A stretch of DNA of 64,000 nucleotides, taken from Streptomyces sp. NBC_00190. Its GTDB lineage: Bacteria > Actinomycetota > Actinomycetes > Streptomycetales > Streptomycetaceae. The notes under the pieces are model-generated. The model saw nothing but the letters and a program-made list of their open reading frames with translations, searched no databases and was not told the origin of the DNA. Position numbers and translations under genes: made by a program. Of the stretch, positions 1 to 64,000 are shown piece after piece. The stretch's first letter is position 1; each line of letters begins with the position of its first letter. Location of the stretch: NCBI RefSeq assembly GCF_036203305.1, contig NZ_CP108131.1:3038001-3102000 (forward strand). Reading direction: 5' to 3'.

Positions 1-1781
1 GCCGCCACCGGCTCCAGCACCCGGGCCCGCCCGCACCCGGCCGCCGCCTGCCGCAGCGTCTGCTCCGCGTCCTGCCCGTACCTGCGCGCCGGGCCGCGGG
101 CCGCGATCGAGCAGGCCCATTCCACCAGCGGCCCGCCGACGATGCCCGCCACCATCAGCAGCACCGGCGGCATCAGCTGCGGCTCCAGGACCCCGACGAT
201 CTGCCCGACCAGCCAAAGGCCCCCGAAGATCTGCAGCAGCGTCATCGCCGCCTGCCCCAGCACCGCCGCCGGCCACCACGCGGGCCGCGGCGGTTTGACG
301 GTGGGCACCGCGACCGCCGCGCCGAGGGTCACCGCCAGCTCGTCCAGCGCCTCCGGGAGCCGTTCGGCGCCGCGCACCGCCGTCTCCCGTACCGCCTGCG
401 CCCACGGCTCGGGCAGGCCCGCGACCGCCTCGTCGGCGACCGCCCGCACGGCCAGCTCCACCTTCTGGCGCGCGGTCACCTCCTCCTCGACGGGCGCCTC
501 GGGAACCGGCGCGCCCCGCCCGCCGATCGCCGCGAGGGCGGCCAGGCCCGCCAGCGTGCGCGGCGCGCGGCGGCTCTCGTACCACCGCCACAGCCGCAGC
601 CACGGTGTCCCGCACGCCTTTCCGGCATTGCGCCGCCAGGCCCGCTCGGCCGCGATCCCTGCCGCATAGGCGCCGACCGCCTCGGCGAGCCGGTCCTCGA
701 ACTCGGCGCGAGCCGCCTCCCCGATCTCCGGCCCCAAGTGCCCGGCCGCCACGTACAGCGGCCGCAGGCGCACCGCCGCGCGATCGACGTCGGCGGAAAT
801 CCGCCGGGTCGCGGCGCCCTTCTCCTGGGTGAACTGTCCGAGGAGCTCGCGCAGTTCCCCGACGCCTTCACCCGTCAGCGCGGAAAGTCCGAGCACCGTG
901 GCCCCCGGCTCCCCGTGCTCGCCCAGTGCGATCCCGTCCTCGTCCAGCAGCCGCCGCAGGTCGTCCAGTACGAGGTCGGCGGATTCCCCGGGCAGCCGGT
1001 CCACCTGGTTGAGCACGACGAAGGTCACCTCCGCGTGCCCGGCCAGCGGTCGCAGGTACCGCTCGTGCAGCACCGCGTCCGCGTACTTCTCCGGGTCCAC
1101 GACCCACACCACCGCGTCGACCAGCGCCAGTACGCGGTCCACGTGGTCGCGGTGCGCGCCGACCGCCGAGTCGAGGTCGGGCAGGTCGACGAGGACCATC
1201 CCGCGCAGTGCCTCCGCCTCCGAGGTCTCGCGGGGCCGGCGCCGCAGCCGCCCGGGGATCTCCAGCCGGTCCAGCAGCCCGGCGGCCCCGTCCGACCAGC
1301 TACAGGCGATGGGGGCGGCGGTGGTCGGCCGGCGCAGCCCGGTCTCGGAGATCTGCACCCCCGCGAGTGAATTGAACAGTGTGGACTTGCCGCTTCCGGT
1401 GGCCCCGGCGATCGCGACGACCGTGTGCTGCGGTGACAGCCCGCGCCGCGCGGCCGCTTCGTCCAGCACCCGGCCCGCCTCGGCGAGGGTCTTGCCGTCG
1501 AGCCGGGTCCGGGACAGCCCGACCAGCTGGCGCAGCGCGTCCAGGCGCGCGCGCAGGGCCCGCCCCTCGGGGCTGAGCGGGGGCGCGGACGCCTTGCCGC
1601 CGTCGCTGCCCGCGCCGGAGACCGCCCGGACGAGCGCCTCGTCGCCCTCGTCGCCTTCCTCGCCCTCGTTGCCCTCGCCGTCGCCCTCGGCGCCCTCGGC
1701 CGCCTCGACGGCCTTGGGGCGCGAGCGCGCGATGAGTCCGTCGTCCCAGCGGTCGTCGGTGCGGTCGGTCAGAGCGGTCAC
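1..1781 (-). CDS. dynB: Dynamin-like GTPase DynB (3' end outside window)
   Basis: Membrane-anchored dynamin-like GTPase. In Streptomyces the DynA/DynB pair stabilises FtsZ rings at sporulation septa (known for the family). The frame is open from the GTG at 1781 to the window edge, so the C-terminus is missing. Residues 22-50 form an acidic Glu/Asp/Gly stretch. The P-loop GATGSGKS lies at about 126-133, the G3 motif DLPD near 195, and a G4-like NQVD near 258. Two hydrophobic segments at about 507-550 look like paired membrane helices. The start lies 5 bases past the stop of dynA, so the two genes form one transcript. Function is assigned from domain order and gene pairing; generic annotation would be YfjP-family GTPase. 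Confidence 0.8.
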   Translation of the reverse strand, partial: MTALTDRTDDRWDDGLIARSRPKAVEAAEGAEGDGEGNEGEEGDEGDEALVRAVSGAGSDGGKASAPPLSPEGRALRARLDALRQLVGLSRTRLDGKTLAEAGRVLDEAAARRGLSPQHTVVAIAGATGSGKSTLFNSLAGVQISETGLRRPTTAAPIACSWSDGAAGLLDRLEIPGRLRRRPRETSEAEALRGMVLVDLPDLDSAVGAHRDHVDRVLALVDAVVWVVDPEKYADAVLHERYLRPLAGHAEVTFVVLNQVDRLPGESADLVLDDLRRLLDEDGIALGEHGEPGATVLGLSALTGEGVGELRELLGQFTQEKGAATRRISADVDRAAVRLRPLYVAAGHLGPEIGEAARAEFEDRLAEAVGAYAAGIAAERAWRRNAGKACGTPWLRLWRWYESRRAPRTLAGLAALAAIGGRGAPVPEAPVEEEVTARQKVELAVRAVADEAVAGLPEPWAQAVRETAVRGAERLPEALDELAVTLGAAVAVPTVKPPRPAWWPAAVLGQAAMTLLQIFGGLWLVGQIVGVLEPQLMPPVLLMVAGIVGGPLVEWACSIAARGPARRYGQDAEQTLRQAAAGCGRARVLEPVA

Positions 1782-1785
1782 CGCG

Positions 1786-3447
1786 TCACCTCTCCTTCTG
1801 CAGTACGGACAGCGCGGCAATCAGCTCGGCCTGTGGTTCCGGGGTCACTTCAAGCGCCTCCAGCGGTGCGAGCCGGCGGTCGCGTTCGGCGCGCAGCACC
1901 TGGTCGAGGTGGTCGCCGACCAGCTCCGCGCCCCGGTCGCGCAGCCGCAGGGCCGCCTGCGCGCCGACCCGTTCGGCGAGCTTCTCCCCTGCGGGCCGGG
2001 CCCGCTTGCCACCGAGGAGGGCGGCGACGAGCAGCGCCGCGACGGCGTCGGGGTCGGGGGCGGGCTGCCGGTCGAGCTGCGCGACCTCCTCCTCGGCGAG
2101 TTCCTCCAGCACGCGCCGCCAGCGCCGTACGGCCATGCCGATACGTTCCCCCGCCTCCCTGTCGGGCGTGGGCAGGGGTACGGCGCCTGCGGCGGGCTCG
2201 CGCCGCCAGGACTCGGCGATCCGCTCGTCGGCGGCGGCGACGGCGCACTGGAGCAGCGAGGCGAGGGATTCGGCGAGCGAGTCGAGGAGTTCGTCGGCGG
2301 TCGTGTCGAGGGGGTAGCCGCGCCACCGGGTCAGCGCGTCCCCGGCGAGCACGGCGCCCTGGTCGAGACGGTTGCGGACGCGCTTGCCCTCCCTCTTGTA
2401 CGCCTGCTCCACGGCCGTGGTCAGCCGTACGGCGGCGGCGTACTGGGCGGCGACGGCGGAGGCGAGTTCGGGCATCCGGCGGCCGAGCGAGTCGAGCGCG
2501 CCGAGCGCGGTCCGCCCGACGGCGTACTGCCGGGCGGCGGGGTCCTGGGCGTGGTGGGCGAGCCAAGCGGCCAGCGGCGCGACGGCGCTGCCCGGGAGCA
2601 GCCCGCCGCCGCCGGCGGATTCGGGGAGTTCGGGCACGGTGAAGCGCGGTACGTCGCCCAGCCCGGCCCGGGTGAGCAGGGCCCCATACTGCCGGGAGAC
2701 CTCGGCGAGCACCTGGTGCGGGACCCGGTCGAGGACGGTGATGAGGGTGGCCTTGTACTGCTTGGCGGTGCGCAGCAGGTGCCAGGGGACGGCGTCGGCG
2801 TACCGCGAGGCGGTAGTGACCATCACCCAGACGTCGGCGGCGCAGATGAGTTCGGCGGCGAGTGTCCGGTTCTCGACCACGAGGGAGTCGATGTCGGGGG
2901 CGTCGAGGATGGCGAGTCCGCGCGGGAGGGTGGAGACGGTCTCGATCCTCATCTCGCGGGTGGCGTGGCTGCGGCCGTGGCCGTTCGGGTGGCCGCGGCG
3001 ATGGGCGTTCGGGTGGCCGCGGTCGCGGGGCCCGGTCTTGGCGGCGGAAGGCGGCTCCTCCTCGCCGTGCGGCACCCAGACCCGCATGAGGTCGGGCAAC
3101 ACCCGCATCCCGGCGAACCAGTGGTGATCATCCGGATGGCAGACGAGCACCGGCGTACGCGTGGTGGGGCGCAGTACCCCGGCCTCGCTGACCTGCCGTC
3201 CGACGAGTGAGTTGACGAGGGTGGACTTGCCGGCCCCGGTGGACCCGCCGACGACGGCGAGCATCGGCGCCTCGGGCGCCTTCAGCCGGGGTACGAGGTA
3301 GTCATCGAGCTGTGCGAGCAGCTCGGCTCTGGTCTGGCGGGCGCGCGGAGCGCCGGGCAGGGGCAGCGGCAGACGCACGGACGCGACCCGGTCGCGCAGG
3401 GCGGACAGGGCATCGAGCAGCTGAGGCCGAACATCCAAGGTCACCAC
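1786..3447 (-). CDS. dynA: Dynamin-like GTPase DynA
   Basis: First gene of the dynAB pair, about 553 residues. The P-loop GGSTGAGKS is at residues 67-75, followed by the switch region [10 protein letters not shown], a G3 motif DAPDIDS and a G4-like TVLDRV. The rest is helical, as in bacterial dynamins, with no clear membrane pair, unlike DynB. The expected role is assembly with DynB at sporulation septa. GTG codons at 3447 and 3444 both give a sensible start (VTLDVRPQL); the frame runs further upstream, but that part reads unlike protein. No strong ribosome binding site is visible, so the start is uncertain. A possible minus-strand -10 (TATAAG) is at 3484-3489. Confidence 0.8.
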
Positions 3448-3770
3448 ATGCGAAGAATGCCCAATTTGGGACCATTTTTGAAGCTTATACGTCCCCTGCG
3501 CGCCGACCGCTACCCCAGTGGGACATCCTGGACACGACGGACGAGTGGGGCGCAGGCATAACGAGTGCACAACACCAGGGGCGCCGCGGCGCAAAAGCGA
3601 TGCGAGAATCGCACCTGCCTGCGATTATCGGGACCGCTTCACCGAACCTCCACATCGTGGCACGCGGGTGAAGCAACCGGGACAAGGCGACCGGAGCCCT
3701 ATCCTTGACCCGGCACGGACCACAGTCCCACCCCCACCAGGGGCTCCAGGCCCACCACGGCCACCTTCCG
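3448..3770. other. Intergenic region between dynA and tRNA-Arg
   Basis: About 320 bases without a supported gene. It should contain the dynA promoter on the minus strand (TATAAG at 3484-3489 is a plausible -10) and the tRNA promoter on the plus strand (TTGACC near 3704 is a plausible -35, with no convincing -10). Short open frames cross it, but none has a ribosome binding site or protein-like composition. Confidence 0.4.
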
Positions 3771-3843
3771 GCCCCCGTAGCTCAGTGGATAGAGCAGGTG
3801 CCTTCTAAGCACTTGGCCGCAGGTTCGAGTCCTGCCGGGGGCA
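3771..3843 (+). tRNA. tRNA-Arg (anticodon UCU)
   Basis: A 73-base cloverleaf. The acceptor arms GCCCCCG and CGGGGGC pair with discriminator A. The D arm begins TAGCTCAGTGG, the anticodon loop CTTCTAA carries TCT, and the T loop is GTTCGAGTC. CCA is not encoded. It reads AGA, a rare codon at this GC content. A hairpin terminator follows. No integrase or duplicated tRNA end is visible beside it. Confidence 0.95.
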
Positions 3844-3862
3844 CTCTTTCCGCACCACCCCG

Positions 3863-3887
3863 AGCCCTCCCTCCGCGGAGGGCTTTC
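3863..3887 (+). terminator. Hairpin terminator after tRNA-Arg
   Basis: Perfect 8-bp stem AGCCCTCC/GGAGGGCT with a 6-base loop, followed by TTTC, 20 bases after the tRNA. Confidence 0.7.
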
Positions 3888-3962
3888 GTGCAGGTCAGAG
3901 CAGCTTATCGGGGCACCCGTAGCGGCGGGGTAAGGGTCCTCGGCGCGCCGAGGAGACACGCC

Positions 3963-3996
3963 GGAGGGCGGGTCCCCGGTCCGGGGCCCGCCCTCC
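3963..3996. terminator. GC-rich hairpin terminator
   Basis: A ten-pair outer stem GGAGGGCGGG/CCCGCCCTCC, a bulged T, then CCCC/GGGG. It sits between the tRNA transcript and the convergent small gene ending at 4073, so it probably stops transcription from either side. Confidence 0.55.
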
Positions 3997-4072
3997 GCGT
4001 TCGTCCTTTATCACCTCTGACCGCCCCGTGTCGCGGCGCTGCCCCGGCCATGCACCTGTTTCGGACGAGGCG

Positions 4073-4198
4073 TCAGCGGCCGGTCGTGCCGCCGCCGCTC
4101 TCCCGGCGCCTGCGGTTGCGCCGGCCGAGGGCTCCCGCCAAACCGATCAAGGCGCCTGTGAGCGCGCCGCCCACGAGGATGCGCAGCAGGTCTTCCAT
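4073..4198 (-). CDS. Small membrane protein, 41 residues
   Basis: Begins MEDLLRILVGGALTGALIGL, has one hydrophobic, Gly/Ala-rich helix (about residues 5-25) and ends in a very basic tail (RRNRRRR). The ATG at 4198 follows a GGGGGAG ribosome binding site at good spacing, which supports this start over a longer upstream reading. I do not recognise a family. The positive tail after the helix suggests a single-pass protein with the tail in the cytoplasm. Confidence 0.55.
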   Translation of the reverse strand: MEDLLRILVGGALTGALIGLAGALGRRNRRRRESGGGTTGR

Positions 4199-4295
4199 CG
4201 AGTACTCCCCCTCTGGGCCGGGTCGCCGATCGACCACGAACGGGGACACTAGCGACGTGCGGGCGGCCTGGCTTGGACAAATCTGACCTCGCCCG

Positions 4296-5162
4296 TCACA
4301 GGGTGAGGGCGCCCTCCGCCACACGGGCGGCGGACATCCGGCCGGGGGTGGTCCCGGCCAGGGCGCGGAACTCGCGGTTGAGATGAGCCTGGTCGTAGAA
4401 GCCGCAGACAGCGGTCACGTCGGTGAGATTCGCGCCCTCGCGGGTGAGCAGCCCTACGGCCCGGTGGAAACGCAGTACCCGGGCGGACATCTTGGGCGCC
4501 AGGCCGATCTGTTCGGTGAACCGTCGGACCAGGTAGCCCTGGCTCCAGCCCACTTCGGCCGCGATCCGGCCGACCGGGATCGCCCCGCCGGCGCGGGACA
4601 GCAGGTGCCAGGCGTGGCTCACCTCGGGCGCGGGACGCGGGCCGCGCCCGATGCGGGCCGACAGGGCGTTGTCCAGCAGGTCGAAACGGGCTCCCCAGTC
4701 GCCGGTGGCCGCCAGTTGTTCCACCAGCACTCCGGCCTCGGGTCCAAGGACGTCGCGGAGCTCGACCACCCTGTTGGTCAACTCGCTCATCGGCACGGCG
4801 AACAGCCGGAAGGCACCCAGTGGGGTCAACTCGAGCCGGATCGCCTCCTGGCCACCGGGGTGGTCGCACACCCGGGGCCCGTCCTCCAGACCCGCGACCA
4901 GCGAGCCGGTCACCTGGCTGTCCGGGCTCGCCTCCCCCAGCCGTCGGACCTGGGCGAACGGCTCCCCCAGGCTGATCACCACGACGGCCCGGCCGGTGGG
5001 AACCAGCCGCACCCGGTACGGCGAGGCCGCCGCCTCCCAGTAGCCGGCATAGCTGTGCACGAACGGGCGCAACTGGGGAGGCCACGGCCGGGTCACCCGC
5101 CACCGGTCACCCACGCGAGTCATCTCGACTCCCGGACCGGCCACGCCCGAGATTCCGGCCAT
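4296..5162 (-). CDS. AraC-family transcriptional regulator
   Basis: About 288 residues. The N-terminal part (around residues 20-150) resembles the sensor domain found in AraC proteins with segments such as LVPTGRAVVVISLGEP. The C-terminal 100 residues carry two helix-turn-helix units (VGRIAAEVGWSQGYLVRRF and VTAVCGFYDQAHLNREFRA) in the usual AraC order. The ATG at 5162 has GGGAGG about 8 bases upstream, better than the ATG ten codons earlier. It lies downstream of the phospholipase gene on the same strand, 128 bases away. Its ligand and targets cannot be read from sequence. Confidence 0.85.
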   Translation of the reverse strand: MAGISGVAGPGVEMTRVGDRWRVTRPWPPQLRPFVHSYAGYWEAAASPYRVRLVPTGRAVVVISLGEPFAQVRRLGEASPDSQVTGSLVAGLEDGPRVCDHPGGQEAIRLELTPLGAFRLFAVPMSELTNRVVELRDVLGPEAGVLVEQLAATGDWGARFDLLDNALSARIGRGPRPAPEVSHAWHLLSRAGGAIPVGRIAAEVGWSQGYLVRRFTEQIGLAPKMSARVLRFHRAVGLLTREGANLTDVTAVCGFYDQAHLNREFRALAGTTPGRMSAARVAEGALTL

Positions 5163-5290
5163 CGGTACGTCCCTCCCCGAATGGATCGACACCTCGAACG
5201 ATAGGGCCCGGCCGTTCGATCGGACGAGGAGCGCTCCTCACGGCCGAAGCCGTACGCCCCTTGGGCGCGGGCCGTGCCGGGCGCGTGCGG

Positions 5291-5749
5291 CTAGGAGATC
5301 CCGAGGACCCGGACCGCCTGGTAGTACGTCCACGCCGTGCTGTCGCAGGAGCCTTTGCGGGTGCTCGAGTAGTGCGCGCAGACCCTCTTCAGGTCCTCGT
5401 GGAAGGCGAGGTCCAGCCGGGACTTGGCGGCCGGAAACAGCCCTGCCGCCCGGTGGTTGCGGTAGCCGAAGTCGTGCCGTGCGCAGGCCATCCGGAAGGG
5501 GAAGCCGAAGGGGTTGTCGGGGGAGCTGGTGCAGTAGTCGGTCGACCAGTCGAAGCCGTACGCCGCCCAGCCGGCCCGGTTCTCGCGCGCCGTCGCCCAG
5601 GCCTCGTAGCTCGCCTCGCTGGTCTGCGTCCAGGTGCTGAGCACCAGGGGCTTGTCCGCGGGGGCTGCCGATGCCGGGGTGGCGACGGCGAGGACGGCGG
5701 CCATCGCGGCTGCGGCGAAGGCGGGGAGGGGGGTGAGGCGGCGGCGCAT
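5291..5749 (-). CDS. Secreted phospholipase A2
   Basis: A 152-residue precursor. A basic N-terminus (MRRRLTPLP), hydrophobic core and ATPASA|AP cleavage site give a signal peptide of about 29 residues, leaving a mature enzyme of about 120, the usual size for Streptomyces phospholipase A2. The catalytic core CARHDFGYRN is present, along with FDWSTDYC, DNPFGFPF and a closing SCDSTAWTYYQAV; the cysteines can form the two family disulphides. It hydrolyses the sn-2 ester of phospholipids outside the cell with calcium. The ATG at 5749 follows a perfect AGGAGG, which fixes the start. Confidence 0.9.
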   Translation of the reverse strand: MRRRLTPLPAFAAAAMAAVLAVATPASAAPADKPLVLSTWTQTSEASYEAWATARENRAGWAAYGFDWSTDYCTSSPDNPFGFPFRMACARHDFGYRNHRAAGLFPAAKSRLDLAFHEDLKRVCAHYSSTRKGSCDSTAWTYYQAVRVLGIS

Positions 5750-5899
5750 GGCATTCCTCCTGGAGCGGGCGGCGGACGGCGCCCGGACTCCCCGTGCGGC
5801 CACGGACCGCGCACCGTCGCCCTGCGCCGCCCTCTCAACGACGGACGGGGCCGCTCCGTATCGCCTGCCGCCACCGCCGGGCGGCACTCCGCCCGTCCG

Positions 5900-6697
5900 T
5901 CAAAGAGCCCCGTCCCCGGCCCCGGCCCCGGCCCGCGCCAGCACCCGGGCGGCCGCCTCGGCGAAGCCTTCCGGGTTGTCCAGCATGATGTTGTGCCCGC
6001 AGCCGGGGACGGCCAGTACGGCGACACCCGCCGCCCGCAGCGCGTCGGCTCCCGCAAGCGGGCCGTCCGCCTCGGGCAGCAGGAAGCCGCGCGGAATCCT
6101 GAGGCCCAGCAGGAGCTCGCGCATGGTGGGCTCGGTGCCCGCGACCAGGTGGACGGCGCTGCGGTGCAGGGCGGTCCGGCCGGCCAGCCGCATCGTGGAC
6201 CACCAGTGCGCCCCGACACGGTCGCGCACCTCGGCCCACCCGCCCGCCAGGAACTCCTCCTCGGTGTAGGAGGAGATCCCGCTGCTCCCGGACGTACCGG
6301 GTACGCGGGGCAGCGGATCCAGGTTGGCGTCGACGAGCACCAGCCGGGAGACCAGGCGGGGGTGCCGGGCGGCGAGCACGATGGCGACGGATCCGCCCAT
6401 GCTGTGCGCGATCAGCTCCGCGCCGTGCGCCCCGGCCTCGGTGAGGGCGGCCGCCAGCGCGTCGGCATGCGCCTCAAGGGTGTAGGAGAAGTCCCCGGGC
6501 CGGTCGCTGTGCCCGTGGCCCAGCAGGTCGACCAGCAGGGAACGGCGCCCCGCCAGCAGCGGATGGACGGCGCTCGCCGCGAAGTACGCGGGCGAGCTGG
6601 CCCCGAGCCCGTGCACGTAGACCCGGGCCGGTTCCTCCCCCGGCAGTTCCACCCAGCGGATCCGGTCGCCGTTCGCGGTGACGGCAGCGCTTCGCAC
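5900..6697 (-). CDS. Alpha/beta hydrolase
   Basis: About 265 residues with an alpha/beta hydrolase fold. It has an oxyanion motif VHGLG near residue 29, the LLVDLLGHGHSDRP segment, the nucleophile elbow HSMGGS, and a late CGHNIMLDNPEGF segment holding the likely catalytic His. No signal peptide, so cytoplasmic. The substrate is not evident; an esterase or lipase-like role is the safe description. The GTG at 6697 follows GGGGGAG. The gene is divergent from the phosphopantetheinyl transferase, with a tandem-repeat promoter region between them. Confidence 0.8.
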   Translation of the reverse strand: MRSAAVTANGDRIRWVELPGEEPARVYVHGLGASSPAYFAASAVHPLLAGRRSLLVDLLGHGHSDRPGDFSYTLEAHADALAAALTEAGAHGAELIAHSMGGSVAIVLAARHPRLVSRLVLVDANLDPLPRVPGTSGSSGISSYTEEEFLAGGWAEVRDRVGAHWWSTMRLAGRTALHRSAVHLVAGTEPTMRELLLGLRIPRGFLLPEADGPLAGADALRAAGVAVLAVPGCGHNIMLDNPEGFAEAAARVLARAGAGAGDGAL

Positions 6698-6724
6698 GAT
6701 GTACTCCCCCGTGTGTTTCCCCGT

Positions 6725-6773
6725 ACTTCCCGGCACTTGCCGGTACTTGCCGGTCTTGCCGGTACTTCCCGTG
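6725..6773. repeat. Five tandem 10-bp repeats in a divergent promoter
   Basis: Consecutive units of about 10 bases (ACTTCCCGGC, ACTTGCCGGT, ACTTGCCGGT, CTTGCCGGT, ACTTCCCGT) lie between the hydrolase start (6697) and the transferase start (6843). A period of about one helical turn puts the same edge on one DNA face. Confidence 0.7.
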
Positions 6774-6842
6774 GGGCCGAGGATAGCCAGCCCCCGACGG
6801 GCGCATCCCGGCTCGTCTACCCTCGGTCAGGTGATCGAGTAC

Positions 6843-7529
6843 ATGAACCCGCTCGGCGGCGACGCACCGCGGACCGGCACGGCCCCCGAGGGCGCGGCCG
6901 TCGCGGTGTGGTCCCTGGACACCTCGCTGGAGTCGGTCGGCGGGCACGAGGTCGCCGCGGCGGTGGCGCTGCTGGACGCCGGCGAACAGGAGCGCGCCGG
7001 GAAGCTGTTGCGGCCCGCGGACCGGCAGCGGTACCTCGCCTCGCACCTGGCGCTGCGCGTGCTGCTCGGCAGCTACCTGGGGCAGGCTCCGGAGCAGGTC
7101 CTGCTGGTCCGGGAGGAGTGCCCCTGCTGCGGAGGCCCGCACGGGCGGCCCGCCGTGGCCGGCGGCGCGGTCCACTTCTCCCTCTCGCACAGCGGCGACG
7201 TGGCCTACCTGGCCTTCGCCGGGGTGCCGGTCGGCGTCGACGTGGAGGAGACACCGGGCCCCGACGCGGTGGCCGACGTCATGCCCCTGCTGCACCCGGC
7301 GGAGGTCGCCGAGCTGACCGCGCTCCCGGAGCCGGCCCGCAGGCCCGCCCTCGCCCGTGTCTGGAGCCGCAAGGAGGCCTGCCTCAAGGCCGAAGGCACG
7401 GGCCTGGCCCGCGGCGTGACCGAACCGTACGTCGGCTCCGCCGCCGCCCCGGCCTCCGTACCGGGCTGGACGCTACGGGACCTCCCGGCCCCCGCGGGCT
7501 ACGCGGCGGCCGTGGCCGTGCGGGCCTGA
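6843..7529 (+). CDS. 4'-phosphopantetheinyl transferase (Sfp type)
   Basis: About 228 residues. It transfers the phosphopantetheine arm of CoA to a serine of acyl or peptidyl carrier proteins. The family motifs are in order: RYLASHLALRVLLG (CoA-binding side), the FSLSHSGDVAYLAFA segment, GVDVEE with the Mg-binding acids, and WSRKEACLKAEGTG. The compact Sfp-like length indicates a broad-specificity enzyme for secondary metabolism rather than AcpS. ATG 6843 is used here; GTG 6831, four codons upstream and in frame, is equally possible for a leaderless mRNA. No biosynthetic cluster lies beside it, so its partner carrier is unknown. Confidence 0.85.
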   Translation: MNPLGGDAPRTGTAPEGAAVAVWSLDTSLESVGGHEVAAAVALLDAGEQERAGKLLRPADRQRYLASHLALRVLLGSYLGQAPEQVLLVREECPCCGGPHGRPAVAGGAVHFSLSHSGDVAYLAFAGVPVGVDVEETPGPDAVADVMPLLHPAEVAELTALPEPARRPALARVWSRKEACLKAEGTGLARGVTEPYVGSAAAPASVPGWTLRDLPAPAGYAAAVAVRA

Positions 7530-7595
7530 GGGCTCGCACCCGCCCGGCGCGCGCCGCGGCCACAGCCGTCGGGGCAGGCCCGGCGGCCGCCTCGG

Positions 7596-7643
7596 CCGGG
7601 TCCCGCCCCGGGTCCCGCCCCGGGTCCTGCCCCGGGCGCCGCC
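7596..7643. repeat. Four tandem 12-bp GC-rich repeats
   Basis: CCGGGTCCCGCC repeated four times (third copy with one change, fourth diverged) between the transferase and the next gene. It may form structure in the mRNA; no gene lies across it. Confidence 0.75.
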
Positions 7644-7699
7644 CGCCACGCCGCGTCGAAATCCGCGTCCGCGCATGCCGTCCCGGCATCATCGTCGCC

Positions 7700-8116
7700 A
7701 TGGACATCCGCCGGGCCCGTACCACCGCCGAACTCACCGCCGCCGAGTCCCTCTTCGACGGGCCCGCCCGCGCGGAGTGGTGCGAGCGCTTCCTCGCCGC
7801 GCCGGGGCACCTGATGCTCATCGCGTACGTGGACGGAGTACCGGCCGGCATGGTCTCCGGCGTCGAGATGAGCCACCCCGACAAGGGCACCGAGATGTGC
7901 CTGTACGAGCTCTCCGTGGACGAGGGCTACCGGCGCCGCGGGATCGGCCGCGCCCTGGCCCTGGCGCTCGCCGACGAGGCCCGGGCACGCGGCTGTTACG
8001 GCATGTGGGTGGGGGTCGACACGGACAACGAGGCGGCCCTGGCCACGTACGCCTCCGCCGGAGCCCGCGACGAGGGCGTCTTCGCCATGCGCGGCTGGCC
8101 CCTGGACGCGAAGTAG
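7700..8116 (+). CDS. GNAT-family N-acetyltransferase
   Basis: About 138 residues. The acetyl-CoA binding motif is RRRGIGRALALALADEARA (around residue 74), preceded by the beta strand CLYELSVDEGY and followed by YGMWVGVDTDNEAALATYASAGA, the usual GNAT order. It acetylates an amine on a small molecule or protein; the acceptor is unknown. The ATG at 7700 is the first start giving the full fold (MDIRRARTTAEL). Confidence 0.85.
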   Translation: MDIRRARTTAELTAAESLFDGPARAEWCERFLAAPGHLMLIAYVDGVPAGMVSGVEMSHPDKGTEMCLYELSVDEGYRRRGIGRALALALADEARARGCYGMWVGVDTDNEAALATYASAGARDEGVFAMRGWPLDAK

Positions 8117-8194
8117 CTCCCGCGGCGGCGTGTCGTGCGCCCAGTCGGCGCACCCTCCGCGCGCCTGCGCCGCCCGTCGCCGAGCATCGGCCAC

Positions 8195-9376
<1,182 letters not shown>

Positions 9377-9402
9377 CGTCGGTCACCGACCAGTCGGTAT
9401 CC

Positions 9403-9435
9403 GATGTGCCAGCAGACCCGTTCTGATGGCACATC
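9403..9435. promoter_or_regulatory. Perfect 9-bp inverted repeat upstream of the WxL-like gene
   Basis: Arms GATGTGCCA (9403-9411) and TGGCACATC (9427-9435) are separated by 15 bases, starting 27 bases after the protease stop and 140-170 bases before the next start. It could be a terminator stem (no T run), an operator or part of a 5' leader. Confidence 0.5.
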
Positions 9436-9576
9436 AATTTCTGTGTGCTTCGGGCGAAAACAAGTCATTGACTTCTCATCACCGCGACGCGTCAATGTCG
9501 GCCACCGCACCGGCTCGGCCTCCCCCACACAGCGGGTGGGGGGAGGGGTTCGTCATGACGAAGGAGTCGCGACCCA

Positions 9577-10872
9577 GTGAGTACCAAAACGCTTCGACGA
9601 AGAGTGCTGGCCGGGGCGGGAGCCCTTTCCCTGGCCCTGACGGGTGGTGTGGTGGGCCTGGCAGGCTCCGCCCAGGCCGCGACGAAGACCACCGCGGTGT
9701 TCGAGAACTGCGACGCCCCGGCGCCGCAGCCGGACGGTTCGGGCAACCAGAACTACACGATCACACTGCCCGACGGCGCCAAGGCCGGCGACGTCGTCCC
9801 GATCACGATCGACCCGGGTGCGAGCCCCCTGGTCCCCGGCTTCTCCGTCACGACGGTGAACACCTCCAAGATCACCCTCAAGGTCGGGACGACCACCCAG
9901 GTGGTCACCAGCCCGCCCGAGACCGTCACCGTCGTGGCCGGGCAGCCGCTCGACCCGAAGGCGTTCTCCGGAACCATCAAGATCCCCGACGGCACCGAGG
10001 GCACCACGGTCGACGTCGCACTCGACCTGGCGGTGACCGACGCGGACCTCTCCGGGTCGGTCTTCACCACCACGTGCACCCCGGCGCCGCGCCCCAGCGC
10101 CTCCCTCGGATCGGTCGCCGTCGAAGCCCTGCCCAAGGACCCGGTCACCACCAAGCTGACGCCCAACAGCGGCCCGGCGGGCACCGCCGTCGTCGTCACC
10201 GGTGCCAACTTCCCGGCCGGCCCCGTCACCTGTTCCGCCCTGCTCGGGGGCGTGGCGACCGGTGACACCGGGACGGGCACGGCGGCCGTGTCAGGCGCCG
10301 CCACCTGCAACATCACGGTCACCAAGAAGGCCGACACGATCAAGATCGACGGTTCGGTCACCCCGTACAAGGCCTTCGTGTTCCTGGAGGAGCAGGCGGG
10401 CGTCAAGAATCCGGTCGACGTCGAGGTCCTGCCCGGACCGCTGGCCCTCGGCCCGAAGGACGGCCAGCCGGCCGTCAGCTTCGGTGCGGTGACCATCAAC
10501 GGCAAGGCCCAGTCGGTGGTCGGCGTCTTCAACGCCGCGACCGTCCAGGACTTCCGCGGCGGCTCGCTCGGCTGGGACGTGACGGCGACCCGTACGCCGT
10601 TCCTGAACCAGGCGACCGGCCACTCGATGGCGAAGGCGCAGATCGGCATCCAGCCGTCCTGCACCGTGACCAACCCGGACAGCCCGAGCACCTGCACCGC
10701 GGGCGCGCCCGGCGCGATCTCCGGGACCCCGATGAAGGTGGCCTCGCAAGGCCCCGGCGGGGACGAGCTGACCGGTGGTGAGTTCGCCGTCGGCGGCGCC
10801 GGGATGATCCAGCTCCCGCCGTTCATGTTCGCCGACACCTACCAGACGGTCGTGACCTTCTCGATCGCCTGA
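9577..10872 (+). CDS. Secreted WxL-domain-like surface protein
   Basis: A 431-residue secreted protein. A basic N-terminus and hydrophobic core end at GSAQA|ATK (about residue 34). Beta-rich repeats follow, including an IPT-like segment (LTPNSGPAGTAVVVTGANF, about 189-207), and a C-terminal 130-residue part whose core GGSLGWDVTATRTPF resembles the first WxL motif. The last strand (TYQTVVTFSIA) sits where a second WxL motif is expected but lacks the tryptophan. In Firmicutes, WxL domains bind peptidoglycan non-covalently. The next gene encodes a DUF916-like partner, which supports the assignment. GTG 9577 has AAGGAG about 10 bases upstream. Confidence 0.7.
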   Translation: MSTKTLRRRVLAGAGALSLALTGGVVGLAGSAQAATKTTAVFENCDAPAPQPDGSGNQNYTITLPDGAKAGDVVPITIDPGASPLVPGFSVTTVNTSKITLKVGTTTQVVTSPPETVTVVAGQPLDPKAFSGTIKIPDGTEGTTVDVALDLAVTDADLSGSVFTTTCTPAPRPSASLGSVAVEALPKDPVTTKLTPNSGPAGTAVVVTGANFPAGPVTCSALLGGVATGDTGTGTAAVSGAATCNITVTKKADTIKIDGSVTPYKAFVFLEEQAGVKNPVDVEVLPGPLALGPKDGQPAVSFGAVTINGKAQSVVGVFNAATVQDFRGGSLGWDVTATRTPFLNQATGHSMAKAQIGIQPSCTVTNPDSPSTCTAGAPGAISGTPMKVASQGPGGDELTGGEFAVGGAGMIQLPPFMFADTYQTVVTFSIA

Positions 10873-10890
10873 CCGGCCCCCGGGCCCCAG

Positions 10891-10920
10891 GGTGGTGCGG
10901 CGCTCCGGCGCCGCACCACC
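10891..10920 (+). terminator. Hairpin between the WxL-like gene and its partner
   Basis: Perfect 12-bp stem GGTGGTGCGGCG/CGCCGCACCACC with a 6-base loop. It lies 19 bases after the first gene and 36 before the next start, so it may attenuate read-through and favour the first gene. Confidence 0.6.
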
Positions 10921-10955
10921 CCTTCCCCGTTTCCGTGCCGACTGGAGAACCGCCC

Positions 10956-11984
10956 ATGCGCACCCGCACCTCTCTGTACGGTCTGCTCGTCGGCCTGTTG
11001 CTGCTGGGCGCGGGCCTGCTCCCGGCCGCGACCGCTTCGGCGGCGGACAACGGCACCTGGGGCGTCTTCCCCACGCCCCCGGCCGGTGCGGCGATGACCG
11101 ACCGCGCGTACTTCTTCCACCAGGGCGCGGCCGGGACCACCGTCCAGGACAGCGCGACGATCCTCAACTCCTCCGACAAGGAGCTGACGTTCCAGGTCTT
11201 CGCCACCGACGCCGTGAACACTCCGGTGGGCGGCGCCTTCGCCCTGCTGCCGGTGGAGACCGGGCCCAAGGACGTCGGCGCGTGGATCGCGCTGCCGCCG
11301 GAGACCGCGACCACGGTGACCGTGCCGCCCAAGGGCCGCAAGGACGTCCCCTTCACGGTGAAGGTCCCCGCGGACGCGACGCCCGGCGACCACGTCGGCG
11401 GGATCGTCGCCCTGAACACCGCCGTGGAGGGCGTGCAGCAGGAGGGCAAGGTCCAGGTGGGGGTGAAGCGCTCGGTGGGCGCCCGGCTGTACTTCCGGGT
11501 GCCGGGCCCGCTGACGCCGGGGCTGAGCGTGGAGGACGTGAAGGTCAGCCGGTCGGCACCGCTGCTGCCCTGGGTCCGCGACGCCCGCGCCACGATCTCG
11601 TACGCCCTGGTCAACCGGGGCAACGTGGTCGTCGAGCCGAAGGTGACGGTCACGGCCGAGGGGCTGTTCGGGCGTCAGGTGCTGAACCGGCCGACCCATG
11701 AGCTGAAGCTGGTGCTGCTGCCGGGCCAGCGGGTCGAGCTGACCGAACCGTGGCCGGACGCACCGCAGTCGGACTGGGTGACCGTGACGATAGCCGCCGG
11801 GGCGAGCGCCCATCCCGAGCTCGTCTCGGAGTCCGGAACGGACTTCGTCGCCGTGCCGTGGCCGGCGGTGGGCGCGGCCTTGGTGCTCGCGGGAGCCGGC
11901 ATCGCCTTCCGGGTGGTGCGGCGCCGGCGCCGCACGGTCCCGGAACACACCGGGTCCGCACCGGACTTGGCCCGTTCGCTGTGA
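10956..11984 (+). CDS. DUF916-like membrane-anchored cell-surface protein
   Basis: A 342-residue protein with a signal peptide (MRTRTSLYGLLVGLLLLGAG, cleavage near ATASA|AD), an extracellular region with ILNSSDKELTFQVFATDAV and KDVPFTVKVPADATPGDHVG, then a membrane helix (WPAVGAALVLAGAGIAF, near residue 305) and a basic cytoplasmic tail (RVVRRRRR). This layout matches DUF916 proteins, the peptidoglycan- or WxL-binding partners of WxL proteins. ATG 10956 has GGAG upstream. The pairing suggests a cell-envelope complex; this is inference from family and neighbourhood. Confidence 0.72.
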   Translation: MRTRTSLYGLLVGLLLLGAGLLPAATASAADNGTWGVFPTPPAGAAMTDRAYFFHQGAAGTTVQDSATILNSSDKELTFQVFATDAVNTPVGGAFALLPVETGPKDVGAWIALPPETATTVTVPPKGRKDVPFTVKVPADATPGDHVGGIVALNTAVEGVQQEGKVQVGVKRSVGARLYFRVPGPLTPGLSVEDVKVSRSAPLLPWVRDARATISYALVNRGNVVVEPKVTVTAEGLFGRQVLNRPTHELKLVLLPGQRVELTEPWPDAPQSDWVTVTIAAGASAHPELVSESGTDFVAVPWPAVGAALVLAGAGIAFRVVRRRRRTVPEHTGSAPDLARSL

Positions 11985-12037
11985 CCGGTCGGGGTATCGC
12001 CAGGGAGGGTCACAGCGAGGGTCACGGCGAGCGCTGA

Positions 12038-12071
12038 CTCGCCCCCCGCGGTGAGGGTTGCGGGGGGCGAG
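12038..12071. terminator. Bidirectional hairpin terminator
   Basis: Perfect 12-bp stem CTCGCCCCCCGC/GCGGGGGGCGAG with a 10-base loop, placed between two convergent genes ending at 11984 and 12090. Confidence 0.75.
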
Positions 12072-12089
12072 CGGACCTACGGGCGCGGG

Positions 12090-13589
12090 TCAGTGGTTGC
12101 GGGGGAAGCCCAGGTCCACGCCCGCGGGCGCGTCCGCGGGGTCCGGCCAGCGGGTCGTGACGACCTTGCCGCGCGTGTAGAAGTGGATGCCGTCGTTGCC
12201 GTAGATGTGGTGGTCGCCGAAGAGCGAGTCCTTCCAGCCACCGAAGGAGTGGTAGCCCACCGGGACCGGGATCGGCACGTTGACGCCGACCATGCCCGCC
12301 TCGATCTCCAGCTGGAAGCGGCGGGCGGCGCCGCCGTCGCGGGTGAAGATCGCGGTGCCGTTGCCGAACGGCGAGGCGTTGATGAGGGCCACGCCCTCCT
12401 CGTAGGTCTCGGCGCGCAGCACGCACAGGACCGGGCCGAAGATCTCGTCGCGGTAGGCGTCGGAGTCGGTCTTCACGTTGTCGAGCAGGGACAGGCCGAT
12501 CCAGTGGCCGTTCTCGAAGCCGCCCACCGTGTACCCAGTGCCGTCCAGGACCACGTCGGCGCCCTGGGCGGCCGCGCCCTTCACGTACGAGGCGACCTTG
12601 TCGCGGTGGGCGGCGCTGATCAGCGGGCCCATCTCGGAGGTCGGGTCGTTGCCGGGGCCGATCTTGATCTTCTCGGCGCGCTCGCGGATCTTCTCCACCA
12701 GCTCGTCGCCGATGGAGCCGACGGCCACGACGGCGGAGATCGCCATGCAGCGCTCGCCCGCCGAGCCGTAGGCGGCGGAGACCGCCGCGTCGGCGGCCGC
12801 GTCCAGGTCGGCGTCCGGGAGCACCAGCATGTGGTTCTTGGCGCCGCCGAGCGCCTGGACGCGCTTGCCGTTGGCGGAGGCGGTGGTGTGGATGTGCCGG
12901 GCGATCGGGGTCGATCCGACGAAGGAGACGGCCGCGATGCCGGGGTGCGCGAGGAGCGCGTCCACGGCCACCTTGTCGCCGTGCACGACGTTCAGCACGC
13001 CCGCCGGCAGACCCGCCTCGCTCATCAGCTCGGCGAGCTTGTTGGCGGCGGAGGGGTCCTTCTCGCTCGGCTTGAGGATGAAGGTGTTTCCGCAGGCCAC
13101 GGCCAACGGGAACATCCACATCGGCACCATCGCCGGGAAGTTGAACGGGGTGATGCCCGCGACCACGCCCAGCGGCTGGCGGATGGCGGAGACGTCGACG
13201 CGGCTGGAGACCGAGGTCGACAGCTCGCCCTTGAGCTGGGTGGTGATCCCGCAGGCCAGCTCGACGATCTCCAGGCCGCGCGCGACCTCGCCCAGCGCGT
13301 CCGAGTGGACCTTGCCGTGCTCGGCGGTGATCAGCTCGGCGATGGCGTCGCGGTTGGCGTCCAGCAGGGCGCGGTAGGCGAACAGCACCTTGGTGCGGGC
13401 GGCCAGCGAGGACTGGCCCCAGGTCAGGTACGCCTCCTTGGCGACCTCTACGGCAGCGTCGACCTCGGCGGCCGAGGCGAGCGCGACCTGGGTGGTGACC
13501 TCGCCGGTGGCCGGGTCGGTGACCGGGCCGTAATTGCCCGACGCGCCCTCGACGGTCTTGCCACCGATCCAGTGGTTGACGGTCTTCAT
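12090..13589 (-). CDS. iolA: Methylmalonate-semialdehyde dehydrogenase (CoA-acylating)
   Basis: A 499-residue aldehyde dehydrogenase that oxidises malonic or methylmalonic semialdehyde to acetyl- or propionyl-CoA. Family-specific segments are TPFNFPAMVPMWMFPLAVA, KPSEKDPSAANKLAELM and QALGGAKNHM; the catalytic Cys is residue 281 in GSAGERCMA. The length is standard. The ATG at 13589 has GAAGGAG upstream and lies 12 bases after iolD. As last gene of iolC-iolB-iolD-iolA it would complete inositol breakdown; the same enzyme (mmsA) also serves valine catabolism, which cannot be excluded. Confidence 0.92.
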   Translation of the reverse strand: MKTVNHWIGGKTVEGASGNYGPVTDPATGEVTTQVALASAAEVDAAVEVAKEAYLTWGQSSLAARTKVLFAYRALLDANRDAIAELITAEHGKVHSDALGEVARGLEIVELACGITTQLKGELSTSVSSRVDVSAIRQPLGVVAGITPFNFPAMVPMWMFPLAVACGNTFILKPSEKDPSAANKLAELMSEAGLPAGVLNVVHGDKVAVDALLAHPGIAAVSFVGSTPIARHIHTTASANGKRVQALGGAKNHMLVLPDADLDAAADAAVSAAYGSAGERCMAISAVVAVGSIGDELVEKIRERAEKIKIGPGNDPTSEMGPLISAAHRDKVASYVKGAAAQGADVVLDGTGYTVGGFENGHWIGLSLLDNVKTDSDAYRDEIFGPVLCVLRAETYEEGVALINASPFGNGTAIFTRDGGAARRFQLEIEAGMVGVNVPIPVPVGYHSFGGWKDSLFGDHHIYGNDGIHFYTRGKVVTTRWPDPADAPAGVDLGFPRNH

Positions 13590-13601
13590 GCCTTTGCTCC
13601 T

Positions 13602-15476
13602 TCACAGATGGCGACGTCGCTGCGCGGCTTGCCGGTCGTACTCTTCACGGGCCTGGGCCGCCGCCTTGCGGGTCGCGGTCTCGGCCACAGGAACATCCCA
13701 CCACGCCTGTGCGGGGGGCGGGCCCGACACAGTGTCGGGCGTTCGGGTCTGTACGTAGACACATGTGGGACATGTTGCCGAGCGGGCCTCGGCGAGAGCT
13801 TCCCGCAGGTCACGCACGGTGCGGGCGCGGATCACGGCCATCCCGAGGGAGGCCGCGTTGGCCGCGAGGTCCACCGGGAGGGGCTCTCCCGTGTACGAGC
13901 CGTCCGGCGCGCGGAAGCGGTACGCGGTGCCGAAGCCCTCGCCGCCCACGGCCCCGGAAAGGCCTCCGATCGACGCGTAGCCGTGGTTGTCGAGGATCAC
14001 CAGCCTGAGCGGGACACCCTCCTGTACGGCCGTGACGATCTCGGTCGGGTTCATCAGGTACGTGCCGTCGCCCACCAGCGCCCACACGGGGCGGCCCGGC
14101 GCGGCGAGGGCGACCCCGATCGCGGCCGGGATCTCGTATCCCATGCAGGAGTACCCGTACTCGACGTGGTACTGGTCCGCCGAGCGGACCCGCCACAGTT
14201 TGTGCAGGTCGCCGGGGAGGGAGCCGGCCGCGTTGATCAGGATGTCGGTGTCGTCGGCGAGGGCGTCGAGCAGGCCCAGCACCTGCGCCTGGGTGGGCGG
14301 CAGGTCCTCGTCGGGGGCGGACACGGCGTAGGCCTGGTCGACGCGGGCCTCCCAGCGGCCCCTGCCCTGACGGTACGCCGTCTCGTACGCGGGATCCACG
14401 CGGTGGCCGGACAGCGCGAGGCGCAGTTCGTCGAGGCCTTCGCGCGCGTCGGCGACCAGGGGCAGGGCGGCGAGTTTGTGGGCGTCGTACGGGTCGAGGT
14501 TGAGGCCGATGAACCGGACGGCCGGATGCCGGAAGAGGGTCGCGGAGGCGGTGGTGAAGTCGGTCAGCCGGGTCCCGGCGGCGATGACGAGATCGGCCTC
14601 CCGGGCCAGGGCATCGGCGACGACGGTCCCCGTGTGGCCGATCCCGCCCAGGTCGGCGGGGTGGTCGTACGGCAGGACGCCCTTGCCGGCCTGGGTGACC
14701 GCGACCGGGATCCCGGTGGCCTCGGCGAGGGCGGCGAGGGCCGCCTGGGCCGCGCTGTGCCGGATCCCGCCGCCCGCGACGATCAGCGGCCGGGCACAGC
14801 CCCGTACCGCTTCGGCCGCCACGGCGAGCTCGTGGCGGTCGGGCCGGGGCCGGCGCACCCCCCAGACGCGCTCGGCGAAGAACTCCTCGGGCCAGTCGTA
14901 CGCCTCCGCCTGCACGTCCTGCGGCAGCGCGAGGGTGACGGCGCCGGTCTGCACGGGGTCGGTGAGCACGCGCATCGCCTGGAGGGCGGCCGGGATCAGG
15001 GCCTCGGGGCGGGTGATCCGGTCGAAGTGGCGGGAGACGGGCCGCAGGGCGTCGTTGACGGAGACGTCCCCGGCGTAGGGCACCTCCAGCTGCTGGAGCA
15101 CGGGGTCGGCGGGCCGGGTGGCGAAGGTGTCCCCGGGCAGCAGGAGCACCGGGATCCGGTTGATCGTGGCGAGGGCGGCGCCGGTGACGAGGTTGGTGGC
15201 GCCGGGCCCGATGGAGGTGGTGACGGCGTGCGCGGAGAGCCGCCCGCTCTGCCGGGCGTACCCGACGGCCGCGTGCACCATGGCCTGTTCGTTGCGGCCC
15301 TGGAGGAAGGGCATGGCGTCCGGGCCGGTCTCCAGGAGGGCCTGCCCCAGCCCGGCGACGTTCCCGTGTCCGAAGATCCCCCAGGTGGCCGCGATCAGCC
15401 GGCGGCGCTGTCCGTCGCGCTCGGTGTACTGCCGGGCGAGGAAGGTGACGAGGGCCTGGGAGACGGTGAGTCTCAT
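13602..15476 (-). CDS. iolD: 3D-(3,5/4)-trihydroxycyclohexane-1,2-dione hydrolase
   Basis: A 624-residue TPP-dependent enzyme that opens the ring of the diketo-inositol intermediate. It begins MRLTVSQALVTFLARQYTER and carries the activating Glu in GRNEQAMVHAAVGYAR, SIGPGATNLVTGAA, and the TPP/Mg segment LVGDGTYLMNPTEIVTAVQE followed by DNHGYASIGGLSGAVGG, typical of IolD rather than acetolactate synthase. The start at 15476 overlaps the iolB stop by 4 bases (ATGA), showing translational coupling. Confidence 0.92.
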   Translation of the reverse strand: MRLTVSQALVTFLARQYTERDGQRRRLIAATWGIFGHGNVAGLGQALLETGPDAMPFLQGRNEQAMVHAAVGYARQSGRLSAHAVTTSIGPGATNLVTGAALATINRIPVLLLPGDTFATRPADPVLQQLEVPYAGDVSVNDALRPVSRHFDRITRPEALIPAALQAMRVLTDPVQTGAVTLALPQDVQAEAYDWPEEFFAERVWGVRRPRPDRHELAVAAEAVRGCARPLIVAGGGIRHSAAQAALAALAEATGIPVAVTQAGKGVLPYDHPADLGGIGHTGTVVADALAREADLVIAAGTRLTDFTTASATLFRHPAVRFIGLNLDPYDAHKLAALPLVADAREGLDELRLALSGHRVDPAYETAYRQGRGRWEARVDQAYAVSAPDEDLPPTQAQVLGLLDALADDTDILINAAGSLPGDLHKLWRVRSADQYHVEYGYSCMGYEIPAAIGVALAAPGRPVWALVGDGTYLMNPTEIVTAVQEGVPLRLVILDNHGYASIGGLSGAVGGEGFGTAYRFRAPDGSYTGEPLPVDLAANAASLGMAVIRARTVRDLREALAEARSATCPTCVYVQTRTPDTVSGPPPAQAWWDVPVAETATRKAAAQAREEYDRQAAQRRRHL

Positions 15477-16393
15477 CGGGGTGCCTCCGCCTCGGTGAAG
15501 GGCAGCCGGGGGTCGACGTCCTGGCCGTCCCAGGTGGACCGGATCCAGCCGTGGTCGGGGTGGTCGCGGATCAGCCACTCCCGCGTCGCGCCCGGACCGG
15601 CCATCACGTTGAGGTAGTACATGTCGTGGCCGGGGGCGGCGATGGACGGGCCGTGCCAGCCGTCGGGGATGAGCACGGCGTCCCCGGTGCGCACCTCGGT
15701 GAGGATGTCGGTCTTCCCGGCCCGGGAGGGGCTGACGCGCTGGTAGCCGAGCCCGGGGACGTCCCCGTGCGGGGCGATCTCGAAGTAGTAGATCTCCTCC
15801 AGCCGGGACTCCTCGCCGGGGTGGTGCTCGTCGTGCTTGTGGGGCGGGTACGAGGACCAGTTCCCGCCGGGGGTGAGGACCTCCACGGCGATGAGCCGGT
15901 CGCAGTCGAATCCGGCGGGGCCGGCGGCGGCGAAGTTGTTGACCTGACGGGAGCACTGCCCGGTGCCGCGCAGTTCGACGGGCACGGCCTTTGCCGGTCC
16001 GTACCGGGCGGGCAGCTGGTTGTCGCACCGGGCCCCCGCGAGGGCGAACCGCCCGCCGTCCCTCGATGTGACCTCCGCGTGCGCGTCCCGGGGCACGTAC
16101 GCGAAATCGGTGGGGCCGCCGAAAACCCCGTTTCGTCCGCGGAGTTCGAACGCCTGCGGCTCCGCTGCGGGGGCTCCGCCGATGACCCCCGTTTCACCGC
16201 CGCCCGGCGGAAAATCCAGCCCCGCCGGCGTTTGAGGCGCGGGTCCGGGCAGAGCCCGGCAGCGGACCTCGCACCCGCCCGACAGCGGGAGCACGATCCA
16301 CTCGCACTCCCCCGCCTCGAACCCGTACGCCTCCCCCGGCTCAAGGGCGAGCACCCGCAGCCGAGTCCATTCCATCCCCCACTCAGACACCAC
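15473..16393 (-). CDS. iolB: 5-deoxy-glucuronate isomerase with in-frame repeat insertion
   Basis: A cupin enzyme of inositol catabolism. The metal-binding part HKHDEHHPGEESRLEEIYYF and the C-terminal YYLNVMAGP are intact. Two things are odd. First, the N-terminus is short: the protein enters at EWTRLRVLALEPGEAYGF, without about 20 residues usually found before it. Second, about 35 extra residues from RALPGPAPQTPAGLDFPPGG onward split a conserved strand; they are encoded partly by a dispersed repeat (16215-16259). GTG 16393 has GGGG 7 bases upstream and overlaps the iolC stop; GTG 16390 and ATG 16375 are alternatives. Whether the enzyme is active is uncertain. Confidence 0.82.
   Translation of the reverse strand: MVSEWGMEWTRLRVLALEPGEAYGFEAGECEWIVLPLSGGCEVRCRALPGPAPQTPAGLDFPPGGGETGVIGGAPAAEPQAFELRGRNGVFGGPTDFAYVPRDAHAEVTSRDGGRFALAGARCDNQLPARYGPAKAVPVELRGTGQCSRQVNNFAAAGPAGFDCDRLIAVEVLTPGGNWSSYPPHKHDEHHPGEESRLEEIYYFEIAPHGDVPGLGYQRVSPSRAGKTDILTEVRTGDAVLIPDGWHGPSIAAPGHDMYYLNVMAGPGATREWLIRDHPDHGWIRSTWDGQDVDPRLPFTEAEAPR
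16215..16259 (+). repeat. Dispersed palindromic repeat, copy A, inside iolB
   Basis: A 45-base element with core GGCGTTTGAGGCGCGGG and a small terminal hairpin (CCGGGC AGA GCCCGG). It matches the two copies in accA1 (55614-55661 and 55824-55871). Read on the minus strand in the iolB frame it encodes PGPAPQTPAGLD, very close to the [12 protein letters not shown] of the first accA1 copy. Confidence 0.85.
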
Positions 16394-17342
16394 CGGCACG
16401 CCCCAGCACCTCCTCCACCTCGTGAGAGAACGGCATCGCGGTCGAACACGCCAGCCGCGACGCCACGATCGCCCCGGCCGCGTTCGCGAAACGCATGACC
16501 CGCTCCAGCTTCCATCCGGCGAGCAGCCCGTGGCACAGCGCGCCCCCGAACGCATCGCCCGCGCCGAGCCCGTTGACGACCTCCACCGGCACCGGCGGGA
16601 CCTCGGCCACCGTCCCGTCGCGGTGGACCGCCAGCACGCCCTCCGGGCCCCGCTTGACCACCGCCAGTTCCACCCCGGCCGCGAGCAGCGCCCGCGCCGC
16701 CGCGTACGGGTCCCACTCGCCGGTGGCGATCGCGCACTCCTCGGTGTTACCGACGGCCACCGTCGCCCCGGCCAGCGCCCGCTCGTAGTACGGGCCGGGT
16801 TTCTCGCGCCACAGCATCGGCCGCCAGTCCAGGTCGAAGACCGTGGTCCCGGACTTCGCCCGGGCGTCCAGCGCCGCCAGGGTGGCGGCGCGGCTCGGCT
16901 CCTCGCTCAGGCCGGTGCCGGTCATCCAGAACACCCTGGCCTCCCGTACCGCCTCCAGGTCCAGCTCCTCCGCCGCGATCTCCAGATCGGGGGCCTTCGG
17001 CAGCCGGTAGAAGTACAGCGGGAAGCGGTCGGGCGGGAAGATCTCGCAGAACGTGATCGGTGTGGGGAGCCCGGCGACCTCCGTCGCCCACCGGTCGTCC
17101 ACCCCGAACCCCCGCAGTTCGGCGCGCAGATACGCACCGAACGGGTCCGCGCCGGTGCGGGTGATCACCGCCACCCGCCGCCCCAGCCGGGCGGCGGCGA
17201 CGGCCACGTTGGCCGGGGAGCCGCCCAGGAACTTGCCGAAGGTCTCGGCCTCGGCCAGTGGTACGCCGGTCGTCAGCGGGTAGAGATCCACCCCGATCCG
17301 CCCCATCGTGATCAGGTCGAACCCGATCGGATCGCCGGTCAC
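16383..17342 (-). CDS. iolC: 5-dehydro-2-deoxygluconokinase (PfkB family)
   Basis: A 319-residue sugar kinase phosphorylating 5-dehydro-2-deoxygluconate. It has the N-terminal GRIGVDLYP, the PfkB signature GGSPANVAVAAARLG (near residue 41), FPLYFYRLPKAPDL typical of IolC, and the catalytic NGLGAGDAFGGALCHGLL (near 255) with its Asp base. GTG 17342 follows GGGAGGAG at 5 bases, better than the upstream in-frame codons. It is first in the iolC-iolB-iolD-iolA transcript and divergent from the isomerase gene across 60 bases, which must hold both promoters. Confidence 0.9.
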   Translation of the reverse strand: MTGDPIGFDLITMGRIGVDLYPLTTGVPLAEAETFGKFLGGSPANVAVAAARLGRRVAVITRTGADPFGAYLRAELRGFGVDDRWATEVAGLPTPITFCEIFPPDRFPLYFYRLPKAPDLEIAAEELDLEAVREARVFWMTGTGLSEEPSRAATLAALDARAKSGTTVFDLDWRPMLWREKPGPYYERALAGATVAVGNTEECAIATGEWDPYAAARALLAAGVELAVVKRGPEGVLAVHRDGTVAEVPPVPVEVVNGLGAGDAFGGALCHGLLAGWKLERVMRFANAAGAIVASRLACSTAMPFSHEVEEVLGRAGGV

Positions 17343-17402
17343 GTCCACTCCTCCCACTCGTCCTCACCGTCCCTTCGAGCCTCGCACCCTAAGGTGGCCG
17401 CT

Positions 17403-18317
17403 ATGACGTCCTCCCCGCCCGCGTTGACCCGTATCCGCGTCGGTTCGGCTCCGGACTCCTGGGGTGTCTGGTTTCCCGACGACCCCCGCCAGACGCCCTG
17501 GGAGCGGTTCCTCGACGAGGTCGCCGACGCCGGGTACGAGTGGATCGAGCTCGGCCCCTACGGCTATCTGCCCACCGATCCCGCACGACTCGCCGAGGAG
17601 ACGGCCAAGCGCGGGCTGCGGGTCTCGGCCGGAACGGTCTTCACCGGACTCCATCACGGGCCGGCCGTATGGGAGGACACCTGGGAGCACGTGTCGCGGA
17701 TCGCGGCGCTCACCCAGGCCATGGGCGCGGCCCATCTCGTGGTCATCCCCTCCTTCTGGCGGGACGACAAGACCGGCGAGCTGCTGGAGGACCGCGTCCT
17801 CACCCCCGGTCAATGGCGTGAACTGGCCTCCCAGACCGAGCGGCTGGGCCGGGAGGTCCAGGACCGGTACGGGCTGCGGATCGTGGTGCACCCGCACGCC
17901 GACACGCACATCGACACCCCTTCGAACGTGGCGCGCTTCCTCGACGCCACCGACCCGGGCCTGGTCTCGCTGTGCCTGGACACCGGACATTACGCGTACT
18001 GCGGGGGCGACAGCGTCCGGGCGATCGAGACCTTCGGCGAGCGGATCGGCTACCTCCACCTCAAGCAGGTGGACCCGCGGATCCTCGCCGAAGCCGTCGC
18101 GGAGCAGCTGCCCTTCGGACCGGCGGTGGGCCGCGGGGTGATGTGCGAACCGCCGTCCGGGGTGCCGCCGCTGGAACCGGTGCTGGCGGCGGCCCAGCGG
18201 CTCGGCGTGGACCTGTTCGCCATCGTGGAACAGGACATGTACCCCTGCGAGCCCGACCGGCCGCTGCCGATCGCCCGCCGCACCCGCGCCTACCTGCGCT
18301 CCTGTGGCGCCCGCTGA
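17403..18317 (+). CDS. TIM-barrel sugar isomerase/dehydratase (IolE-like)
   Basis: A 304-residue xylose isomerase-like TIM barrel. Conserved segments are [66 protein letters not shown] and [10 protein letters not shown]; the His/Asp/Glu metal ligands typical of inosose dehydratase and inosose isomerase are in place. SD-like AAGGTGG lies 5 bases before the ATG. Divergent from iolC and followed by a Gfo/Idh dehydrogenase, it probably acts on an inosose, either dehydrating it (IolE) or isomerising it (IolI). The exact step is not determined. Confidence 0.8.
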
Positions 18318-18340
18318 CCCTTCCCGGGAGGAACACGAAC

Positions 18341-19351
18341 ATGAGCACGCTCGGTATCGCCGTCATCGGCACGGGGAAGATGGGCGCCGACCACGTCCGC
18401 AGGATCGGCCGGACCGTCGGCGGGGCCCGGGTGGTGGCCGTGGCCGACCCGGACGGGGACCGGGTCAAAGAGGTCGCGGGCGCCCTGGACGGCGCCGGCG
18501 CGCACACCGACCCGGCGGCCGCGATAGCGGCGCCCGGGGTGGACGCCGTACTGATCGCCTCTCCCGGGCCCGCCCACGAGGAGGCCATCGGGCTGGCCCT
18601 GGAGCGCGGACTGCCGGTGCTGTGCGAGAAGCCGCTCACCCCGGACCCGGCGGGGGCGGTGCGCGTCATGGAGGCCGAACGGCGTCTGGGGCGGCGCCTG
18701 GTGCAGGTGGGGTTCATGCGCCGGTACGACGCCGAGTACGGGCGGCTGAAGGAGCTGCTGGACGCGGGCGGGATCGGGCGGCCGCTCTTCCTGCACTGCC
18801 GGCACCGCAACGCCGCCTCGCCGTCCTTCTTCACCAGCGACATGCTGATCAGCGACTCGGTGGTGCACGAAGTGGACGCGGCCCGCTGGCTGCTGGGGCA
18901 GGAGATCACGGCGGTCACCGTGCTCTCCCCCACTGCGTCCTCGGCGGCTCCCGAGGGGCTGCGCGATCCCCGGCTGGTGCTGCTGGAAACGTCCGGCGGA
19001 GCCGTCGTCGACGTGGAGATCTTCGTCAACTGCGGCTTCGGCTACCAGGTGCAGTGCGAGGCGGTCGGCGAGCGGGGCAGCGCCCGGATCGGCGACGGCC
19101 ACGCGATGGTGGTGCAGTCGGCGGGCCGGTGGGGCGGCGAGATCGACCAGGACTTCACGGTGCGCTTCGCCGACGCCTACGACCGGCAGCTGCGCAGCTG
19201 GGTGACCGCGGCCGCGCGGGGCACGGTGGCCGGACCGGACGCGTGGGACGGCTACACGGCGGCCGCCGTCTCGGAGGCGGGCCTCGCGGCCGCGCGCACC
19301 GGCGTACGGACCCTGGTGGAGCTGGTGGAGCGGCCGGCCCTCTACCGCTGA
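18341..19351 (+). CDS. Gfo/Idh/MocA oxidoreductase (inositol 2-dehydrogenase-like)
   Basis: A 336-residue NAD(P)-dependent dehydrogenase. The Rossmann motif [13 protein letters not shown] is at the N-terminus; [16 protein letters not shown] carries the family EKP Lys; [13 protein letters not shown] contains the catalytic Asp/His region. It resembles IolG, oxidising myo- or scyllo-inositol to inosose, which would feed the upstream isomerase and the iolCBDA genes. GGGAGGA stands 9 bases before ATG 18341, and only 23 bases separate it from the previous gene, so they are co-transcribed. Other polyol substrates remain possible. Confidence 0.82.
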
Positions 19352-19591
19352 GCCCGTCTGCCCGCCTTCCTGCCTGGCGAGCCCTGTGCCGCTTCTGTCA
19401 CAGGGGTCGCCTTTGTGTCACACATGTCCGCATTACGCGGGCTTTCCGTCACAGGCGCCCTACAGCCCCTCCCCTGCCCTCACCCGGCGTCGTTCCCCGG
19501 GCACAACCCGAGTGATCGTCACTGTCCACACCCCGGCTCCCCCGACGGCCTTCCGGCCGACCCCGCGGCGTGGACAAGGAGGTGTCGTGCA

Positions 19592-19792
19592 ATGAGCGAC
19601 CGACAGCTGTGGTCGTACAAGGAGATCGCTGCCCACATCCGGGTCCAGCCGGACACCGTGCGCTCCTACCGCAAGCACGGACTGCTCCCCCCGCCCGACC
19701 ATGTGGAGGGCGGCAAGCCCTATTGGTACGCCGAAACGATCCGCACCTGGGTGGCCCGCCGCCCCGGCAACCGAGGCCGCCACGAGGACTGA
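19592..19792 (+). CDS. Small helix-turn-helix protein (MerR/AlpA-like)
   Basis: A 66-residue protein, essentially one winged helix-turn-helix: LWSYKEIAAHIRVQPDTVRS then KHGLLPPPDHVEGGKPYWYA, where the GKPYWY wing resembles excisionase and MerR-type domains. AAGGAGGT precedes ATG 19592. It stands alone, with 240 bases upstream that contain repeated TGTCACA elements (19397-19423) and no gene. No phage or integrase gene is nearby, so a small regulator is more likely than an excisionase. Confidence 0.75.
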   Translation: MSDRQLWSYKEIAAHIRVQPDTVRSYRKHGLLPPPDHVEGGKPYWYAETIRTWVARRPGNRGRHED

Positions 19793-19832
19793 CCCCGCTC
19801 ACTGACCCCGCTCACCCCTCATTCCTCACTCG

Positions 19833-19864
19833 GGGGGACGGGGCCCACCCGGGCCCCGTCCCCC
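19833..19864. terminator. Strong bidirectional terminator
   Basis: Perfect 14-bp stem GGGGGACGGGGCCC/GGGCCCCGTCCCCC with a 4-base loop, between the convergent small HTH gene and the MMPL gene. Confidence 0.8.
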
Positions 19865-19873
19865 AGGGCCCCG

Positions 19874-22108
19874 CTAGGCGGCCCCGGCAGGCACCCGCTC
19901 CGGCTCGGCGGTCACTTCCGCCGGCGGCAGCGACTCCCCCTCGCTCAGCCCGAACCTCTCGTGCAGCCTGCGCAGCGGGCCCGGCGCCCACCAGGTGGCC
20001 TTCCCGGTCAGTTTCATGACCGCCGGGACCAGGAGGCTGCGCACGACCATGGCGTCCATCAGCACCGCCAGCGCGATCCCGAGGCCCAGCATCTTGGTGT
20101 TGGTCACCCGCGAGGTACCGATGGCCACCATCACCACGGCCAGGATCACGGCCGCCGCGGTGATCAGCCCGCCGGTGCGGGCCAGTCCGGTGCGCACGGC
20201 CCCCTCGTGGTCCCCGGTCCGGTCGTACTCCTCCTTGATCCGGGATATGAGGAACACCCCGTAGTCCATGGAGAGTCCGAAGGCGATGCAGAACATCAGC
20301 ACCGGCAGGGTGGTCTCTATGTCCCCGGTGGAGGTGAAGGAGAGCAGTCCGGAGAGGTGCCCCTCCTGGAAGACCCACACCACCGCCCCGAACATCGCGG
20401 TCAGGCTCAGCGCGTTGAGGAGCACCGCCTGGACCGGTATCAGAAGGCTCCCGGTGAGCAGGAACACCAGCAGGAGCGTGGCGAGCACCACCAGGGCCAG
20501 CGCGGCGGGCAGAGCGTCCGCGATGGCCTTCTGGGCGTCGACGAGCCTCGCCGCCTGCCCCGTCACCGAGGTCCGGAAGCCGGCCTCGACCTGCCTCACC
20601 TCGCCGACCAGGTCCTGGGCCTGCGGCCCGACCGTCTCGCCCTCGGCGGTCACCGAGAAGTACGCGTACCGCGCCCCGGCCCCGGCGCTCACCGGCCCGT
20701 CGACACGGACCACGCCGGGCAGGACGGCCAGGCGGTCCCGGTAGGCGGCGAGCTCGGCGGGCCCGGCCTCCCCCTCGGCGAGCACGGTGAGCCCGCCGCC
20801 GGGGCTGCCCGGGAAGCCGTCCCGGATGTGCTGCTGGACCACGTGCGACTCCGCGGTCTTCGGCAGCTGCCGGTCGTCCACGGTGCCGAACTTCACGCCG
20901 AGGAAGGGCAGTCCGAGGAGCAGCAGCCCCGCCGTGGTGGCCACCGCGAACACCGGGGCCCGGCGCATCACCAGCGCGGCCGCCCGCCCCCAGCCCCGGC
21001 CCGGTTCCGCTGTGGCGTCGGCCGCGGGACCCCGGCGCCACAGCCGGCGCAGGTCCAGGGAGTTGACCCGCTCGCCCAGCAGCACCAGGGCCGCCGGCAG
21101 CAGGATGAGCGCGGCCGCCGCCGCGAGCAGGACCACCGCGACCCCGGCGTAGGCGAAGGAGCGCAGGAAGTACATCGGGAAGAACATCATCGCCGAGAGG
21201 GAGACCGCGACGGTCAGCGCGGAGAACAGCACGGTGCGCCCCGCGGTGCGCAGGGTGGCTCCGACGGCGGCCACCGGATCCCGTCCGCCGGCGAGTTCCT
21301 CGCGGAACCTGCGGACGATGAACAGGGCGTAGTCGATGGCGAGTCCGAGACCGAGCGCCGTGGTCAGGTTCTGGGCGAAGACGGAGACGTCGGTGACCTC
21401 GGTCAGGCCGCGCAGCACCGCGTTGGTGCCGAGGATGGCCACGATGCCGACACCGAGCGGCAGCAGGGCCGCGACGGCGCTGCCGAAGACGAGGATGAGC
21501 AGGACGAGGGTGACGGGCAGCGCGATCAGCTCGGCGCGCAGCAGATCCTCCTGGATGGTCGAGGTCACCTCACGCTGGACCGCCGCGGGCCCGCCGAGGG
21601 AGACGCTCACCGGCCCGTGTTCGCCCCGGTAGCGCGGGGCGATCCGCTCCAGCACCTCGGTGGCGGCCTTCTGGTCGCCCAGCACCCTGGCCGCGATCAG
21701 GGCCTGCCGGCCGTCCTGCGAGCGCAGCGCGGGCAGCCCGGTGCGCCAGTACGAGCCGACTCCGGCGACCCCCTGCTCCGCGGCGAGCTGTGCGGCCAGC
21801 CGCTCCGCCTCGGCGGCGACGGCGGGATCGTCCACCCCGGCGGTCCCCGCGCCGGCGTCCACGAGCAGCAGCAGATTGGGCTGGGAGGCCGGGAACTCGC
21901 GCTCCAGGGCCGCGGCGGCATAGGTGGACTGGGCGCCCGGGTCCTCCCAGCCGCCGCTGCCCATCCGGTCGGCGACACCGCCGCCCGCGAACACGGCCAG
22001 TGCCGTGACCAGCAGGGCGAGCAGCAGCGAGAGCCGCGGCCGGGCCGTGACGAACCGGGTCCACCCGCCGCTCTCCCCGGGCGACGGCGGATTCTTGACT
22101 TCGGACAT
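19874..22108 (-). CDS. MMPL/RND-superfamily membrane transporter
   Basis: 744 residues with the actinobacterial MMPL layout: a first membrane helix (LSLLLALLVTALAVFAGGG), an external domain of about 150 residues, a first block of five or six helices, a second external domain, and a second block including FGLSMDYGVFLISRIKEEYD, the conserved Asp-Tyr motif of the proton path. It exports lipids or other hydrophobic compounds using the proton gradient. It is divergent from a TetR gene across a 132-bp region with nested palindromes, so it is almost certainly that repressor's target. The substrate is unknown. Confidence 0.88.
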   Translation of the reverse strand: MSEVKNPPSPGESGGWTRFVTARPRLSLLLALLVTALAVFAGGGVADRMGSGGWEDPGAQSTYAAAALEREFPASQPNLLLLVDAGAGTAGVDDPAVAAEAERLAAQLAAEQGVAGVGSYWRTGLPALRSQDGRQALIAARVLGDQKAATEVLERIAPRYRGEHGPVSVSLGGPAAVQREVTSTIQEDLLRAELIALPVTLVLLILVFGSAVAALLPLGVGIVAILGTNAVLRGLTEVTDVSVFAQNLTTALGLGLAIDYALFIVRRFREELAGGRDPVAAVGATLRTAGRTVLFSALTVAVSLSAMMFFPMYFLRSFAYAGVAVVLLAAAAALILLPAALVLLGERVNSLDLRRLWRRGPAADATAEPGRGWGRAAALVMRRAPVFAVATTAGLLLLGLPFLGVKFGTVDDRQLPKTAESHVVQQHIRDGFPGSPGGGLTVLAEGEAGPAELAAYRDRLAVLPGVVRVDGPVSAGAGARYAYFSVTAEGETVGPQAQDLVGEVRQVEAGFRTSVTGQAARLVDAQKAIADALPAALALVVLATLLLVFLLTGSLLIPVQAVLLNALSLTAMFGAVVWVFQEGHLSGLLSFTSTGDIETTLPVLMFCIAFGLSMDYGVFLISRIKEEYDRTGDHEGAVRTGLARTGGLITAAAVILAVVMVAIGTSRVTNTKMLGLGIALAVLMDAMVVRSLLVPAVMKLTGKATWWAPGPLRRLHERFGLSEGESLPPAEVTAEPERVPAGAA

Positions 22109-22150
22109 GACTCGGTGTCCCCTTCACCGTGATTGCCAGGCCAAATAGAC

Positions 22151-22211
22151 TGGCAAACACGAGCAGTCGCTCGCGTTTCCTCAGAATGCGAGCGACCACT
22201 CGCGTTTGTCA
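22151..22211. promoter_or_regulatory. Nested palindromic operator for the TetR regulator
   Basis: Outer arms TGGCAAACACGAG (22151-22163) and CTCGCGTTTGTCA (22199-22211) match with two changes. Inner arms GTCGCTCGC (22166-22174) and GCGAGCGAC (22188-22196) are a perfect inverted repeat. The block is centred between the divergent MMPL and TetR starts, the typical place for TetR binding on both promoters. Confidence 0.75.
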
Positions 22212-22239
22212 ATCACCCACGGGAAGCAAGGGATGGGGC

Positions 22240-22899
22240 ATGCCGGGAACCCCCAAGGGCAAAACAACTGAAAGCGGTGAAAAAGCCACCACTCCACGCC
22301 GCCGACAGGCGCGCGGTGAGCGACGGATCTCCCAGCTGCTGTCGGCCGCCGCCGGAGTGTTCTGCCGCACCGGGTACGCCGCGGCCAGCACCAACGCCAT
22401 CGCCCGCGAGGCCGGCGTGTCACCGGGCACGCTCTACCAGTTCTTCCCGAACAAGGAGGCCATCGCGGTCGAGCTCGGCGGCCAGCTGCTGCAGCGCGCG
22501 CACGAGATGCACGGACAGGCCTTCCTGCCCGAGAACCTGGACCGCCCCCTGCCCGAGCTGCTGGACGCCGTCCTGGACCCGGTCATCGCCTTCAACTGCG
22601 AGAACCCCGCCTTCTGGGCGCTCATGCACGGCTCCGGCATCCCGGGCATCGCACAGGAGCACGAGGAGCTGCACTCCGGCCTGCTCGCCCGCGTCGAAGG
22701 GGTCCTGCGCACCTTCTGCCCCGAGGCCGGGCCCGCCGACCTCACCCGCACCGCGAACATGATCCTGGGCATCTTCAAGGCGTCCCTGGACCTGATCCTG
22801 GCGCACGAGGGCGCCGAGCGCGCCGCGTACGTCGCGGAGCTGAAGATCGTCCTGCTGCGCTACCTGGAGCCGGTGATCACCCCGACCCACCCCCACTGA
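22240..22899 (+). CDS. TetR-family repressor
   Basis: 219 residues. The DNA-binding domain is at about residues 23-70, with RISQLLSAAAGVFCRTGYAA, ASTNAIAREAGVSPGTLYQF and FPNKEAIAVELG. The C-terminal ligand domain is distinct. ATG 22240 (MPGTPKGK) starts a basic tail before the HTH; earlier in-frame codons would read through the operator. Divergent from the MMPL exporter, it likely represses both genes until a lipophilic ligand binds. Confidence 0.88.
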   Translation: MPGTPKGKTTESGEKATTPRRRQARGERRISQLLSAAAGVFCRTGYAAASTNAIAREAGVSPGTLYQFFPNKEAIAVELGGQLLQRAHEMHGQAFLPENLDRPLPELLDAVLDPVIAFNCENPAFWALMHGSGIPGIAQEHEELHSGLLARVEGVLRTFCPEAGPADLTRTANMILGIFKASLDLILAHEGAERAAYVAELKIVLLRYLEPVITPTHPH

Positions 22900-22992
22900 C
22901 CGCGAAGGCTCCCGGACGGTCCATATCACCCAATTGCATACGGTTCATCCGGCTCGGCCACCCCGAGAGAGCAGGCGCGGCTACTCGCATAC

Positions 22993-23009
22993 ATACCCCC
23001 TAGGGGTAT
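22993..23009 (+). promoter_or_regulatory. CsoR-type copper operator and overlapping -10
   Basis: ATACCCCCTAGGGGTAT is a near-perfect palindrome of the G/C-tract type bound by CsoR copper repressors. TATAGT at 23007-23012 overlaps its right end and is a plausible -10 for copZ-copA, so repressor binding would block the promoter. Confidence 0.85.
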
Positions 23010-23088
23010 AGTCTCGGAGTGTCGGGAGGACGGTGGAGCGACTCGCCGTTCCCCGGCGACCGCACGCACCCTCGAAGAGGAGAACGAC

Positions 23089-23322
23089 ATGACCGCCGAG
23101 ACGGACACCCAGACCACCACCGTCTACCGGGTGACCGGCATGACCTGCGGGCACTGCGAGGGCGCGGTGACCACCGAACTCTCCGCCCTGCCGGGCGTCA
23201 GCTCGGTCAAGGCCGTCGCCGCGACCGGCGAGGTCACCGTGACCTCCGCCGCCCCGCTGGCCGAGGAGGACGTACGCGCCGCCGTGGACGAGGCGGGCTA
23301 CGAGTTCGCCGGCCAGGCCTGA
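23089..23322 (+). CDS. copZ: Copper chaperone CopZ
   Basis: A 77-residue ferredoxin-fold metallochaperone. The metal site is [11 protein letters not shown] near residues 17-27, and the C-terminal VDEAGYEF matches the family. It carries Cu(I) to the P-type ATPase encoded next. A purine-rich AGAGGAGAA precedes the ATG. It is the first gene after the copper operator. Confidence 0.92.
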
Positions 23323-23411
23323 GCGCCCCCTCTTCGGCAGCACCCCGCCGGGGCGTGCCGGCCAGCTCATACTGGTTCCGTACGCCCCGGCCCTCCCCCT
23401 GGAGCCGGAAC

Positions 23412-25685
23412 ATGACCAGCACAGTGCACGACGGACCCATAACGGCGGTCGAGCTCACGATCGGCGGGATGACTTGCGCCTCCTGCGCGGCCCGCATCGA
23501 GAAGAAGCTGAACCGGATGGACGGGGTCACCGCCACGGTGAACTTCGCCACCGAGAAGGCGAAGGTCTCGTACGCGGGTGACGTACGGGTCGCCGACCTC
23601 ATCGCGACCGTCGTGAAGACCGGATACACCGCCGAGGAGCCCCCGCCGCCGGAACCGGAACCGGACCTCGGCGCCCCGGACGACGCGGCGCCGACCGTAC
23701 GGGACCCCGAGCTGGCCGCGCTGCGCCAGCGGCTGCTGGTCTCCGCCGCCCTCGCCCTCCCCGTCGTCCTGCTCTCCATGGTCCCGGCCCTCCAGTTCGA
23801 CAACTGGCAGTGGCTCTCGCTGACCCTCGCCGCCCCCGTCGTCGTCTGGGGCGCCCTCCCCTTCCACAGGGCCGCCTGGACCAACGCCCGGCACGGCGCC
23901 GCCACCATGGACACCCTGGTCTCGATCGGCACGCTGGCCGCCTTCGCCTGGTCGCTGTGGGCCTTGTTCTTCGGTCACGCCGGCATGCCGGGCATGCGGC
24001 ACGGATTCGACTTCACCCCCGGAACGGCAGCGACGGGCACCGACGGCTCCTCCGCCATCTACCTGGAGGTCGCGGCCGGGGTCGTCAGCTTCATCCTGCT
24101 CGGCCGCTACCTGGAGGCCCGCTCCAAGCGGAAGGCCGGCGCCGCGCTGAAGGCCCTGCTCGAACTCGGCGCCAAGGACGTCGCCGTGCTGCGCGAGGGC
24201 CGGGAGGTCCGCGTCCCGGTGGGCGCGCTCGCGGTCGGCGACCGGTTCGTCGTCCGCCCCGGCGAGAAGATCGCCACCGACGGCACCGTCGTCGAGGGGA
24301 GCTCCGCCGTGGACGCGTCCATGCTGACCGGCGAATCCGTCCCCGTCGAGGTCACGGTCGGCGACTTCGTCACCGGCGCCACCGTCAACGCCGCCGGGCG
24401 CCTGGTCGTCGAGGCCACCCGGATCGGCGCCGACACCCAGCTCGCCCGGATGGCCAAGCTGGTCGAGGACGCGCAGAACGGCAAGGCCGAGGTGCAGCGG
24501 CTCGCCGACCGGCTCTCCGCCGTCTTCGTGCCCGTCGTCCTGCTGCTCGCGCTGGGCACCTGGGTCGCCTGGCTGCTGATCACCGACGACCCCACCGCCG
24601 CGTTCACGGCCGCCGTGGCCGTACTGATCATCGCCTGCCCGTGCGCCCTCGGCCTGGCCACGCCGACCGCGCTCATGGTCGGCACCGGCCGGGGCGCGCA
24701 GCTCGGCATCCTGATCAAGGGCCCCGAGGTGCTCGAATCCACCCGGCGCGTGGACACCGTCGTCCTGGACAAGACCGGGACCGTCACCACCGGCCGGATG
24801 ACCCTCGCCGGCGTCTTCACCGCGGCAGGCACCGACGAGCGCGAGCTGCTGCGCCTCGCCGGATCCCTGGAGCACTCCTCGGAACACCCGATCGCCCGGG
24901 CCGTCGCCGTCGCGGCGGCCGACAGGGCCGGCGGCCTGCCGGTCCCCGAGAGCTTCGAGAACGTGGCCGGGCTCGGCGTCCAGGGCGTCGTCGACGGACA
25001 CGCCGTCCTGGTGGGCCGCGAGCAGCTGCTGGCGGACTGGTCGATCGCCCTGCCGGCCGAACTCGCGCAGGCCAAGTCGGCCGCCGAGGCGGCGGGCGGC
25101 ACCGCCGTCCTGGTGGCCTGGGACGGTGCGGCGCGCGGGGTGCTGACCGTGGCCGACGCGGTCAAGGAGACCAGCGCCGAGGCCGTCGCCCGACTGCGGG
25201 CACTGGGCCTGACCCCGGTCCTGCTGACCGGCGACAACAAGGCCGTCGCCGAGACGGTGGCCCGCGAGGTCGGCATCGACCAGGTGATCGCCGAGGTGCT
25301 CCCGCAGGACAAGGTGGACGTCGTACGCCGCCTCCAGGCCGAGGGCCGTACGGTCGCGATGGTCGGCGACGGGGTCAACGACGCGGCCGCGCTCGCCCAG
25401 GCCGATCTGGGCCTGGCCATGGGCACCGGCACGGACGCGGCCATCGAGGCGGGCGACCTGACCCTCGTACGGGGAGACCTGCGGGTGGCGGCGGACGCGA
25501 TCCGGCTGTCCCGCCGGACCCTGGCCACCATCAAGGGCAACCTGTTCTGGGCCTTCGGCTACAACGTGGCGGCCCTGCCGCTGGCAGCCGCCGGGCTGCT
25601 CAACCCGATGATCGCGGGGGCCGCGATGGCCTTCTCATCCGTCTTCGTGGTGACCAACAGCCTCCGGTTGAGGTCCTTCCGCTAG
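23412..25685 (+). CDS. copA: Cu(I)-exporting P1B-type ATPase CopA
   Basis: 757 residues. One N-terminal metal-binding domain ([15 protein letters not shown]), then helices, the A-domain loop [12 protein letters not shown], the transport motif [12 protein letters not shown], phosphorylation site [11 protein letters not shown] motif [10 protein letters not shown] in the nucleotide domain, and hinge [12 protein letters not shown]. It pumps Cu(I) out of the cytoplasm using ATP. It is 89 bases downstream of copZ and shares its copper-regulated promoter. Length and motif order are standard. Confidence 0.93.
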
Positions 25686-26072
25686 CGGTTCGCCTTCGCA
25701 TCGAGCACACAGGTTCTTCACACGAGACGCAGATCACAGTGATCGCAACGTAACCATTCGGGGTCGTCACGGGTCTAATGGGGCGATGCCAGGAACGTCT
25801 TGGGGGACGTTCCGCGGAGGTCTTGGGGGACGTCCGGGGGCATCAGCCGGCCGGGACGCGTGCCCGCGGGAAGCTTTGAGCGGCCCTCCCGACCCGATAC
25901 GGGTCCCGGCAGACACCGACACCCCGGTTCGGGTCCCGTGGGGGGAATCCGTTCCGGGGACAGGAAAGCGCCCCGACCGTCGACCCGTGGGGGGATCGGC
26001 GGCGGGGCGCTTTTCGCAAGCGTCGGCCCGGCCGGCCACGAAGGGCCGGCCGACCGGGTGGGAAGCCTCGGG
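25686..26072 (+). ncRNA. Intergenic region with promoter-like motif and twin hairpins; possible small RNA
   Basis: 387 bases without a convincing protein gene. It contains a 13-base palindrome GATCACAGTGATC (25732-25744), then AACC (25752) and GTC (25773) 17 bases apart, resembling an ECF-sigma promoter. Next come two near-identical hairpin units GTCTTGGGGGACGTTC (25797-25812) and GTCTTGGGGGACGTCC (25820-25835), and a terminator at 25965-26013. Together this looks like a transcript of about 230 bases. A plus-strand frame from ATG 25786 exists but has no ribosome binding site and reads like random GC-rich sequence. Confidence 0.3.
25965..26013. terminator. Terminator downstream of gltA
   Basis: Stem AAAGCGCCCCG/CGGGGCGCTTT (11 bp) with a 27-base loop and T-rich flanks on both strands, 60 bases past the citrate synthase stop. 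Confidence 0.7.
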
Positions 26073-27362
26073 TCAGCGGGCCTCGACCGGTACGAAGTCG
26101 CGAAGGACCTCGCCGGTGTAGATCTGGCGCGGGCGGCCGATGCGGGAACCCGGCTCCTTGATCATCTCGTGCCACTGGGCGATCCAGCCGGGAAGGCGGC
26201 CGAGCGCGAAGAGCACGGTGAACATCTCGGTCGGGAATCCCATGGCCCGGTAGATCAGGCCGGTGTAGAAGTCCACGTTCGGGTAGAGGTTGCGCGAGAC
26301 GAAGTACTCGTCGGCCAGCGCGTGCTCTTCCAGCTTGAGCGCGATGTCGAGCAGCTCGTCGCTCTTGCCGAGCGCCGAGAGGACATCGTGCGCCGCCGCC
26401 TTGATGATCTTCGCCCGGGGGTCGAAGCTCTTGTAGACGCGGTGCCCGAAGCCCATCAGGCGGACGCCGTCTTCCTTGTTCTTCACCTTGCGGATGAAGG
26501 CGTCGACGTCGCCGCCGTCGTTCTTGATGCCTTCGAGCATCTCCAGAACGGACTGGTTGGCGCCACCGTGCAGCGGACCCCACAGGGCCGAGATGCCGGC
26601 GGAGATCGAGGCGAACATGTTCGCCTGCGAGGAGCCGACCAGGCGCACGGTGGAGGTCGAGCAGTTCTGCTCGTGGTCCGCGTGCAGGATCAGCAGCTTG
26701 TCGAGCGCCGAGACCACGACCGGGTCCAGGTCGTACTCCTGGGCCGGCACGGAGAAGGTCATGCGCAGGAAGTTCTCGACGTAGCCGAGGTCGTTGCGCG
26801 GGTAGACCACCGGGTGGCCGACCGACTTCTTGTACGCGTAGGCCGCGATCGTCGGGAGCTTGGCCAGCAGCCGGATCGTCGAGAGGTGGCGCTGCTTCTC
26901 GTCGAACGGGTTGTGGCTGTCCTGGTAGAACGTCGACAGCGCGCTGACCACGGAGGACAGCATCGCCATCGGGTGCGCGTCGCGCGGGAAGCCGTCGTAG
27001 AAGCGCTTCACGTCTTCGTGCAGCAGCGTGTGCTGGGTGATCTCGTTGCGGAAAGACGCGAGCTGGTCGACGGTCGGCAGCTCACCGTTGATCAGCAGGT
27101 ACGCGACCTCGATGAAGGTCGAACGCTCGGCGAGCTGCTCGATCGGGTAGCCGCGGTAGCGCAGGATGCCCTGCTCACCGTCGAGGTAGGTAATCGCGGA
27201 CTTGTAGGCCGCGGTGTTGCCGTAGCCACTGTCCAAGGTGACGAGCCCGGTCTGGGCCCGCAGCTTCGAGATGTCGAAGCCCTGGTCACCGACGGTGCTC
27301 TCGACCACCGGGTAGGTGTATTCACCGTCCGCGTACCGGAGTACTACAGAGTTGTCGCTCAC
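26073..27362 (-). CDS. gltA: Citrate synthase
   Basis: 429 residues, the standard length of the hexameric type II enzyme that joins oxaloacetate and acetyl-CoA at the entry to the TCA cycle. Active-site segments are LHADHEQNCSTSTVRLVG, GPLHGGANQSVLEML with its catalytic His, MGFGHRVYKSFDPRA, and the Asp-region FPTEMFTVLFALGRLPGW. GTG 27362 (SDNSVVLRYADGEY) has GAGGGA five bases upstream; the frame continues upstream but reads unlike protein. A perfect 16-base palindrome lies 176 bases upstream. Confidence 0.95.
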   Translation of the reverse strand: MSDNSVVLRYADGEYTYPVVESTVGDQGFDISKLRAQTGLVTLDSGYGNTAAYKSAITYLDGEQGILRYRGYPIEQLAERSTFIEVAYLLINGELPTVDQLASFRNEITQHTLLHEDVKRFYDGFPRDAHPMAMLSSVVSALSTFYQDSHNPFDEKQRHLSTIRLLAKLPTIAAYAYKKSVGHPVVYPRNDLGYVENFLRMTFSVPAQEYDLDPVVVSALDKLLILHADHEQNCSTSTVRLVGSSQANMFASISAGISALWGPLHGGANQSVLEMLEGIKNDGGDVDAFIRKVKNKEDGVRLMGFGHRVYKSFDPRAKIIKAAAHDVLSALGKSDELLDIALKLEEHALADEYFVSRNLYPNVDFYTGLIYRAMGFPTEMFTVLFALGRLPGWIAQWHEMIKEPGSRIGRPRQIYTGEVLRDFVPVEAR

Positions 27363-27530
27363 GTCATCCCTCACCGACGTAGTGCCTCTTCTTCGAGGTG
27401 CCCTGACTGCCTCTACCTTCCCCCATTTGGCGCAGGAGAGTGCACTCGGGGTCGGCGTTTGGTCCATTTGACGGCACTGAGTGCCTTCAACCCGCTCATC
27501 CTGCCCCTCCCCGCCGGTTGTCGGAACCCC

Positions 27531-27546
27531 AAATGATCGATCATTT
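27531..27546. promoter_or_regulatory. Perfect 16-base AT-rich palindrome upstream of gltA
   Basis: AAATGATCGATCATTT has no spacer, so it is better suited to binding a protein dimer than to forming a hairpin. It overlaps the stop codon of the recD2 gene and is upstream of gltA. A second, 13-base palindrome GGCACTGAGTGCC is at 27473-27485. Confidence 0.55.
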
Positions 27547-29794
27547 AGGTGATGTTTCCCACCGGTATCCGGCCGGACAGTCTGGGAGCGACCGCCGTGT
27601 ACCTCCTGCCTGCGGAAACCGTACGCACAGCCTGACCGAGGGCCTTGCGGGACCCGACGAGGACGACCAGTTTCTTCGCCCTGGTCACCGCCGTGTAGAG
27701 GAGATTTCGCTGGAGCATCATCCAAGCGCCGGTGGTGACCGGGATCACCACCGCGGGATATTCACTCCCCTGGGAGCGGTGAATGGTGACGGCGTACGCG
27801 TGGGCCAGCTCGTCGAGCTCCGTGAACTCGTAGCCGATCTCCTCGTCCTCCTCCGTCCGCACCGTCAGGCGCTGTTCGTCCAGGTCGAGGCCGGTGACCA
27901 CGCCGACCGTGCCGTTGAAGACACCGTTGGCCCCCTTCTCGTAGTTGTTCCGGATCTGGGTGACCTTGTCGCCCACCCGGAACACCCGTCCGCCGAAGCG
28001 CTTCTCCGGCAGGTTCGGCCGGGCCGGCGTAATGGCCTGCTGGAGCAGGCCGTTGAGGTTTCCGGCACCCGCCGGACCGCGGTGCATGGGCGCGAGCACC
28101 TGGATGTCCCGGCGCGGGTCGAGCCCGAACCGTGCCGGAATCCTTCGCGCCGCGACGTCCACGGCGAGCACCCCGGCCGCCTCCGTGTCCTCCTCGGGGA
28201 AGAGGAAGAAGTCCGGCAGCCCGTCCGTGATGGGCGGCACTCCGGTGTTGATCCGGTGGGCGTTGGTGACCACGCCCGACTGCTGGGCCTGCCGGAAGAT
28301 CCGGGTCAGCCGGACCGCGGGCACCGGGCCGCCCTCGGCCAGCAGGTCGCGCAGCACCTCGCCCGCGCCGACCGAGGGCAGCTGGTCCACGTCTCCCACG
28401 AGCAGCAGGTGTGCACCCGGTGCCACGGCCTTGACCAGCTTGTTGGCCAGCAGCAGGTCCAGCATCGAGGCCTCGTCGACGACGACCAGGTCGGCATCCA
28501 GCGGCCGCTCCCGGTCGTAGGCGGCGTCCCCGCCCGGCTTGAGCTCCAGCAGCCGGTGCACCGTGGAGGCCTCCGCCCCGGTGAGCTCGGCCAGCCGCTT
28601 CGCCGCCCGGCCGGTGGGGGCGGCGAGCACCACCTTGGCCTTCTTGGCCCGGGCCAGCTCGACGATGGAGCGCACGGTGAAGGACTTCCCGCAGCCGGGC
28701 CCGCCGGTGAGGACGGCGACCCGGCGGGTCAGCGCCAGCTTGACCGCGTCCCGCTGCTCGGGGGCGAGCTCGGCCCCGGTCCGCCCGGCGAGCCAGCCCA
28801 GCGCCTTGTCCCAGTCCACGTCCTGGAAGCCGGGCATCCGGTCGTCCTCGGCGTACAGGAGCCGGCGCACCTGCCCGACCAGCGAGAGCTCGGCCCGGTG
28901 GAAGGGCACCAGATACACGGCGGTCAGCGGATCCGGACCGCCCTGGGGATCGGGGACGGGCTCCCGCACGACGCCCTCCGGATCGGCGGCGAGCTCGGCC
29001 AGGCAGTCGATCACGAGCCCGGTGTCCACCTGGAGCAGCTTGACCCCGTCGGCGATGAGCCGGTCCTCGGGCAGGAAGCAGTGGCCCTGGTCGGTGGACT
29101 GGGACAGGGCGTACTGGAGCCCGGCCTTGACCCGCTCGGGGCTGTCGTGCGGGATCCCGACGGCCTGGGCGATGCGGTCGGCGGTGAGGAACCCGATGCC
29201 CCACACGTCGGCGGCGAGCCGGTAGGGCTGGTTCTTCACCACGGAGATGGAGGCGTCGGCGTACTTCTTGTAGATGCGCACCGCGATGGAGGTGGAGACG
29301 CCGACGCCCTGGAGGAAGACCATGACTTCCTTGATGGCCTTCTGCTCCTCCCAGGCCTCGCCGATCAGCCTGGTCCGCTTGGGGCCGAGCCCGGGCACCT
29401 CGATGAGCCGCTTGGGCTCGTCCTCGATGACGTCGAGGGTGTCGAGGCCGAAGTGCTCCACGATCCGGTCGGCGATCTTCGGGCCGATGCCCTTGATCAG
29501 ACCGGAGCCCAGGTAGCGGCGGATGCCCTGGATGGTCGCGGGCAGGAGTGTGGAGTAGTTCTCCACCGTGAACTGCCGGCCGTACTGCGGGTGGGAGCCC
29601 CAGCGGCCCTCCATGCGCAGGGATTCGCCGGGCTGGGCGCCGAGCAGCGAGCCGACGACGGTGAGCAGGTCACCGCTGCCCCGGCCGGTGTCGACGCGGG
29701 CGACCGTGTACCCGCTCTCCTCGTTGGCGTAGGTGATGCGTTCGAGCACCCCCTCGACCACAGCCTGTTGTACCGCCGCCCCGTTGGTTGCCAT
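27545..29794 (-). CDS. recD2: RecD2-type ATP-dependent DNA helicase
   Basis: 749 residues of SF1B helicase. The N-terminal region has the RecD2-specific OB-like part and helix-hairpin-helix motifs (IKGIGPKIADRIVEHFG, EVPGLGPKRTRLIGEAW). The helicase core has Walker A GGPGCGKSFTVRS (about residue 361), Walker B VVVDEASMLD, LLVGDVDQLPSVGAG, and the late YAVTIHRSQGSEYPAVV and YTAVTRAKKLVVLVG motifs. It unwinds DNA 5' to 3' independently of RecBC. The usual Thr of GGPGTGKT is Cys here, a small change outside the Lys. Confidence 0.93.
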   Translation of the reverse strand: MATNGAAVQQAVVEGVLERITYANEESGYTVARVDTGRGSGDLLTVVGSLLGAQPGESLRMEGRWGSHPQYGRQFTVENYSTLLPATIQGIRRYLGSGLIKGIGPKIADRIVEHFGLDTLDVIEDEPKRLIEVPGLGPKRTRLIGEAWEEQKAIKEVMVFLQGVGVSTSIAVRIYKKYADASISVVKNQPYRLAADVWGIGFLTADRIAQAVGIPHDSPERVKAGLQYALSQSTDQGHCFLPEDRLIADGVKLLQVDTGLVIDCLAELAADPEGVVREPVPDPQGGPDPLTAVYLVPFHRAELSLVGQVRRLLYAEDDRMPGFQDVDWDKALGWLAGRTGAELAPEQRDAVKLALTRRVAVLTGGPGCGKSFTVRSIVELARAKKAKVVLAAPTGRAAKRLAELTGAEASTVHRLLELKPGGDAAYDRERPLDADLVVVDEASMLDLLLANKLVKAVAPGAHLLLVGDVDQLPSVGAGEVLRDLLAEGGPVPAVRLTRIFRQAQQSGVVTNAHRINTGVPPITDGLPDFFLFPEEDTEAAGVLAVDVAARRIPARFGLDPRRDIQVLAPMHRGPAGAGNLNGLLQQAITPARPNLPEKRFGGRVFRVGDKVTQIRNNYEKGANGVFNGTVGVVTGLDLDEQRLTVRTEEDEEIGYEFTELDELAHAYAVTIHRSQGSEYPAVVIPVTTGAWMMLQRNLLYTAVTRAKKLVVLVGSRKALGQAVRTVSAGRRYTAVAPRLSGRIPVGNIT

Positions 29795-30150
29795 GGCACG
29801 AAGCTACCGTCCGGCGCCGACAACGCGTCAGGCCTGTGGACGGCACCGGAAGCCTGTGGGCGGCACCAGAAAGGGGTCCAGCCTCGCGGCCGGACCCCCA
29901 TCACGGTTACCCCTCCCGTGTCGGACTTCCCGATCCCCCCAGATCCCCTCCCGGAAGTACCGACGCACCATACGACCCGCGATTCCCCCGGAGGGTTGCA
30001 CCCGGATCCACAGCTTTGCCTTTCCGTTACCCAATGCCTACTCAAAGTGCCGGTGAACCGGCACAGAAGCCGTGTTTCAGGCACGAGGGAAGTGAGTCGA
30101 TGACGACGACGGCGTGGCCCGCGGCAGCCTCGGCCCCCTAGAGTTGGCCC
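29795..30150. other. Divergent intergenic region with a 20-bp tandem repeat
   Basis: Between the divergent recD2 and GNAT genes. A 20-base unit is repeated in tandem at 29832-29851 and 29852-29871 (GCCTGTGGACGGCACCGGAA, second copy with two changes). The rest shows no gene-like frame; promoters for both neighbours should lie here but I cannot place them with confidence. Confidence 0.5.
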
Positions 30151-30660
30151 ATGGCTCAGAGCGTGCGGCTACGGGACCCGCAGCCGGGGGACCTGGGGTG
30201 GATCGTGCAGCGCCACGGCGCGCTGTACGCCGCCGAGTACGGCTGGAACACCGGCTTCGAGGGCCTGGTGGCCCGGATCGTCGCGGAGTTCGCCGAGGAC
30301 CACGACCCATACCTGGAGCGCGTCTGGATCGCCGAGCTGGACGGGCGTCCGGTCGGCTCGGTGATGTGCGTCCGCGAGGACGGCGCGCCCGGGACCGCCC
30401 GGCTGCGGCTGCTCCTGGTCGACCCGGAGGAACGCGGCCGCGGCCTCGGATCCCTGCTGGTCGACACGGTCGTCGGCTTCGCCCGCTCGGTCGGCTACCG
30501 CGAGCTCGCGCTGTCGGCCGACGACGTGCTGGCCGAAGCCCGCGCGCTCTGCCTGCGGGCCGGCTTCACCCTGGTCGCCGAGCGCCCGCACCGCTCGTAC
30601 GGCGTCACCCTCACGGGGCAGGACTGGCGACTGCCGCTGCAGGAGGGCTCCCCGCGCTGA
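30151..30660 (+). CDS. GNAT-family N-acetyltransferase
   Basis: 169 residues. The family elements are in order: HGALYAAEYGWNTGFEGLVA near the N-terminus, typical of GNAT domains fused to MarR regulators elsewhere, then VGSVMCVREDGAPGTARLRL, the acetyl-CoA motif PEERGRGLGSLLVDTVVGFA and the closing LCLRAGFTLVAERPH. No MarR domain is present here. The acceptor is unknown. Its last 50 bases overlap the 3' end of the convergent transporter gene. Confidence 0.85.
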   Translation: MAQSVRLRDPQPGDLGWIVQRHGALYAAEYGWNTGFEGLVARIVAEFAEDHDPYLERVWIAELDGRPVGSVMCVREDGAPGTARLRLLLVDPEERGRGLGSLLVDTVVGFARSVGYRELALSADDVLAEARALCLRAGFTLVAERPHRSYGVTLTGQDWRLPLQEGSPR

Positions 30661-31546
30661 CGCCCGAACCGACCCCCGTACGGTTCGAGGCGCGCGCGGG
30701 GGCCAGCGAGGTGAGGGCCACCCCGCCGACCAGGAGTACGGCCGCCAGCCAGCGCAGGCCCGAGACGGACTCGCCCAGCACCAGGGCCGCCGAGGACATC
30801 CCGAACACCGGGACCAGCAGCGAGAACGGCGCCACCGAGGAGGCCGGGTAGTGGCGCAGCAGGTAGCCCCAGGCCCCGAAGCCGAAGACGGTGGACACCC
30901 AGGCCACGTAGCCGATGACGGCGGCCCCGGACCAGTCCAGGGCGCGCAGCGCGGCCAGGTCCCGCTCGGGCCCCTCCAGCAGCAGGGAGAGCGCGAACAG
31001 CGGCAGCACCGGGACCGTGCACACCCACACCATGAAGTTCAGCGCGTCGGGCGGCGAGGCCCTGCGGGTCAGGACGTTGGAGACGCCCCAGCAGGCGGCG
31101 GCCGCGACGACCAGCGTGAAGCCGAGCACCGGTCCGGACGTGCCCCCGTCCACGGCGGCCACCCCGATCCCGGCGAGCGCCACGGCCATGCCGAGCAGCC
31201 GTACCCGGCCGGGCCGTTCGCGCAGCACGACGGCGGCGAGAACGGCGGTGAAGACGGCCTGGACCTGCAGGACGAGGGAGGACAGCCCGGCCGGCATCCC
31301 GGCGGCCATCCCGGTGAAGAGCAGGCCGAACTTGGCGATGCCGAGGGCCACGCCCACCCCGATGATCCACTTCCAGGCGACCTTGGGACGGCCGACGAAG
31401 AACACGGCGGGCAGCGCGGCGACGAGGAAGCGCAGGGCGGACAGGAGCAGCGGCGGGAAGTGGCCGAGTCCGATCTGGATGACGACGAAGTTGAAGCCCC
31501 AGACGGCGGCGACGAGCACGGCGAGTGCGGTGTGTACGGGACGCAT
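30611..31546 (-). CDS. EamA/DMT-superfamily transporter
   Basis: 311 residues, ten predicted membrane helices in two EamA repeats. The first opens with LAVLVAAVWGFNFVVIQIGL and the second with LGFTLVVAAAACWGVSNVLT; each ends with a short basic loop, as expected for drug/metabolite exporters. ATG 31546 (MRPVHTALAVLV) starts at the first helix; the longer frame would add 22 unlikely residues. Divergent from a LysR gene by 82 bases, so it is its likely target. Substrate unknown; amino acid or metabolite efflux is typical. Confidence 0.87.
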   Translation of the reverse strand: MRPVHTALAVLVAAVWGFNFVVIQIGLGHFPPLLLSALRFLVAALPAVFFVGRPKVAWKWIIGVGVALGIAKFGLLFTGMAAGMPAGLSSLVLQVQAVFTAVLAAVVLRERPGRVRLLGMAVALAGIGVAAVDGGTSGPVLGFTLVVAAAACWGVSNVLTRRASPPDALNFMVWVCTVPVLPLFALSLLLEGPERDLAALRALDWSGAAVIGYVAWVSTVFGFGAWGYLLRHYPASSVAPFSLLVPVFGMSSAALVLGESVSGLRWLAAVLLVGGVALTSLAPARASNRTGVGSGVSAGSPPAAAVASPAP

Positions 31547-31628
31547 GTTCCGAGCATCGGCGCCCTGATCGTGTAGCACCAGCGCAGATCTCTTCCGGGA
31601 TGGATGAAGCATTGCTTACGCTTGGCGC

Positions 31629-32525
31629 ATGCTCGACCTGTCCCGGCTGCGCGCCCTGCACGCCGTCTCCGTCCACGGCTCGGTCGCCGGCGCCGCGGCC
31701 GCCCTCGGCTACACCCCTTCGGCGGTCTCGCAGCAGATCTCCAAGCTGGAGCGGGAGACCCGCACCACCCTGCTGGAGCGGCGCGGGCGCGGGGTCGCCC
31801 TCACCGAGGAGGCCCGCCATCTGGCCGACACGGCCCAGGAGTTGCTGGCGATCGTGGAGCGCGCCGAGACCACCCTGGAGGAGCGGCGCGGGCAGCCGAG
31901 CGGGCTGCTGACGGTGGCCGCGTTCGCCTCCGCGGCGCGCGGGCTGCTGCCGGGGGTGCTGGCCGATCTGGCCCGCCGCCATCCGGCCCTCGACGTCCGG
32001 CTCACCGAGGTGGACCCGCACCTGTCGGTGGACCTGGTGGCCCGCGGCGTCACCGACCTGGCGGTGGCCCACGACTGGGACATCGCGCCGCTGCCGGCCC
32101 CCGAAGGGGTCGAGCACGCGGTGATCGGGGACGACCCCTGCGACCTGGTCGTGCCGAGCGGGCATCCGTTCACCGAGCGCTCCGTCATCCACCGCTCCGA
32201 CCTCGGCGGCCAGCGCTGGGTGTGCCAGCCGCCCGGGCGGGTCTGCCACGACTGGCTGATGCGGACCCTGCGCACGGCCGGATTCGAGCCCGACATCGCG
32301 CACGTGGCGGAGGAGAACCACACCATCGTCGCCCTGGTCGCGGCCGGGCTCGGGGTGGCGGTGGTGCCCCGGCTGGGCACCGGCGCGCTGCCGCCGGGCG
32401 CGGTGGCCGTGCCGCTGGAGCCCGGCCCCGTACGCCGGTTGTACGCGCTGTGGCGGACCGGGGCAGCCCGCCGCCCCGCGATCACCGAGGCCGTACGGAC
32501 CGTGCAGGAGCACTGGACCCCGTAG
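31629..32525 (+). CDS. LysR-family transcriptional regulator
   Basis: 298 residues. The winged HTH is at residues 3-60 (LSRLRALHAVSVHGSVAGAA, LGYTPSAVSQQISKLERETR), followed by the linker helix and a two-lobed effector domain (LLTVAAFASAARGLLPGVLA onward). Its divergence from the EamA exporter in an 82-base region is the classic LysR arrangement, so it probably controls that exporter and itself. Confidence 0.9.
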   Translation: MLDLSRLRALHAVSVHGSVAGAAAALGYTPSAVSQQISKLERETRTTLLERRGRGVALTEEARHLADTAQELLAIVERAETTLEERRGQPSGLLTVAAFASAARGLLPGVLADLARRHPALDVRLTEVDPHLSVDLVARGVTDLAVAHDWDIAPLPAPEGVEHAVIGDDPCDLVVPSGHPFTERSVIHRSDLGGQRWVCQPPGRVCHDWLMRTLRTAGFEPDIAHVAEENHTIVALVAAGLGVAVVPRLGTGALPPGAVAVPLEPGPVRRLYALWRTGAARRPAITEAVRTVQEHWTP

Positions 32526-32593
32526 CGAGTCATCCGGGGGACTTCCGAGTGTCCGGGGCCCGCGGGGCGCGGGGCGGCAGTAGGGTCCGGCGG

Positions 32594-34405
32594 GTGCCGA
32601 ACCACGCTTCCCGCCGCACCCTGCTCGCCGCGGCCGCTCTGGCCGCCGTCACGGCCTCCGGGGCCTCCCCCGCCGCGGCCGACGCCGCGGCGGCCCGCCG
32701 GGCCCCGGGCGCGCTCCCGCCCGGCCGCCCACCCGACGCGGCGCTGCGCCGCCTGGTGGACCGGATGAGCCTCGCCGAGAAGGTCGGGCAGCTCTTCGTC
32801 TCCCGGGCGTACGGGCATTCGGCGACCGACCCCGACCCGGCGGACGCGGCGAAGAACCAGGAGCTGTTCGGGGTGCGCACGGCGGCCGAGCTGGTCTCCC
32901 GCTACCACCTGGGCGGGATCATCTACTTCGCCTGGGCGCACAACACCCGCACCCCGCACCAGATCGCCGCGCTGTCGGCCGGTCTCCAGGAGGCCGCGCT
33001 CGCCGCCGGTCCCGGGATCCCGCTGCTGCTCTCCACCGACCAGGAGCACGGCGCCGTCGCCCGCATCGGCAGGCCCGCGACGCTGTTCCCGGGGGCTATG
33101 GCGCTCGGCGCGCAGCACAACGCGACCGGTTCCGCCGCCGGTGCCCGCCGGGCCGCGCGCATCGCGGGGGCCGAGCTGGCGGCCATGGGCATCCGGCAGG
33201 ACTACGCGCCGGTGGCCGACGTGAATGTGAACCCGGCGAATCCGGTCATCGGCGTACGGTCCTTCGGCGCCGACCCGGGCGCGGTGGCGGAGCTGGTCGC
33301 CGCCCAGGTCCGCGGCTACCAGCGGGCCGGGGTCGCGGCCACCGCCAAGCACTTCCCGGGCCACGGGGACACGGAGACCGACAGCCATGTCGGGCTGCCG
33401 GTGATGCGGCACACCCGCGCCGACTGGGAGGAGCTGGACGAGCCGCCCTTCCGGGCCGCCGTGGAGGCGGGCGTGGACGCGGTCATGACGGCGCACATCG
33501 TCTTTCCGGCCCTCGACCCCTCGGGGGACCCGGCGACCCTCTCCCGGCCGATCGTGACCGGGATCCTGCGCGAACGCCTGGGGTTCCGGGGGGTGGTGGT
33601 CACCGACGCGCTCGACATGGCGGGGGTCCGCCAGAAGTACGGGAACGAGCGGGTGCCGGTACTCGCACTGAAGGCGGGCTGCGACCAGCTGCTGAACCCG
33701 CCGGACCTGGGCCTCGCGTACCGCAGCGTGCTGGCGGCCGTGGAGGCGGGCGAGCTGACGCAGGAGCGGATCGACGAGTCGGTGCTGCGGATCCTGGAAC
33801 TGAAGGCGCGCCGAGGCCTGTTCGACGAGGCCGGCGCCCGGTCCGGGGAGGTGGACGCGGTGGTCGGCGTCCCGGAGCACCTGGCGGCGGCCGACGAGAT
33901 CGCGGGCGCCACGACGACCCTGCTGGCCAATCCGGCCGGGCTGCTGCCGCTGGACGCGTCGGCCGGGCCCCGGCTGCTGGTCACCGGGACGGACCCGGTC
34001 TCCCCCAGCGGCACCACGGGTCCCCCCACCGCCGTCCTGGCCAAGGAGCTGACCGCACTCGGCTGCCGGGCCACGGCCCTGCCGCCCGCCCGAGCGGCGG
34101 CCGCGGCGCCCGGTCACGCGGCGGTGGTGGTGTGCACGTACAACGTCCCCGAGGGGGACGATCCGCAGCGCACCCTGGTGGCCGGCCTGCTGGCCACCGG
34201 CGTCCCGGTGATCGCGGTGGCGATCCGCAACCCGTACGACTCGGCGCGGCTGCCGGCCTGCGCGGCGGAGGTGGCGACGTACTCCTGGGGCGATGCGGAG
34301 ATGCGGGCGGCGGCCCGGGTGCTCACCGGGGCGGTGCGGCCGGCCGGCCGCCTCCCGGTGCCGGTCCCGGGCCGCTACCCGCTGGGCCACGGGCTGACCT
34401 ACTAG
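32594..34405 (+). CDS. Secreted GH3 beta-N-acetylglucosaminidase (NagZ-like)
   Basis: 603 residues. A Tat-like N-terminus (SRRTLLAAAALAAVTASG) precedes a GH3 barrel starting at LVDRMSLAEKVGQLFVSRAY. KHFPGHGDTETDSHVGLP (near residue 250) is the NagZ-type motif with the Asp/His acid-base pair found in N-acetylglucosaminidases rather than beta-glucosidases. The nucleophile is Asp in VVVTDALDMAGV (near 338). A second GH3 C-terminal domain follows. It would release GlcNAc from chitin or peptidoglycan fragments outside the cell. GTG 32594 is the start; no strong ribosome binding site. Confidence 0.87.
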   Translation: MPNHASRRTLLAAAALAAVTASGASPAAADAAAARRAPGALPPGRPPDAALRRLVDRMSLAEKVGQLFVSRAYGHSATDPDPADAAKNQELFGVRTAAELVSRYHLGGIIYFAWAHNTRTPHQIAALSAGLQEAALAAGPGIPLLLSTDQEHGAVARIGRPATLFPGAMALGAQHNATGSAAGARRAARIAGAELAAMGIRQDYAPVADVNVNPANPVIGVRSFGADPGAVAELVAAQVRGYQRAGVAATAKHFPGHGDTETDSHVGLPVMRHTRADWEELDEPPFRAAVEAGVDAVMTAHIVFPALDPSGDPATLSRPIVTGILRERLGFRGVVVTDALDMAGVRQKYGNERVPVLALKAGCDQLLNPPDLGLAYRSVLAAVEAGELTQERIDESVLRILELKARRGLFDEAGARSGEVDAVVGVPEHLAAADEIAGATTTLLANPAGLLPLDASAGPRLLVTGTDPVSPSGTTGPPTAVLAKELTALGCRATALPPARAAAAAPGHAAVVVCTYNVPEGDDPQRTLVAGLLATGVPVIAVAIRNPYDSARLPACAAEVATYSWGDAEMRAAARVLTGAVRPAGRLPVPVPGRYPLGHGLTY

Positions 34406-34433
34406 GCGTCAGCCCGCGGCCCGGCAGGGCGCG

Positions 34434-35867
34434 TTACGGCCGCAGCTGCGGCTCGCGCTCCAGGTCGCGCTGGTCGAGCTGTGCGTCCGGCGCCGCCAGC
34501 GGCGTCGCCCTCCCCGCGTCGGCGAGCGCGGCGGCCGGGGCCACCCCCGCCCACTGGAGGATCTTCGCGGTCGCGAGGGCCTTCTCTTCGTCCATGAGCT
34601 TGGCGACGTTCGCACCGTGGTTGGCGCCCGGCGCGATCATCACGTAGCTGTCACGCACCCCGTAGCCGAGGTGGAACGGTTCGGCGCCCCACGGGTCGTT
34701 CTGCCCGTACACGAACAGCATCTGGTTGGCGTTCTTGCGGACCCAGTTGTCCACGTCCCGCATGGCCGCCGGCTGGAAGGTCATGGGGATGTCGCGGGGC
34801 ACGAAGGTGCGCGGCGGCTGGTAGCCGTAGCGGCTCAGGCCGGCCAGGTGCGGCTGCTTGATGTCCGGGGAGCCGAGCTGCGTGCCCGCTTGGTAGTAGT
34901 ACGGGGTGTACGTCTCCAGACCCTGGTCGGCGTAGGCGGAGAAGCCGGAGATCGCGTCGACGGTGTCCCAGATCTCCTGGTCGCTCGCGGCCCTGGCGTC
35001 CGGGATGGAGGCGCAGTCGGAGAGCAGGCTGTACTGCCAGAAGGCCCACACGTAGTCGAGCACGACGGCCTCGTAGGCCTTGTCGAGGCTGCCGACGGTG
35101 GTGAAGGTCCAGCCGTTCTCGGCGGCGGCCGTCGCGTACTTGGCCTCCAGCGGCTCGCGGCGTACGAGCGCCTCGCGCTGCACCGCGTTCAGCTTGTCGC
35201 GGCACTCCTTGGTGCCGACCTTGGCGAAGAACCGGTCGTAGGCCGAGTCCTCGTTGTTGACGACGTCGTTGGGCGCGACGTACGCGACGACGCCGTCCAT
35301 GTCGCGCGGGTAGAAGCGCTCGAAGTACGTCGCCGTCATACCGCCCTTGCTGCCGCCCGTGGCCAGCCAGTTCTTGGTGTAGATCTTCTTCAGGGCGGTG
35401 AAGATGCGGTGCTGGTCGCTGGCGGCCTGCCAGATGTCCAGGTTCGCCCAGTTGGCCGGGTCGGGCCGCGAGGGCGTGAAGAATCGATACTCCAGCGACA
35501 CCTGGTTGCCGTCGACGATGGTCGTCGGCTCACTGCGGCGCGGGCTGGTGTTGACGTTGTAGCCGGAGGTGTAGAACACCGTCGGCCGCGAGACGTCCTT
35601 GTGCAGAAGGGTCAGGCGCTGCTTGAAGGTGCCCTTCGACGGCTGCCGGTGGTCGACCGGCTGCTCGTAGTTCAGTACGAAGAAGCGGTAGCCGGGGTAC
35701 GGCTTCTCCTCGATCAGGCTCATCCCGGGAATGCCGAGGATCTGGTCCTTGATGTCCGTGGCGGCCGCCGGCCCTGCGGCGGTGGCCGCTTGTGCCGTGA
35801 AGCCGGCCGCACCCATGGTGCCGATCAGCACCACGAGCGACAGCAGCCATCCGAGCGTCTTGCGCAT
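34434..35867 (-). CDS. Secreted PS-10-type serine peptidase (S37 family)
   Basis: 477 residues with a signal peptide (MRKTLGWLLSLVVLIGTMGA, cleavage near AQA|AT). It resembles the Streptomyces PS-10 tripeptidyl aminopeptidases: FFVLNYEQPVDHRQPSKGTF, FYTSGYNVNTSPRRSEPT, nucleophile Ser in ATGGSKGGMTATYFERFYP, VYGQNDPWGAEPF with the likely Asp and MIAPGANHGANV with the likely His. It removes short peptides from the N-terminus of proteins in the medium. GGGGAGGG precedes ATG 35867. Confidence 0.88.
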   Translation of the reverse strand: MRKTLGWLLSLVVLIGTMGAAGFTAQAATAAGPAAATDIKDQILGIPGMSLIEEKPYPGYRFFVLNYEQPVDHRQPSKGTFKQRLTLLHKDVSRPTVFYTSGYNVNTSPRRSEPTTIVDGNQVSLEYRFFTPSRPDPANWANLDIWQAASDQHRIFTALKKIYTKNWLATGGSKGGMTATYFERFYPRDMDGVVAYVAPNDVVNNEDSAYDRFFAKVGTKECRDKLNAVQREALVRREPLEAKYATAAAENGWTFTTVGSLDKAYEAVVLDYVWAFWQYSLLSDCASIPDARAASDQEIWDTVDAISGFSAYADQGLETYTPYYYQAGTQLGSPDIKQPHLAGLSRYGYQPPRTFVPRDIPMTFQPAAMRDVDNWVRKNANQMLFVYGQNDPWGAEPFHLGYGVRDSYVMIAPGANHGANVAKLMDEEKALATAKILQWAGVAPAAALADAGRATPLAAPDAQLDQRDLEREPQLRP

Positions 35868-35951
35868 TCACCCTCCCCTTGAGTTCACTTCGGTCGCCGT
35901 GAACCTAGCGGGGTGAACGCGCTGCTGAACAGACCTAGTTGGGCCGGTCGT

Positions 35952-36416
35952 TCAGCACAGGATCCAGCCGGAATCGGCAGATCCGGCCCCCACGCTCCCC
36001 TTTACATACACACAGCGGCCGATCGCACCCACGGTGACAGGCCCGGCATAACGGGTGAATCGCCCGATATCGCGGATCGCGGCCCCGCCACGCGGCTGGA
36101 TGCTCACCGCCATCCCCCGCCGCTCGCCGGGGACACGGGCCACGGCCACCGCGCACGCCTGGGTGTGGGTCTTGTACACGCGCACCTCGCCCGCCGCGAT
36201 CGGCAGCGTCCTGGCCAGGCGGCCCGCGCATCCGCCGCTTTCGGCGTGCGCGCCACCCCCGCCGCCTCCCCCGCCGGCCCGCTCGGTCCGGACGGGCGGC
36301 GCCGCCGCCTGCGCGGGCGGCGCCGCGAACAGCCCGCCGACGCAGAGCCACAGTGCCGCCGCGAACACCCCGAGGGGCGCTGCCCATCGGCCGCGCCCCG
36401 TCCACCCGTCCAACAC
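35952..36416 (-). CDS. Small secreted protein of unknown function
   Basis: 154 residues from GTG 36416. The N-terminus WTGRGRWAAPLGVFAAALWL with cleavage near PAQA|AA is a good signal peptide. A Gly-rich linker follows, then a folded part with four cysteines (SGGCAGRL, TQACAVAV, GRCVYVKG, SGWILC) that can make two disulphides. I do not recognise the family. GGGGGA precedes this GTG. A longer reading from 36533 exists, but it would translate a perfect nested palindrome (36432-36464), so I prefer the short start. Confidence 0.6.
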   Translation of the reverse strand: MLDGWTGRGRWAAPLGVFAAALWLCVGGLFAAPPAQAAAPPVRTERAGGGGGGGGAHAESGGCAGRLARTLPIAAGEVRVYKTHTQACAVAVARVPGERRGMAVSIQPRGGAAIRDIGRFTRYAGPVTVGAIGRCVYVKGSVGAGSADSGWILC

Positions 36417-36431
36417 CCTGTCCCCCGCTCG

Positions 36432-36464
36432 GTCGTACGTACCGCGTGCGTACGCACGTACGAC
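36432..36464. promoter_or_regulatory. Nested GTACG palindrome
   Basis: Outer arms GTCGTACGT (36432-36440) and ACGTACGAC (36456-36464) pair perfectly. Inside lies a second perfect palindrome CGTGCGTACGCACG (36445-36458). It ends 15 bases before the preferred start of the secreted protein on the minus strand, in operator position. Confidence 0.6.
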
Positions 36465-36628
36465 GCCCAGACTCCCCGGAAGGTTGCGGCCGGCAAGGGT
36501 CCGCGACCACCTACCTCGTACGGGTGCATCCACAACACCCCAGCGGGAGGGCGCGAGTTCACGACCCCGCCACGAATTACGCTAGGTGATCGATTCACTC
36601 CTCAACGTAGCCGTGAGAGGCAGTTGCC

Positions 36629-37183
36629 ATGACGAACGACCTGCTCGACCGCAAGCTGGAGCGCGCCTTCACCCACTTCGACGCCGACGGGAGCGGTGTG
36701 ATCGACGCCGACGACGTCATCGCCCTCGGAGCCCGCCTCCTGGCCGCCCTCGGAGAGCAGCCCGACTCGCGGAAGGCAGAGCTGGTGATGAGCAGCCTGG
36801 CCGACTTCTGGCAGGACCTCTTCACCGAGCTGGACACCGACCGGGACGGCAAGGTCACGCCCGAGGAGTACAAGGCGGGCATGACGCGCCTGTACGCGCA
36901 GGGCGGGCCCGCCTACGACCGGTCGTTCCGGCCGATGGTGACGGCGATCCTGACGGTCGTCGACAAGGACGACGACCAGCGCATCAGCCCCGAGGAGTTC
37001 CACAAGGCCCAGGAGGCCTTCAACCCGGAGCTGCGCCCCGCCGACGCCGAGGCGCTGTTCCGGCGGATCGACAAGGACGGCGACGGCACGCTGACCGTGG
37101 ACGAACTCGTCGCCGCCGTCCGCGAGTACTACATCGGCACCGACGAGGACGCCCCGGGCAATCTGCTCTTCGGCGAACTCTGA
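36629..37183 (+). CDS. EF-hand calcium-binding protein
   Basis: 184 residues with four canonical EF-hand loops: DADGSGVIDADD (18-29), DTDRDGKVTPEE (69-80), DKDDDQRISPEE (112-123) and DKDGDGTLTVDE (148-159). Loops 1, 2 and 4 carry Gly at position 6; loop 3 has Gln there, so it may bind calcium weakly. The size and layout match the calerythrin/CabC-type cytoplasmic proteins of actinomycetes, which buffer or sense calcium during aerial growth. No signal peptide. Its ATG is preceded by GTGAGAGGCAG, a modest ribosome binding site. Confidence 0.9.
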   Translation: MTNDLLDRKLERAFTHFDADGSGVIDADDVIALGARLLAALGEQPDSRKAELVMSSLADFWQDLFTELDTDRDGKVTPEEYKAGMTRLYAQGGPAYDRSFRPMVTAILTVVDKDDDQRISPEEFHKAQEAFNPELRPADAEALFRRIDKDGDGTLTVDELVAAVREYYIGTDEDAPGNLLFGEL

Positions 37184-37195
37184 CCCGTTCGGCCG

Positions 37196-40100
37196 TCAGG
37201 CCGCGGCGCGCTCGTCCTCCCCGGCGAAGGTGCGCCACAGCTCGGCGTACCGGCCGCCGCGCGCCAGGAGTTCGGTGTGCGTACCGTCCTCCACGACCCG
37301 GCCGCGGTCCATGACCACGACCCGGTCGGCGCGGGCGGCGGTGGTCAGCCGGTGGGCCACCACCAGGGTGGTCCGCTTGCCGGCGAGCCGGTCGGTGGCC
37401 AGGTTGACCTGGGCCTCGGTGGCCAGGTCCAGGGCGGCCGTGGCTTCGTCGAGCAGCAGCACGTCGGGGTCGACGAGTTCGGCCCGGGCCAGCGCGATCA
37501 GCTGGCGCTGGCCGGCGGAGAGGTTGCGTCCGCGTTCGGCGACGGTGTGCAGGTAGCCGCCGTCCAGCGTGGCGATCATGTCGTGGGCGCCGACCGCGCG
37601 GGCGGCGGCCTCCACCTCGGCGTCGCTCGCACCGGGCCGCCCGTAGGCGATGGCGTCGCGGACGGTCCCGGGGAAGAGGTAGGACTCCTGGGGGACCACA
37701 CCGAGGCGGTGGCGGTACGCCGTCAGGTCGAGCTCCCGCAGATCGGTGCCGTCGGCGGTGATCCGGCCCGAGGTCGGATCGTAGAACCGGGCCACCATCT
37801 TGACCAGCGTCGACTTGCCGGCTCCGGTCTCGCCCACGAAGGCAACGGTCTGCCCGGCGGCTATGCGCAGGTCTATTCCGGCCAGCGCCTCGCCCGTCTC
37901 GCCCCGCTCCTCGGCGGTGCCGTACTGGAAGCGGACGCCTTCGAAGGCGATCTCCCCGCGCAGCCCGGAGACCTCGCGGGGCCGCTCCGGGCGGGGTGTG
38001 GTGGTGGGCTCGCGCAGCAGCCCCTGGATGCGGCCGAGGGAGACGGTGGCCTGCTGGTAGCCGTCGAAGACCTGGGAGAGCTGCTGGACCGGGGCGAAGA
38101 ACAGGTCGATGTAGAGCAGGTACGCGACCAGCGCGCCGGTGGTGAGGGTCCCGGCCTCGACCCGGCCCGCGCCGACGATCAGCACGGCGGCCGCGGCGCC
38201 CGAGGACAGCAGCTGGACGAAGGGGAAGTAGACGGATATCAGCCACTGGCCCCGGACCCGGGCCTCGCGGTACGAGTCGCTGCGCTCCGCGAAGCGGCGG
38301 GCGCCGGAGCCCTCGCGGCGGAAGGCCTGGACGATGCGGAGCCCGGCGACGGACTCCTGGAGGTCGGCGTTGACCAGGCTGACCCGGTCCCGGGCGAGCT
38401 CGTACGCGGCGACCGACTTGCGGCGGAAGACGGCGGTGCCGATCACGAGCACCGGGAGGGTGGCGAAGACGATCAGCGCGAGTTCGACGTCGAGGACGAG
38501 GAGGGCGATCAGGATGCCGAAGAAGGTGAAGACGGAGACGACGGCGGTGACGAGGCCGGTCTGCAGGAAACTGGACAGGGCGTCCACGTCGGTGGTCATC
38601 CGGGTCATGATCTTGCCGGTCAGCTCGCGCTCGTAGTAGTCGAGACCGAGGCGCTGGAGCTGGGCGAAGATCTTGACGCGGAGTGCGTAGAGCACGCGCT
38701 CGCCGGTGCGGCCCGTCATCCGGGTCTCGGCGAACTGCGCGGCCCACTGGGCGAGGACGACCCCGAGCGCGAGGACCGCGGCGGCCCACACCGCGCCGAG
38801 GGCGGCCTTCTCCACGCCCTGGTCGATGCCGTGCCGGATCAGGATCGGCAGGAGCAGACCGGAGCCGGCGTCGACGGCGACGAGGGCGAGGCTGATGGCG
38901 AGCGGAGCCCAGAACCCGCGGAGCAGGCGGCGCAGGCCGTAGCTCTCCTCGGGGGCCGTGGCGCGGTCCTCGTCCACGTAGGGCTGGTCGTCGGCCGGCG
39001 GCAGGGCCGCCACCTGGGCGAGGAGTTCGGGGGTCGCCGGCATCCCGGCGACGGCGCCGGCCATGGAGTGCCCGGCTCCGGGCGCGCCGGTGCCGGCGGC
39101 GGGGGCGGAGCCTTCGGGCTTGTCGGCGTTGTCGGGGGCCTCGCGGCGCCGCCAGAGCTCGGGGGTGATCCCGGCCGCGACGCGGCGCTTGGCGTTGACG
39201 GGCTCGGAGTCGATCTCGGCTTCGAGCTCGATGTCGCGTTCGAGGTGGTCTTCGAGATCGCGCTCGAACTCGGCCATCACCGGGGCGTCCGGGGTCCGCG
39301 GCGAGCCGGCGCCGAGCGCGTCGGGGTCGGTGAGCAGCCTGCGGAAGAGGGGGGAGCGGCGCTCCAGCTCCTCGTACGTCCCGATGTCGGCAAGCCGCCC
39401 GTGGTCGAGTACGGCGATCCGGTCGGCCAGCCCGAGCGTGGAGCGGCGGTGGGCGATCAGCAGGGTGGTCCGGCCGGCCATGACGCCACGCAGGGCCTCG
39501 TGGATCTCGTGCTCGACGCGGGCGTCCACGGCGGAGGTGGCGTCGTCGAGGAGGAGCAGCCGGGGGTCGGTGAGGATGGCCCGGGCGAGCGCGATGCGCT
39601 GGCGCTGGCCGCCGGAAAGGGTGAGCCCCTGCTCGCCGACCTTGGTGTCGTACCCGGCGGGCAGGGCCTCGATGAAGCCTTCGGCCTGGGCGGCGCGGGC
39701 GGCGGCGCGGATCTGTTCGTCGGTCGCGCCGGGGTGCCCGTAGGCGATGTTGGAGCGGATGGTGTCGGAGAAGAGGAAGGAGTCCTCGGGCACGAGCCCG
39801 ATGGCGCCGCGCAGCGACTCGTACGTCAGCTCGCGCACGTCGTGGCCGCCGACGCGGACCGTGCCGCCGTCGGTGTCGTAGAAGCGCGGCATCAGGAGCG
39901 AGACGGTGGACTTCCCGCTGCCGGAGGACCCGACCAGGGCGACGGTCTCCCCCTCCGCGACGGAGAGCGAGAAACCGTCGAGGACGGGCCGCGCGGGGTC
40001 GTAGCCGAAGCGGACGTCGTCGAACTCGACGGTGGCCGGCGCGTCGGCGGGCAGCTCGCGGTCGCCGTCCTGGATCTCGGGCTCGGTGTCGATGAGCTCG

Positions 40101-41056
40101 AAGACCCGCTCGACGCCGGCGCGGGCCTGCTGGCCGACGGTGAGCACCATGGCGAGCATGCGGACGGGGCCGACGAGCTGGGCGAGGTAGGTGGAGAAGG
40201 CGACGAAGGTGCCGAGGGTGACCTGCCCGTTGGTCGCCATCCAGCCGCCGAGGGCCAGCATGGCGACCTGCCCGAGGGCCGGGACGGCCTGGAGGGCGGG
40301 GGTGTAGCGGGAGTTGAGCCGGATGGTGCGCATCCGGCCGGCGAACAGCCGCCGGCCGGCGGCGCGCAGCTTGGAGGTCTCCTGCTCCTCCTGCCCGAAG
40401 CCCTTGACCACGCGGACGCCGGTCACGGCGCCGTCGACGACGGTCGCGACGGCGGCGGCCTGGCCCTGCGCGTACCAGGTGGCGGGGAAGAGCTTCTTGC
40501 GGCTGCGCTTGGCGATGAACCAGAGGGCGGGGGCCATCAGCAGCGCGACGAGGGTCAGCAGCGGCGAGAGGGCCAGCATGATCCCGAGGGATATCCCGAA
40601 CAGCAGGAAGTTCCCGATGGTCATCGGGAGCATGAAGAGCAGGCCCTGGATGAGCTGGAGGTCGCTGGTGGCCCGCCCCACCACCTGCCCGGTGGACAGT
40701 TCGTCCTGCCGCCGCCCGTCGAGGCGGGCGATGGTGTCGTACATGTCGGTGCGCAGGTCATGCTGGACGTCGAGGGCGAGCCGCCCGCCGTAGTACCGGC
40801 GTATGTAGGTGAGTACGTACACGAGCAGGGCCGCGCCTATGAGCATCCCGGCCCAGGGACCCATGGGCTTGGTCCCGTCCCCGATGACGTCGTCGATGAT
40901 CACCTTGGTGACCAGCGGCACGAGCGCCATGACGGCCATGCCGCCGAGCGAGGACCCGAGCGCGAGCAGCACGTTGACCTTGTACCGCCAGGTGTAGGCG
41001 GTCAGCCGCCTGGCCCAGCCCTGTTTCTCCCCAGCCGCCGTCTCTGCCGCCGCCAC
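37196..41056 (-). CDS. Fused double ABC exporter (TMD-NBD-TMD-NBD)
   Basis: 1286 residues containing two complete half-transporters joined by an acidic linker (about 590-710). The first ATPase domain has Walker A GSSGSGKS (near 380), signature LSGGQ, and a Walker B ending LLLLDDATSAVD, where the catalytic Glu is replaced by Asp. The second has Walker A GETGAGKS (near 1074), signature LSAGQ and the normal LLLDEATAALD. One nucleotide site is therefore degenerate and one canonical, as in heterodimeric exporters. Likely multidrug or lipid efflux. GTG 41056 follows GGGGAGG. Confidence 0.9.
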   Translation of the reverse strand: MAAAETAAGEKQGWARRLTAYTWRYKVNVLLALGSSLGGMAVMALVPLVTKVIIDDVIGDGTKPMGPWAGMLIGAALLVYVLTYIRRYYGGRLALDVQHDLRTDMYDTIARLDGRRQDELSTGQVVGRATSDLQLIQGLLFMLPMTIGNFLLFGISLGIMLALSPLLTLVALLMAPALWFIAKRSRKKLFPATWYAQGQAAAVATVVDGAVTGVRVVKGFGQEEQETSKLRAAGRRLFAGRMRTIRLNSRYTPALQAVPALGQVAMLALGGWMATNGQVTLGTFVAFSTYLAQLVGPVRMLAMVLTVGQQARAGVERVFELIDTEPEIQDGDRELPADAPATVEFDDVRFGYDPARPVLDGFSLSVAEGETVALVGSSGSGKSTVSLLMPRFYDTDGGTVRVGGHDVRELTYESLRGAIGLVPEDSFLFSDTIRSNIAYGHPGATDEQIRAAARAAQAEGFIEALPAGYDTKVGEQGLTLSGGQRQRIALARAILTDPRLLLLDDATSAVDARVEHEIHEALRGVMAGRTTLLIAHRRSTLGLADRIAVLDHGRLADIGTYEELERRSPLFRRLLTDPDALGAGSPRTPDAPVMAEFERDLEDHLERDIELEAEIDSEPVNAKRRVAAGITPELWRRREAPDNADKPEGSAPAAGTGAPGAGHSMAGAVAGMPATPELLAQVAALPPADDQPYVDEDRATAPEESYGLRRLLRGFWAPLAISLALVAVDAGSGLLLPILIRHGIDQGVEKAALGAVWAAAVLALGVVLAQWAAQFAETRMTGRTGERVLYALRVKIFAQLQRLGLDYYERELTGKIMTRMTTDVDALSSFLQTGLVTAVVSVFTFFGILIALLVLDVELALIVFATLPVLVIGTAVFRRKSVAAYELARDRVSLVNADLQESVAGLRIVQAFRREGSGARRFAERSDSYREARVRGQWLISVYFPFVQLLSSGAAAAVLIVGAGRVEAGTLTTGALVAYLLYIDLFFAPVQQLSQVFDGYQQATVSLGRIQGLLREPTTTPRPERPREVSGLRGEIAFEGVRFQYGTAEERGETGEALAGIDLRIAAGQTVAFVGETGAGKSTLVKMVARFYDPTSGRITADGTDLRELDLTAYRHRLGVVPQESYLFPGTVRDAIAYGRPGASDAEVEAAARAVGAHDMIATLDGGYLHTVAERGRNLSAGQRQLIALARAELVDPDVLLLDEATAALDLATEAQVNLATDRLAGKRTTLVVAHRLTTAARADRVVVMDRGRVVEDGTHTELLARGGRYAELWRTFAGEDERAAA

Positions 41057-41222
41057 GTGGTGCCTCCCCGTTCGCCTGTCCTACCGGAAGCCCCAACGCC
41101 CCGACCGGCGGATTTCATCCCGCCGCAACAATCGCACCGGAGCGCGCGCCGGGCACGGGGGCCGCACCCGATCAGGGGACCACTGGCCGCTGGACAACGA
41201 CCGGACGCCGGGTCGCGACGGA

Positions 41223-41987
41223 CTACTGGGGCGCGTCGAACTCGTACTCCAGGACGTACGCGGAGGCGTCGAGGACCATCTCGTTGACCTCGACCACCCG
41301 CCCGTCGGCGGCGAAGGCGGTACGGCACACCAGCACGACCGGCGTCCCGGCGGCCAGCCCGAGCTGCGCGGCCTCGTCAGGGCCCGGCATCCGCGACCGG
41401 ACCTCCTCGCGGAACCGGGCGGGCCCGACGCCGAGCTCCGCGAGGCGGGCGTAGATGCCGCCGGGGCCGGTGTCGGGCTCGGTGATGGGCGTGCCGGCCA
41501 CGAGAACGGCATCGAGGTACGAGCTCGCGAGCATCACCGGCTTCCCGTCGAGCAGGAACCTGCGACGCCGCACGTATACGGGCGCCCCGCCCGCGAGCCC
41601 GAGCACGCCGGCGACCGCATCGGGCACGGTCTCCTCGAAGACGCCGAGCAGCTCGACGACGGGTTCCCGGTCCTCCGTGTCGGCGACCCAGATGGACCGC
41701 CCCTCACCCCAGACTTCGGCGGCCAGCCGCTGAATCCCGCGCCGCCGGATCCGCCGGAACTCCCGTACGAAGACCCCGGCTCCCTTACGCGCTTCGGTCA
41801 GCCCTTCGGACTGGAGCACGCCGAGCGCCTGCCGCGCGGTCATCCGGGCGACCCCGTACCTACTCATCAGGTCGTTCTCACCGGGCAGCCGGTCCCCGGG
41901 CCCGTACTCGCCTGCCTCGATGGCGGCCTTCAGTGCGGCAGCGATGCGCTGGTACTTGGGCTGCCGTACGGCGCCGTCACTCGGCAT
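41223..41987 (-). CDS. GntR-family regulator (HutC/UTRA type)
   Basis: 254 residues. The N-terminal winged HTH (YQRIAAALKAAIEAGEYGPG, RYGVARMTARQALGVLQSEG) is followed by a UTRA ligand domain (VYVRRRRFLLDGKPVMLASS, LVCRTAFAADGRVVEVNEMV). ATG 41987 (MPSDGAV) has GGGAGGA at correct spacing. It is divergent from the ATPase-fold gene. TCTCTAGAGA palindromes at 42079 and 42135 and a half-site at 42005 suit a GntR dimer, so autoregulation and control of the divergent operon are likely. Confidence 0.87.
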   Translation of the reverse strand: MPSDGAVRQPKYQRIAAALKAAIEAGEYGPGDRLPGENDLMSRYGVARMTARQALGVLQSEGLTEARKGAGVFVREFRRIRRRGIQRLAAEVWGEGRSIWVADTEDREPVVELLGVFEETVPDAVAGVLGLAGGAPVYVRRRRFLLDGKPVMLASSYLDAVLVAGTPITEPDTGPGGIYARLAELGVGPARFREEVRSRMPGPDEAAQLGLAAGTPVVLVCRTAFAADGRVVEVNEMVLDASAYVLEYEFDAPQ

Positions 41988-42078
41988 GCGGTCCTCCCTG
42001 ATCATCTCTAGTCATCCTAGGCACCCCCTCGCGCCGATGAGACGGCACGCTCGTCCAATCCGTGACACACGCCCAACA

Positions 42079-42144
42079 TCTCTAGAGAATCGACTTGACC
42101 GCCTGCCCGGTGAGCCGCTTCACTTGAGGAGGTATCTCTAGAGA
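42079..42144. promoter_or_regulatory. Two TCTCTAGAGA operators flanking a promoter
   Basis: Identical 10-base palindromes at 42079-42088 and 42135-42144, 56 bases apart. Between them TTGACC (42095-42100) is a plausible -35 and TTCACT (42119-42124) a weak -10, so the two sites bracket the promoter of the ATPase-fold gene. A half-site TCTCTAG is at 42005-42011 next to gntR. Confidence 0.75.
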
Positions 42145-42153
42145 GGTGACTTC

Positions 42154-42582
42154 ATGGCGCTGGTTCACGCCGATGAGATCTTCTGGCTGCTGCCCTGCAG
42201 CCACCGCACTCCGGGACACGCCCGCGCGCTGCTCCGCAAGCAGCTCGCCGAGTGGGATGCCGGCGCAGACCCCGCCGAAGCGGCCGAGCTGCTGCTCTCC
42301 GAGCTGGTCACCAACGCCGTACGGCACTCCCGCGCGCCCCATGGCCGGGACATCGGGGTCCGCCTCGCGCGGTACGACGGGGTGCTGCGTGTGGAGGTGG
42401 CCGACGCGGGCCCCGCCGTCAAGCTCACGCCACAGGTCGTGGCGGACTGGGACGAGCGGGGGCGCGGGCTCGCCATCGTCGCGGCACTGGCCGAGCGCTG
42501 GGGCTGCTGCCCCCGGCGCCACGGGATCGGGAAGGCCGTCTGGGCAGAGATCCGCTGGATGCAGGAGGCACCCGCATGCTGA
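42154..42582 (+). CDS. HATPase_c-fold protein (anti-sigma kinase-like)
   Basis: 142 residues forming one GHKL ATPase domain: N box ELLLSELVTNAVRHSRA, then RVEVADAGPAV (G1) and DERGRGLAIVAALAERWGC (G2). This is the RsbW-like stand-alone type very common in Streptomyces, which phosphorylates or binds a partner rather than acting as a sensor kinase. No sigma or anti-anti-sigma gene is adjacent. The start overlaps nothing; an AGAGAGGTGA stretch precedes the ATG. It is followed by an XRE gene with a 7-base overlap (ATGCTGA), so they are coupled. Confidence 0.85.
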   Translation: MALVHADEIFWLLPCSHRTPGHARALLRKQLAEWDAGADPAEAAELLLSELVTNAVRHSRAPHGRDIGVRLARYDGVLRVEVADAGPAVKLTPQVVADWDERGRGLAIVAALAERWGCCPRRHGIGKAVWAEIRWMQEAPAC

Positions 42583-42848
42583 GGTTTCGGGAGGAAGTCC
42601 GGCTCGCCTTCGCGATCGGCCAGGCCGTCTACGACCGGCGCAACGAGCTCGGGATCTCGCAGGGCGAACTGGCGCGGCGGGCCGGGATGACGCAGCCGGA
42701 AGTGTCCAGGCTGGAACTCGGCGCCACCACGGCGGCCGTGCCGCTGCTGGCACGGCTGGCACGGGCCATGGACTCCGAGCTGAGCTTCAGGCTCGTCGGC
42801 GAGAGCGCCGAGATCACGTTCCGAGATGGGTCGCGGCGAACATCTTGA
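42576..42848 (+). CDS. XRE-family helix-turn-helix protein
   Basis: 90 residues. HTH: VYDRRNELGISQGELARRAG then MTQPEVSRLELGATTAAVPL, followed by a short tail (SELSFRLVGESAEITF) often seen in HigA-like antitoxins and their relatives. GCAGGAGG precedes ATG 42576, which overlaps the ATPase gene by 7 bases. No toxin gene of the HigB type is beside it. Its last 35 bases overlap the 3' end of the convergent TPP-enzyme gene. Confidence 0.85.
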   Translation: MLRFREEVRLAFAIGQAVYDRRNELGISQGELARRAGMTQPEVSRLELGATTAAVPLLARLARAMDSELSFRLVGESAEITFRDGSRRTS

Positions 42849-44487
42849 GGGTGGTGGGGAGGACCAGGACCGAGGGGCCCGGGGTGGCGAGGGACGTGGC
42901 CAGGTCTTCGCGGAGGGTGTCCGCGGTGGTGAGGGCGGCCGGGACGCCGAAGGAGGCCGCCAGGGCGACGAAGTCGGGGCGGGTCAGCTCCGTGCCGGTC
43001 TCGCAGCCGTACTCGCGCAGGATGCCGTAGCCGCCGTCGTCCACGATCAGCCAGGTGACGTCCAGGTCGTGCTGCTTCGCCGTGGCCAGGTCCGCGATCG
43101 AGTACATCGCGCCGCCGTCGCCGGAGACGGCCAGGACCGGGGTGCCCGGCTCCGCCGCGCACGCGCCGAGGGCCGCCGGGAAGGCGTAGCCGAGGCCGCC
43201 CGCGCCCTGGGCCGAGTGCATGGTGTTCGGGTGCTTCGCGTCGAAGGCCGACCACGCCCAGTAGGACAGGATCGTCATGTCCCAGAAGGACGGGGAGCGA
43301 GGCGGCAGGGCCGCGCGGACGGAGGTCAGGAGTTCCTGTTCCCGCGCGACGTCCTGACCGGACAGGCGGTCCGCGACGGCCGACAGGACCATGCGGACGC
43401 GGTCCGGGGCGTACGGGTCCTCGCGCTCGGCCACCGTCTCCAGCAGGGCCTGGAGCCCCAGGCGGGCGTCGGCGTGGATGCCCAGTCCCGCGTGGTTGGA
43501 CTCCAGCTTGCCGAGGTCGGCCTCGATCTGGATGACCCGGCCCGTGGGGAAGAAGGTGTGGTAGTTCGAGGACAGTTCGCCCAGACCGGAGCCGACGACG
43601 AGGAGGACGTCCGCGTCCTCCAGGAAGTCGGTCATGTAGCGGTCCTCCAGCCAGGACTGGAGGGAGAGCGGGTGCGTCCAGGGGAAGGCGCCCTTGCCTC
43701 CGAAGGTGGTGACCACCGGGGCGCCCAGGCGTTCCGCCAGCTGCTTCAGCTTGCCCGCCGCGTCCGAGCGGATGACACCGCCGCCCGCGATGATCACCGG
43801 GCGGGAGGCCCGCGACAGCCAGTGCGCCGCCAGCGCCGTCAGCTCCGGGCGCGGGGCGAGTTCGTGCGGGGTCGCGTCCACGCCCGTGACCTGCGGAACG
43901 AGGGTCTCGGCCCGCAGGACGTCCTCCGGGATCTCCACCCAGACCGGGCCGTGCGGGGCGGACAGCGCCGACTCCCAGGCCGCCGCGACCGCCGACGGGA
44001 TCTGGGAGGGGGTACGGGCCACGTGCACCGACTTCACCACGTCCCTGAAGGACGCGGACTGGTCGCGCAGCTCGTGCAGGTACCCCTGCCGGCCCCCGCC
44101 CAGGCCCGCCACGGGCACCTGGGAGGAGACGGCGATGACGGGCGCGGACGCGGCCGCCGCCTCCGCCAGCGCGGGCAGGGCCATCAGCGCCCCCGGGCCC
44201 GTCGACAGCAGTAGCGGCACGGCCTCGCCCGTGATCCGGCCGTACGCGTCGGCGGCGAAGCCCGCGTTGTTCTCCGTGCGGAGGGTGATCAGGCGCAGGT
44301 CCGAGCGGCCGACCGCGTCGAAGACGGCCAGCGCGTGCTGCCCGGGCAGGCCGAAGACGGTGGTCGCGCCGAGGGAGCGCAGCGTTTCCACGACCAGGTC
44401 CCCGCCCGTGCGGCCCGGCGGCGGCGCCAGGGCGGCGGCCGTCTGGGCCTCGGTGGGACGGAGTACCAGGTCGTGGTCGTGCGTCAC
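42814..44487 (-). CDS. TPP-dependent 2-oxo acid decarboxylase-like enzyme (acetolactate synthase family)
   Basis: 557 residues with the three domains of the family. It has the activating Glu in LRTENNAGFAADAYGR, STGPGALMALPALAEA, the central FAD/NAD-like domain (RPVIIAGGGVIRSDAA), and the TPP/Mg segment AVSGDGGAMYSIADLATAKQ with VDDGGYGILREYG. It lies just upstream of a ureohydrolase gene's 3' end on the same strand. In the arginine-transaminase route the TPP enzyme AruI decarboxylates 2-ketoarginine and a ureohydrolase later cleaves guanidinobutyrate, so this pair fits that route. Acetolactate synthesis is less likely, as no small subunit is adjacent. GTG 44487 is the likely start. Confidence 0.8.
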   Translation of the reverse strand: MTHDHDLVLRPTEAQTAAALAPPPGRTGGDLVVETLRSLGATTVFGLPGQHALAVFDAVGRSDLRLITLRTENNAGFAADAYGRITGEAVPLLLSTGPGALMALPALAEAAAASAPVIAVSSQVPVAGLGGGRQGYLHELRDQSASFRDVVKSVHVARTPSQIPSAVAAAWESALSAPHGPVWVEIPEDVLRAETLVPQVTGVDATPHELAPRPELTALAAHWLSRASRPVIIAGGGVIRSDAAGKLKQLAERLGAPVVTTFGGKGAFPWTHPLSLQSWLEDRYMTDFLEDADVLLVVGSGLGELSSNYHTFFPTGRVIQIEADLGKLESNHAGLGIHADARLGLQALLETVAEREDPYAPDRVRMVLSAVADRLSGQDVAREQELLTSVRAALPPRSPSFWDMTILSYWAWSAFDAKHPNTMHSAQGAGGLGYAFPAALGACAAEPGTPVLAVSGDGGAMYSIADLATAKQHDLDVTWLIVDDGGYGILREYGCETGTELTRPDFVALAASFGVPAALTTADTLREDLATSLATPGPSVLVLPTTLKMFAATHLGT

Positions 44488-44525
44488 GCTCTTAGTTGCC
44501 CTTCGGCTTCGCCGCCGCACTGTGC

Positions 44526-45491
44526 TTATCGGCGCTGCGTGCCCGCAGCGACTTGACGGCTCATGATCGTGGTGAGCTCGTACGCGGTGTGCGAGGCCGC
44601 GACCGAGGTGATCTCCGCGTGATCGTACGCCGGGGCGACCTCGACGACGTCGGCGGAAACGAGGTTGCAGGAGGACAGACCGCGGATGATCTCCAGCAGC
44701 TCGCGGGAGGTCATGCCGCCCGCCTCCGGGGTGCCGGTGCCGGGCGCGTGCGCCGGGTCCAGTACGTCGATGTCGATGGAGATGTACAGCGGGCGGTCGC
44801 CGATGCGCTGGCGCAGCTGGTCGGCCACCTCGTCGGCGCCGCGCCGGTAGACGTCGGCGGAGGTCACGATTCCGAAGCCCATCTTGGCGTCGTCGTCCAG
44901 GTCCTGCTTGCCGTACAGCGGGCCGCGGGTACCGACGTGGGACAGCGCCTCGGTGTCGAGGATGCCCTCCTCGACGGCGCGGCGGAACGGGGTGCCGTGG
45001 GTGTACTCGGCGCCGAAGTAGGTGTCCCAGGTGTCCAGGTGCGCGTCGAAGTGGAGCAGCGCGACCGGGCCGTGCTTCTTGGCGACCGAACGGAGCAGCG
45101 GGAGGGCGATGGTGTGGTCGCCGCCGAGGGTCATCAGGCGGGAGCCGGAGCCCAGCAGCTCGTCGGCCGCGGCCTCGACCGTCTCGACGGCCTCGTTGAT
45201 GTTGAAGGGGTTCACGGCGATGTCGCCGGCGTCCGCGACCTGCGCGAGGGCGAAGGGGGAGGCGTCCTGGGCCGGGTTGTACGGGCGCAGCAGGCGCGAG
45301 GCCTCGCGGATCGCGTTGCCGCCGAAGCGGGCGCCGGGACGGTAGGAGACGCCGGAGTCGAAGGGCACGCCGACGACGGCGACGTCGGCGGAGCCGACCT
45401 CGTCGAGGCGCGGCAGCCGGGCGAAGGTCGCCGGGCCCGCGTAGCGCGGGATGCGGGAGGAGTCGACGGGTCCGCGCGGCTGCGTGCTCAT
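44526..45491 (-). CDS. Ureohydrolase (guanidinobutyrase/agmatinase)
   Basis: 321 residues of the arginase superfamily. The binuclear manganese ligands are all present: [23 protein letters not shown] and [21 protein letters not shown]. It hydrolyses a guanidino compound to an amine and urea. Agmatinase (speB) is the usual label, but the neighbouring TPP enzyme and the known Streptomyces route through 4-guanidinobutyrate favour guanidinobutyrase, giving 4-aminobutyrate and urea. ATG 45491 ([14 protein letters not shown]) is divergent from a PucR regulator across 117 bases. Confidence 0.85.
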
Positions 45492-45608
45492 GGGGGGTGC
45501 CCTTCTGAAGGTCCTACAAGTGCGGTCCTTCGAGCGTAAGCCGGTGCCCACAGGACGGCGAAGTGTACGTTCTATCCATAGACAGCCCCTGACATGTACG
45601 GAGTATCC

Positions 45609-47000
45609 ATGGAGGCCCCGCTCACTCCTCCGGTCCCCCTCGGCGCGCTGCTCCCCGCCCGGGAGCTGGGCCTGCGCCACCTCGCGGGGCCCGTCGAGGC
45701 GGATGTGCACGGGGTGCACGCCTCCGAGATGGCGGACCCGTCGCCCTACCTGCTGGGCGGCGAGCTGCTCCTGACGGCGGGGGCGGCGCTCACCGACGCC
45801 GAGGCGTACGTCGCGCGGCTCTCCGAGGCCGGGGTGGCGGCGCTCGGCTTCGGCGTGGCCCCGGTGCACGAGGAGGTGCCGCCGGGGCTCGCCGAGGCCT
45901 GCGACCGGTACGGGCTGCCGTTGCTGGAGGTGCCGCCGGGGACCCCGTTCACCGCGGTGGCCCGTGCGGTCTGGCGGCTGATGGCGGAGGCCCGTACGCG
46001 GGAGCTGCGCCGCGTCACCGAGGCCCAGCAGTCACTGGCCGCCGCGGCCGCCCGGCCCGACCCGGTCCCGGCGGTGCTGTCCCGGCTGGCGGCGAGCCTG
46101 GGGGGCCACGTCGTCCTGCTCCCGGCCGGCCCGTCGGCGGGGCGGTCGGCGGGGCGCGCGCTGCCGCCCGAGACCGCCGAGGCCCTGTCCGCCCTGCTGG
46201 CCCGCGTCGGCCCGCCCGGCGGCGCGGCCACCGCCACGGACTCCGCGGCGGGCTGGAGCCTGACCGCCTACGCCCTCGGCGACGGCCCCGTCCTCGGCGT
46301 GGCCCGCCCCGACCGCACCCCCGGCGACCACGCCGTCACCGCCATCGCGGCCGTGCTGCTGACGCTGCTCACCGCGCCCCGGCCCGAGGGGGACGCGGCG
46401 GCCGCCCTCACCCGGCTCCTGCTGGACGGGGACCCCGCCGGGGCCCTGGCTCCCGGGCCCTGGCACGTCGTGCACGCCCGCGGCTCCGGTGACCCCCACG
46501 CCCTGGCGGCCGCGCTGGGCACCGTACTGCTGGATCCGCGCGGGGACCGCGTACGGCTGCTCACCGACCGGGAGCCGGCCCCGCAGCCCGGATGGCGGCT
46601 GGGGGTGAGCGCCCCGGCCGGCCCGGCCGGGCTGGCGACCGCGACGGCCCAGGCCGGGCGGGCCCTGGACCGCGCGGAGGCGGCCCGCACCCCGCTGGCC
46701 CGGCACACGGGCGGGGGCCTGGCCGCCCTCGTCGACCCGGCGGAGGCCCGCGCCCACGCCGAGTCCCTGCTCTCCCCGCTCGGCCCGGCGCACCGCGAGA
46801 CCCTGCGCGCCTGGCTCGCCCACCACGGCAGCTGGGACCGCACGGCGGCCGCCCTCGGGGTCCACCGCAACACCGTCCGCCAGCGCGTGGCCCGCGCCGC
46901 CGGCCTGCTGGCCCTGGACCTCGACGACCCCGACGCCCGGATGGAACTGTGGTTTGCGCTACGTGCTCTGGACAGCACCGATAACTCGCCGGTAACTTAA
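45609..47000 (+). CDS. PucR-family transcriptional regulator
   Basis: 463 residues. An N-terminal PucR sensor domain ([40 protein letters not shown]) and a C-terminal helix-turn-helix ([20 protein letters not shown]) frame the protein, as in regulators of purine, proline and guanidino catabolism. GGAG sits 5 bases before ATG 45609, preferred over the in-frame ATG five codons earlier. Divergent from the ureohydrolase/TPP operon, so it probably activates that operon when the substrate is present. Confidence 0.88.
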
Positions 47001-47055
47001 TCTGAGCAAGCGCTTAGCCATGGCGGCGGACCGCCGCGACCGAAGGGAGCCGGCC

Positions 47056-48213
47056 GTGCGCCGTACCGTATTCAACGAGGACCACGAGGCGTTCCGCGAG
47101 ACCATCCGCGCCTTCATCGAGGCCGAGGTCGTCCCCGTCTACGACGAGTGGTTCCAGGCCGGCCAGGCGCCGCGCGACTTCTACTACAAGCTCGGCGAGC
47201 TGGGCGTCTTCGGCATCAACGTGCCCGAGGAGTTCGGCGGCGCGGGCCTGGACACGCACAAGTTCGAGGCCGTCCTGTACGAAGAGACCTCCCGCGCGGG
47301 CGTGAACTTCGGCGGCTCCGGCGTGCACGTGCTGCTCGCCCTCCCCTACATCAAGATGCTCGCCAACGACGAGCAGAAGAAGCGTTACCTCGAGAAGTTC
47401 GTCACCGGCGAGGAGATGTGGGCGCTCGCCATGACCGAGCCGGGCACCGGCTCCGACGTCGCGGGCATGAAGACCACCGCCAAGCTCTCCGAGGACGGCA
47501 CCCACTACGTCCTCAACGGCGCCAAGACCTTCATCACCGGCGGCGTCCACGCCGACCGCGTGATCGTCTGCGCCCGCACCTCCGCCCCCTCGGCCGAGGA
47601 CCGCCGCTTCGGCATCTCCCTGTTCGCCGTGGACACCAAGTCCGAGGGCTACTCCATAGGCCGCAAGCTGGACAAGCTCGGCCTGCGCACCTCCGACACC
47701 GCCGAGCTGGCGTTCGTCGACGTGAAGGTCCCGGTCGAGGACCTCCTCGGCGAGGAGAACAAGGGCTTCTACTACCTCGGCGCCAACCTGCCCTCCGAGC
47801 GCTGGGGCATCGCCTTCGGCGCGTACGCGCAGGCCAAGGCCGCCATCCGGTTCGCCCAGCAGTACGTGACCGAGCGCACCGTCTTCGGCAAGCCGGTCGC
47901 GCACTTCCAGAACACCAAGTTCGAGCTGGCCGCCTGCCAGGCCGAGGTGGACGCCGCCGAGGCGGTCGCCGACCGCGCCCTGGAGGCCCTGGACGCCGGT
48001 GAGCTGACGGCGGCCGAGGCCGCGTCCGCGAAGCTGTTCTGCACCGAGGTCGCGCACCGCGTCATCGACAAGTGCCTCCAGCTGCACGGCGGCTACGGCT
48101 ACATGAACGAGTACCCGATCGCCCGCCTGTACGCCGACAACCGCGTGAACCGCATCTACGGCGGCACCAGCGAGGTCATGAAGTCCATCATCGCCAAGTC
48201 CATGGGTCTCTGA
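47056..48213 (+). CDS. Acyl-CoA dehydrogenase (long-chain/isovaleryl catalytic type)
   Basis: 385 residues, FAD-dependent oxidation of an acyl-CoA to the enoyl-CoA. Family segments: LAMTEPGTGSDVAGMKTTAK, YVLNGAKTFITGG, QLHGGYGYMNEYPIARLY, RIYGGTSEVMKSI. The position that holds the catalytic Glu in medium-chain enzymes is Gly here (YGGTSE), while NLPSERWGIAFG supplies a Glu-Arg at the site used by long-chain and isovaleryl enzymes. GAAGGGAG precedes GTG 47056. It is 27 bases upstream of a thioesterase gene, so the two are probably co-transcribed. Confidence 0.88.
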   Translation: MRRTVFNEDHEAFRETIRAFIEAEVVPVYDEWFQAGQAPRDFYYKLGELGVFGINVPEEFGGAGLDTHKFEAVLYEETSRAGVNFGGSGVHVLLALPYIKMLANDEQKKRYLEKFVTGEEMWALAMTEPGTGSDVAGMKTTAKLSEDGTHYVLNGAKTFITGGVHADRVIVCARTSAPSAEDRRFGISLFAVDTKSEGYSIGRKLDKLGLRTSDTAELAFVDVKVPVEDLLGEENKGFYYLGANLPSERWGIAFGAYAQAKAAIRFAQQYVTERTVFGKPVAHFQNTKFELAACQAEVDAAEAVADRALEALDAGELTAAEAASAKLFCTEVAHRVIDKCLQLHGGYGYMNEYPIARLYADNRVNRIYGGTSEVMKSIIAKSMGL

Positions 48214-48240
48214 GGAAGTTCGGGCACTTAGCCTTCACCC

Positions 48241-49125
48241 ATGAACGAGGCACTGACGACGCTCCTCGATCTGCTCGACCTCGAGCAGATCGAGGAGAAC
48301 ATCTTCCGCGGTACCAGCAGGCCTTCCCTGGTACCGCGCGTCTTCGGCGGTCAGGTCGCGGCCCAGGCACTGGTCGCGGCCGGGCGGACCGTCCCGGCGG
48401 ACCGCACCGCGCACTCCCTGCACTCGTACTTCCTGCGCACCGGGGACACCGGCGCGCCCATCGTGTACTCCGTGGACCGGATCCGCGACGGGCGCTCCTT
48501 CACCACGCGCCGGGTCGTCGCCGTCCAGCACGGGCAGCCGATCTTCCACCTCTCCGCGTCGTTCCAGAAGTACGAGGACGGCCTCGACCACCAGGTCGCG
48601 ATGCCGCCCGCCCCCGACCCGGAGTCCCTGCCCACGGCGGCCGAGTCCCTGCCCGCGTACCGGGAGATCTTCCGCGACCCGGGCACGGTGGAGCGGCTGA
48701 TCGAGACCCGGGAGGCGGTGGACCTGCGGTACGCCACGACCCCGCCCTGGGGCAGCATCGGCGAGCCGGTGGAGCCGCGCTCGCAGGTGTGGTTCCGCAC
48801 GGCCGGGAAGCTGGACAGCACCGACCCCCTGCTGCACACCTGCCTGGCCACCTATGTCTCCGACATGACCCTGCTGGACTCGGTGCTGCTCGCCCACGGG
48901 CGCGGCGGCTGGGCGGTCGGCGACGTGGTCGGCGCCTCGCTGGACCACGCGATGTGGTTCCACCGGCCGTTCCGCGCGGACGAGTGGCTGCTGTACGACC
49001 AGGAGTCGCCCTCGGCGGCCGCCGGCCGGGGCCTCGGCCAGGCCCGCATCTGGACCCAGGACGGACGCCTGGCCGTCACGGTCATCCAGGAAGGCGTGGT
49101 CCGCGTCCCGCGCGACCGGGCCTAG
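48241..49125 (+). CDS. tesB: Acyl-CoA thioesterase II (TesB)
   Basis: 294 residues with a double hotdog fold. RVFGGQVAAQALVAAGRTVP and LHSYFLRTGDTGAPIVYSVD belong to the first domain. The second contains ASLDHAMWFHRP, the SPSAAAGRGLGQARIW loop and VIQEGVVR, giving the Asp/Ser/Gln residues of the family active site. It releases free fatty acid from acyl-CoA and would relieve CoA trapping beside the acyl-CoA dehydrogenase. Its TAG stop overlaps the stop of the convergent gene (CTAG). Confidence 0.9.
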   Translation: MNEALTTLLDLLDLEQIEENIFRGTSRPSLVPRVFGGQVAAQALVAAGRTVPADRTAHSLHSYFLRTGDTGAPIVYSVDRIRDGRSFTTRRVVAVQHGQPIFHLSASFQKYEDGLDHQVAMPPAPDPESLPTAAESLPAYREIFRDPGTVERLIETREAVDLRYATTPPWGSIGEPVEPRSQVWFRTAGKLDSTDPLLHTCLATYVSDMTLLDSVLLAHGRGGWAVGDVVGASLDHAMWFHRPFRADEWLLYDQESPSAAAGRGLGQARIWTQDGRLAVTVIQEGVVRVPRDRA

Positions 49126-49727
49126 GCGCCGGGGTTGCCGGGGTCGACGGGGTTGACGGGCCGCTTGTAGTACCGCCACGGGAACCATCCCGCGCCGACC
49201 GGAATCCAGCCTTCTGATTCCATCCGCCGGTGTCGCGCGAGGGAGGGGAGCGTCACCCGGCAGTGCTCCCAGGGGTGGCCGGACGCCTCCACCTCGTGGA
49301 AGAAGGGGCCGTAGCCGACCATGTGCCAGCCGTCGCGGCCGGCTTCCTCCAGGGCGGCCATCTCGTTGAACGCGGTCAACCCGCTGAGGGTGCGGCGCTT
49401 CGGGGCGTTCGGTCCCCCGGCGGCCGGCGCCGACGGGCCCGCGGCCTTGCCCGCGAAGCGCTGCTGGGCGGCCTGGCGGCTCACTCCCAGGACGCGGCCC
49501 ACCGTGTCCCAGCTGTGGCCGGCGGCCCGGGCGCCCTGGACGGCCTCGCGCAGCAGCCGGCTCGCCTCCTCGGCGCCGACGCGCGAGGCGTCCACCAGGC
49601 GCAGGTACCCGAAGGCGTCGTGTTCGAGCGATTCGGCCAGCCCCTCGGGGGCGCCGAGTACGGCTGCGGCGATCCCTTCGCGGATCCGGTCCATCTCCAC
49701 CGGGTGGAGCAGCGGTTCGTTGCTCAT
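49122..49727 (-). CDS. Helix-turn-helix regulator with unknown C-terminal domain
   Basis: 201 residues. Residues about 50-95 form a helix-turn-helix (LLREAVQGARAAGHSWDTVG, RVLGVSRQAAQQRFAG) of the type seen in sigma-like and Lsr2-like small regulators; a Pro/Ala linker follows, then an aromatic C-terminal part (GWHMVGYGPFFHEVEASGHP, GWFPWRYYKRP) of unknown function. ATG 49727 overlaps the stop of the upstream membrane-protein gene (ATGA). It is the best candidate to bind the two GTCAAG-N5-CTTGAC sites upstream of that gene. Confidence 0.72.
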   Translation of the reverse strand: MSNEPLLHPVEMDRIREGIAAAVLGAPEGLAESLEHDAFGYLRLVDASRVGAEEASRLLREAVQGARAAGHSWDTVGRVLGVSRQAAQQRFAGKAAGPSAPAAGGPNAPKRRTLSGLTAFNEMAALEEAGRDGWHMVGYGPFFHEVEASGHPWEHCRVTLPSLARHRRMESEGWIPVGAGWFPWRYYKRPVNPVDPGNPGA

Positions 49728-50014
49728 CGGCTCAGTCCGGCAAGGGGTTCGAGGGCGTCGAGGACTGCCTCGTCACGGCGCATCCGTTCGGCGGCGGCGT
49801 CGTTGCGGGCCGCGGCCCGGGCGGTCAGGCCGGCCGTGCAGGCGATGAGTGCGAGGCCCACGAGGATCAGGGCGACGGTGGCGGAAGTGCCGAACCGGTC
49901 GCCGGACATCACCGTCACGGCCGGCAGGCTCACGGCCAGCGGCAGCACGGCGGCCATGGATGTGGTGGCGGGAAAGAGGTCCCGGTGCCGGGCCTTCGAC
50001 TTCAAGATCAACAT
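49724..50014 (-). CDS. Small membrane protein co-transcribed with a regulator
   Basis: 96 residues with two hydrophobic helices (about 20-37 VLPLAVSLPAVTVM and 48-66 VALILVGLALIACTAGL) and a charged C-terminal tail rich in Arg/Glu. It begins MLILKSKARHRDLFPATTSM. Its ATG at 50014 stands 2 bases from a perfect operator, so transcription may start at or near the ATG (leaderless). It overlaps the regulator gene by 4 bases. I do not recognise the family; a membrane sensor or effector working with the regulator is a guess. Confidence 0.65.
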   Translation of the reverse strand: MLILKSKARHRDLFPATTSMAAVLPLAVSLPAVTVMSGDRFGTSATVALILVGLALIACTAGLTARAAARNDAAAERMRRDEAVLDALEPLAGLSR

Positions 50015-50016
50015 GC

Positions 50017-50061
50017 GTCAAGGAAACCTTGACGCGGCCGAGTTGTCAAGAATTCCTTGAC
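50017..50061 (-). promoter_or_regulatory. Paired GTCAAG-N5-CTTGAC operators over a promoter
   Basis: Two perfect inverted repeats, 50017-50033 and 50045-50061, start 28 bases apart. On the minus strand a consensus -35 TTGACA (50049-50044) lies inside the upstream operator, and the -10 region falls inside the downstream one, so a bound protein would cover the promoter. Confidence 0.8.
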
Positions 50062-50099
50062 GCCCGTGTCCCGTACGCGGTCTCAGTCGGCGGGCCGCC

Positions 50100-50951
50100 T
50101 CAGTCCCACCAGAAGCCCCAGTGGGCGGCGCCGGTGACGGCCTCGTCCGTGTAGGCGCGGAGGGTGCCGGAGCCCTGCCAGATGTTGTCGGGCGCGAAGG
50201 CGAAGTGCTCCGCCGCGACGGGGAGCGACCGGACGAGCGTGCGGGGCGGGGCCGCGACCGACACGTGGAGTTCGTCGAAGCCGAGGGCGACGACGCGGGC
50301 GCCGAAGCGGTCCTCCCAGGAGCGCAGGACCGCGCTCATGAGGGCGGTGTCGTTCTCGTAGTTGGTCGGACCGCCCCAGCCCAGCGCGGTGGGTACGTCG
50401 GCCCCGCGGCCGGCGGGCACCAGTGCGAGCCGGGGGCTCGGCAGGAAGCCGTCCCCGATCAGCTCGTCCGCGAGCTCGCAGGCCGCGGCCTGCGGATCCG
50501 GCCCGCCCTCCGGCCCGGATTCCGCGAGCCCCGGCCAGCCCCTGCCGAAGGGCGCGATGATCTCCTCGCCCTCCGCGCCCTCCTCCGGGTCCGGAACCAC
50601 CCTGGACCAGAACTCGCGGAGCACCGGCTCGACGTGGTGGTCGTCGGGGTCGGACATCCGCTCCGGCACGAACTCCCTGTCCTGCCACCATCGTTCGAGC
50701 CCGCGACGGCCCTGGAACAGCACCGCCTGCAGCCCGGCGGCGGCGAGGGCCGGGCTGCGGGCCGCGGCGAGCGCGCCGACACCCACGGCCTCGTCGGAGA
50801 CCCACAGCAGCGGCTCGGGCGCCCTGCCCCACCTGCGCCGACCGGGCCTGTCGATCACCGTGCCCGGCGGCACATCGAGCCCCAGGGACCGGCCTTGGGG
50901 ATCGTCGGCCAGTACGGACAATGGATCGCGCGGCTTCGCGGGCTTCGACAT
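50100..50951 (-). CDS. DUF4253 domain protein
   Basis: 283 residues. The C-terminal 110 residues match DUF4253: ENDTALMSAVLRSWEDRFGA, VVALGFDELHVSVAAPP, AEHFAFAPDNIWQGSGTLRA and a closing HWGFWWD. The N-terminal part is variable and Pro/Arg-rich. The biochemical role of the family is unknown. No signal peptide or membrane helix. It is alone, with the operator block of the next gene starting 38 bases past its stop. Confidence 0.8.
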   Translation of the reverse strand: MSKPAKPRDPLSVLADDPQGRSLGLDVPPGTVIDRPGRRRWGRAPEPLLWVSDEAVGVGALAAARSPALAAAGLQAVLFQGRRGLERWWQDREFVPERMSDPDDHHVEPVLREFWSRVVPDPEEGAEGEEIIAPFGRGWPGLAESGPEGGPDPQAAACELADELIGDGFLPSPRLALVPAGRGADVPTALGWGGPTNYENDTALMSAVLRSWEDRFGARVVALGFDELHVSVAAPPRTLVRSLPVAAEHFAFAPDNIWQGSGTLRAYTDEAVTGAAHWGFWWD

Positions 50952-51006
50952 GGGCCGAACCTAGCCGCCAGCACTGACAGTCGAGCCCAGGGCTACGAGC
51001 CCGGGA

Positions 51007-51819
51007 CTACGAGTCCAGCAGGCCCGCCGCGTCCAGCAGGTAGGCGACCATCGGGTCGTAGTGGCGCGGGTCGCGGACGTGGTCGTCCAGCGGGATCGCC
51101 ACCTGGAGGGTGCCCTCGGCCTCGCCGAGGAAGAGCGCCGGGTCGTTGCAGTCCGCGTAGCCCACCGCGTCCAGGCCGCGCTGCGCCGCGCAGCCCGCCC
51201 AGCCGTGGTCGGCGACGACCAGGTCCGGCTGCGGACGGCCCGCCGCCGTGAGCCCGTCCAGGATCGCGGCCATCGGCTCCGGCGAATGGGTGTGCCACAG
51301 CGTCGCGCCCCGCTCCAGCACGGCGACGTCGGCGAACTGCCACACCGAGCCCTCGTCGGCCGTCAGGCCGGAGGGGATGACGACGATCTCGCACCCGGCC
51401 GCCCGCAGGGCCGCCGCCGTGGCCCGGTGGACGTCCAGCAGCCCGCCCGGGTGCCCGGTGGCCAGCAGCACGCTCTGCCGGTCCAGCGCCGCCTTGCGCA
51501 GCCTCGCCGCCAGCCGGTCCAGGCCCGCCACGGTCAGCTCGGGGTCGATGGTGTCCTGGCCGAAGCGGAGCTCCGGGTCGTCCACGACCCCGCACCGCTC
51601 GGCCATCACCGCCAGGACGTCCTGCTCGTCGGTCCAGCGGTCACCCAGCTCCAGGCCGAGCCAGTAGTGCCGGTCGCCGTTGGCGAGCTTGCGGTAGTGG
51701 GAGAGGTTGTTCTCGCGCGGGGTCGCGACCTGCCCCGCGATCCGGGTGGCGACCAGGTGGTCGATGAGTTCTGCGCGGCTGGGTACGGGCGTCTCTATCG
51801 GCTTCGGCATACGGGCCAT
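51007..51819 (-). CDS. Conserved actinobacterial protein, possible phosphatase
   Basis: 270 residues. Segments such as ENNLSHYRKLANGDRHYWLG, LGDRWTDEQDVLAVMAERCG, LATGHPGGLLDVH and LVVADHGWAGCAAQ look conserved and enzyme-like, with several His/Asp that could bind metal. I recall similar Streptomyces proteins labelled phosphatase, but I see no diagnostic motif and treat that as tentative. ATG 51819 is used; ATG 51810 is possible. It precedes the TetR gene of the acyl-CoA operon on the same strand, 56 bases apart. Confidence 0.55.
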   Translation of the reverse strand: MARMPKPIETPVPSRAELIDHLVATRIAGQVATPRENNLSHYRKLANGDRHYWLGLELGDRWTDEQDVLAVMAERCGVVDDPELRFGQDTIDPELTVAGLDRLAARLRKAALDRQSVLLATGHPGGLLDVHRATAAALRAAGCEIVVIPSGLTADEGSVWQFADVAVLERGATLWHTHSPEPMAAILDGLTAAGRPQPDLVVADHGWAGCAAQRGLDAVGYADCNDPALFLGEAEGTLQVAIPLDDHVRDPRHYDPMVAYLLDAAGLLDS

Positions 51820-51875
51820 TCTGCCGCCGCCCAGGCGGAAGCGTCCCGTCCATCCCGGCCCGCGGACGCCCCGGC

Positions 51876-52454
51876 TCACGCCGACAGCGCCCCGAACGCC
51901 CCGTGCGCGAGCCGCCGGAGCAGGGACTCCGTCGCCTCCCGCCCCAGGGCCGCCAGGTGCGGGGTGGAGTTCAGCAGGCCGAAGACGGCGTGCACGGAGA
52001 CCCGCACCTGTGCCTCGCCCACCTCCGGATGCAGTTCCCGTACGACCGCCACCCACAGCTCCACGTACTGCCGCTGCAGCTGCCGTACGAGCTTGCGGTC
52101 GGTGTCCCGCAGCCGGTCGAGCTCCCGGTCGTGCAGGGTGATCAGCGCCCGGTCGTCCAGCGCGAAGTCGATGTGCCCGTCGATGAGGGAGGACAGGACC
52201 AGGGCGGAATCGCCCTCCGCCTCCTCCACCCGGCGGCGGCCGCCGGTCAGCAGACGCTCGCTGATGCCGACCAGCAGCTCGGCGAGCATGGCGTCCTTGC
52301 CCGCGAAGTGCCGGTAGAGGCCGGGGCCGCTGATGCCCACCGCGGCCCCTATCTCGTCGACGCCGACGCCGTGGAATCCGCGCGCGGCGAAGAGGCGTGC
52401 GGCCTCACTGAGGATCTGCTCGCGACGGGTCGGGGCGGCCGCTCTGGTGCTCAT
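51876..52454 (-). CDS. TetR-family repressor of the acyl-CoA carboxylase operon
   Basis: 192 residues. HTH: RREQILSEAARLFAARGFHG, VGVDEIGAAVGISGPGLYRH, then FAGKDAMLAELLVGISERLL; the C-terminal domain fits TetR regulators of fatty-acid and acyl-CoA genes. It is divergent from accD1 by 99 bases, which contain two GTTA-type palindromes. Derepression by a branched acyl-CoA would be the simplest model. Confidence 0.87.
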   Translation of the reverse strand: MSTRAAAPTRREQILSEAARLFAARGFHGVGVDEIGAAVGISGPGLYRHFAGKDAMLAELLVGISERLLTGGRRRVEEAEGDSALVLSSLIDGHIDFALDDRALITLHDRELDRLRDTDRKLVRQLQRQYVELWVAVVRELHPEVGEAQVRVSVHAVFGLLNSTPHLAALGREATESLLRRLAHGAFGALSA

Positions 52455-52477
52455 GGGAAACCATTCTAGACAGGGCC

Positions 52478-52524
52478 GTTAGCGGTCGTTAACCTAAGCC
52501 GTACATGCGTTAACGCTCATTAAC
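52478..52524. promoter_or_regulatory. Two GTTAAC-type operators for the TetR repressor
   Basis: GTTAGCGGTCGTTAAC (52478-52493) and GTTAACGCTCATTAAC (52509-52524) are two 16-base inverted repeats 31 bases apart, three helical turns, between the divergent regulator and accD1. Confidence 0.82.
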
Positions 52525-52553
52525 AGCGTGCACCGAGCAAGGGAGCTCGACCG

Positions 52554-54170
52554 ATGCAGCAGGCACCAGTGCTGACGAGCGCCGCGGACCCGGCGTCCGA
52601 GGCCTGGCGGACCAACGAGGCCGCCCACCGCGAGCTCACCGAGGGGCTGCGGGCCCGGCTCGACGCGGCCCGGCTCGGCGGCGGCGAGAAGGCCCGCGCC
52701 CGCCACACCGCCCGCGGGAAGCTCCTCCCGCGCGACCGCGTCGACACCCTCCTCGACCCCGGATCCCCCTTCCTGGAGCTGGCCCCGCTGGCCGCCGAGG
52801 GCATGTACGGGGGCGCGGCCCCCGCCGCCGGGGTGATCGCGGGCATCGGCCGGGTCAGCGGCCGCGAGTGCGTGATCGTCGCGAACGATGCCACCGTCAA
52901 GGGCGGCACGTACTACCCGATGACCGTCAAGAAGCACCTCCGCGCCCAGGAGGTGGCCCTGGAGAACCGTCTCCCCTGCCTCTACCTGGTCGACTCCGGT
53001 GGCGCCTTCCTCCCCATGCAGGACGAGGTCTTCCCCGACCGGGAGCACTTCGGCCGCATCTTCTACAACCAGGCGCGCATGTCGGGGGCCGGCATCCCGC
53101 AGATCGCCGCCGTCCTCGGCTCCTGCACGGCGGGCGGCGCGTACGTCCCGGCCATGAGCGACGAGGCCGTCATCGTCCGCAACCAGGGCACGATCTTCCT
53201 CGGCGGCCCGCCGCTGGTGAAGGCCGCCACCGGCGAGGTCGTCACGGCGGAGGAGCTGGGCGGCGGCGAGGTCCACTCCCGGGTCTCGGGCGTGACCGAC
53301 CACCTCGCGGAGGACGACGCGCACGCGCTGCGGATCGTACGGAACATCGTGGCGACCCTGCCCGAGCGCGGGGCCCTGCCCTGGTCGGTCGAGGCTCCCG
53401 AGGAGCCGAAGGTGGACCCGTACGGCCTGTACGGCGCGGTCCCCGTCGACTCGCGCACCCCCTACGACGCCCGCGAGATCATCGCCCGGATCGTGGACGG
53501 CTCCCGCTTCCAGGAGTTCAAGTCCGAGTTCGGCCAGACGCTCGTCACCGGCTTCGCCCGGATCCACGGCCACCCGGTCGGCATCATCGCCAACAACGGC
53601 ATCCTGTTCGCCGAATCCGCCCAGAAGGGCGCGCACTTCATCGAGCTGTGCGACCAGCGCGGGATCCCGCTGCTCTTCCTCCAGAACATTTCGGGCTTCA
53701 TGGTCGGCCGGGACTACGAGGCGGGCGGCATCGCCAAGCACGGCGCCAAGATGGTGACCGCGGTCGCCTGCACCCGGGTGCCGAAGCTGACGGTGGTGGT
53801 CGGCGGCTCGTACGGCGCGGGCAACTACTCGATGTGCGGGCGGGCGTACTCGCCGCGGTTCCTGTGGATGTGGCCGAACGCCAAGATCTCGGTGATGGGC
53901 GGCGAGCAGGCCGCCTCCGTCCTGGCGACGGTCAAGCGCGACCAGATCGAGGGCGCGGGCCAGGAGTGGCCGGCCGAGGACGAGGAGGCCTTCAAGGCCC
54001 CGGTCCGCGCGCAGTACGAGGAACAGGGCAACGCCTACTACGCCACGGCCCGGCTGTGGGACGACGGGGTCATCGACCCGATGGAGACCCGGCAGGTGCT
54101 GGGACTGGCCCTGACCGCGTGCGCGAACGCCCCGCTGGGCGACTCCGCTTTCGGCATCTTCCGTATGTGA
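52554..54170 (+). CDS. accD1: Acyl-CoA carboxylase beta subunit (carboxyltransferase)
   Basis: 538 residues, carboxyltransferase of a methylcrotonyl-CoA-type carboxylase. It begins [20 protein letters not shown] and contains the N- and C-domain oxyanion signatures [17 protein letters not shown] and [20 protein letters not shown], plus [27 protein letters not shown] precedes ATG 52554. Position in an operon with a biotin-carrying alpha subunit, HMG-CoA lyase and an acyl-CoA dehydrogenase points to leucine catabolism (3-methylcrotonyl-CoA carboxylase) rather than acetyl- or propionyl-CoA carboxylase. Confidence 0.92.
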
Positions 54171-54186
54171 CGTGAGGACCTCTTCG

Positions 54187-56301
54187 ATGTTCAGCACTGT
54201 TCTGGTCGCGAACCGCGGCGAGATCGCGGTCCGGGTCATCCGCACCCTGCGGGAGCTCGGCATCCGCTCCGTGGCCGTCTTCAGCGACGCCGACGCGGAC
54301 GCCCGCCACGTACGGGAGGCCGACACGGCCGTCCGCATCGGCCCGGCGGCGGCCGCCGAGAGCTACCTGTCGGTGGAGCGGCTGCTGGATGCCGCGAAGC
54401 GGACGGGCGCCGAGGCCGTGCACCCGGGCTACGGCTTCCTCGCCGAGAACGCGGCCTTCGCCCAGGCCTGCGCGGACGCCGGACTGGCCTTCATCGGGCC
54501 GCCCGCCTCCGCCATCTCCCTCATGGGCGACAAGATCCGGGCCAAGGAGACGGTGAAGGCGGCGGGCGTGCCCGTGGTCCCCGGCTCCTCCGGCAGCGGC
54601 CTGACCGACGCCGAACTGGTCGCGGCCGCCTCGGAGATCGGCATGCCGGTGCTGCTGAAGCCCTCGGCGGGCGGCGGCGGCAAGGGCATGCGGCTCGTAC
54701 GCGACGAGGCGGTGCTGGCCGAGGAGATCGCGGCGGCCCGCCGCGAGGCCCGCTCGTCCTTCGGCGACGACACCCTCCTGGTCGAGCGGTGGGTGGACCG
54801 GCCCCGGCACATCGAGATCCAGGTGCTGGCGGACTCCCACGGGAACGTGGTCCACCTGGGCGAGCGCGAGTGCTCGCTCCAGCGCCGCCACCAGAAGGTC
54901 ATCGAAGAAGCCCCCTCGGTCCTGCTCGACGAGAAGACCCGCGCGGCGATGGGCGCGGCGGCCGTCGACGCGGCCCGCTCCTGCGGGTACGTCGGCGCGG
55001 GCACGGTGGAGTTCATCGTCCCGGGCGGGGACCCCTCCTCGTACTTCTTCATGGAGATGAACACGCGCCTCCAGGTCGAGCACCCGGTGACGGAGCTGAT
55101 CACCGGCCTGGACCTGGTGGAGCAGCAGCTGCGCGTGGCCGCGGGGGCTCCTCTCGGGTTCGACCAGTCCGACGTGACGCTGACCGGCCACGCCATCGAG
55201 GCCCGTGTCTGCGCGGAGGACCCCGCCCGGGGGTTCCTGCCGTCCGGCGGTACGGTCCTGGCGCTGTCCGAGCCGGACGGCGGCCCGGTCCGTACGGACT
55301 CCGGGCTGACGGCGGGCGTGCCGGTCGGGTCGACGTACGACCCGATGCTGTCGAAGGTCATCGTCCACGGGCCGGACCGGGCCAGTGCCCTGCGCATGCT
55401 GCGGGCCGCCCTCGCCGACACGGTGATCCTGGGTGTCCAGACCAACGCGGGGTTCCTGCGTCGTCTGCTCGCGCACCCGGACGTGGTGTCGGGCGAACTG
55501 GACACGGGCCTGGTCGAGCGCGACCTCCCGTCCCTCCTCCCGGACGGCGTCCCGGCCGAGGTGTACGCAGCGGCTGCGCTGCTGTCTGGCCCCCACCCCG
55601 CCCCTTCCCGAACCTGGGGCTCCGCCCCAGACCCCGGTCCTCAAACGCCGGACGGGCTGGGTAGGTGGGTCGACCCGTTCGATGCCGTCAACGGCTGGCG
55701 CCTCGGCGGGACTCCGGCGTGGACCGTGCACCGCTTCCGCCTCCCCGGCCAGGATCCCGTGGAGGTCCGCACTCGGCCGTCGGGCTCCGGGACCGAGCTC
55801 GTCCTGGCCGACTCCGGCACCGATCCAGCCTCGCCGGCGTTTGAGGCGCGGGGTCTGGGGCAGAGCCCCAGCGCACCGGCGCGCGCCCGGATCGTCACCC
55901 GCACACCGGACCACCTCACCATCGAGCTGGACGGCGTCACGCACACCTTCAGCCACGCCACCTCCCCGGAGGGGACCTGGCTGGGCCGCGACGCGGACTC
56001 CTGGCACGTGCAGGCCCACGACCCGGTGGCCGCCGCCCTGAGCGGGAGCGGCCACGCGGGGGCCGACACCCTGGCCGCCCCCATGCCCGGCACCGTCACC
56101 GTCGTCAAGGTGGCCGTCGGCGACAAGGTGGTGGCCGGGCAGAGCCTCCTCGTCGTCGAGGCCATGAAGATGGAGCACGTCATCTCCGCCCCGCACGCCG
56201 GGACCGTCACCGAGCTCGACGTCACCCCCGGCACCACCGTCGCCATGGACCAGGTCCTGGCCGTGGTCACCCCGGAACCGGAAGAGGAGGCGGCCGCATG
56301 A
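54187..56301 (+). CDS. accA1: Acyl-CoA carboxylase alpha subunit with two in-frame repeat insertions
   Basis: 704 residues. Biotin carboxylase domain: [46 protein letters not shown]. Biotin carrier domain at the C-terminus: [17 protein letters not shown] with biotin Lys near 661. The middle domain that joins the beta subunit carries two copies of a dispersed repeat in opposite orientation (55614-55661 and 55824-55871), encoding [18 protein letters not shown] and [18 protein letters not shown]. The frame and both catalytic domains are intact, so the protein is probably active with variable loops. GAGGA precedes ATG 54187. Confidence 0.92.
55614..55661 (-). repeat. Dispersed palindromic repeat, copy B, inside accA1
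   Basis: 48 bases. On the minus strand it matches copy C (55824-55871) at 41 of 48 positions and shares the core GGCGTTTGAGG with copy A in iolB. Its end forms a hairpin (CTGGGGC / GCCCCAG). Confidence 0.88.
55824..55871 (+). repeat. Dispersed palindromic repeat, copy C, inside accA1
   Basis: 48 bases, in opposite orientation to copy B 162 bases away. In this frame it encodes [14 protein letters not shown], different from the PQTPxGL reading of copies A and B, because it lies the other way round relative to the gene. Confidence 0.88.
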
Positions 56302-57230
56302 ACCGTCTGCCCATGACCGTCCCGGCCCCCGGCCTCCCGGCCCGGGTCCGGATCCACGAGGTCGGCGCCCGCGACGGGCTGCAGAACGAGAAGACGGCCG
56401 TCCCCACCGCCGTCAAGGCCGAGTTCATCCACCGGCTCGCCGCGGCCGGCCTCACCACCGTCGAGGCCACCAGCTTCGTCCACCCCAAGTGGGTGCCGCA
56501 GCTCGCCGACGCCGAGGAACTGTTCCCGCTCCTCGGCGACGTGCAGGCGGCCCTGCCCGTCCTCGTCCCCAACGAGCGCGGGCTCGACCGCGCCCTCGCC
56601 CTCGGTGCCACCCGCATCGCCGTCTTCGGATCGGCCACCGAGACCTTCGCCTCCCGCAACCTCAACCGGACCGTCGCCGAGTCCCTCGCCATGTTCGAGC
56701 CCGTCGTGGCCCGCGCGAAGGAGGGCAAGGCGCACGTCCGCGGCTACCTCTCGATGTGCTTCGGCGACCCCTGGGAGGGCCCGGTCCCGGTCCACCAGGT
56801 CGTCTCCGTGGCCACGTCCCTGCTCGACCTCGGCTGCGACGAGCTCAGCCTCGGCGACACGATCGGCGTCGCGACCCCCGGCCACGTCCAGGCACTGCTC
56901 AGCGGCCTGAACGAGGCGGGCGTCGCCACCGACCGCATCGGCGTGCACTTCCACGACACCTACGGCCAGGCCCTCTCCAACACCCTCGCCGCGCTCCAGC
57001 ACGGCGTGACCACGGTCGACGCCTCGGCCGGCGGCCTCGGCGGATGCCCGTACGCGAAGAGCGCCACCGGCAACCTCGCCACCGAGGACCTGGTGTGGAT
57101 GCTCGACGGTCTCGGCATCGAGACCGGGGTCGATCTGGCCGCCCTCACCGCCACGAGCGTGTGGATGGCCGAACAGCTGGGGCGCCCCAGCCCCTCCCGT
57201 ACCGTCCGCGCCCTCTCCCACAAGGAGTAG
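56298..57230 (+). CDS. hmgL: Hydroxymethylglutaryl-CoA lyase
   Basis: 310 residues. It splits HMG-CoA to acetyl-CoA and acetoacetate, the last step of leucine breakdown. TIM-barrel motifs: [20 protein letters not shown] with catalytic Arg/Asp, [49 protein letters not shown] with metal-binding His, and the Cys loop [27 protein letters not shown] precedes ATG 56298, which overlaps the accA1 stop (ATGA). Confidence 0.94.
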
Positions 57231-57237
57231 TCACATC

Positions 57238-58398
57238 ATGTCCCTCGACCACCGGCTCACCCCTGAGCACGAGGAACTCCGCCGCACCGTCGAGGAGTTC
57301 GCGCACGACGTCGTCGCGCCCAAGATCGGCGACCTGTACGAGCGCCACGAGTTCCCGTACGAGATCGTCCGCGAGATGGGCCGCATGGGCCTGTTCGGCC
57401 TGCCCTTCCCCGAGGAGTACGGCGGCATGGGCGGCGACTACCTCGCCCTCGGCATCGCCCTGGAGGAACTGGCGCGCGTCGACTCCTCGGTCGCCATCAC
57501 CCTGGAGGCCGGCGTCTCCCTCGGCGCCATGCCGATCTACCTCTTCGGCTCGGAGGAGCAGAAGCGGGAGTGGCTGCCGAAGATGTGCTCCGGCGAGATC
57601 CTGGGCGCCTTCGGCCTGACCGAGCCCGGCGCGGGCAGCGACGCGGGCGGCACCCGCACCACCGCCGTGCGCGAGGGCGACGAGTGGGTCATCAACGGCT
57701 CCAAGTGCTTCATCACCAACTCCGGTACGGACATCACCGGTCTGGTCACCGTCACCGCCGTGACGGGCCGCAAGGCGGACGGCCGCCCCGAGATCTCCTC
57801 GATCATCGTCCCGTCCGGCACGCCGGGCTTCACGGTGGCCGCGCCGTACTCGAAGGTCGGCTGGAACTCCTCGGACACCCGTGAGCTGTCCTTCGACGGC
57901 GTACGGGTCCCGCTCGCCAACCTGGTGGGCGAAGAGGGGCGCGGCTACGCCCAGTTCCTCCGGATCCTCGACGAGGGCCGCATCGCCATCTCGGCGCTGG
58001 CCACCGGGCTCGCCCAGGGCTGCGTGGACGAGTCGGTGAAGTACGCCAGGGAGCGGCACGCCTTCGGCAAGGCGATCGGCGACAACCAGGCCATCCAGTT
58101 CAAGCTGGCCGACATGGAGATGCGCGCGCACATGGCCCGCGTCGGCTGGCGCGACGCGGCCTCCCGGCTGGTGGCCGGGGAGCCGTTCAAGAAGGAGGCG
58201 GCGATCGCGAAGCTGTACTCCTCCACGGTCGCCGTCGACAACGCCCGCGAGGCCACTCAGATCCACGGCGGCTACGGGTTCATGAACGAGTACCCCGTGG
58301 CCCGGATGTGGCGGGATTCCAAGATCCTGGAGATCGGCGAGGGCACGAGCGAGGTCCAGCGCATGCTGATCGCGCGTGAACTGGGCTTCTCCGCCTAG
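57238..58398 (+). CDS. acdH: Acyl-CoA dehydrogenase (short/branched-chain type)
   Basis: 386 residues. Segments: GLTEPGAGSDAGGTRTTAVR, VINGSKCFITNSGTDITGLV, YAQFLRILDEGRIAISALAT, QIHGGYGFMNEYPVARMWRD and EIGEGTSEVQRMLIARELG, where the Glu of GEGTSE is the medium/short-chain-type catalytic base. It follows HMG-CoA lyase with AAGGAG before ATG 57238. In Streptomyces the gene at this position (acdH) is needed for branched-chain amino acid breakdown, so isobutyryl-, 2-methylbutyryl- and isovaleryl-CoA are likely substrates. Confidence 0.9.
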   Translation: MSLDHRLTPEHEELRRTVEEFAHDVVAPKIGDLYERHEFPYEIVREMGRMGLFGLPFPEEYGGMGGDYLALGIALEELARVDSSVAITLEAGVSLGAMPIYLFGSEEQKREWLPKMCSGEILGAFGLTEPGAGSDAGGTRTTAVREGDEWVINGSKCFITNSGTDITGLVTVTAVTGRKADGRPEISSIIVPSGTPGFTVAAPYSKVGWNSSDTRELSFDGVRVPLANLVGEEGRGYAQFLRILDEGRIAISALATGLAQGCVDESVKYARERHAFGKAIGDNQAIQFKLADMEMRAHMARVGWRDAASRLVAGEPFKKEAAIAKLYSSTVAVDNAREATQIHGGYGFMNEYPVARMWRDSKILEIGEGTSEVQRMLIARELGFSA

Positions 58399-58432
58399 CC
58401 GCAGGACTCGTACGGACGCAGGACAGCACGGA

Positions 58433-58459
58433 GGGGGCCCTGAAAGTTAGGGCCCCCTT
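58433..58459 (+). terminator. Terminator of the acc operon
   Basis: Perfect 9-bp stem GGGGGCCCT/AGGGCCCCC with a 7-base loop followed by TTA, 35 bases after acdH and just before the iron box of desE. Confidence 0.8.
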
Positions 58460-58472
58460 ACCGCTTTCGGCC

Positions 58473-58489
58473 AAGGTTAGGCTAACCTT
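58473..58489 (+). promoter_or_regulatory. Iron box upstream of desE
   Basis: AAGGTTAGGCTAACCTT is a perfect 17-base palindrome with the core of the DmdR1/DtxR iron box. It lies 56 bases before desE and predicts repression when iron is plentiful. Confidence 0.92.
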
Positions 58490-58544
58490 CCTTCCGAACG
58501 GCCCGGTGGCTGGCCGCCCTGCACGCACGAAAGCGGACATCGAC

Positions 58545-59582
58545 ATGCCCAAGTCCCGAACCTCCTCCCTGACCCGCCGCGGATTCGTCGCGGCCGGCGG
58601 CGCCCTCGGCCTCGTCGCGGCGCTCGCCGCGTGCGGAGGCACCGACTCGGCGAAGGGTGACGGCGGCAAGGACAAGGGCGCCGCGGCTTCGGGCCCCTGG
58701 TCGTTCAAGGACGACCTCGGCAAGGACGTCAGCACCAAGTCCACGCCGAAGAACGTCGTCGCGTTCACCGGCACCGCCGCCGCGCTCTACGACTACGGCG
58801 TCCCGGTCAAGGGCGTGTTCGGCCCGACCAAGACCGCCGACGGCAAGCCCGACGTCCAGGCCGGCTCGATGGACATCTCCAAGGTCGAGATCCTCGGCAA
58901 CGTCTACGACGAGTTCAACGTCGAGAAGTACGCGGCCCTCCAGCCCGACCTGCTGGTCACCAACACCTGGGACGGCACGTACTGGTACGTCCCGGAGGCC
59001 TCCAAGGACAAGATCCTGAAGCTGGCCCCGGCCGCCGCGATCAAGGTGGGCGGCGACGTCACCCTCGACAAGGCGCTGGAGCGCACCGCGGACCTCGCCA
59101 AGTCCCTCGGCGCCGACATGAACGCCAAGAACACCGTCGACGCGAAGGCCCGCTTCGAGGCCGCCGCCGCGAAGCTGCGCGAGGCCACCAAGGCCAACCC
59201 GGGCGTCAAGGTGCTCGTCGGGTCCGGCTCCGCCGACCTCTTCTACGTCTCGACCCCGGACACCTCGGCCGACCTGAAGTACTTCAAGTCCCTCGGCGTC
59301 GAGTTCGTCACCCCGGAGAAGCTGGACGAGGGCGGCTTCTTCGAGAGCCTCAGCTGGGAGAACGCCGGCAAGTACAAGGCCGACGTCGTCCTGCTCGACA
59401 ACCGCACCGGCACCCTGCAGCCGACGGACCTGAAGGCGAAGGCCACGTGGGCCGAGCTCCCCGCCGTCAAGGCCGGCCAGGTCACCCCGCGCGTCACCGA
59501 GCCGATCTACTCGTACGACAAGTGCGCCCAGATCCTGGAGGACCTCACGAAGGCCGTCCAGAGCGCCAAGAAGGTCAGCTGA
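58545..59582 (+). CDS. desE: Ferrioxamine-binding lipoprotein DesE
   Basis: 345 residues. A Tat-like N-terminus (SSLTRRGFVAAGGALGLV) ends in the lipobox LAAC, so the mature protein is lipid-anchored outside the membrane. The rest is a two-lobed FecB-type binding protein (PKNVVAFTGTAAALYDYGVP, EKYAALQPDLLVTNTWDGTY, YKADVVLLDNRTG). It captures ferrioxamine and passes it to an ABC importer encoded elsewhere. Position next to desF and desA with an iron box supports DesE. Confidence 0.93.
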   Translation: MPKSRTSSLTRRGFVAAGGALGLVAALAACGGTDSAKGDGGKDKGAAASGPWSFKDDLGKDVSTKSTPKNVVAFTGTAAALYDYGVPVKGVFGPTKTADGKPDVQAGSMDISKVEILGNVYDEFNVEKYAALQPDLLVTNTWDGTYWYVPEASKDKILKLAPAAAIKVGGDVTLDKALERTADLAKSLGADMNAKNTVDAKARFEAAAAKLREATKANPGVKVLVGSGSADLFYVSTPDTSADLKYFKSLGVEFVTPEKLDEGGFFESLSWENAGKYKADVVLLDNRTGTLQPTDLKAKATWAELPAVKAGQVTPRVTEPIYSYDKCAQILEDLTKAVQSAKKVS

Positions 59583-59623
59583 CCACCCTTCACTCCGGCT
59601 GAATCCCAGGGGGGACTCTCCGC

Positions 59624-60523
59624 ATGACCGCCACCGCGTCCGACGCCCCGGCCGTAGCGCACTTCCGGTTCTTCGCGCTCGACGTGCTCCGCACGCGCCG
59701 CCTCGGCCACTCGTTCCTGAGGGTCACGTTCGGCGGCGAGTCCCTCGCGGACTTCCGCTCGGGCGGCTTCGACCAGAGCCTGTCGCTCTTCCTGCCGGCG
59801 GGCGACCAGGAGCACACGGTGCTCCCGTCCACGGACGAGGACACCTGGTTCGCCGCCTGGCGCGGAATGCCGGACGGGGAACGCCCGGTGATGCGCTCCT
59901 ACACCGTGCGCGAGCAGCGCCGTACGGCCGGGGGCGTGGACGAGGTCGACATCGACTTCGTCCTGCACGGGGACGCGTCCCCCGCCTCCCGCTGGGCGGG
60001 ACGGGCGGTCACCGGCCGCCGGATCATGGCGATCGGCCCGGCCGTCGCGGAGAACAAGTCCGTACGGTTCCAGCCGCCGGCCGGCGGCGACGCGATCTGG
60101 ATGTACGCCGACGAGACGGCCCTCCCGGCCGCCGCCGCCATCCTGGACCGGCTGCCCGCGGGCACCCGGGTCCGGGCGTGGCTGGAGGTCCCGCACGAGG
60201 ACGACCGGCTGCCGCTGGACACCCTCGCCGAGGCGGACATCACCTGGATCGTGCGCGGCAGCGCGGGCCGGGAGCGGACCGAGCAGCTGCTGAGCGTGCT
60301 GCGGGCCGAGGAACCGCGCCCCGCCGAAGCGCCGTACGTATGGCTGGCGGGCGAGTCCGGCACGATCCGGGCCGTGCGCCGGCACTTCGTGCAGGAACGA
60401 TCTGTCGATCGCCGCGCGGTGCGTTTCACCGGCTACTGGCGACTCGGCGCGAGCGAGGAGCAGCTCCTCGCCGAGGCGTACGCGGGCCAGGCCCCGAGCG
60501 AGGACCCGGCTTCCGAGCTGTAG
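59624..60523 (+). CDS. desF: Siderophore-interacting ferric reductase DesF
   Basis: 299 residues of the SIP family. An FAD-binding domain (RRLGHSFLRVTFGGESLADF, MRSYTVREQRRT, RWAGRAVTGRRIMAIGPA) is followed by an NAD(P)H-binding domain (YADETALPAAAAILDRLPAG, YVWLAGESGTIRAVRRHF). It reduces ferric iron from the imported siderophore in the cytoplasm. It is 41 bases after desE, with GGGGGGA before the ATG, and ends before a strong terminator. Confidence 0.92.
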   Translation: MTATASDAPAVAHFRFFALDVLRTRRLGHSFLRVTFGGESLADFRSGGFDQSLSLFLPAGDQEHTVLPSTDEDTWFAAWRGMPDGERPVMRSYTVREQRRTAGGVDEVDIDFVLHGDASPASRWAGRAVTGRRIMAIGPAVAENKSVRFQPPAGGDAIWMYADETALPAAAAILDRLPAGTRVRAWLEVPHEDDRLPLDTLAEADITWIVRGSAGRERTEQLLSVLRAEEPRPAEAPYVWLAGESGTIRAVRRHFVQERSVDRRAVRFTGYWRLGASEEQLLAEAYAGQAPSEDPASEL

Positions 60524-60550
60524 TCAATTCCCGTACGTCACAACGCAGTT

Positions 60551-60587
60551 GGAGATGGGCCCCGGCTTTCGGCCGGGGCCCATCTCC
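60551..60587 (+). terminator. Terminator of desEF
   Basis: Perfect 16-bp stem GGAGATGGGCCCCGGC with a 5-base loop (TTTCG) and ATTT after it, 27 bases after desF. Confidence 0.88.
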
Positions 60588-60601
60588 ATTTGGCCTAATA
60601 C

Positions 60602-60620
60602 TTAGGTTAGGCTAACCTAA
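60602..60620 (+). promoter_or_regulatory. Iron box upstream of desA
   Basis: TTAGGTTAGGCTAACCTAA is a perfect 19-base palindrome identical to the DmdR1/DtxR consensus, 45 bases before desA. Confidence 0.96.
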
Positions 60621-60665
60621 GCCATGCCACCCCACCCCCCGCTCTGCCTGCCCGGAGGAAAGTTG

Positions 60666-62156
60666 ATGCGCTCGCATCTGCTGAACGAGACGACCGCGGA
60701 CCTCTACCGGCGTTCCGTCACCGAGGGAGTCGAACGCGTCGCGGCCAAACTCGCGAGCACGCAGCGGCCCCACACCGGCATCTCCGTCGACGAACTCGCC
60801 CCGGTCATCGACGGGATCGACCTCGACAAGCCGCTCGAAGACCCGGCCGCCGCCCTCGACGAGCTGGAGGACGTCTACCTGCGCGACGCGGTCTACTTCC
60901 ACCACCCGCGCTACCTGGGCCACCTCAACTGCCCGGTCGTCATCCCCGCGGTGCTCGGCGAGGCGGTCCTGTCGGCCGTCAACTCCTCCCTCGACACCTG
61001 GGACCAGTCCATCGGCGGCACGCTCATCGAGCGCCGTCTCATCGACTGGACCGCCCGGCGCATCGGCCTCGGCCCCGGCGCCGACGGCATCTTCACCTCC
61101 GGCGGCAGCCAGTCCAACTTCCACGCGCTGCTCCTCGCCCGTGACGAGGCCTGCCGCATCGTCATGAAGAAGGCGCTGGACGAGGGCCGCGAGCTCACCA
61201 AGGCCGAACTCCTCCCGAAACTGCGCATCTTCACCTCCGAGGCCAGCCACTTCAGCGTGAAGAAGTCGGCCGCCATGCTCGGACTCGGCTACGAGGCCGT
61301 CATCGCCGTCCCCGTCGACCGCAGCCGCCGCATGGACACCGCGGTGCTCGCCCTGGAGCTGGAGGAGTGCGCCGCCGAAGGCCTCTTCCCGATGGCCGTC
61401 GTCGCCACCGCAGGCACCACCGACTTCGGGTCCATCGACCCGCTCCCCGAGATCGCCCGCCTGGCCGCTGAGCACTGCGCGTGGATGCACGTGGACGCCG
61501 CGTACGGCTGCGGACTGCTGGTCTCCCCCACCCGCCGGCACCTCCTCGACGGCATCGAGCGCGCCGACTCGGTCACGGTCGACTACCACAAGTCCTTCTT
61601 CCAGCCCGTCAGTTCCAGCGCCGTGCTGGTCCGCGACAGCGACACCCTGAGGCACGCCACGTACCACGCGGACTACCTCAACCCGCGCCGGATGGCCGAG
61701 GAGCACATCCCCAACCAGGTGGACAAGTCCATCCAGACCACGCGCCGCTTCGACGCGCTCAAGCTCTGGATGACCCTGCGCGTCATGGGCGCCGACGGCG
61801 TGGGCTCGCTCTTCGACGAGGTCGTCGACCTGGCCGCCGCCGGCTGGGACCTCATCGACGCCGACCCGCGCTTCGAGGTCGTCGTAAGGCCCCAGATCTC
61901 CACCCTCGTCTTCCGCTACGTCCCGGCGGGCGAGGTCCGGGGGGACCTGGTCGACGAGGCCAACCTGCATGCCCGCAAGGCCCTGTTCGCCTCCGGCGAG
62001 GCCGTCGTCGCGGGCACCAAGGTGGACGGGGACCAGTACCTGAAGTTCACCCTCCTCAACCCTCAGACCACGACGGCCGACATCACGGCCGTCCTCGACC
62101 TTCTCGCCGCACACGCCGAGCAGTTCCTGGGAGAATCCCTTGCCGTCCACCACTGA
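60666..62156 (+). CDS. desA: Lysine decarboxylase DesA
   Basis: 496 residues, PLP-dependent, making cadaverine for desferrioxamine. Motifs: [50 protein letters not shown], and the PLP Lys in [15 protein letters not shown] (near 308). ATG 60666 ([16 protein letters not shown]) has GGAGGAAA at good spacing, so I use it instead of an in-frame ATG 14 codons earlier that would abut the iron box. First gene of desA-desB-desC. Confidence 0.95.
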
Positions 62157-63441
62157 GCCCCACGACTTCATCGGCATCGGCTTGGGACCCTTCAATCTGG
62201 GACTCGCCTGCCTGACGGCGCCGATCGACGAACTCGACGGCCTGTTCATCGAGTCGAAGCCGCACTTCGAGTGGCACGCCGGAATGTTCCTGGACGGCGC
62301 CCACCTGCAGACGCCGTTCATGTCGGACCTGGTCACCCTCGCCGACCCGACGTCGCCCTTCTCCTTCCTGAACTACCTGAAGGACCAGGACCGGCTGTAC
62401 TCCTTCTACATCCGGGAGAACTTCTACCCGCTGCGGGCCGAGTACAACGACTACTGCCGCTGGGCCGCCGACCGGCTCGACAACGTCCTGTACTCCACCT
62501 CCGTCACCGAGGTCACCTACGACGAGCGGGCCGGCCTGTACGAGGTCCGCACGGACCGGGGCGAGACCCACCTGGCCCGCCGCCTGGTCCTCGGTACCGG
62601 CACCACGCCCTTCGTCCCGGAGGCCTGCGCCCGCCTCGGCGGGGACTTCCTGCACAACTCCGCCTACATGCGACACAAAGCGGAGCTGCAGAAGAAGAAG
62701 TCGATCACCCTGGTCGGCTCCGGCCAGAGCGCGGCCGAGATCTACTACGACCTGCTGGCCGAGATCGACGTGTACGGCTACCAGCTCAACTGGGTCACGC
62801 GCTCACCGCGGTTCTTCCCGCTGGAGTACACGAAGCTGACGCTGGAGATGACCTCCCCCGAGTACGTGGACTACTTCCACGCCCTCCCCGAGGACACCCG
62901 CTACCGGCTGGAGACCCAGCAGAAGAACCTCTTCAAGGGCATCGACGGCGACCTGATCAACGCCATTTTCGACCTGCTCTACCAGAAGAAGATCAGCATG
63001 CCGGGCGCCGTCCCGACCACCCTGCTGACCAACACCTCGCTGAACAGCACGGCCTACGACACCACCACGGGCACGTACACCCTGGGCCTGCGCCAGGAGG
63101 AGCAGGAGCGGGACTTCACCCTCGCGACCGAGGGCCTGGTCCTGGCCACCGGCTACAAGTACACCGTCCCGGAGTTCCTCGCCCCCCTGCGCGACCGGCT
63201 GAACTTCGACGGCCGCGGCCGCCTCGACGCCGCCCGCAACTACAGCGTCGACACCACCGGGCGCGAGGTCTACCTGCAGAACGGCGCGACCCACAACCAC
63301 TCCCTCACCTCGCCCGACCTGGGCATGGCCGCGTACCGCAACGCGTACATCATCGGTGAGCTCCTCGGCCGCGAGCACTACAAGGTCGAGAAGTCCATCG
63401 CGTTCCAGCAGTTCGCAGCCCCGGAAGGCACGCACGCATGA
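62140..63441 (+). CDS. desB: Cadaverine N-monooxygenase DesB
   Basis: 433 residues, FAD/NADPH N-hydroxylase that makes N-hydroxycadaverine. It has the FAD motif [34 protein letters not shown], the NADPH motif [20 protein letters not shown], and [14 protein letters not shown] near the C-terminus. It starts with TTG at 62140, with GGGAG upstream, and overlaps desA by 17 bases, so it depends on coupled translation. Confidence 0.94.
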
Positions 63442-64000
63442 GCACCACCTCCGAGATCCTGTACGCCCGCACCGACGCGGCGCTCGGGACCTTCTCCCTC
63501 CGCCCGCTGGACCCCTTCTCGGACGCGGAACTCCTGCACGGCTGGGTCACGCACCCCAAGGCCTCGTTCTGGATGATGCAGGACGCCTCGCTGCCGGACG
63601 TCGAGCGCGAGTACATGAAGATCGCCGCGGCCGAGCACCACCAGGCCTTCATCGGCCTCCACGAGGGCCGGCCGGCCTTCCTGATGGAGACGTACGACCC
63701 GGCCGAGCTGGAGCTGGTCGGCCTCTACGACGCCCAGCCCGGCGACGTCGGCATGCACTTCCTCGTCGCGCCGAGCGACACCCCCGTGCACGGGTTCACC
63801 CGCGCGGTCATCACCACGGTCATGGCGGCCGTGTTCGCGGACCCGGCGGCCGCCCGTGTGGTCGTCGAACCGGACGTCCGCAACACGGCGGTCCACGCCC
63901 TGAACGAGGCCGTCGGCTTCCTGCCGGACGGCCCGGTCCAGAAGCCGGAGAAGGAAGCCCTGCTGAGCTTCTGCACCCGTGCGCGGTTCGAGGCCGCCAC
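63438..64000 (+). CDS. desC: N-hydroxycadaverine acyltransferase DesC (5' part)
   Basis: The first 187 codons; the window ends inside the gene. GNAT-fold siderophore acyltransferase: [92 protein letters not shown]. It puts a succinyl or acetyl group on N-hydroxycadaverine before DesD, expected just outside the window, joins three units. ATG 63438 overlaps the desB stop (ATGA). Confidence 0.93.

Follow-up and report, generated by a model that had tools for sequence, protein, structure and literature searches.

The window, a 64,000-nt stretch of Streptomyces sp. NBC_00190 DNA, contains the gene accA1, and two copies of a palindromic repeat lie inside its coding sequence in opposite orientation. 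The earlier note reported this pair correctly and overlooked a third copy in the window, at 16214-16260 in iolB. The relevant features are the following.

15473..16375, minus strand: iolB, 5-deoxy-glucuronate isomerase of the KduI/IolB family, an ORF that hosts the third copy
16214..16260, minus strand: third window copy, in frame in iolB, encoding the peptide RALPGPAPQTPAGLD (33.9 bits)
54172..56301, plus strand: accA1, acyl-/methylcrotonyl-CoA carboxylase alpha subunit, 709 codons from a GTG, host of two copies
55591..55662, plus strand: copy 1 (site 1), an outer end, a hairpin and a core half, about residues 474-497
55663..55822, plus strand: conserved BT-domain segment WVDPF...VEVRTR, which separates the copies and is also found in insert-free homologues
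55823..55875, minus strand: copy 2 (site 2), a core half and a hairpin in inverse orientation, about residues 551-568

The true start of accA1 is probably the conserved M6 rather than the GTG. As first described, 55614-55661 and 55824-55871 are identical at 41 of 48 positions (after reverse-complementing copy 2), with 162 nt between the two 48-mers, and both remain open within the 709-codon frame; a repeat search of the window lengthens the match to 54 nt at 85% identity. The original placement of copy 1 stands but its length does not, as a profile search finds that the outer end already begins at 55591. The profile scores for copy 1 are 32.5 bits for the outer part (55591-55632) and 46.6 bits for the core (55609-55662), and its core subtype is GT/AC; copy 2 scores 42.3 bits with the core profile, is of subtype CG/CG, and is devoid of an outer end. 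The copies had been assigned to the region between the biotin carboxylase and the biotin carrier; Pfam places both sites inside the MCC-alpha BT domain (461-618), and they are not strictly interdomain. Two words from copy 1, searched with up to three mismatches, have 3 and 2 matches in the window compared with a mean of 0.01 each in shuffles, and each window copy closes one of the six reading frames. At 55401-55444 on the minus strand, the window also has a weak Rfam match to DUF3800-XI RNA (20.2 bits against a gathering score of 37.8), which is probably due to chance.

The anatomy of the element was derived from 60 core loci of genomes G074 and G109 (the first 30 of their 238 and 125 core words, respectively) together with 30 outer-end loci. 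The full element, roughly 150-210 bp long, is a quasi-palindrome in which an outer end (type TTCCCCCACCCCGCCCCTTCCCGAAAC), a small hairpin (GGGGCTCCGCCCC), an ACCCC spacer, a core hairpin, and the center are followed by the mirror image. The core hairpin, CC-TCAAACGCC-GG, has a covarying stem: the two stem positions flanking this motif pair in 68 of 71 copies with four pair types, compared with 26.7 on average and at most 39 when the partners are shuffled. Core words in G109 frequently occur as plus-then-minus pairs 33-57 nt apart. Elements with both ends, as cut by script, measure 169-211 bp with the outer-end type of accA1 and 156-170 bp with another type. The number of closed frames out of six is 0 and 2 in two elements within livHMF and ranges from 2 to 5 in seven intergenic elements. 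The final profiles were built from 66 core and 16 outer copies, with those from accA1 and other genes removed, and the first versions from 69 core and 24 outer copies, none of which came from accA1. It is to these first versions that the maxima of 6.2 bits (core) and 5.9 bits (outer) over 1380 shuffles of 69 accA1 linkers belong.

Motifs of similar appearance are frequent in the intergenic DNA of Streptomyces. The genome-wide search that the earlier note had proposed finds the element dispersed over its own genome (8.9 Mb, G000): a search with the 72 nt surrounding copy 1 gives 49 matches at E ≤ 10 (of 54 candidates, 40 were scored), and 15 of these, both accA1 copies among them, lie at E ≤ 0.01. 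The exact word CTCAAACGCCGG occurs 13 times in this genome, compared with 3 for the reversed word. The core word is present in 114 of 150 Streptomyces genomes, with 0-238 occurrences per genome, and is most abundant in G074 (238), G079 (207), G002 (193), G051 (172), G085 (168), and G109 (125); the reversed word reaches 0-6, so genomes with few core words may have them by chance. Fifteen genomes of other genera (147 genomes of the order were surveyed) hold 0-2 core words against 0-4 in the controls, and within the order surveyed, the element is restricted to Streptomyces. The outer-end word GCCCCTTCCCGAAA occurs 1, 22, 3, 3, and 9 times in G000, G074, G109, G128, and G046, and its reversed counterpart does not occur in them. 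In a plasmid collection, 27 records carry the element, all from Streptomyces, and the best match lies under an annotated helix-turn-helix gene in 20 of these 27, a position confirmed in one record. Contig C2 of the own genome (260,073 bases) has a copy at 255339-255372, and a linear plasmid of Streptomyces sp. NBC_00122 (260,100 bases) has one at a similar place, which hints that the two are near relatives. The copy in NZ_CP108097.1 (10183-10746, L346) overlaps the extreme end of a gene for a hypothetical protein, suggesting that elements may also provide stop codons or C-terminal tails. Among phage sequences, the sole match, 24 nt shared with two microvirus records, was judged to be chance.

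With a crude gene caller, the loci from G000, G074, and G109 merge into 47 clusters, five of which are called in genes; the 42 occupied gene gaps comprise 22 convergent, 16 tandem, and 4 divergent ones, whereas the other gene pairs of these loci, 50 in total, include only 2 convergent ones. Location within genes is seen for 12 of 29 outer-end loci, representing 10 distinct insertions, as opposed to 3 of 60 core loci (p 5e-5), figures that were entered by hand and count both ends of one element twice. The automatic callers disagree over the 138 unique copies. The first places copies in accA1, livHMF, and PTS, the second in at least eight contexts, the third in livHMF and PTS only, and the fourth has 21 of 107 copies in genes, some of them doubtful (L270, L275, and L271, the last having no outer word at its center). 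None of the callers flagged iolB, so the in-gene counts are rough.

In IolB, the loop of the window protein reads CEVRC-RALPGPAPQTPAGLD...-AFELRGR, and across 120 homologues its length varies from 4 residues in the emptiest to 106. Peptide signatures of the element were found in 63 of the best 120 of 1523 IolB hits (the window protein included) and in 3 of the reversed controls. For livHMF, sampled at 28 usable loci from 26 genomes, matches above 15 bits occur in eight genomes (G000, G039, G046, G074, G083, G085, G098, and G123), G054 reaches 14.6 bits, and both outer ends lie inside the gene in G074 and G046. The LivM-LivF linker of G074 (L326/L342) is 223 residues long and contains, next to a full element, an extended Gly-Ala repeat. 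The PTS fructose IIABC gene exceeds 15 bits in 3 of 30 loci (G074, G012, and G083), with 11.3 bits in G046 and nothing above 9 bits in 26. A DNA profile match in an open reading frame places an in-frame copy in NasA of G109 and G128, and NasA signatures are present in 40 of 120 proteins listed from 5435 hits and in 3 reversed ones. Homologues were compared for accA1, iolB, livHMF, PTS, and nasA, all of which vary in presence or absence of the element; the remaining cases rest on an open frame, a profile match, and Pfam domains, located on one or both sides of the match in AtuA, MbnB-like, and UvrD-like proteins of G074 and in a plasmid helix-turn-helix protein of the own genome. The inserts sit between Pfam domains in PTS, AtuA, NasA, LivHMF, and the UvrD-like protein and within a domain in AccA1 and IolB, and they occupy loops or linkers in the cases examined. 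In-gene copies use all three plus frames and several minus frames.

Taken together, these observations make us confident that the accA1 segments are incomplete copies of a non-autonomous palindromic repeat that is confined to Streptomyces, lies mostly between genes, and also enters coding sequences. How the copies came to occupy accA1 was examined in its homologues. Matches to parts of accA1 are present in all 150 genus genomes, and 30 automatic and 40 further loci from these genomes plus 80 named loci gave a set of 150, of which 145 were kept (L055, L248, L249, L250, and L252 were left out). Some strains appear twice in the set and two come from outside the family; most of the homologues belong to one clade, so the carrier frequencies are not genus averages. 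The linker spans 60-225 residues, about 12% of the gene, and accommodates all 25 matches above 15 bits, which come from 13 of the 145 homologues. Site 1 is filled in eight (L044-L048, L071, L072, and L189) and site 2 in twelve (L044-L047, L049, L050, L071, L072, L078, L179, L189, and L218). Of the 11 members of the own clade, seven carry the element, and loop-free homologues, which the earlier note had named as support for an insertion, are found both in that clade and elsewhere in the genus. Signatures were detected in 93 (site 1) and 88 (site 2) of the best 120 of 2243 AccA1 hits, a list biased toward the own clade, and in 10 and 13 reversed loops of 120 AccA1 proteins. Weak signals outside the carrier count come from L101 and L063 (outer profile, 11.7 and 10.7 bits) and L194 (core, 11.1 bits, beyond the linker). 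L051 and L052 have nothing above 9 bits yet contain peptide scraps that may be remnants of the element. The 225-residue linker of L106 (accA1 of G002) is Thr/Gly-rich and has no element signal. In L008, a locus of the own genome, another sequence of palindromic appearance, CTCCCAGCGGTAGCTGGGGGAG, adjoins an element copy around 1400-1500, and the accA1 linker of G018 (L089, GGWGHLPAVAGGGAGEQ) holds a peptide that CTCCCAGCGGTAGCTGGGGGAG could encode; a further repeat family may be invading this loop.

The alternative to repeated entry is a single ancient insertion per site in early Streptomyces with numerous later losses, in which gene conversion by intergenic copies would hold the remaining inserts close to the local subtype; we regard this as possible, though not the likelier course. 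In its favor, every carrier has the plus orientation at site 1 and the minus orientation at site 2 (13 homologues, eight and twelve fillings), and this constancy is not accounted for by random insertion. A lineage match of the subtypes speaks for the spreading repeat: at site 1, the copies of G128, G109, and S. scabichelini reach 56-60.5 when compared with copies from G109 and 24.5-26.5 when compared with those from G074 and, judged by sequence similarity, are of the G109 subtype, while most own-clade accA1 copies are nearer to those of G074 and G000. Window copy 1 discriminates weakly (43.0 to G074, 37.5 to G109, and 36.0 to its own genome) and the L048 copy does not discriminate (34.0 to both G074 and G109). 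Against a single insertion, the left junctions of site 1 differ, following LLRQAAL in G109 and G128 and coming soon after AALL in the own clade, and the many compact linkers elsewhere that lack a profile match would require many losses. On a FastTree phylogeny of the biotin-carboxylase part (143 rows, L106 and L110 dropped, with 44 of 136 inner branches open), the patchy distribution needs at least 6 changes at site 1 and 3 at site 2 when core matches only are scored, which is compatible with an ancient origin. The G109 genome contains three exact outer-end words in all, two of which (C1:6513459 and 6513808) are its accA1 sites, and the G109 intergenic copies examined mostly bear another outer end; accA1 of G109 may preserve an older subtype of the element.

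An AlphaFold2 model of AccA1, built from a diverse alignment of 41 sequences, has a pLDDT of 83.6. Apart from the ends, only residues 475-497, 548-565, and 625-629 fall below 50, and the first two segments coincide with the translations of copy 1 and copy 2. Segment 475-497 sits between helix 462-472 and strand 518-523, and segment 548-565 between strands 540-547 and 570-577. Both inserts are thus predicted to be disordered loops, with the caveat that the low pLDDT may in part stem from sparse alignment coverage of these segments. By sequence, the nearest homologue of solved structure is 9yx0; it has no element-like peptide at either site, and its alignment with AccA1 is gapped at site 1 and, to a small extent, at site 2.

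The inverted arms could also be retained as an RNA element, a long hairpin in the accA1 mRNA that affects processing or translation. The two copies do pair with each other in a fold of 55585-55885 (−183.3 kcal/mol, z −5.55, with none of 100 shuffles as good), and the preference for convergent gene ends is what would be expected of a terminator-like RNA. Against this, every inverted pair folds, carriers of one copy exist, and 55300-56200 contains no Rfam family at the gathering score, and we consider such a role unlikely. A local inverted duplication would produce two members of one family 162 nt apart in opposite orientation, as observed, but is very improbable because the core subtypes are unlike, the outer end is found in copy 1 only, and, as a strong argument against it, L048 carries only site 1 while L049 and L050 carry only site 2. 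Chance drift of GC-rich linkers into repeat-like Pro/Ala/Gly-rich sequence, which might be entertained given that element-free PTS linkers are also of low complexity and that some reversed AccA1 loops yield signatures, is very improbable in view of the 16-47 bits that the linkers score with the DNA profiles, where shuffles reached no more than 6.2 with the first profile versions, and of the excess of signatures over reversed controls in IolB, at both AccA1 sites, and in NasA.

If the segments are copies of a spreading repeat, as we favor, they would land at many places; being GC-rich, the copies would hold few stop codons, so that read-through would often be possible and in-gene copies would be translated as part of their host proteins. 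Insertions into folded cores would be lost, those in linkers and turns would persist as near-neutral peptides, and because persisting inserts would later decay or be replaced, the same loops could be refilled in different lineages. The mover could be a transposase that works in trans on the hairpins; alternatively, the copies could arise through recombination or template switching. A RAYT/Y1 transposase was rejected as the mover on the genome distribution of the Y1_Tnp domain, which is found in 47 of 150 genomes, occurs 12 times in G145, a genome with no core words, and is absent from four of the six genomes richest in core words (G074, G002, G051, and G109). A bolder suggestion, which we hold to be doubtful, is that certain Streptomyces proteins offer landing loops (in the BT domain of AccA1, at the turn of IolB, and between LivM and LivF) that are subject to repeated invasion, where insertion is guided rather than merely tolerated; lineage-specific subtypes and the fixed orientation in AccA1 would form part of the same picture.

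The earlier note likened the repeat to the Rickettsia palindromic elements (RPEs), and the behavior bears this out, with in-frame insertion into loops of unrelated housekeeping proteins; its mobility is deduced from presence/absence variation and uneven copy number. According to PMC2229807 and PMC10969869, the RPEs of Rickettsia (and Wolbachia) are 105-146 bp long and occur between genes as well as in frame in many unrelated conserved proteins. Insertion in frame into unrelated conserved protein genes is likewise seen here, on the basis of homologue comparison or of frame, profile, and Pfam domains as given above. Set against RPEs by description, the Streptomyces element is palindromic with inverted ends, somewhat longer (156-211 bp with both ends), GC-rich, and often a half or a fragment. 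It also occupies the same loops in many species and is read in several frames and both orientations, whereas one review assigns one conserved peptide to each RPE.

PMC3733652 describes GTAG/CGTC REPs as imperfect palindromes, single or paired, located between convergent or tandem ORFs and in some cases within ORFs, with two insertions in some genes and same-site copies in two Xanthomonas recB genes. The Streptomyces element resembles intragenic REPs in being a palindrome found in convergent and tandem gaps, with in-ORF copies and double insertion. No conserved unpaired GTAG or CGTC tag was found at the core hairpin, the part examined for it; the core-stem tetranucleotides are GTCC, CGCC, CTCC, CACC, and GCCC, the first two bases of which pair. 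The element is also longer, modular, and untied to RAYT/Y1 transposases, and by both tag and transposase it lies outside the GTAG/CGTC REP superfamilies. Its plus-then-minus core words in G109 recall REPINs/BIMEs, from which it differs in that outer hairpins and ends are part of the unit and an association with Y1 transposases is absent. MITEs (ERIC, Correia/NEMIS, and RUP) are described in PMC2229807 as non-autonomous, about 100-200 bp long, and bounded by terminal inverted repeats, with some in-frame fusions. The Streptomyces element shares the terminal inverted repeats, the dispersal, and a length too short for a transposase gene; a search for the parent insertion sequence of a MITE, by the Y1_Tnp domain alone, found none.

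PMC3733652, PMC2229807, and PMC10969869 make no mention of Streptomyces, and no earlier description of the repeat was found in the open-licence PMC literature, although older subscription papers may hold one. The family seems to be undescribed in the openly searchable literature. Because REPs in ORFs, double and same-site insertions, and RPE, ERIC, and Correia fusions are already known (the last three from PMC2229807 and PMC10969869), the Streptomyces repeat is a new family of a known kind, and it stands out by its extent and its recurrent use of the same loops.

The finding is larger than first noted, in that the repeat sits in frame in several Streptomyces enzymes, where it would be translated into additional floppy loops. 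Protein-coding palindromes have so far been known mainly from Rickettsia, along with the intragenic REPs of some other bacteria, and the same behavior is now seen in a free-living, GC-rich, and heavily studied genus. Repeat-built linkers are poor guides to protein homology and call for caution. The many species serve as natural replicates, with filled, half-filled, and empty loops in well-characterized enzymes, so that the gain of peptides from selfish DNA becomes measurable, as do the rate of loop turnover and its cost or effect on enzyme activity. If the landing loops are real, the repeat family would keep supplying core metabolic enzymes with disordered loops.
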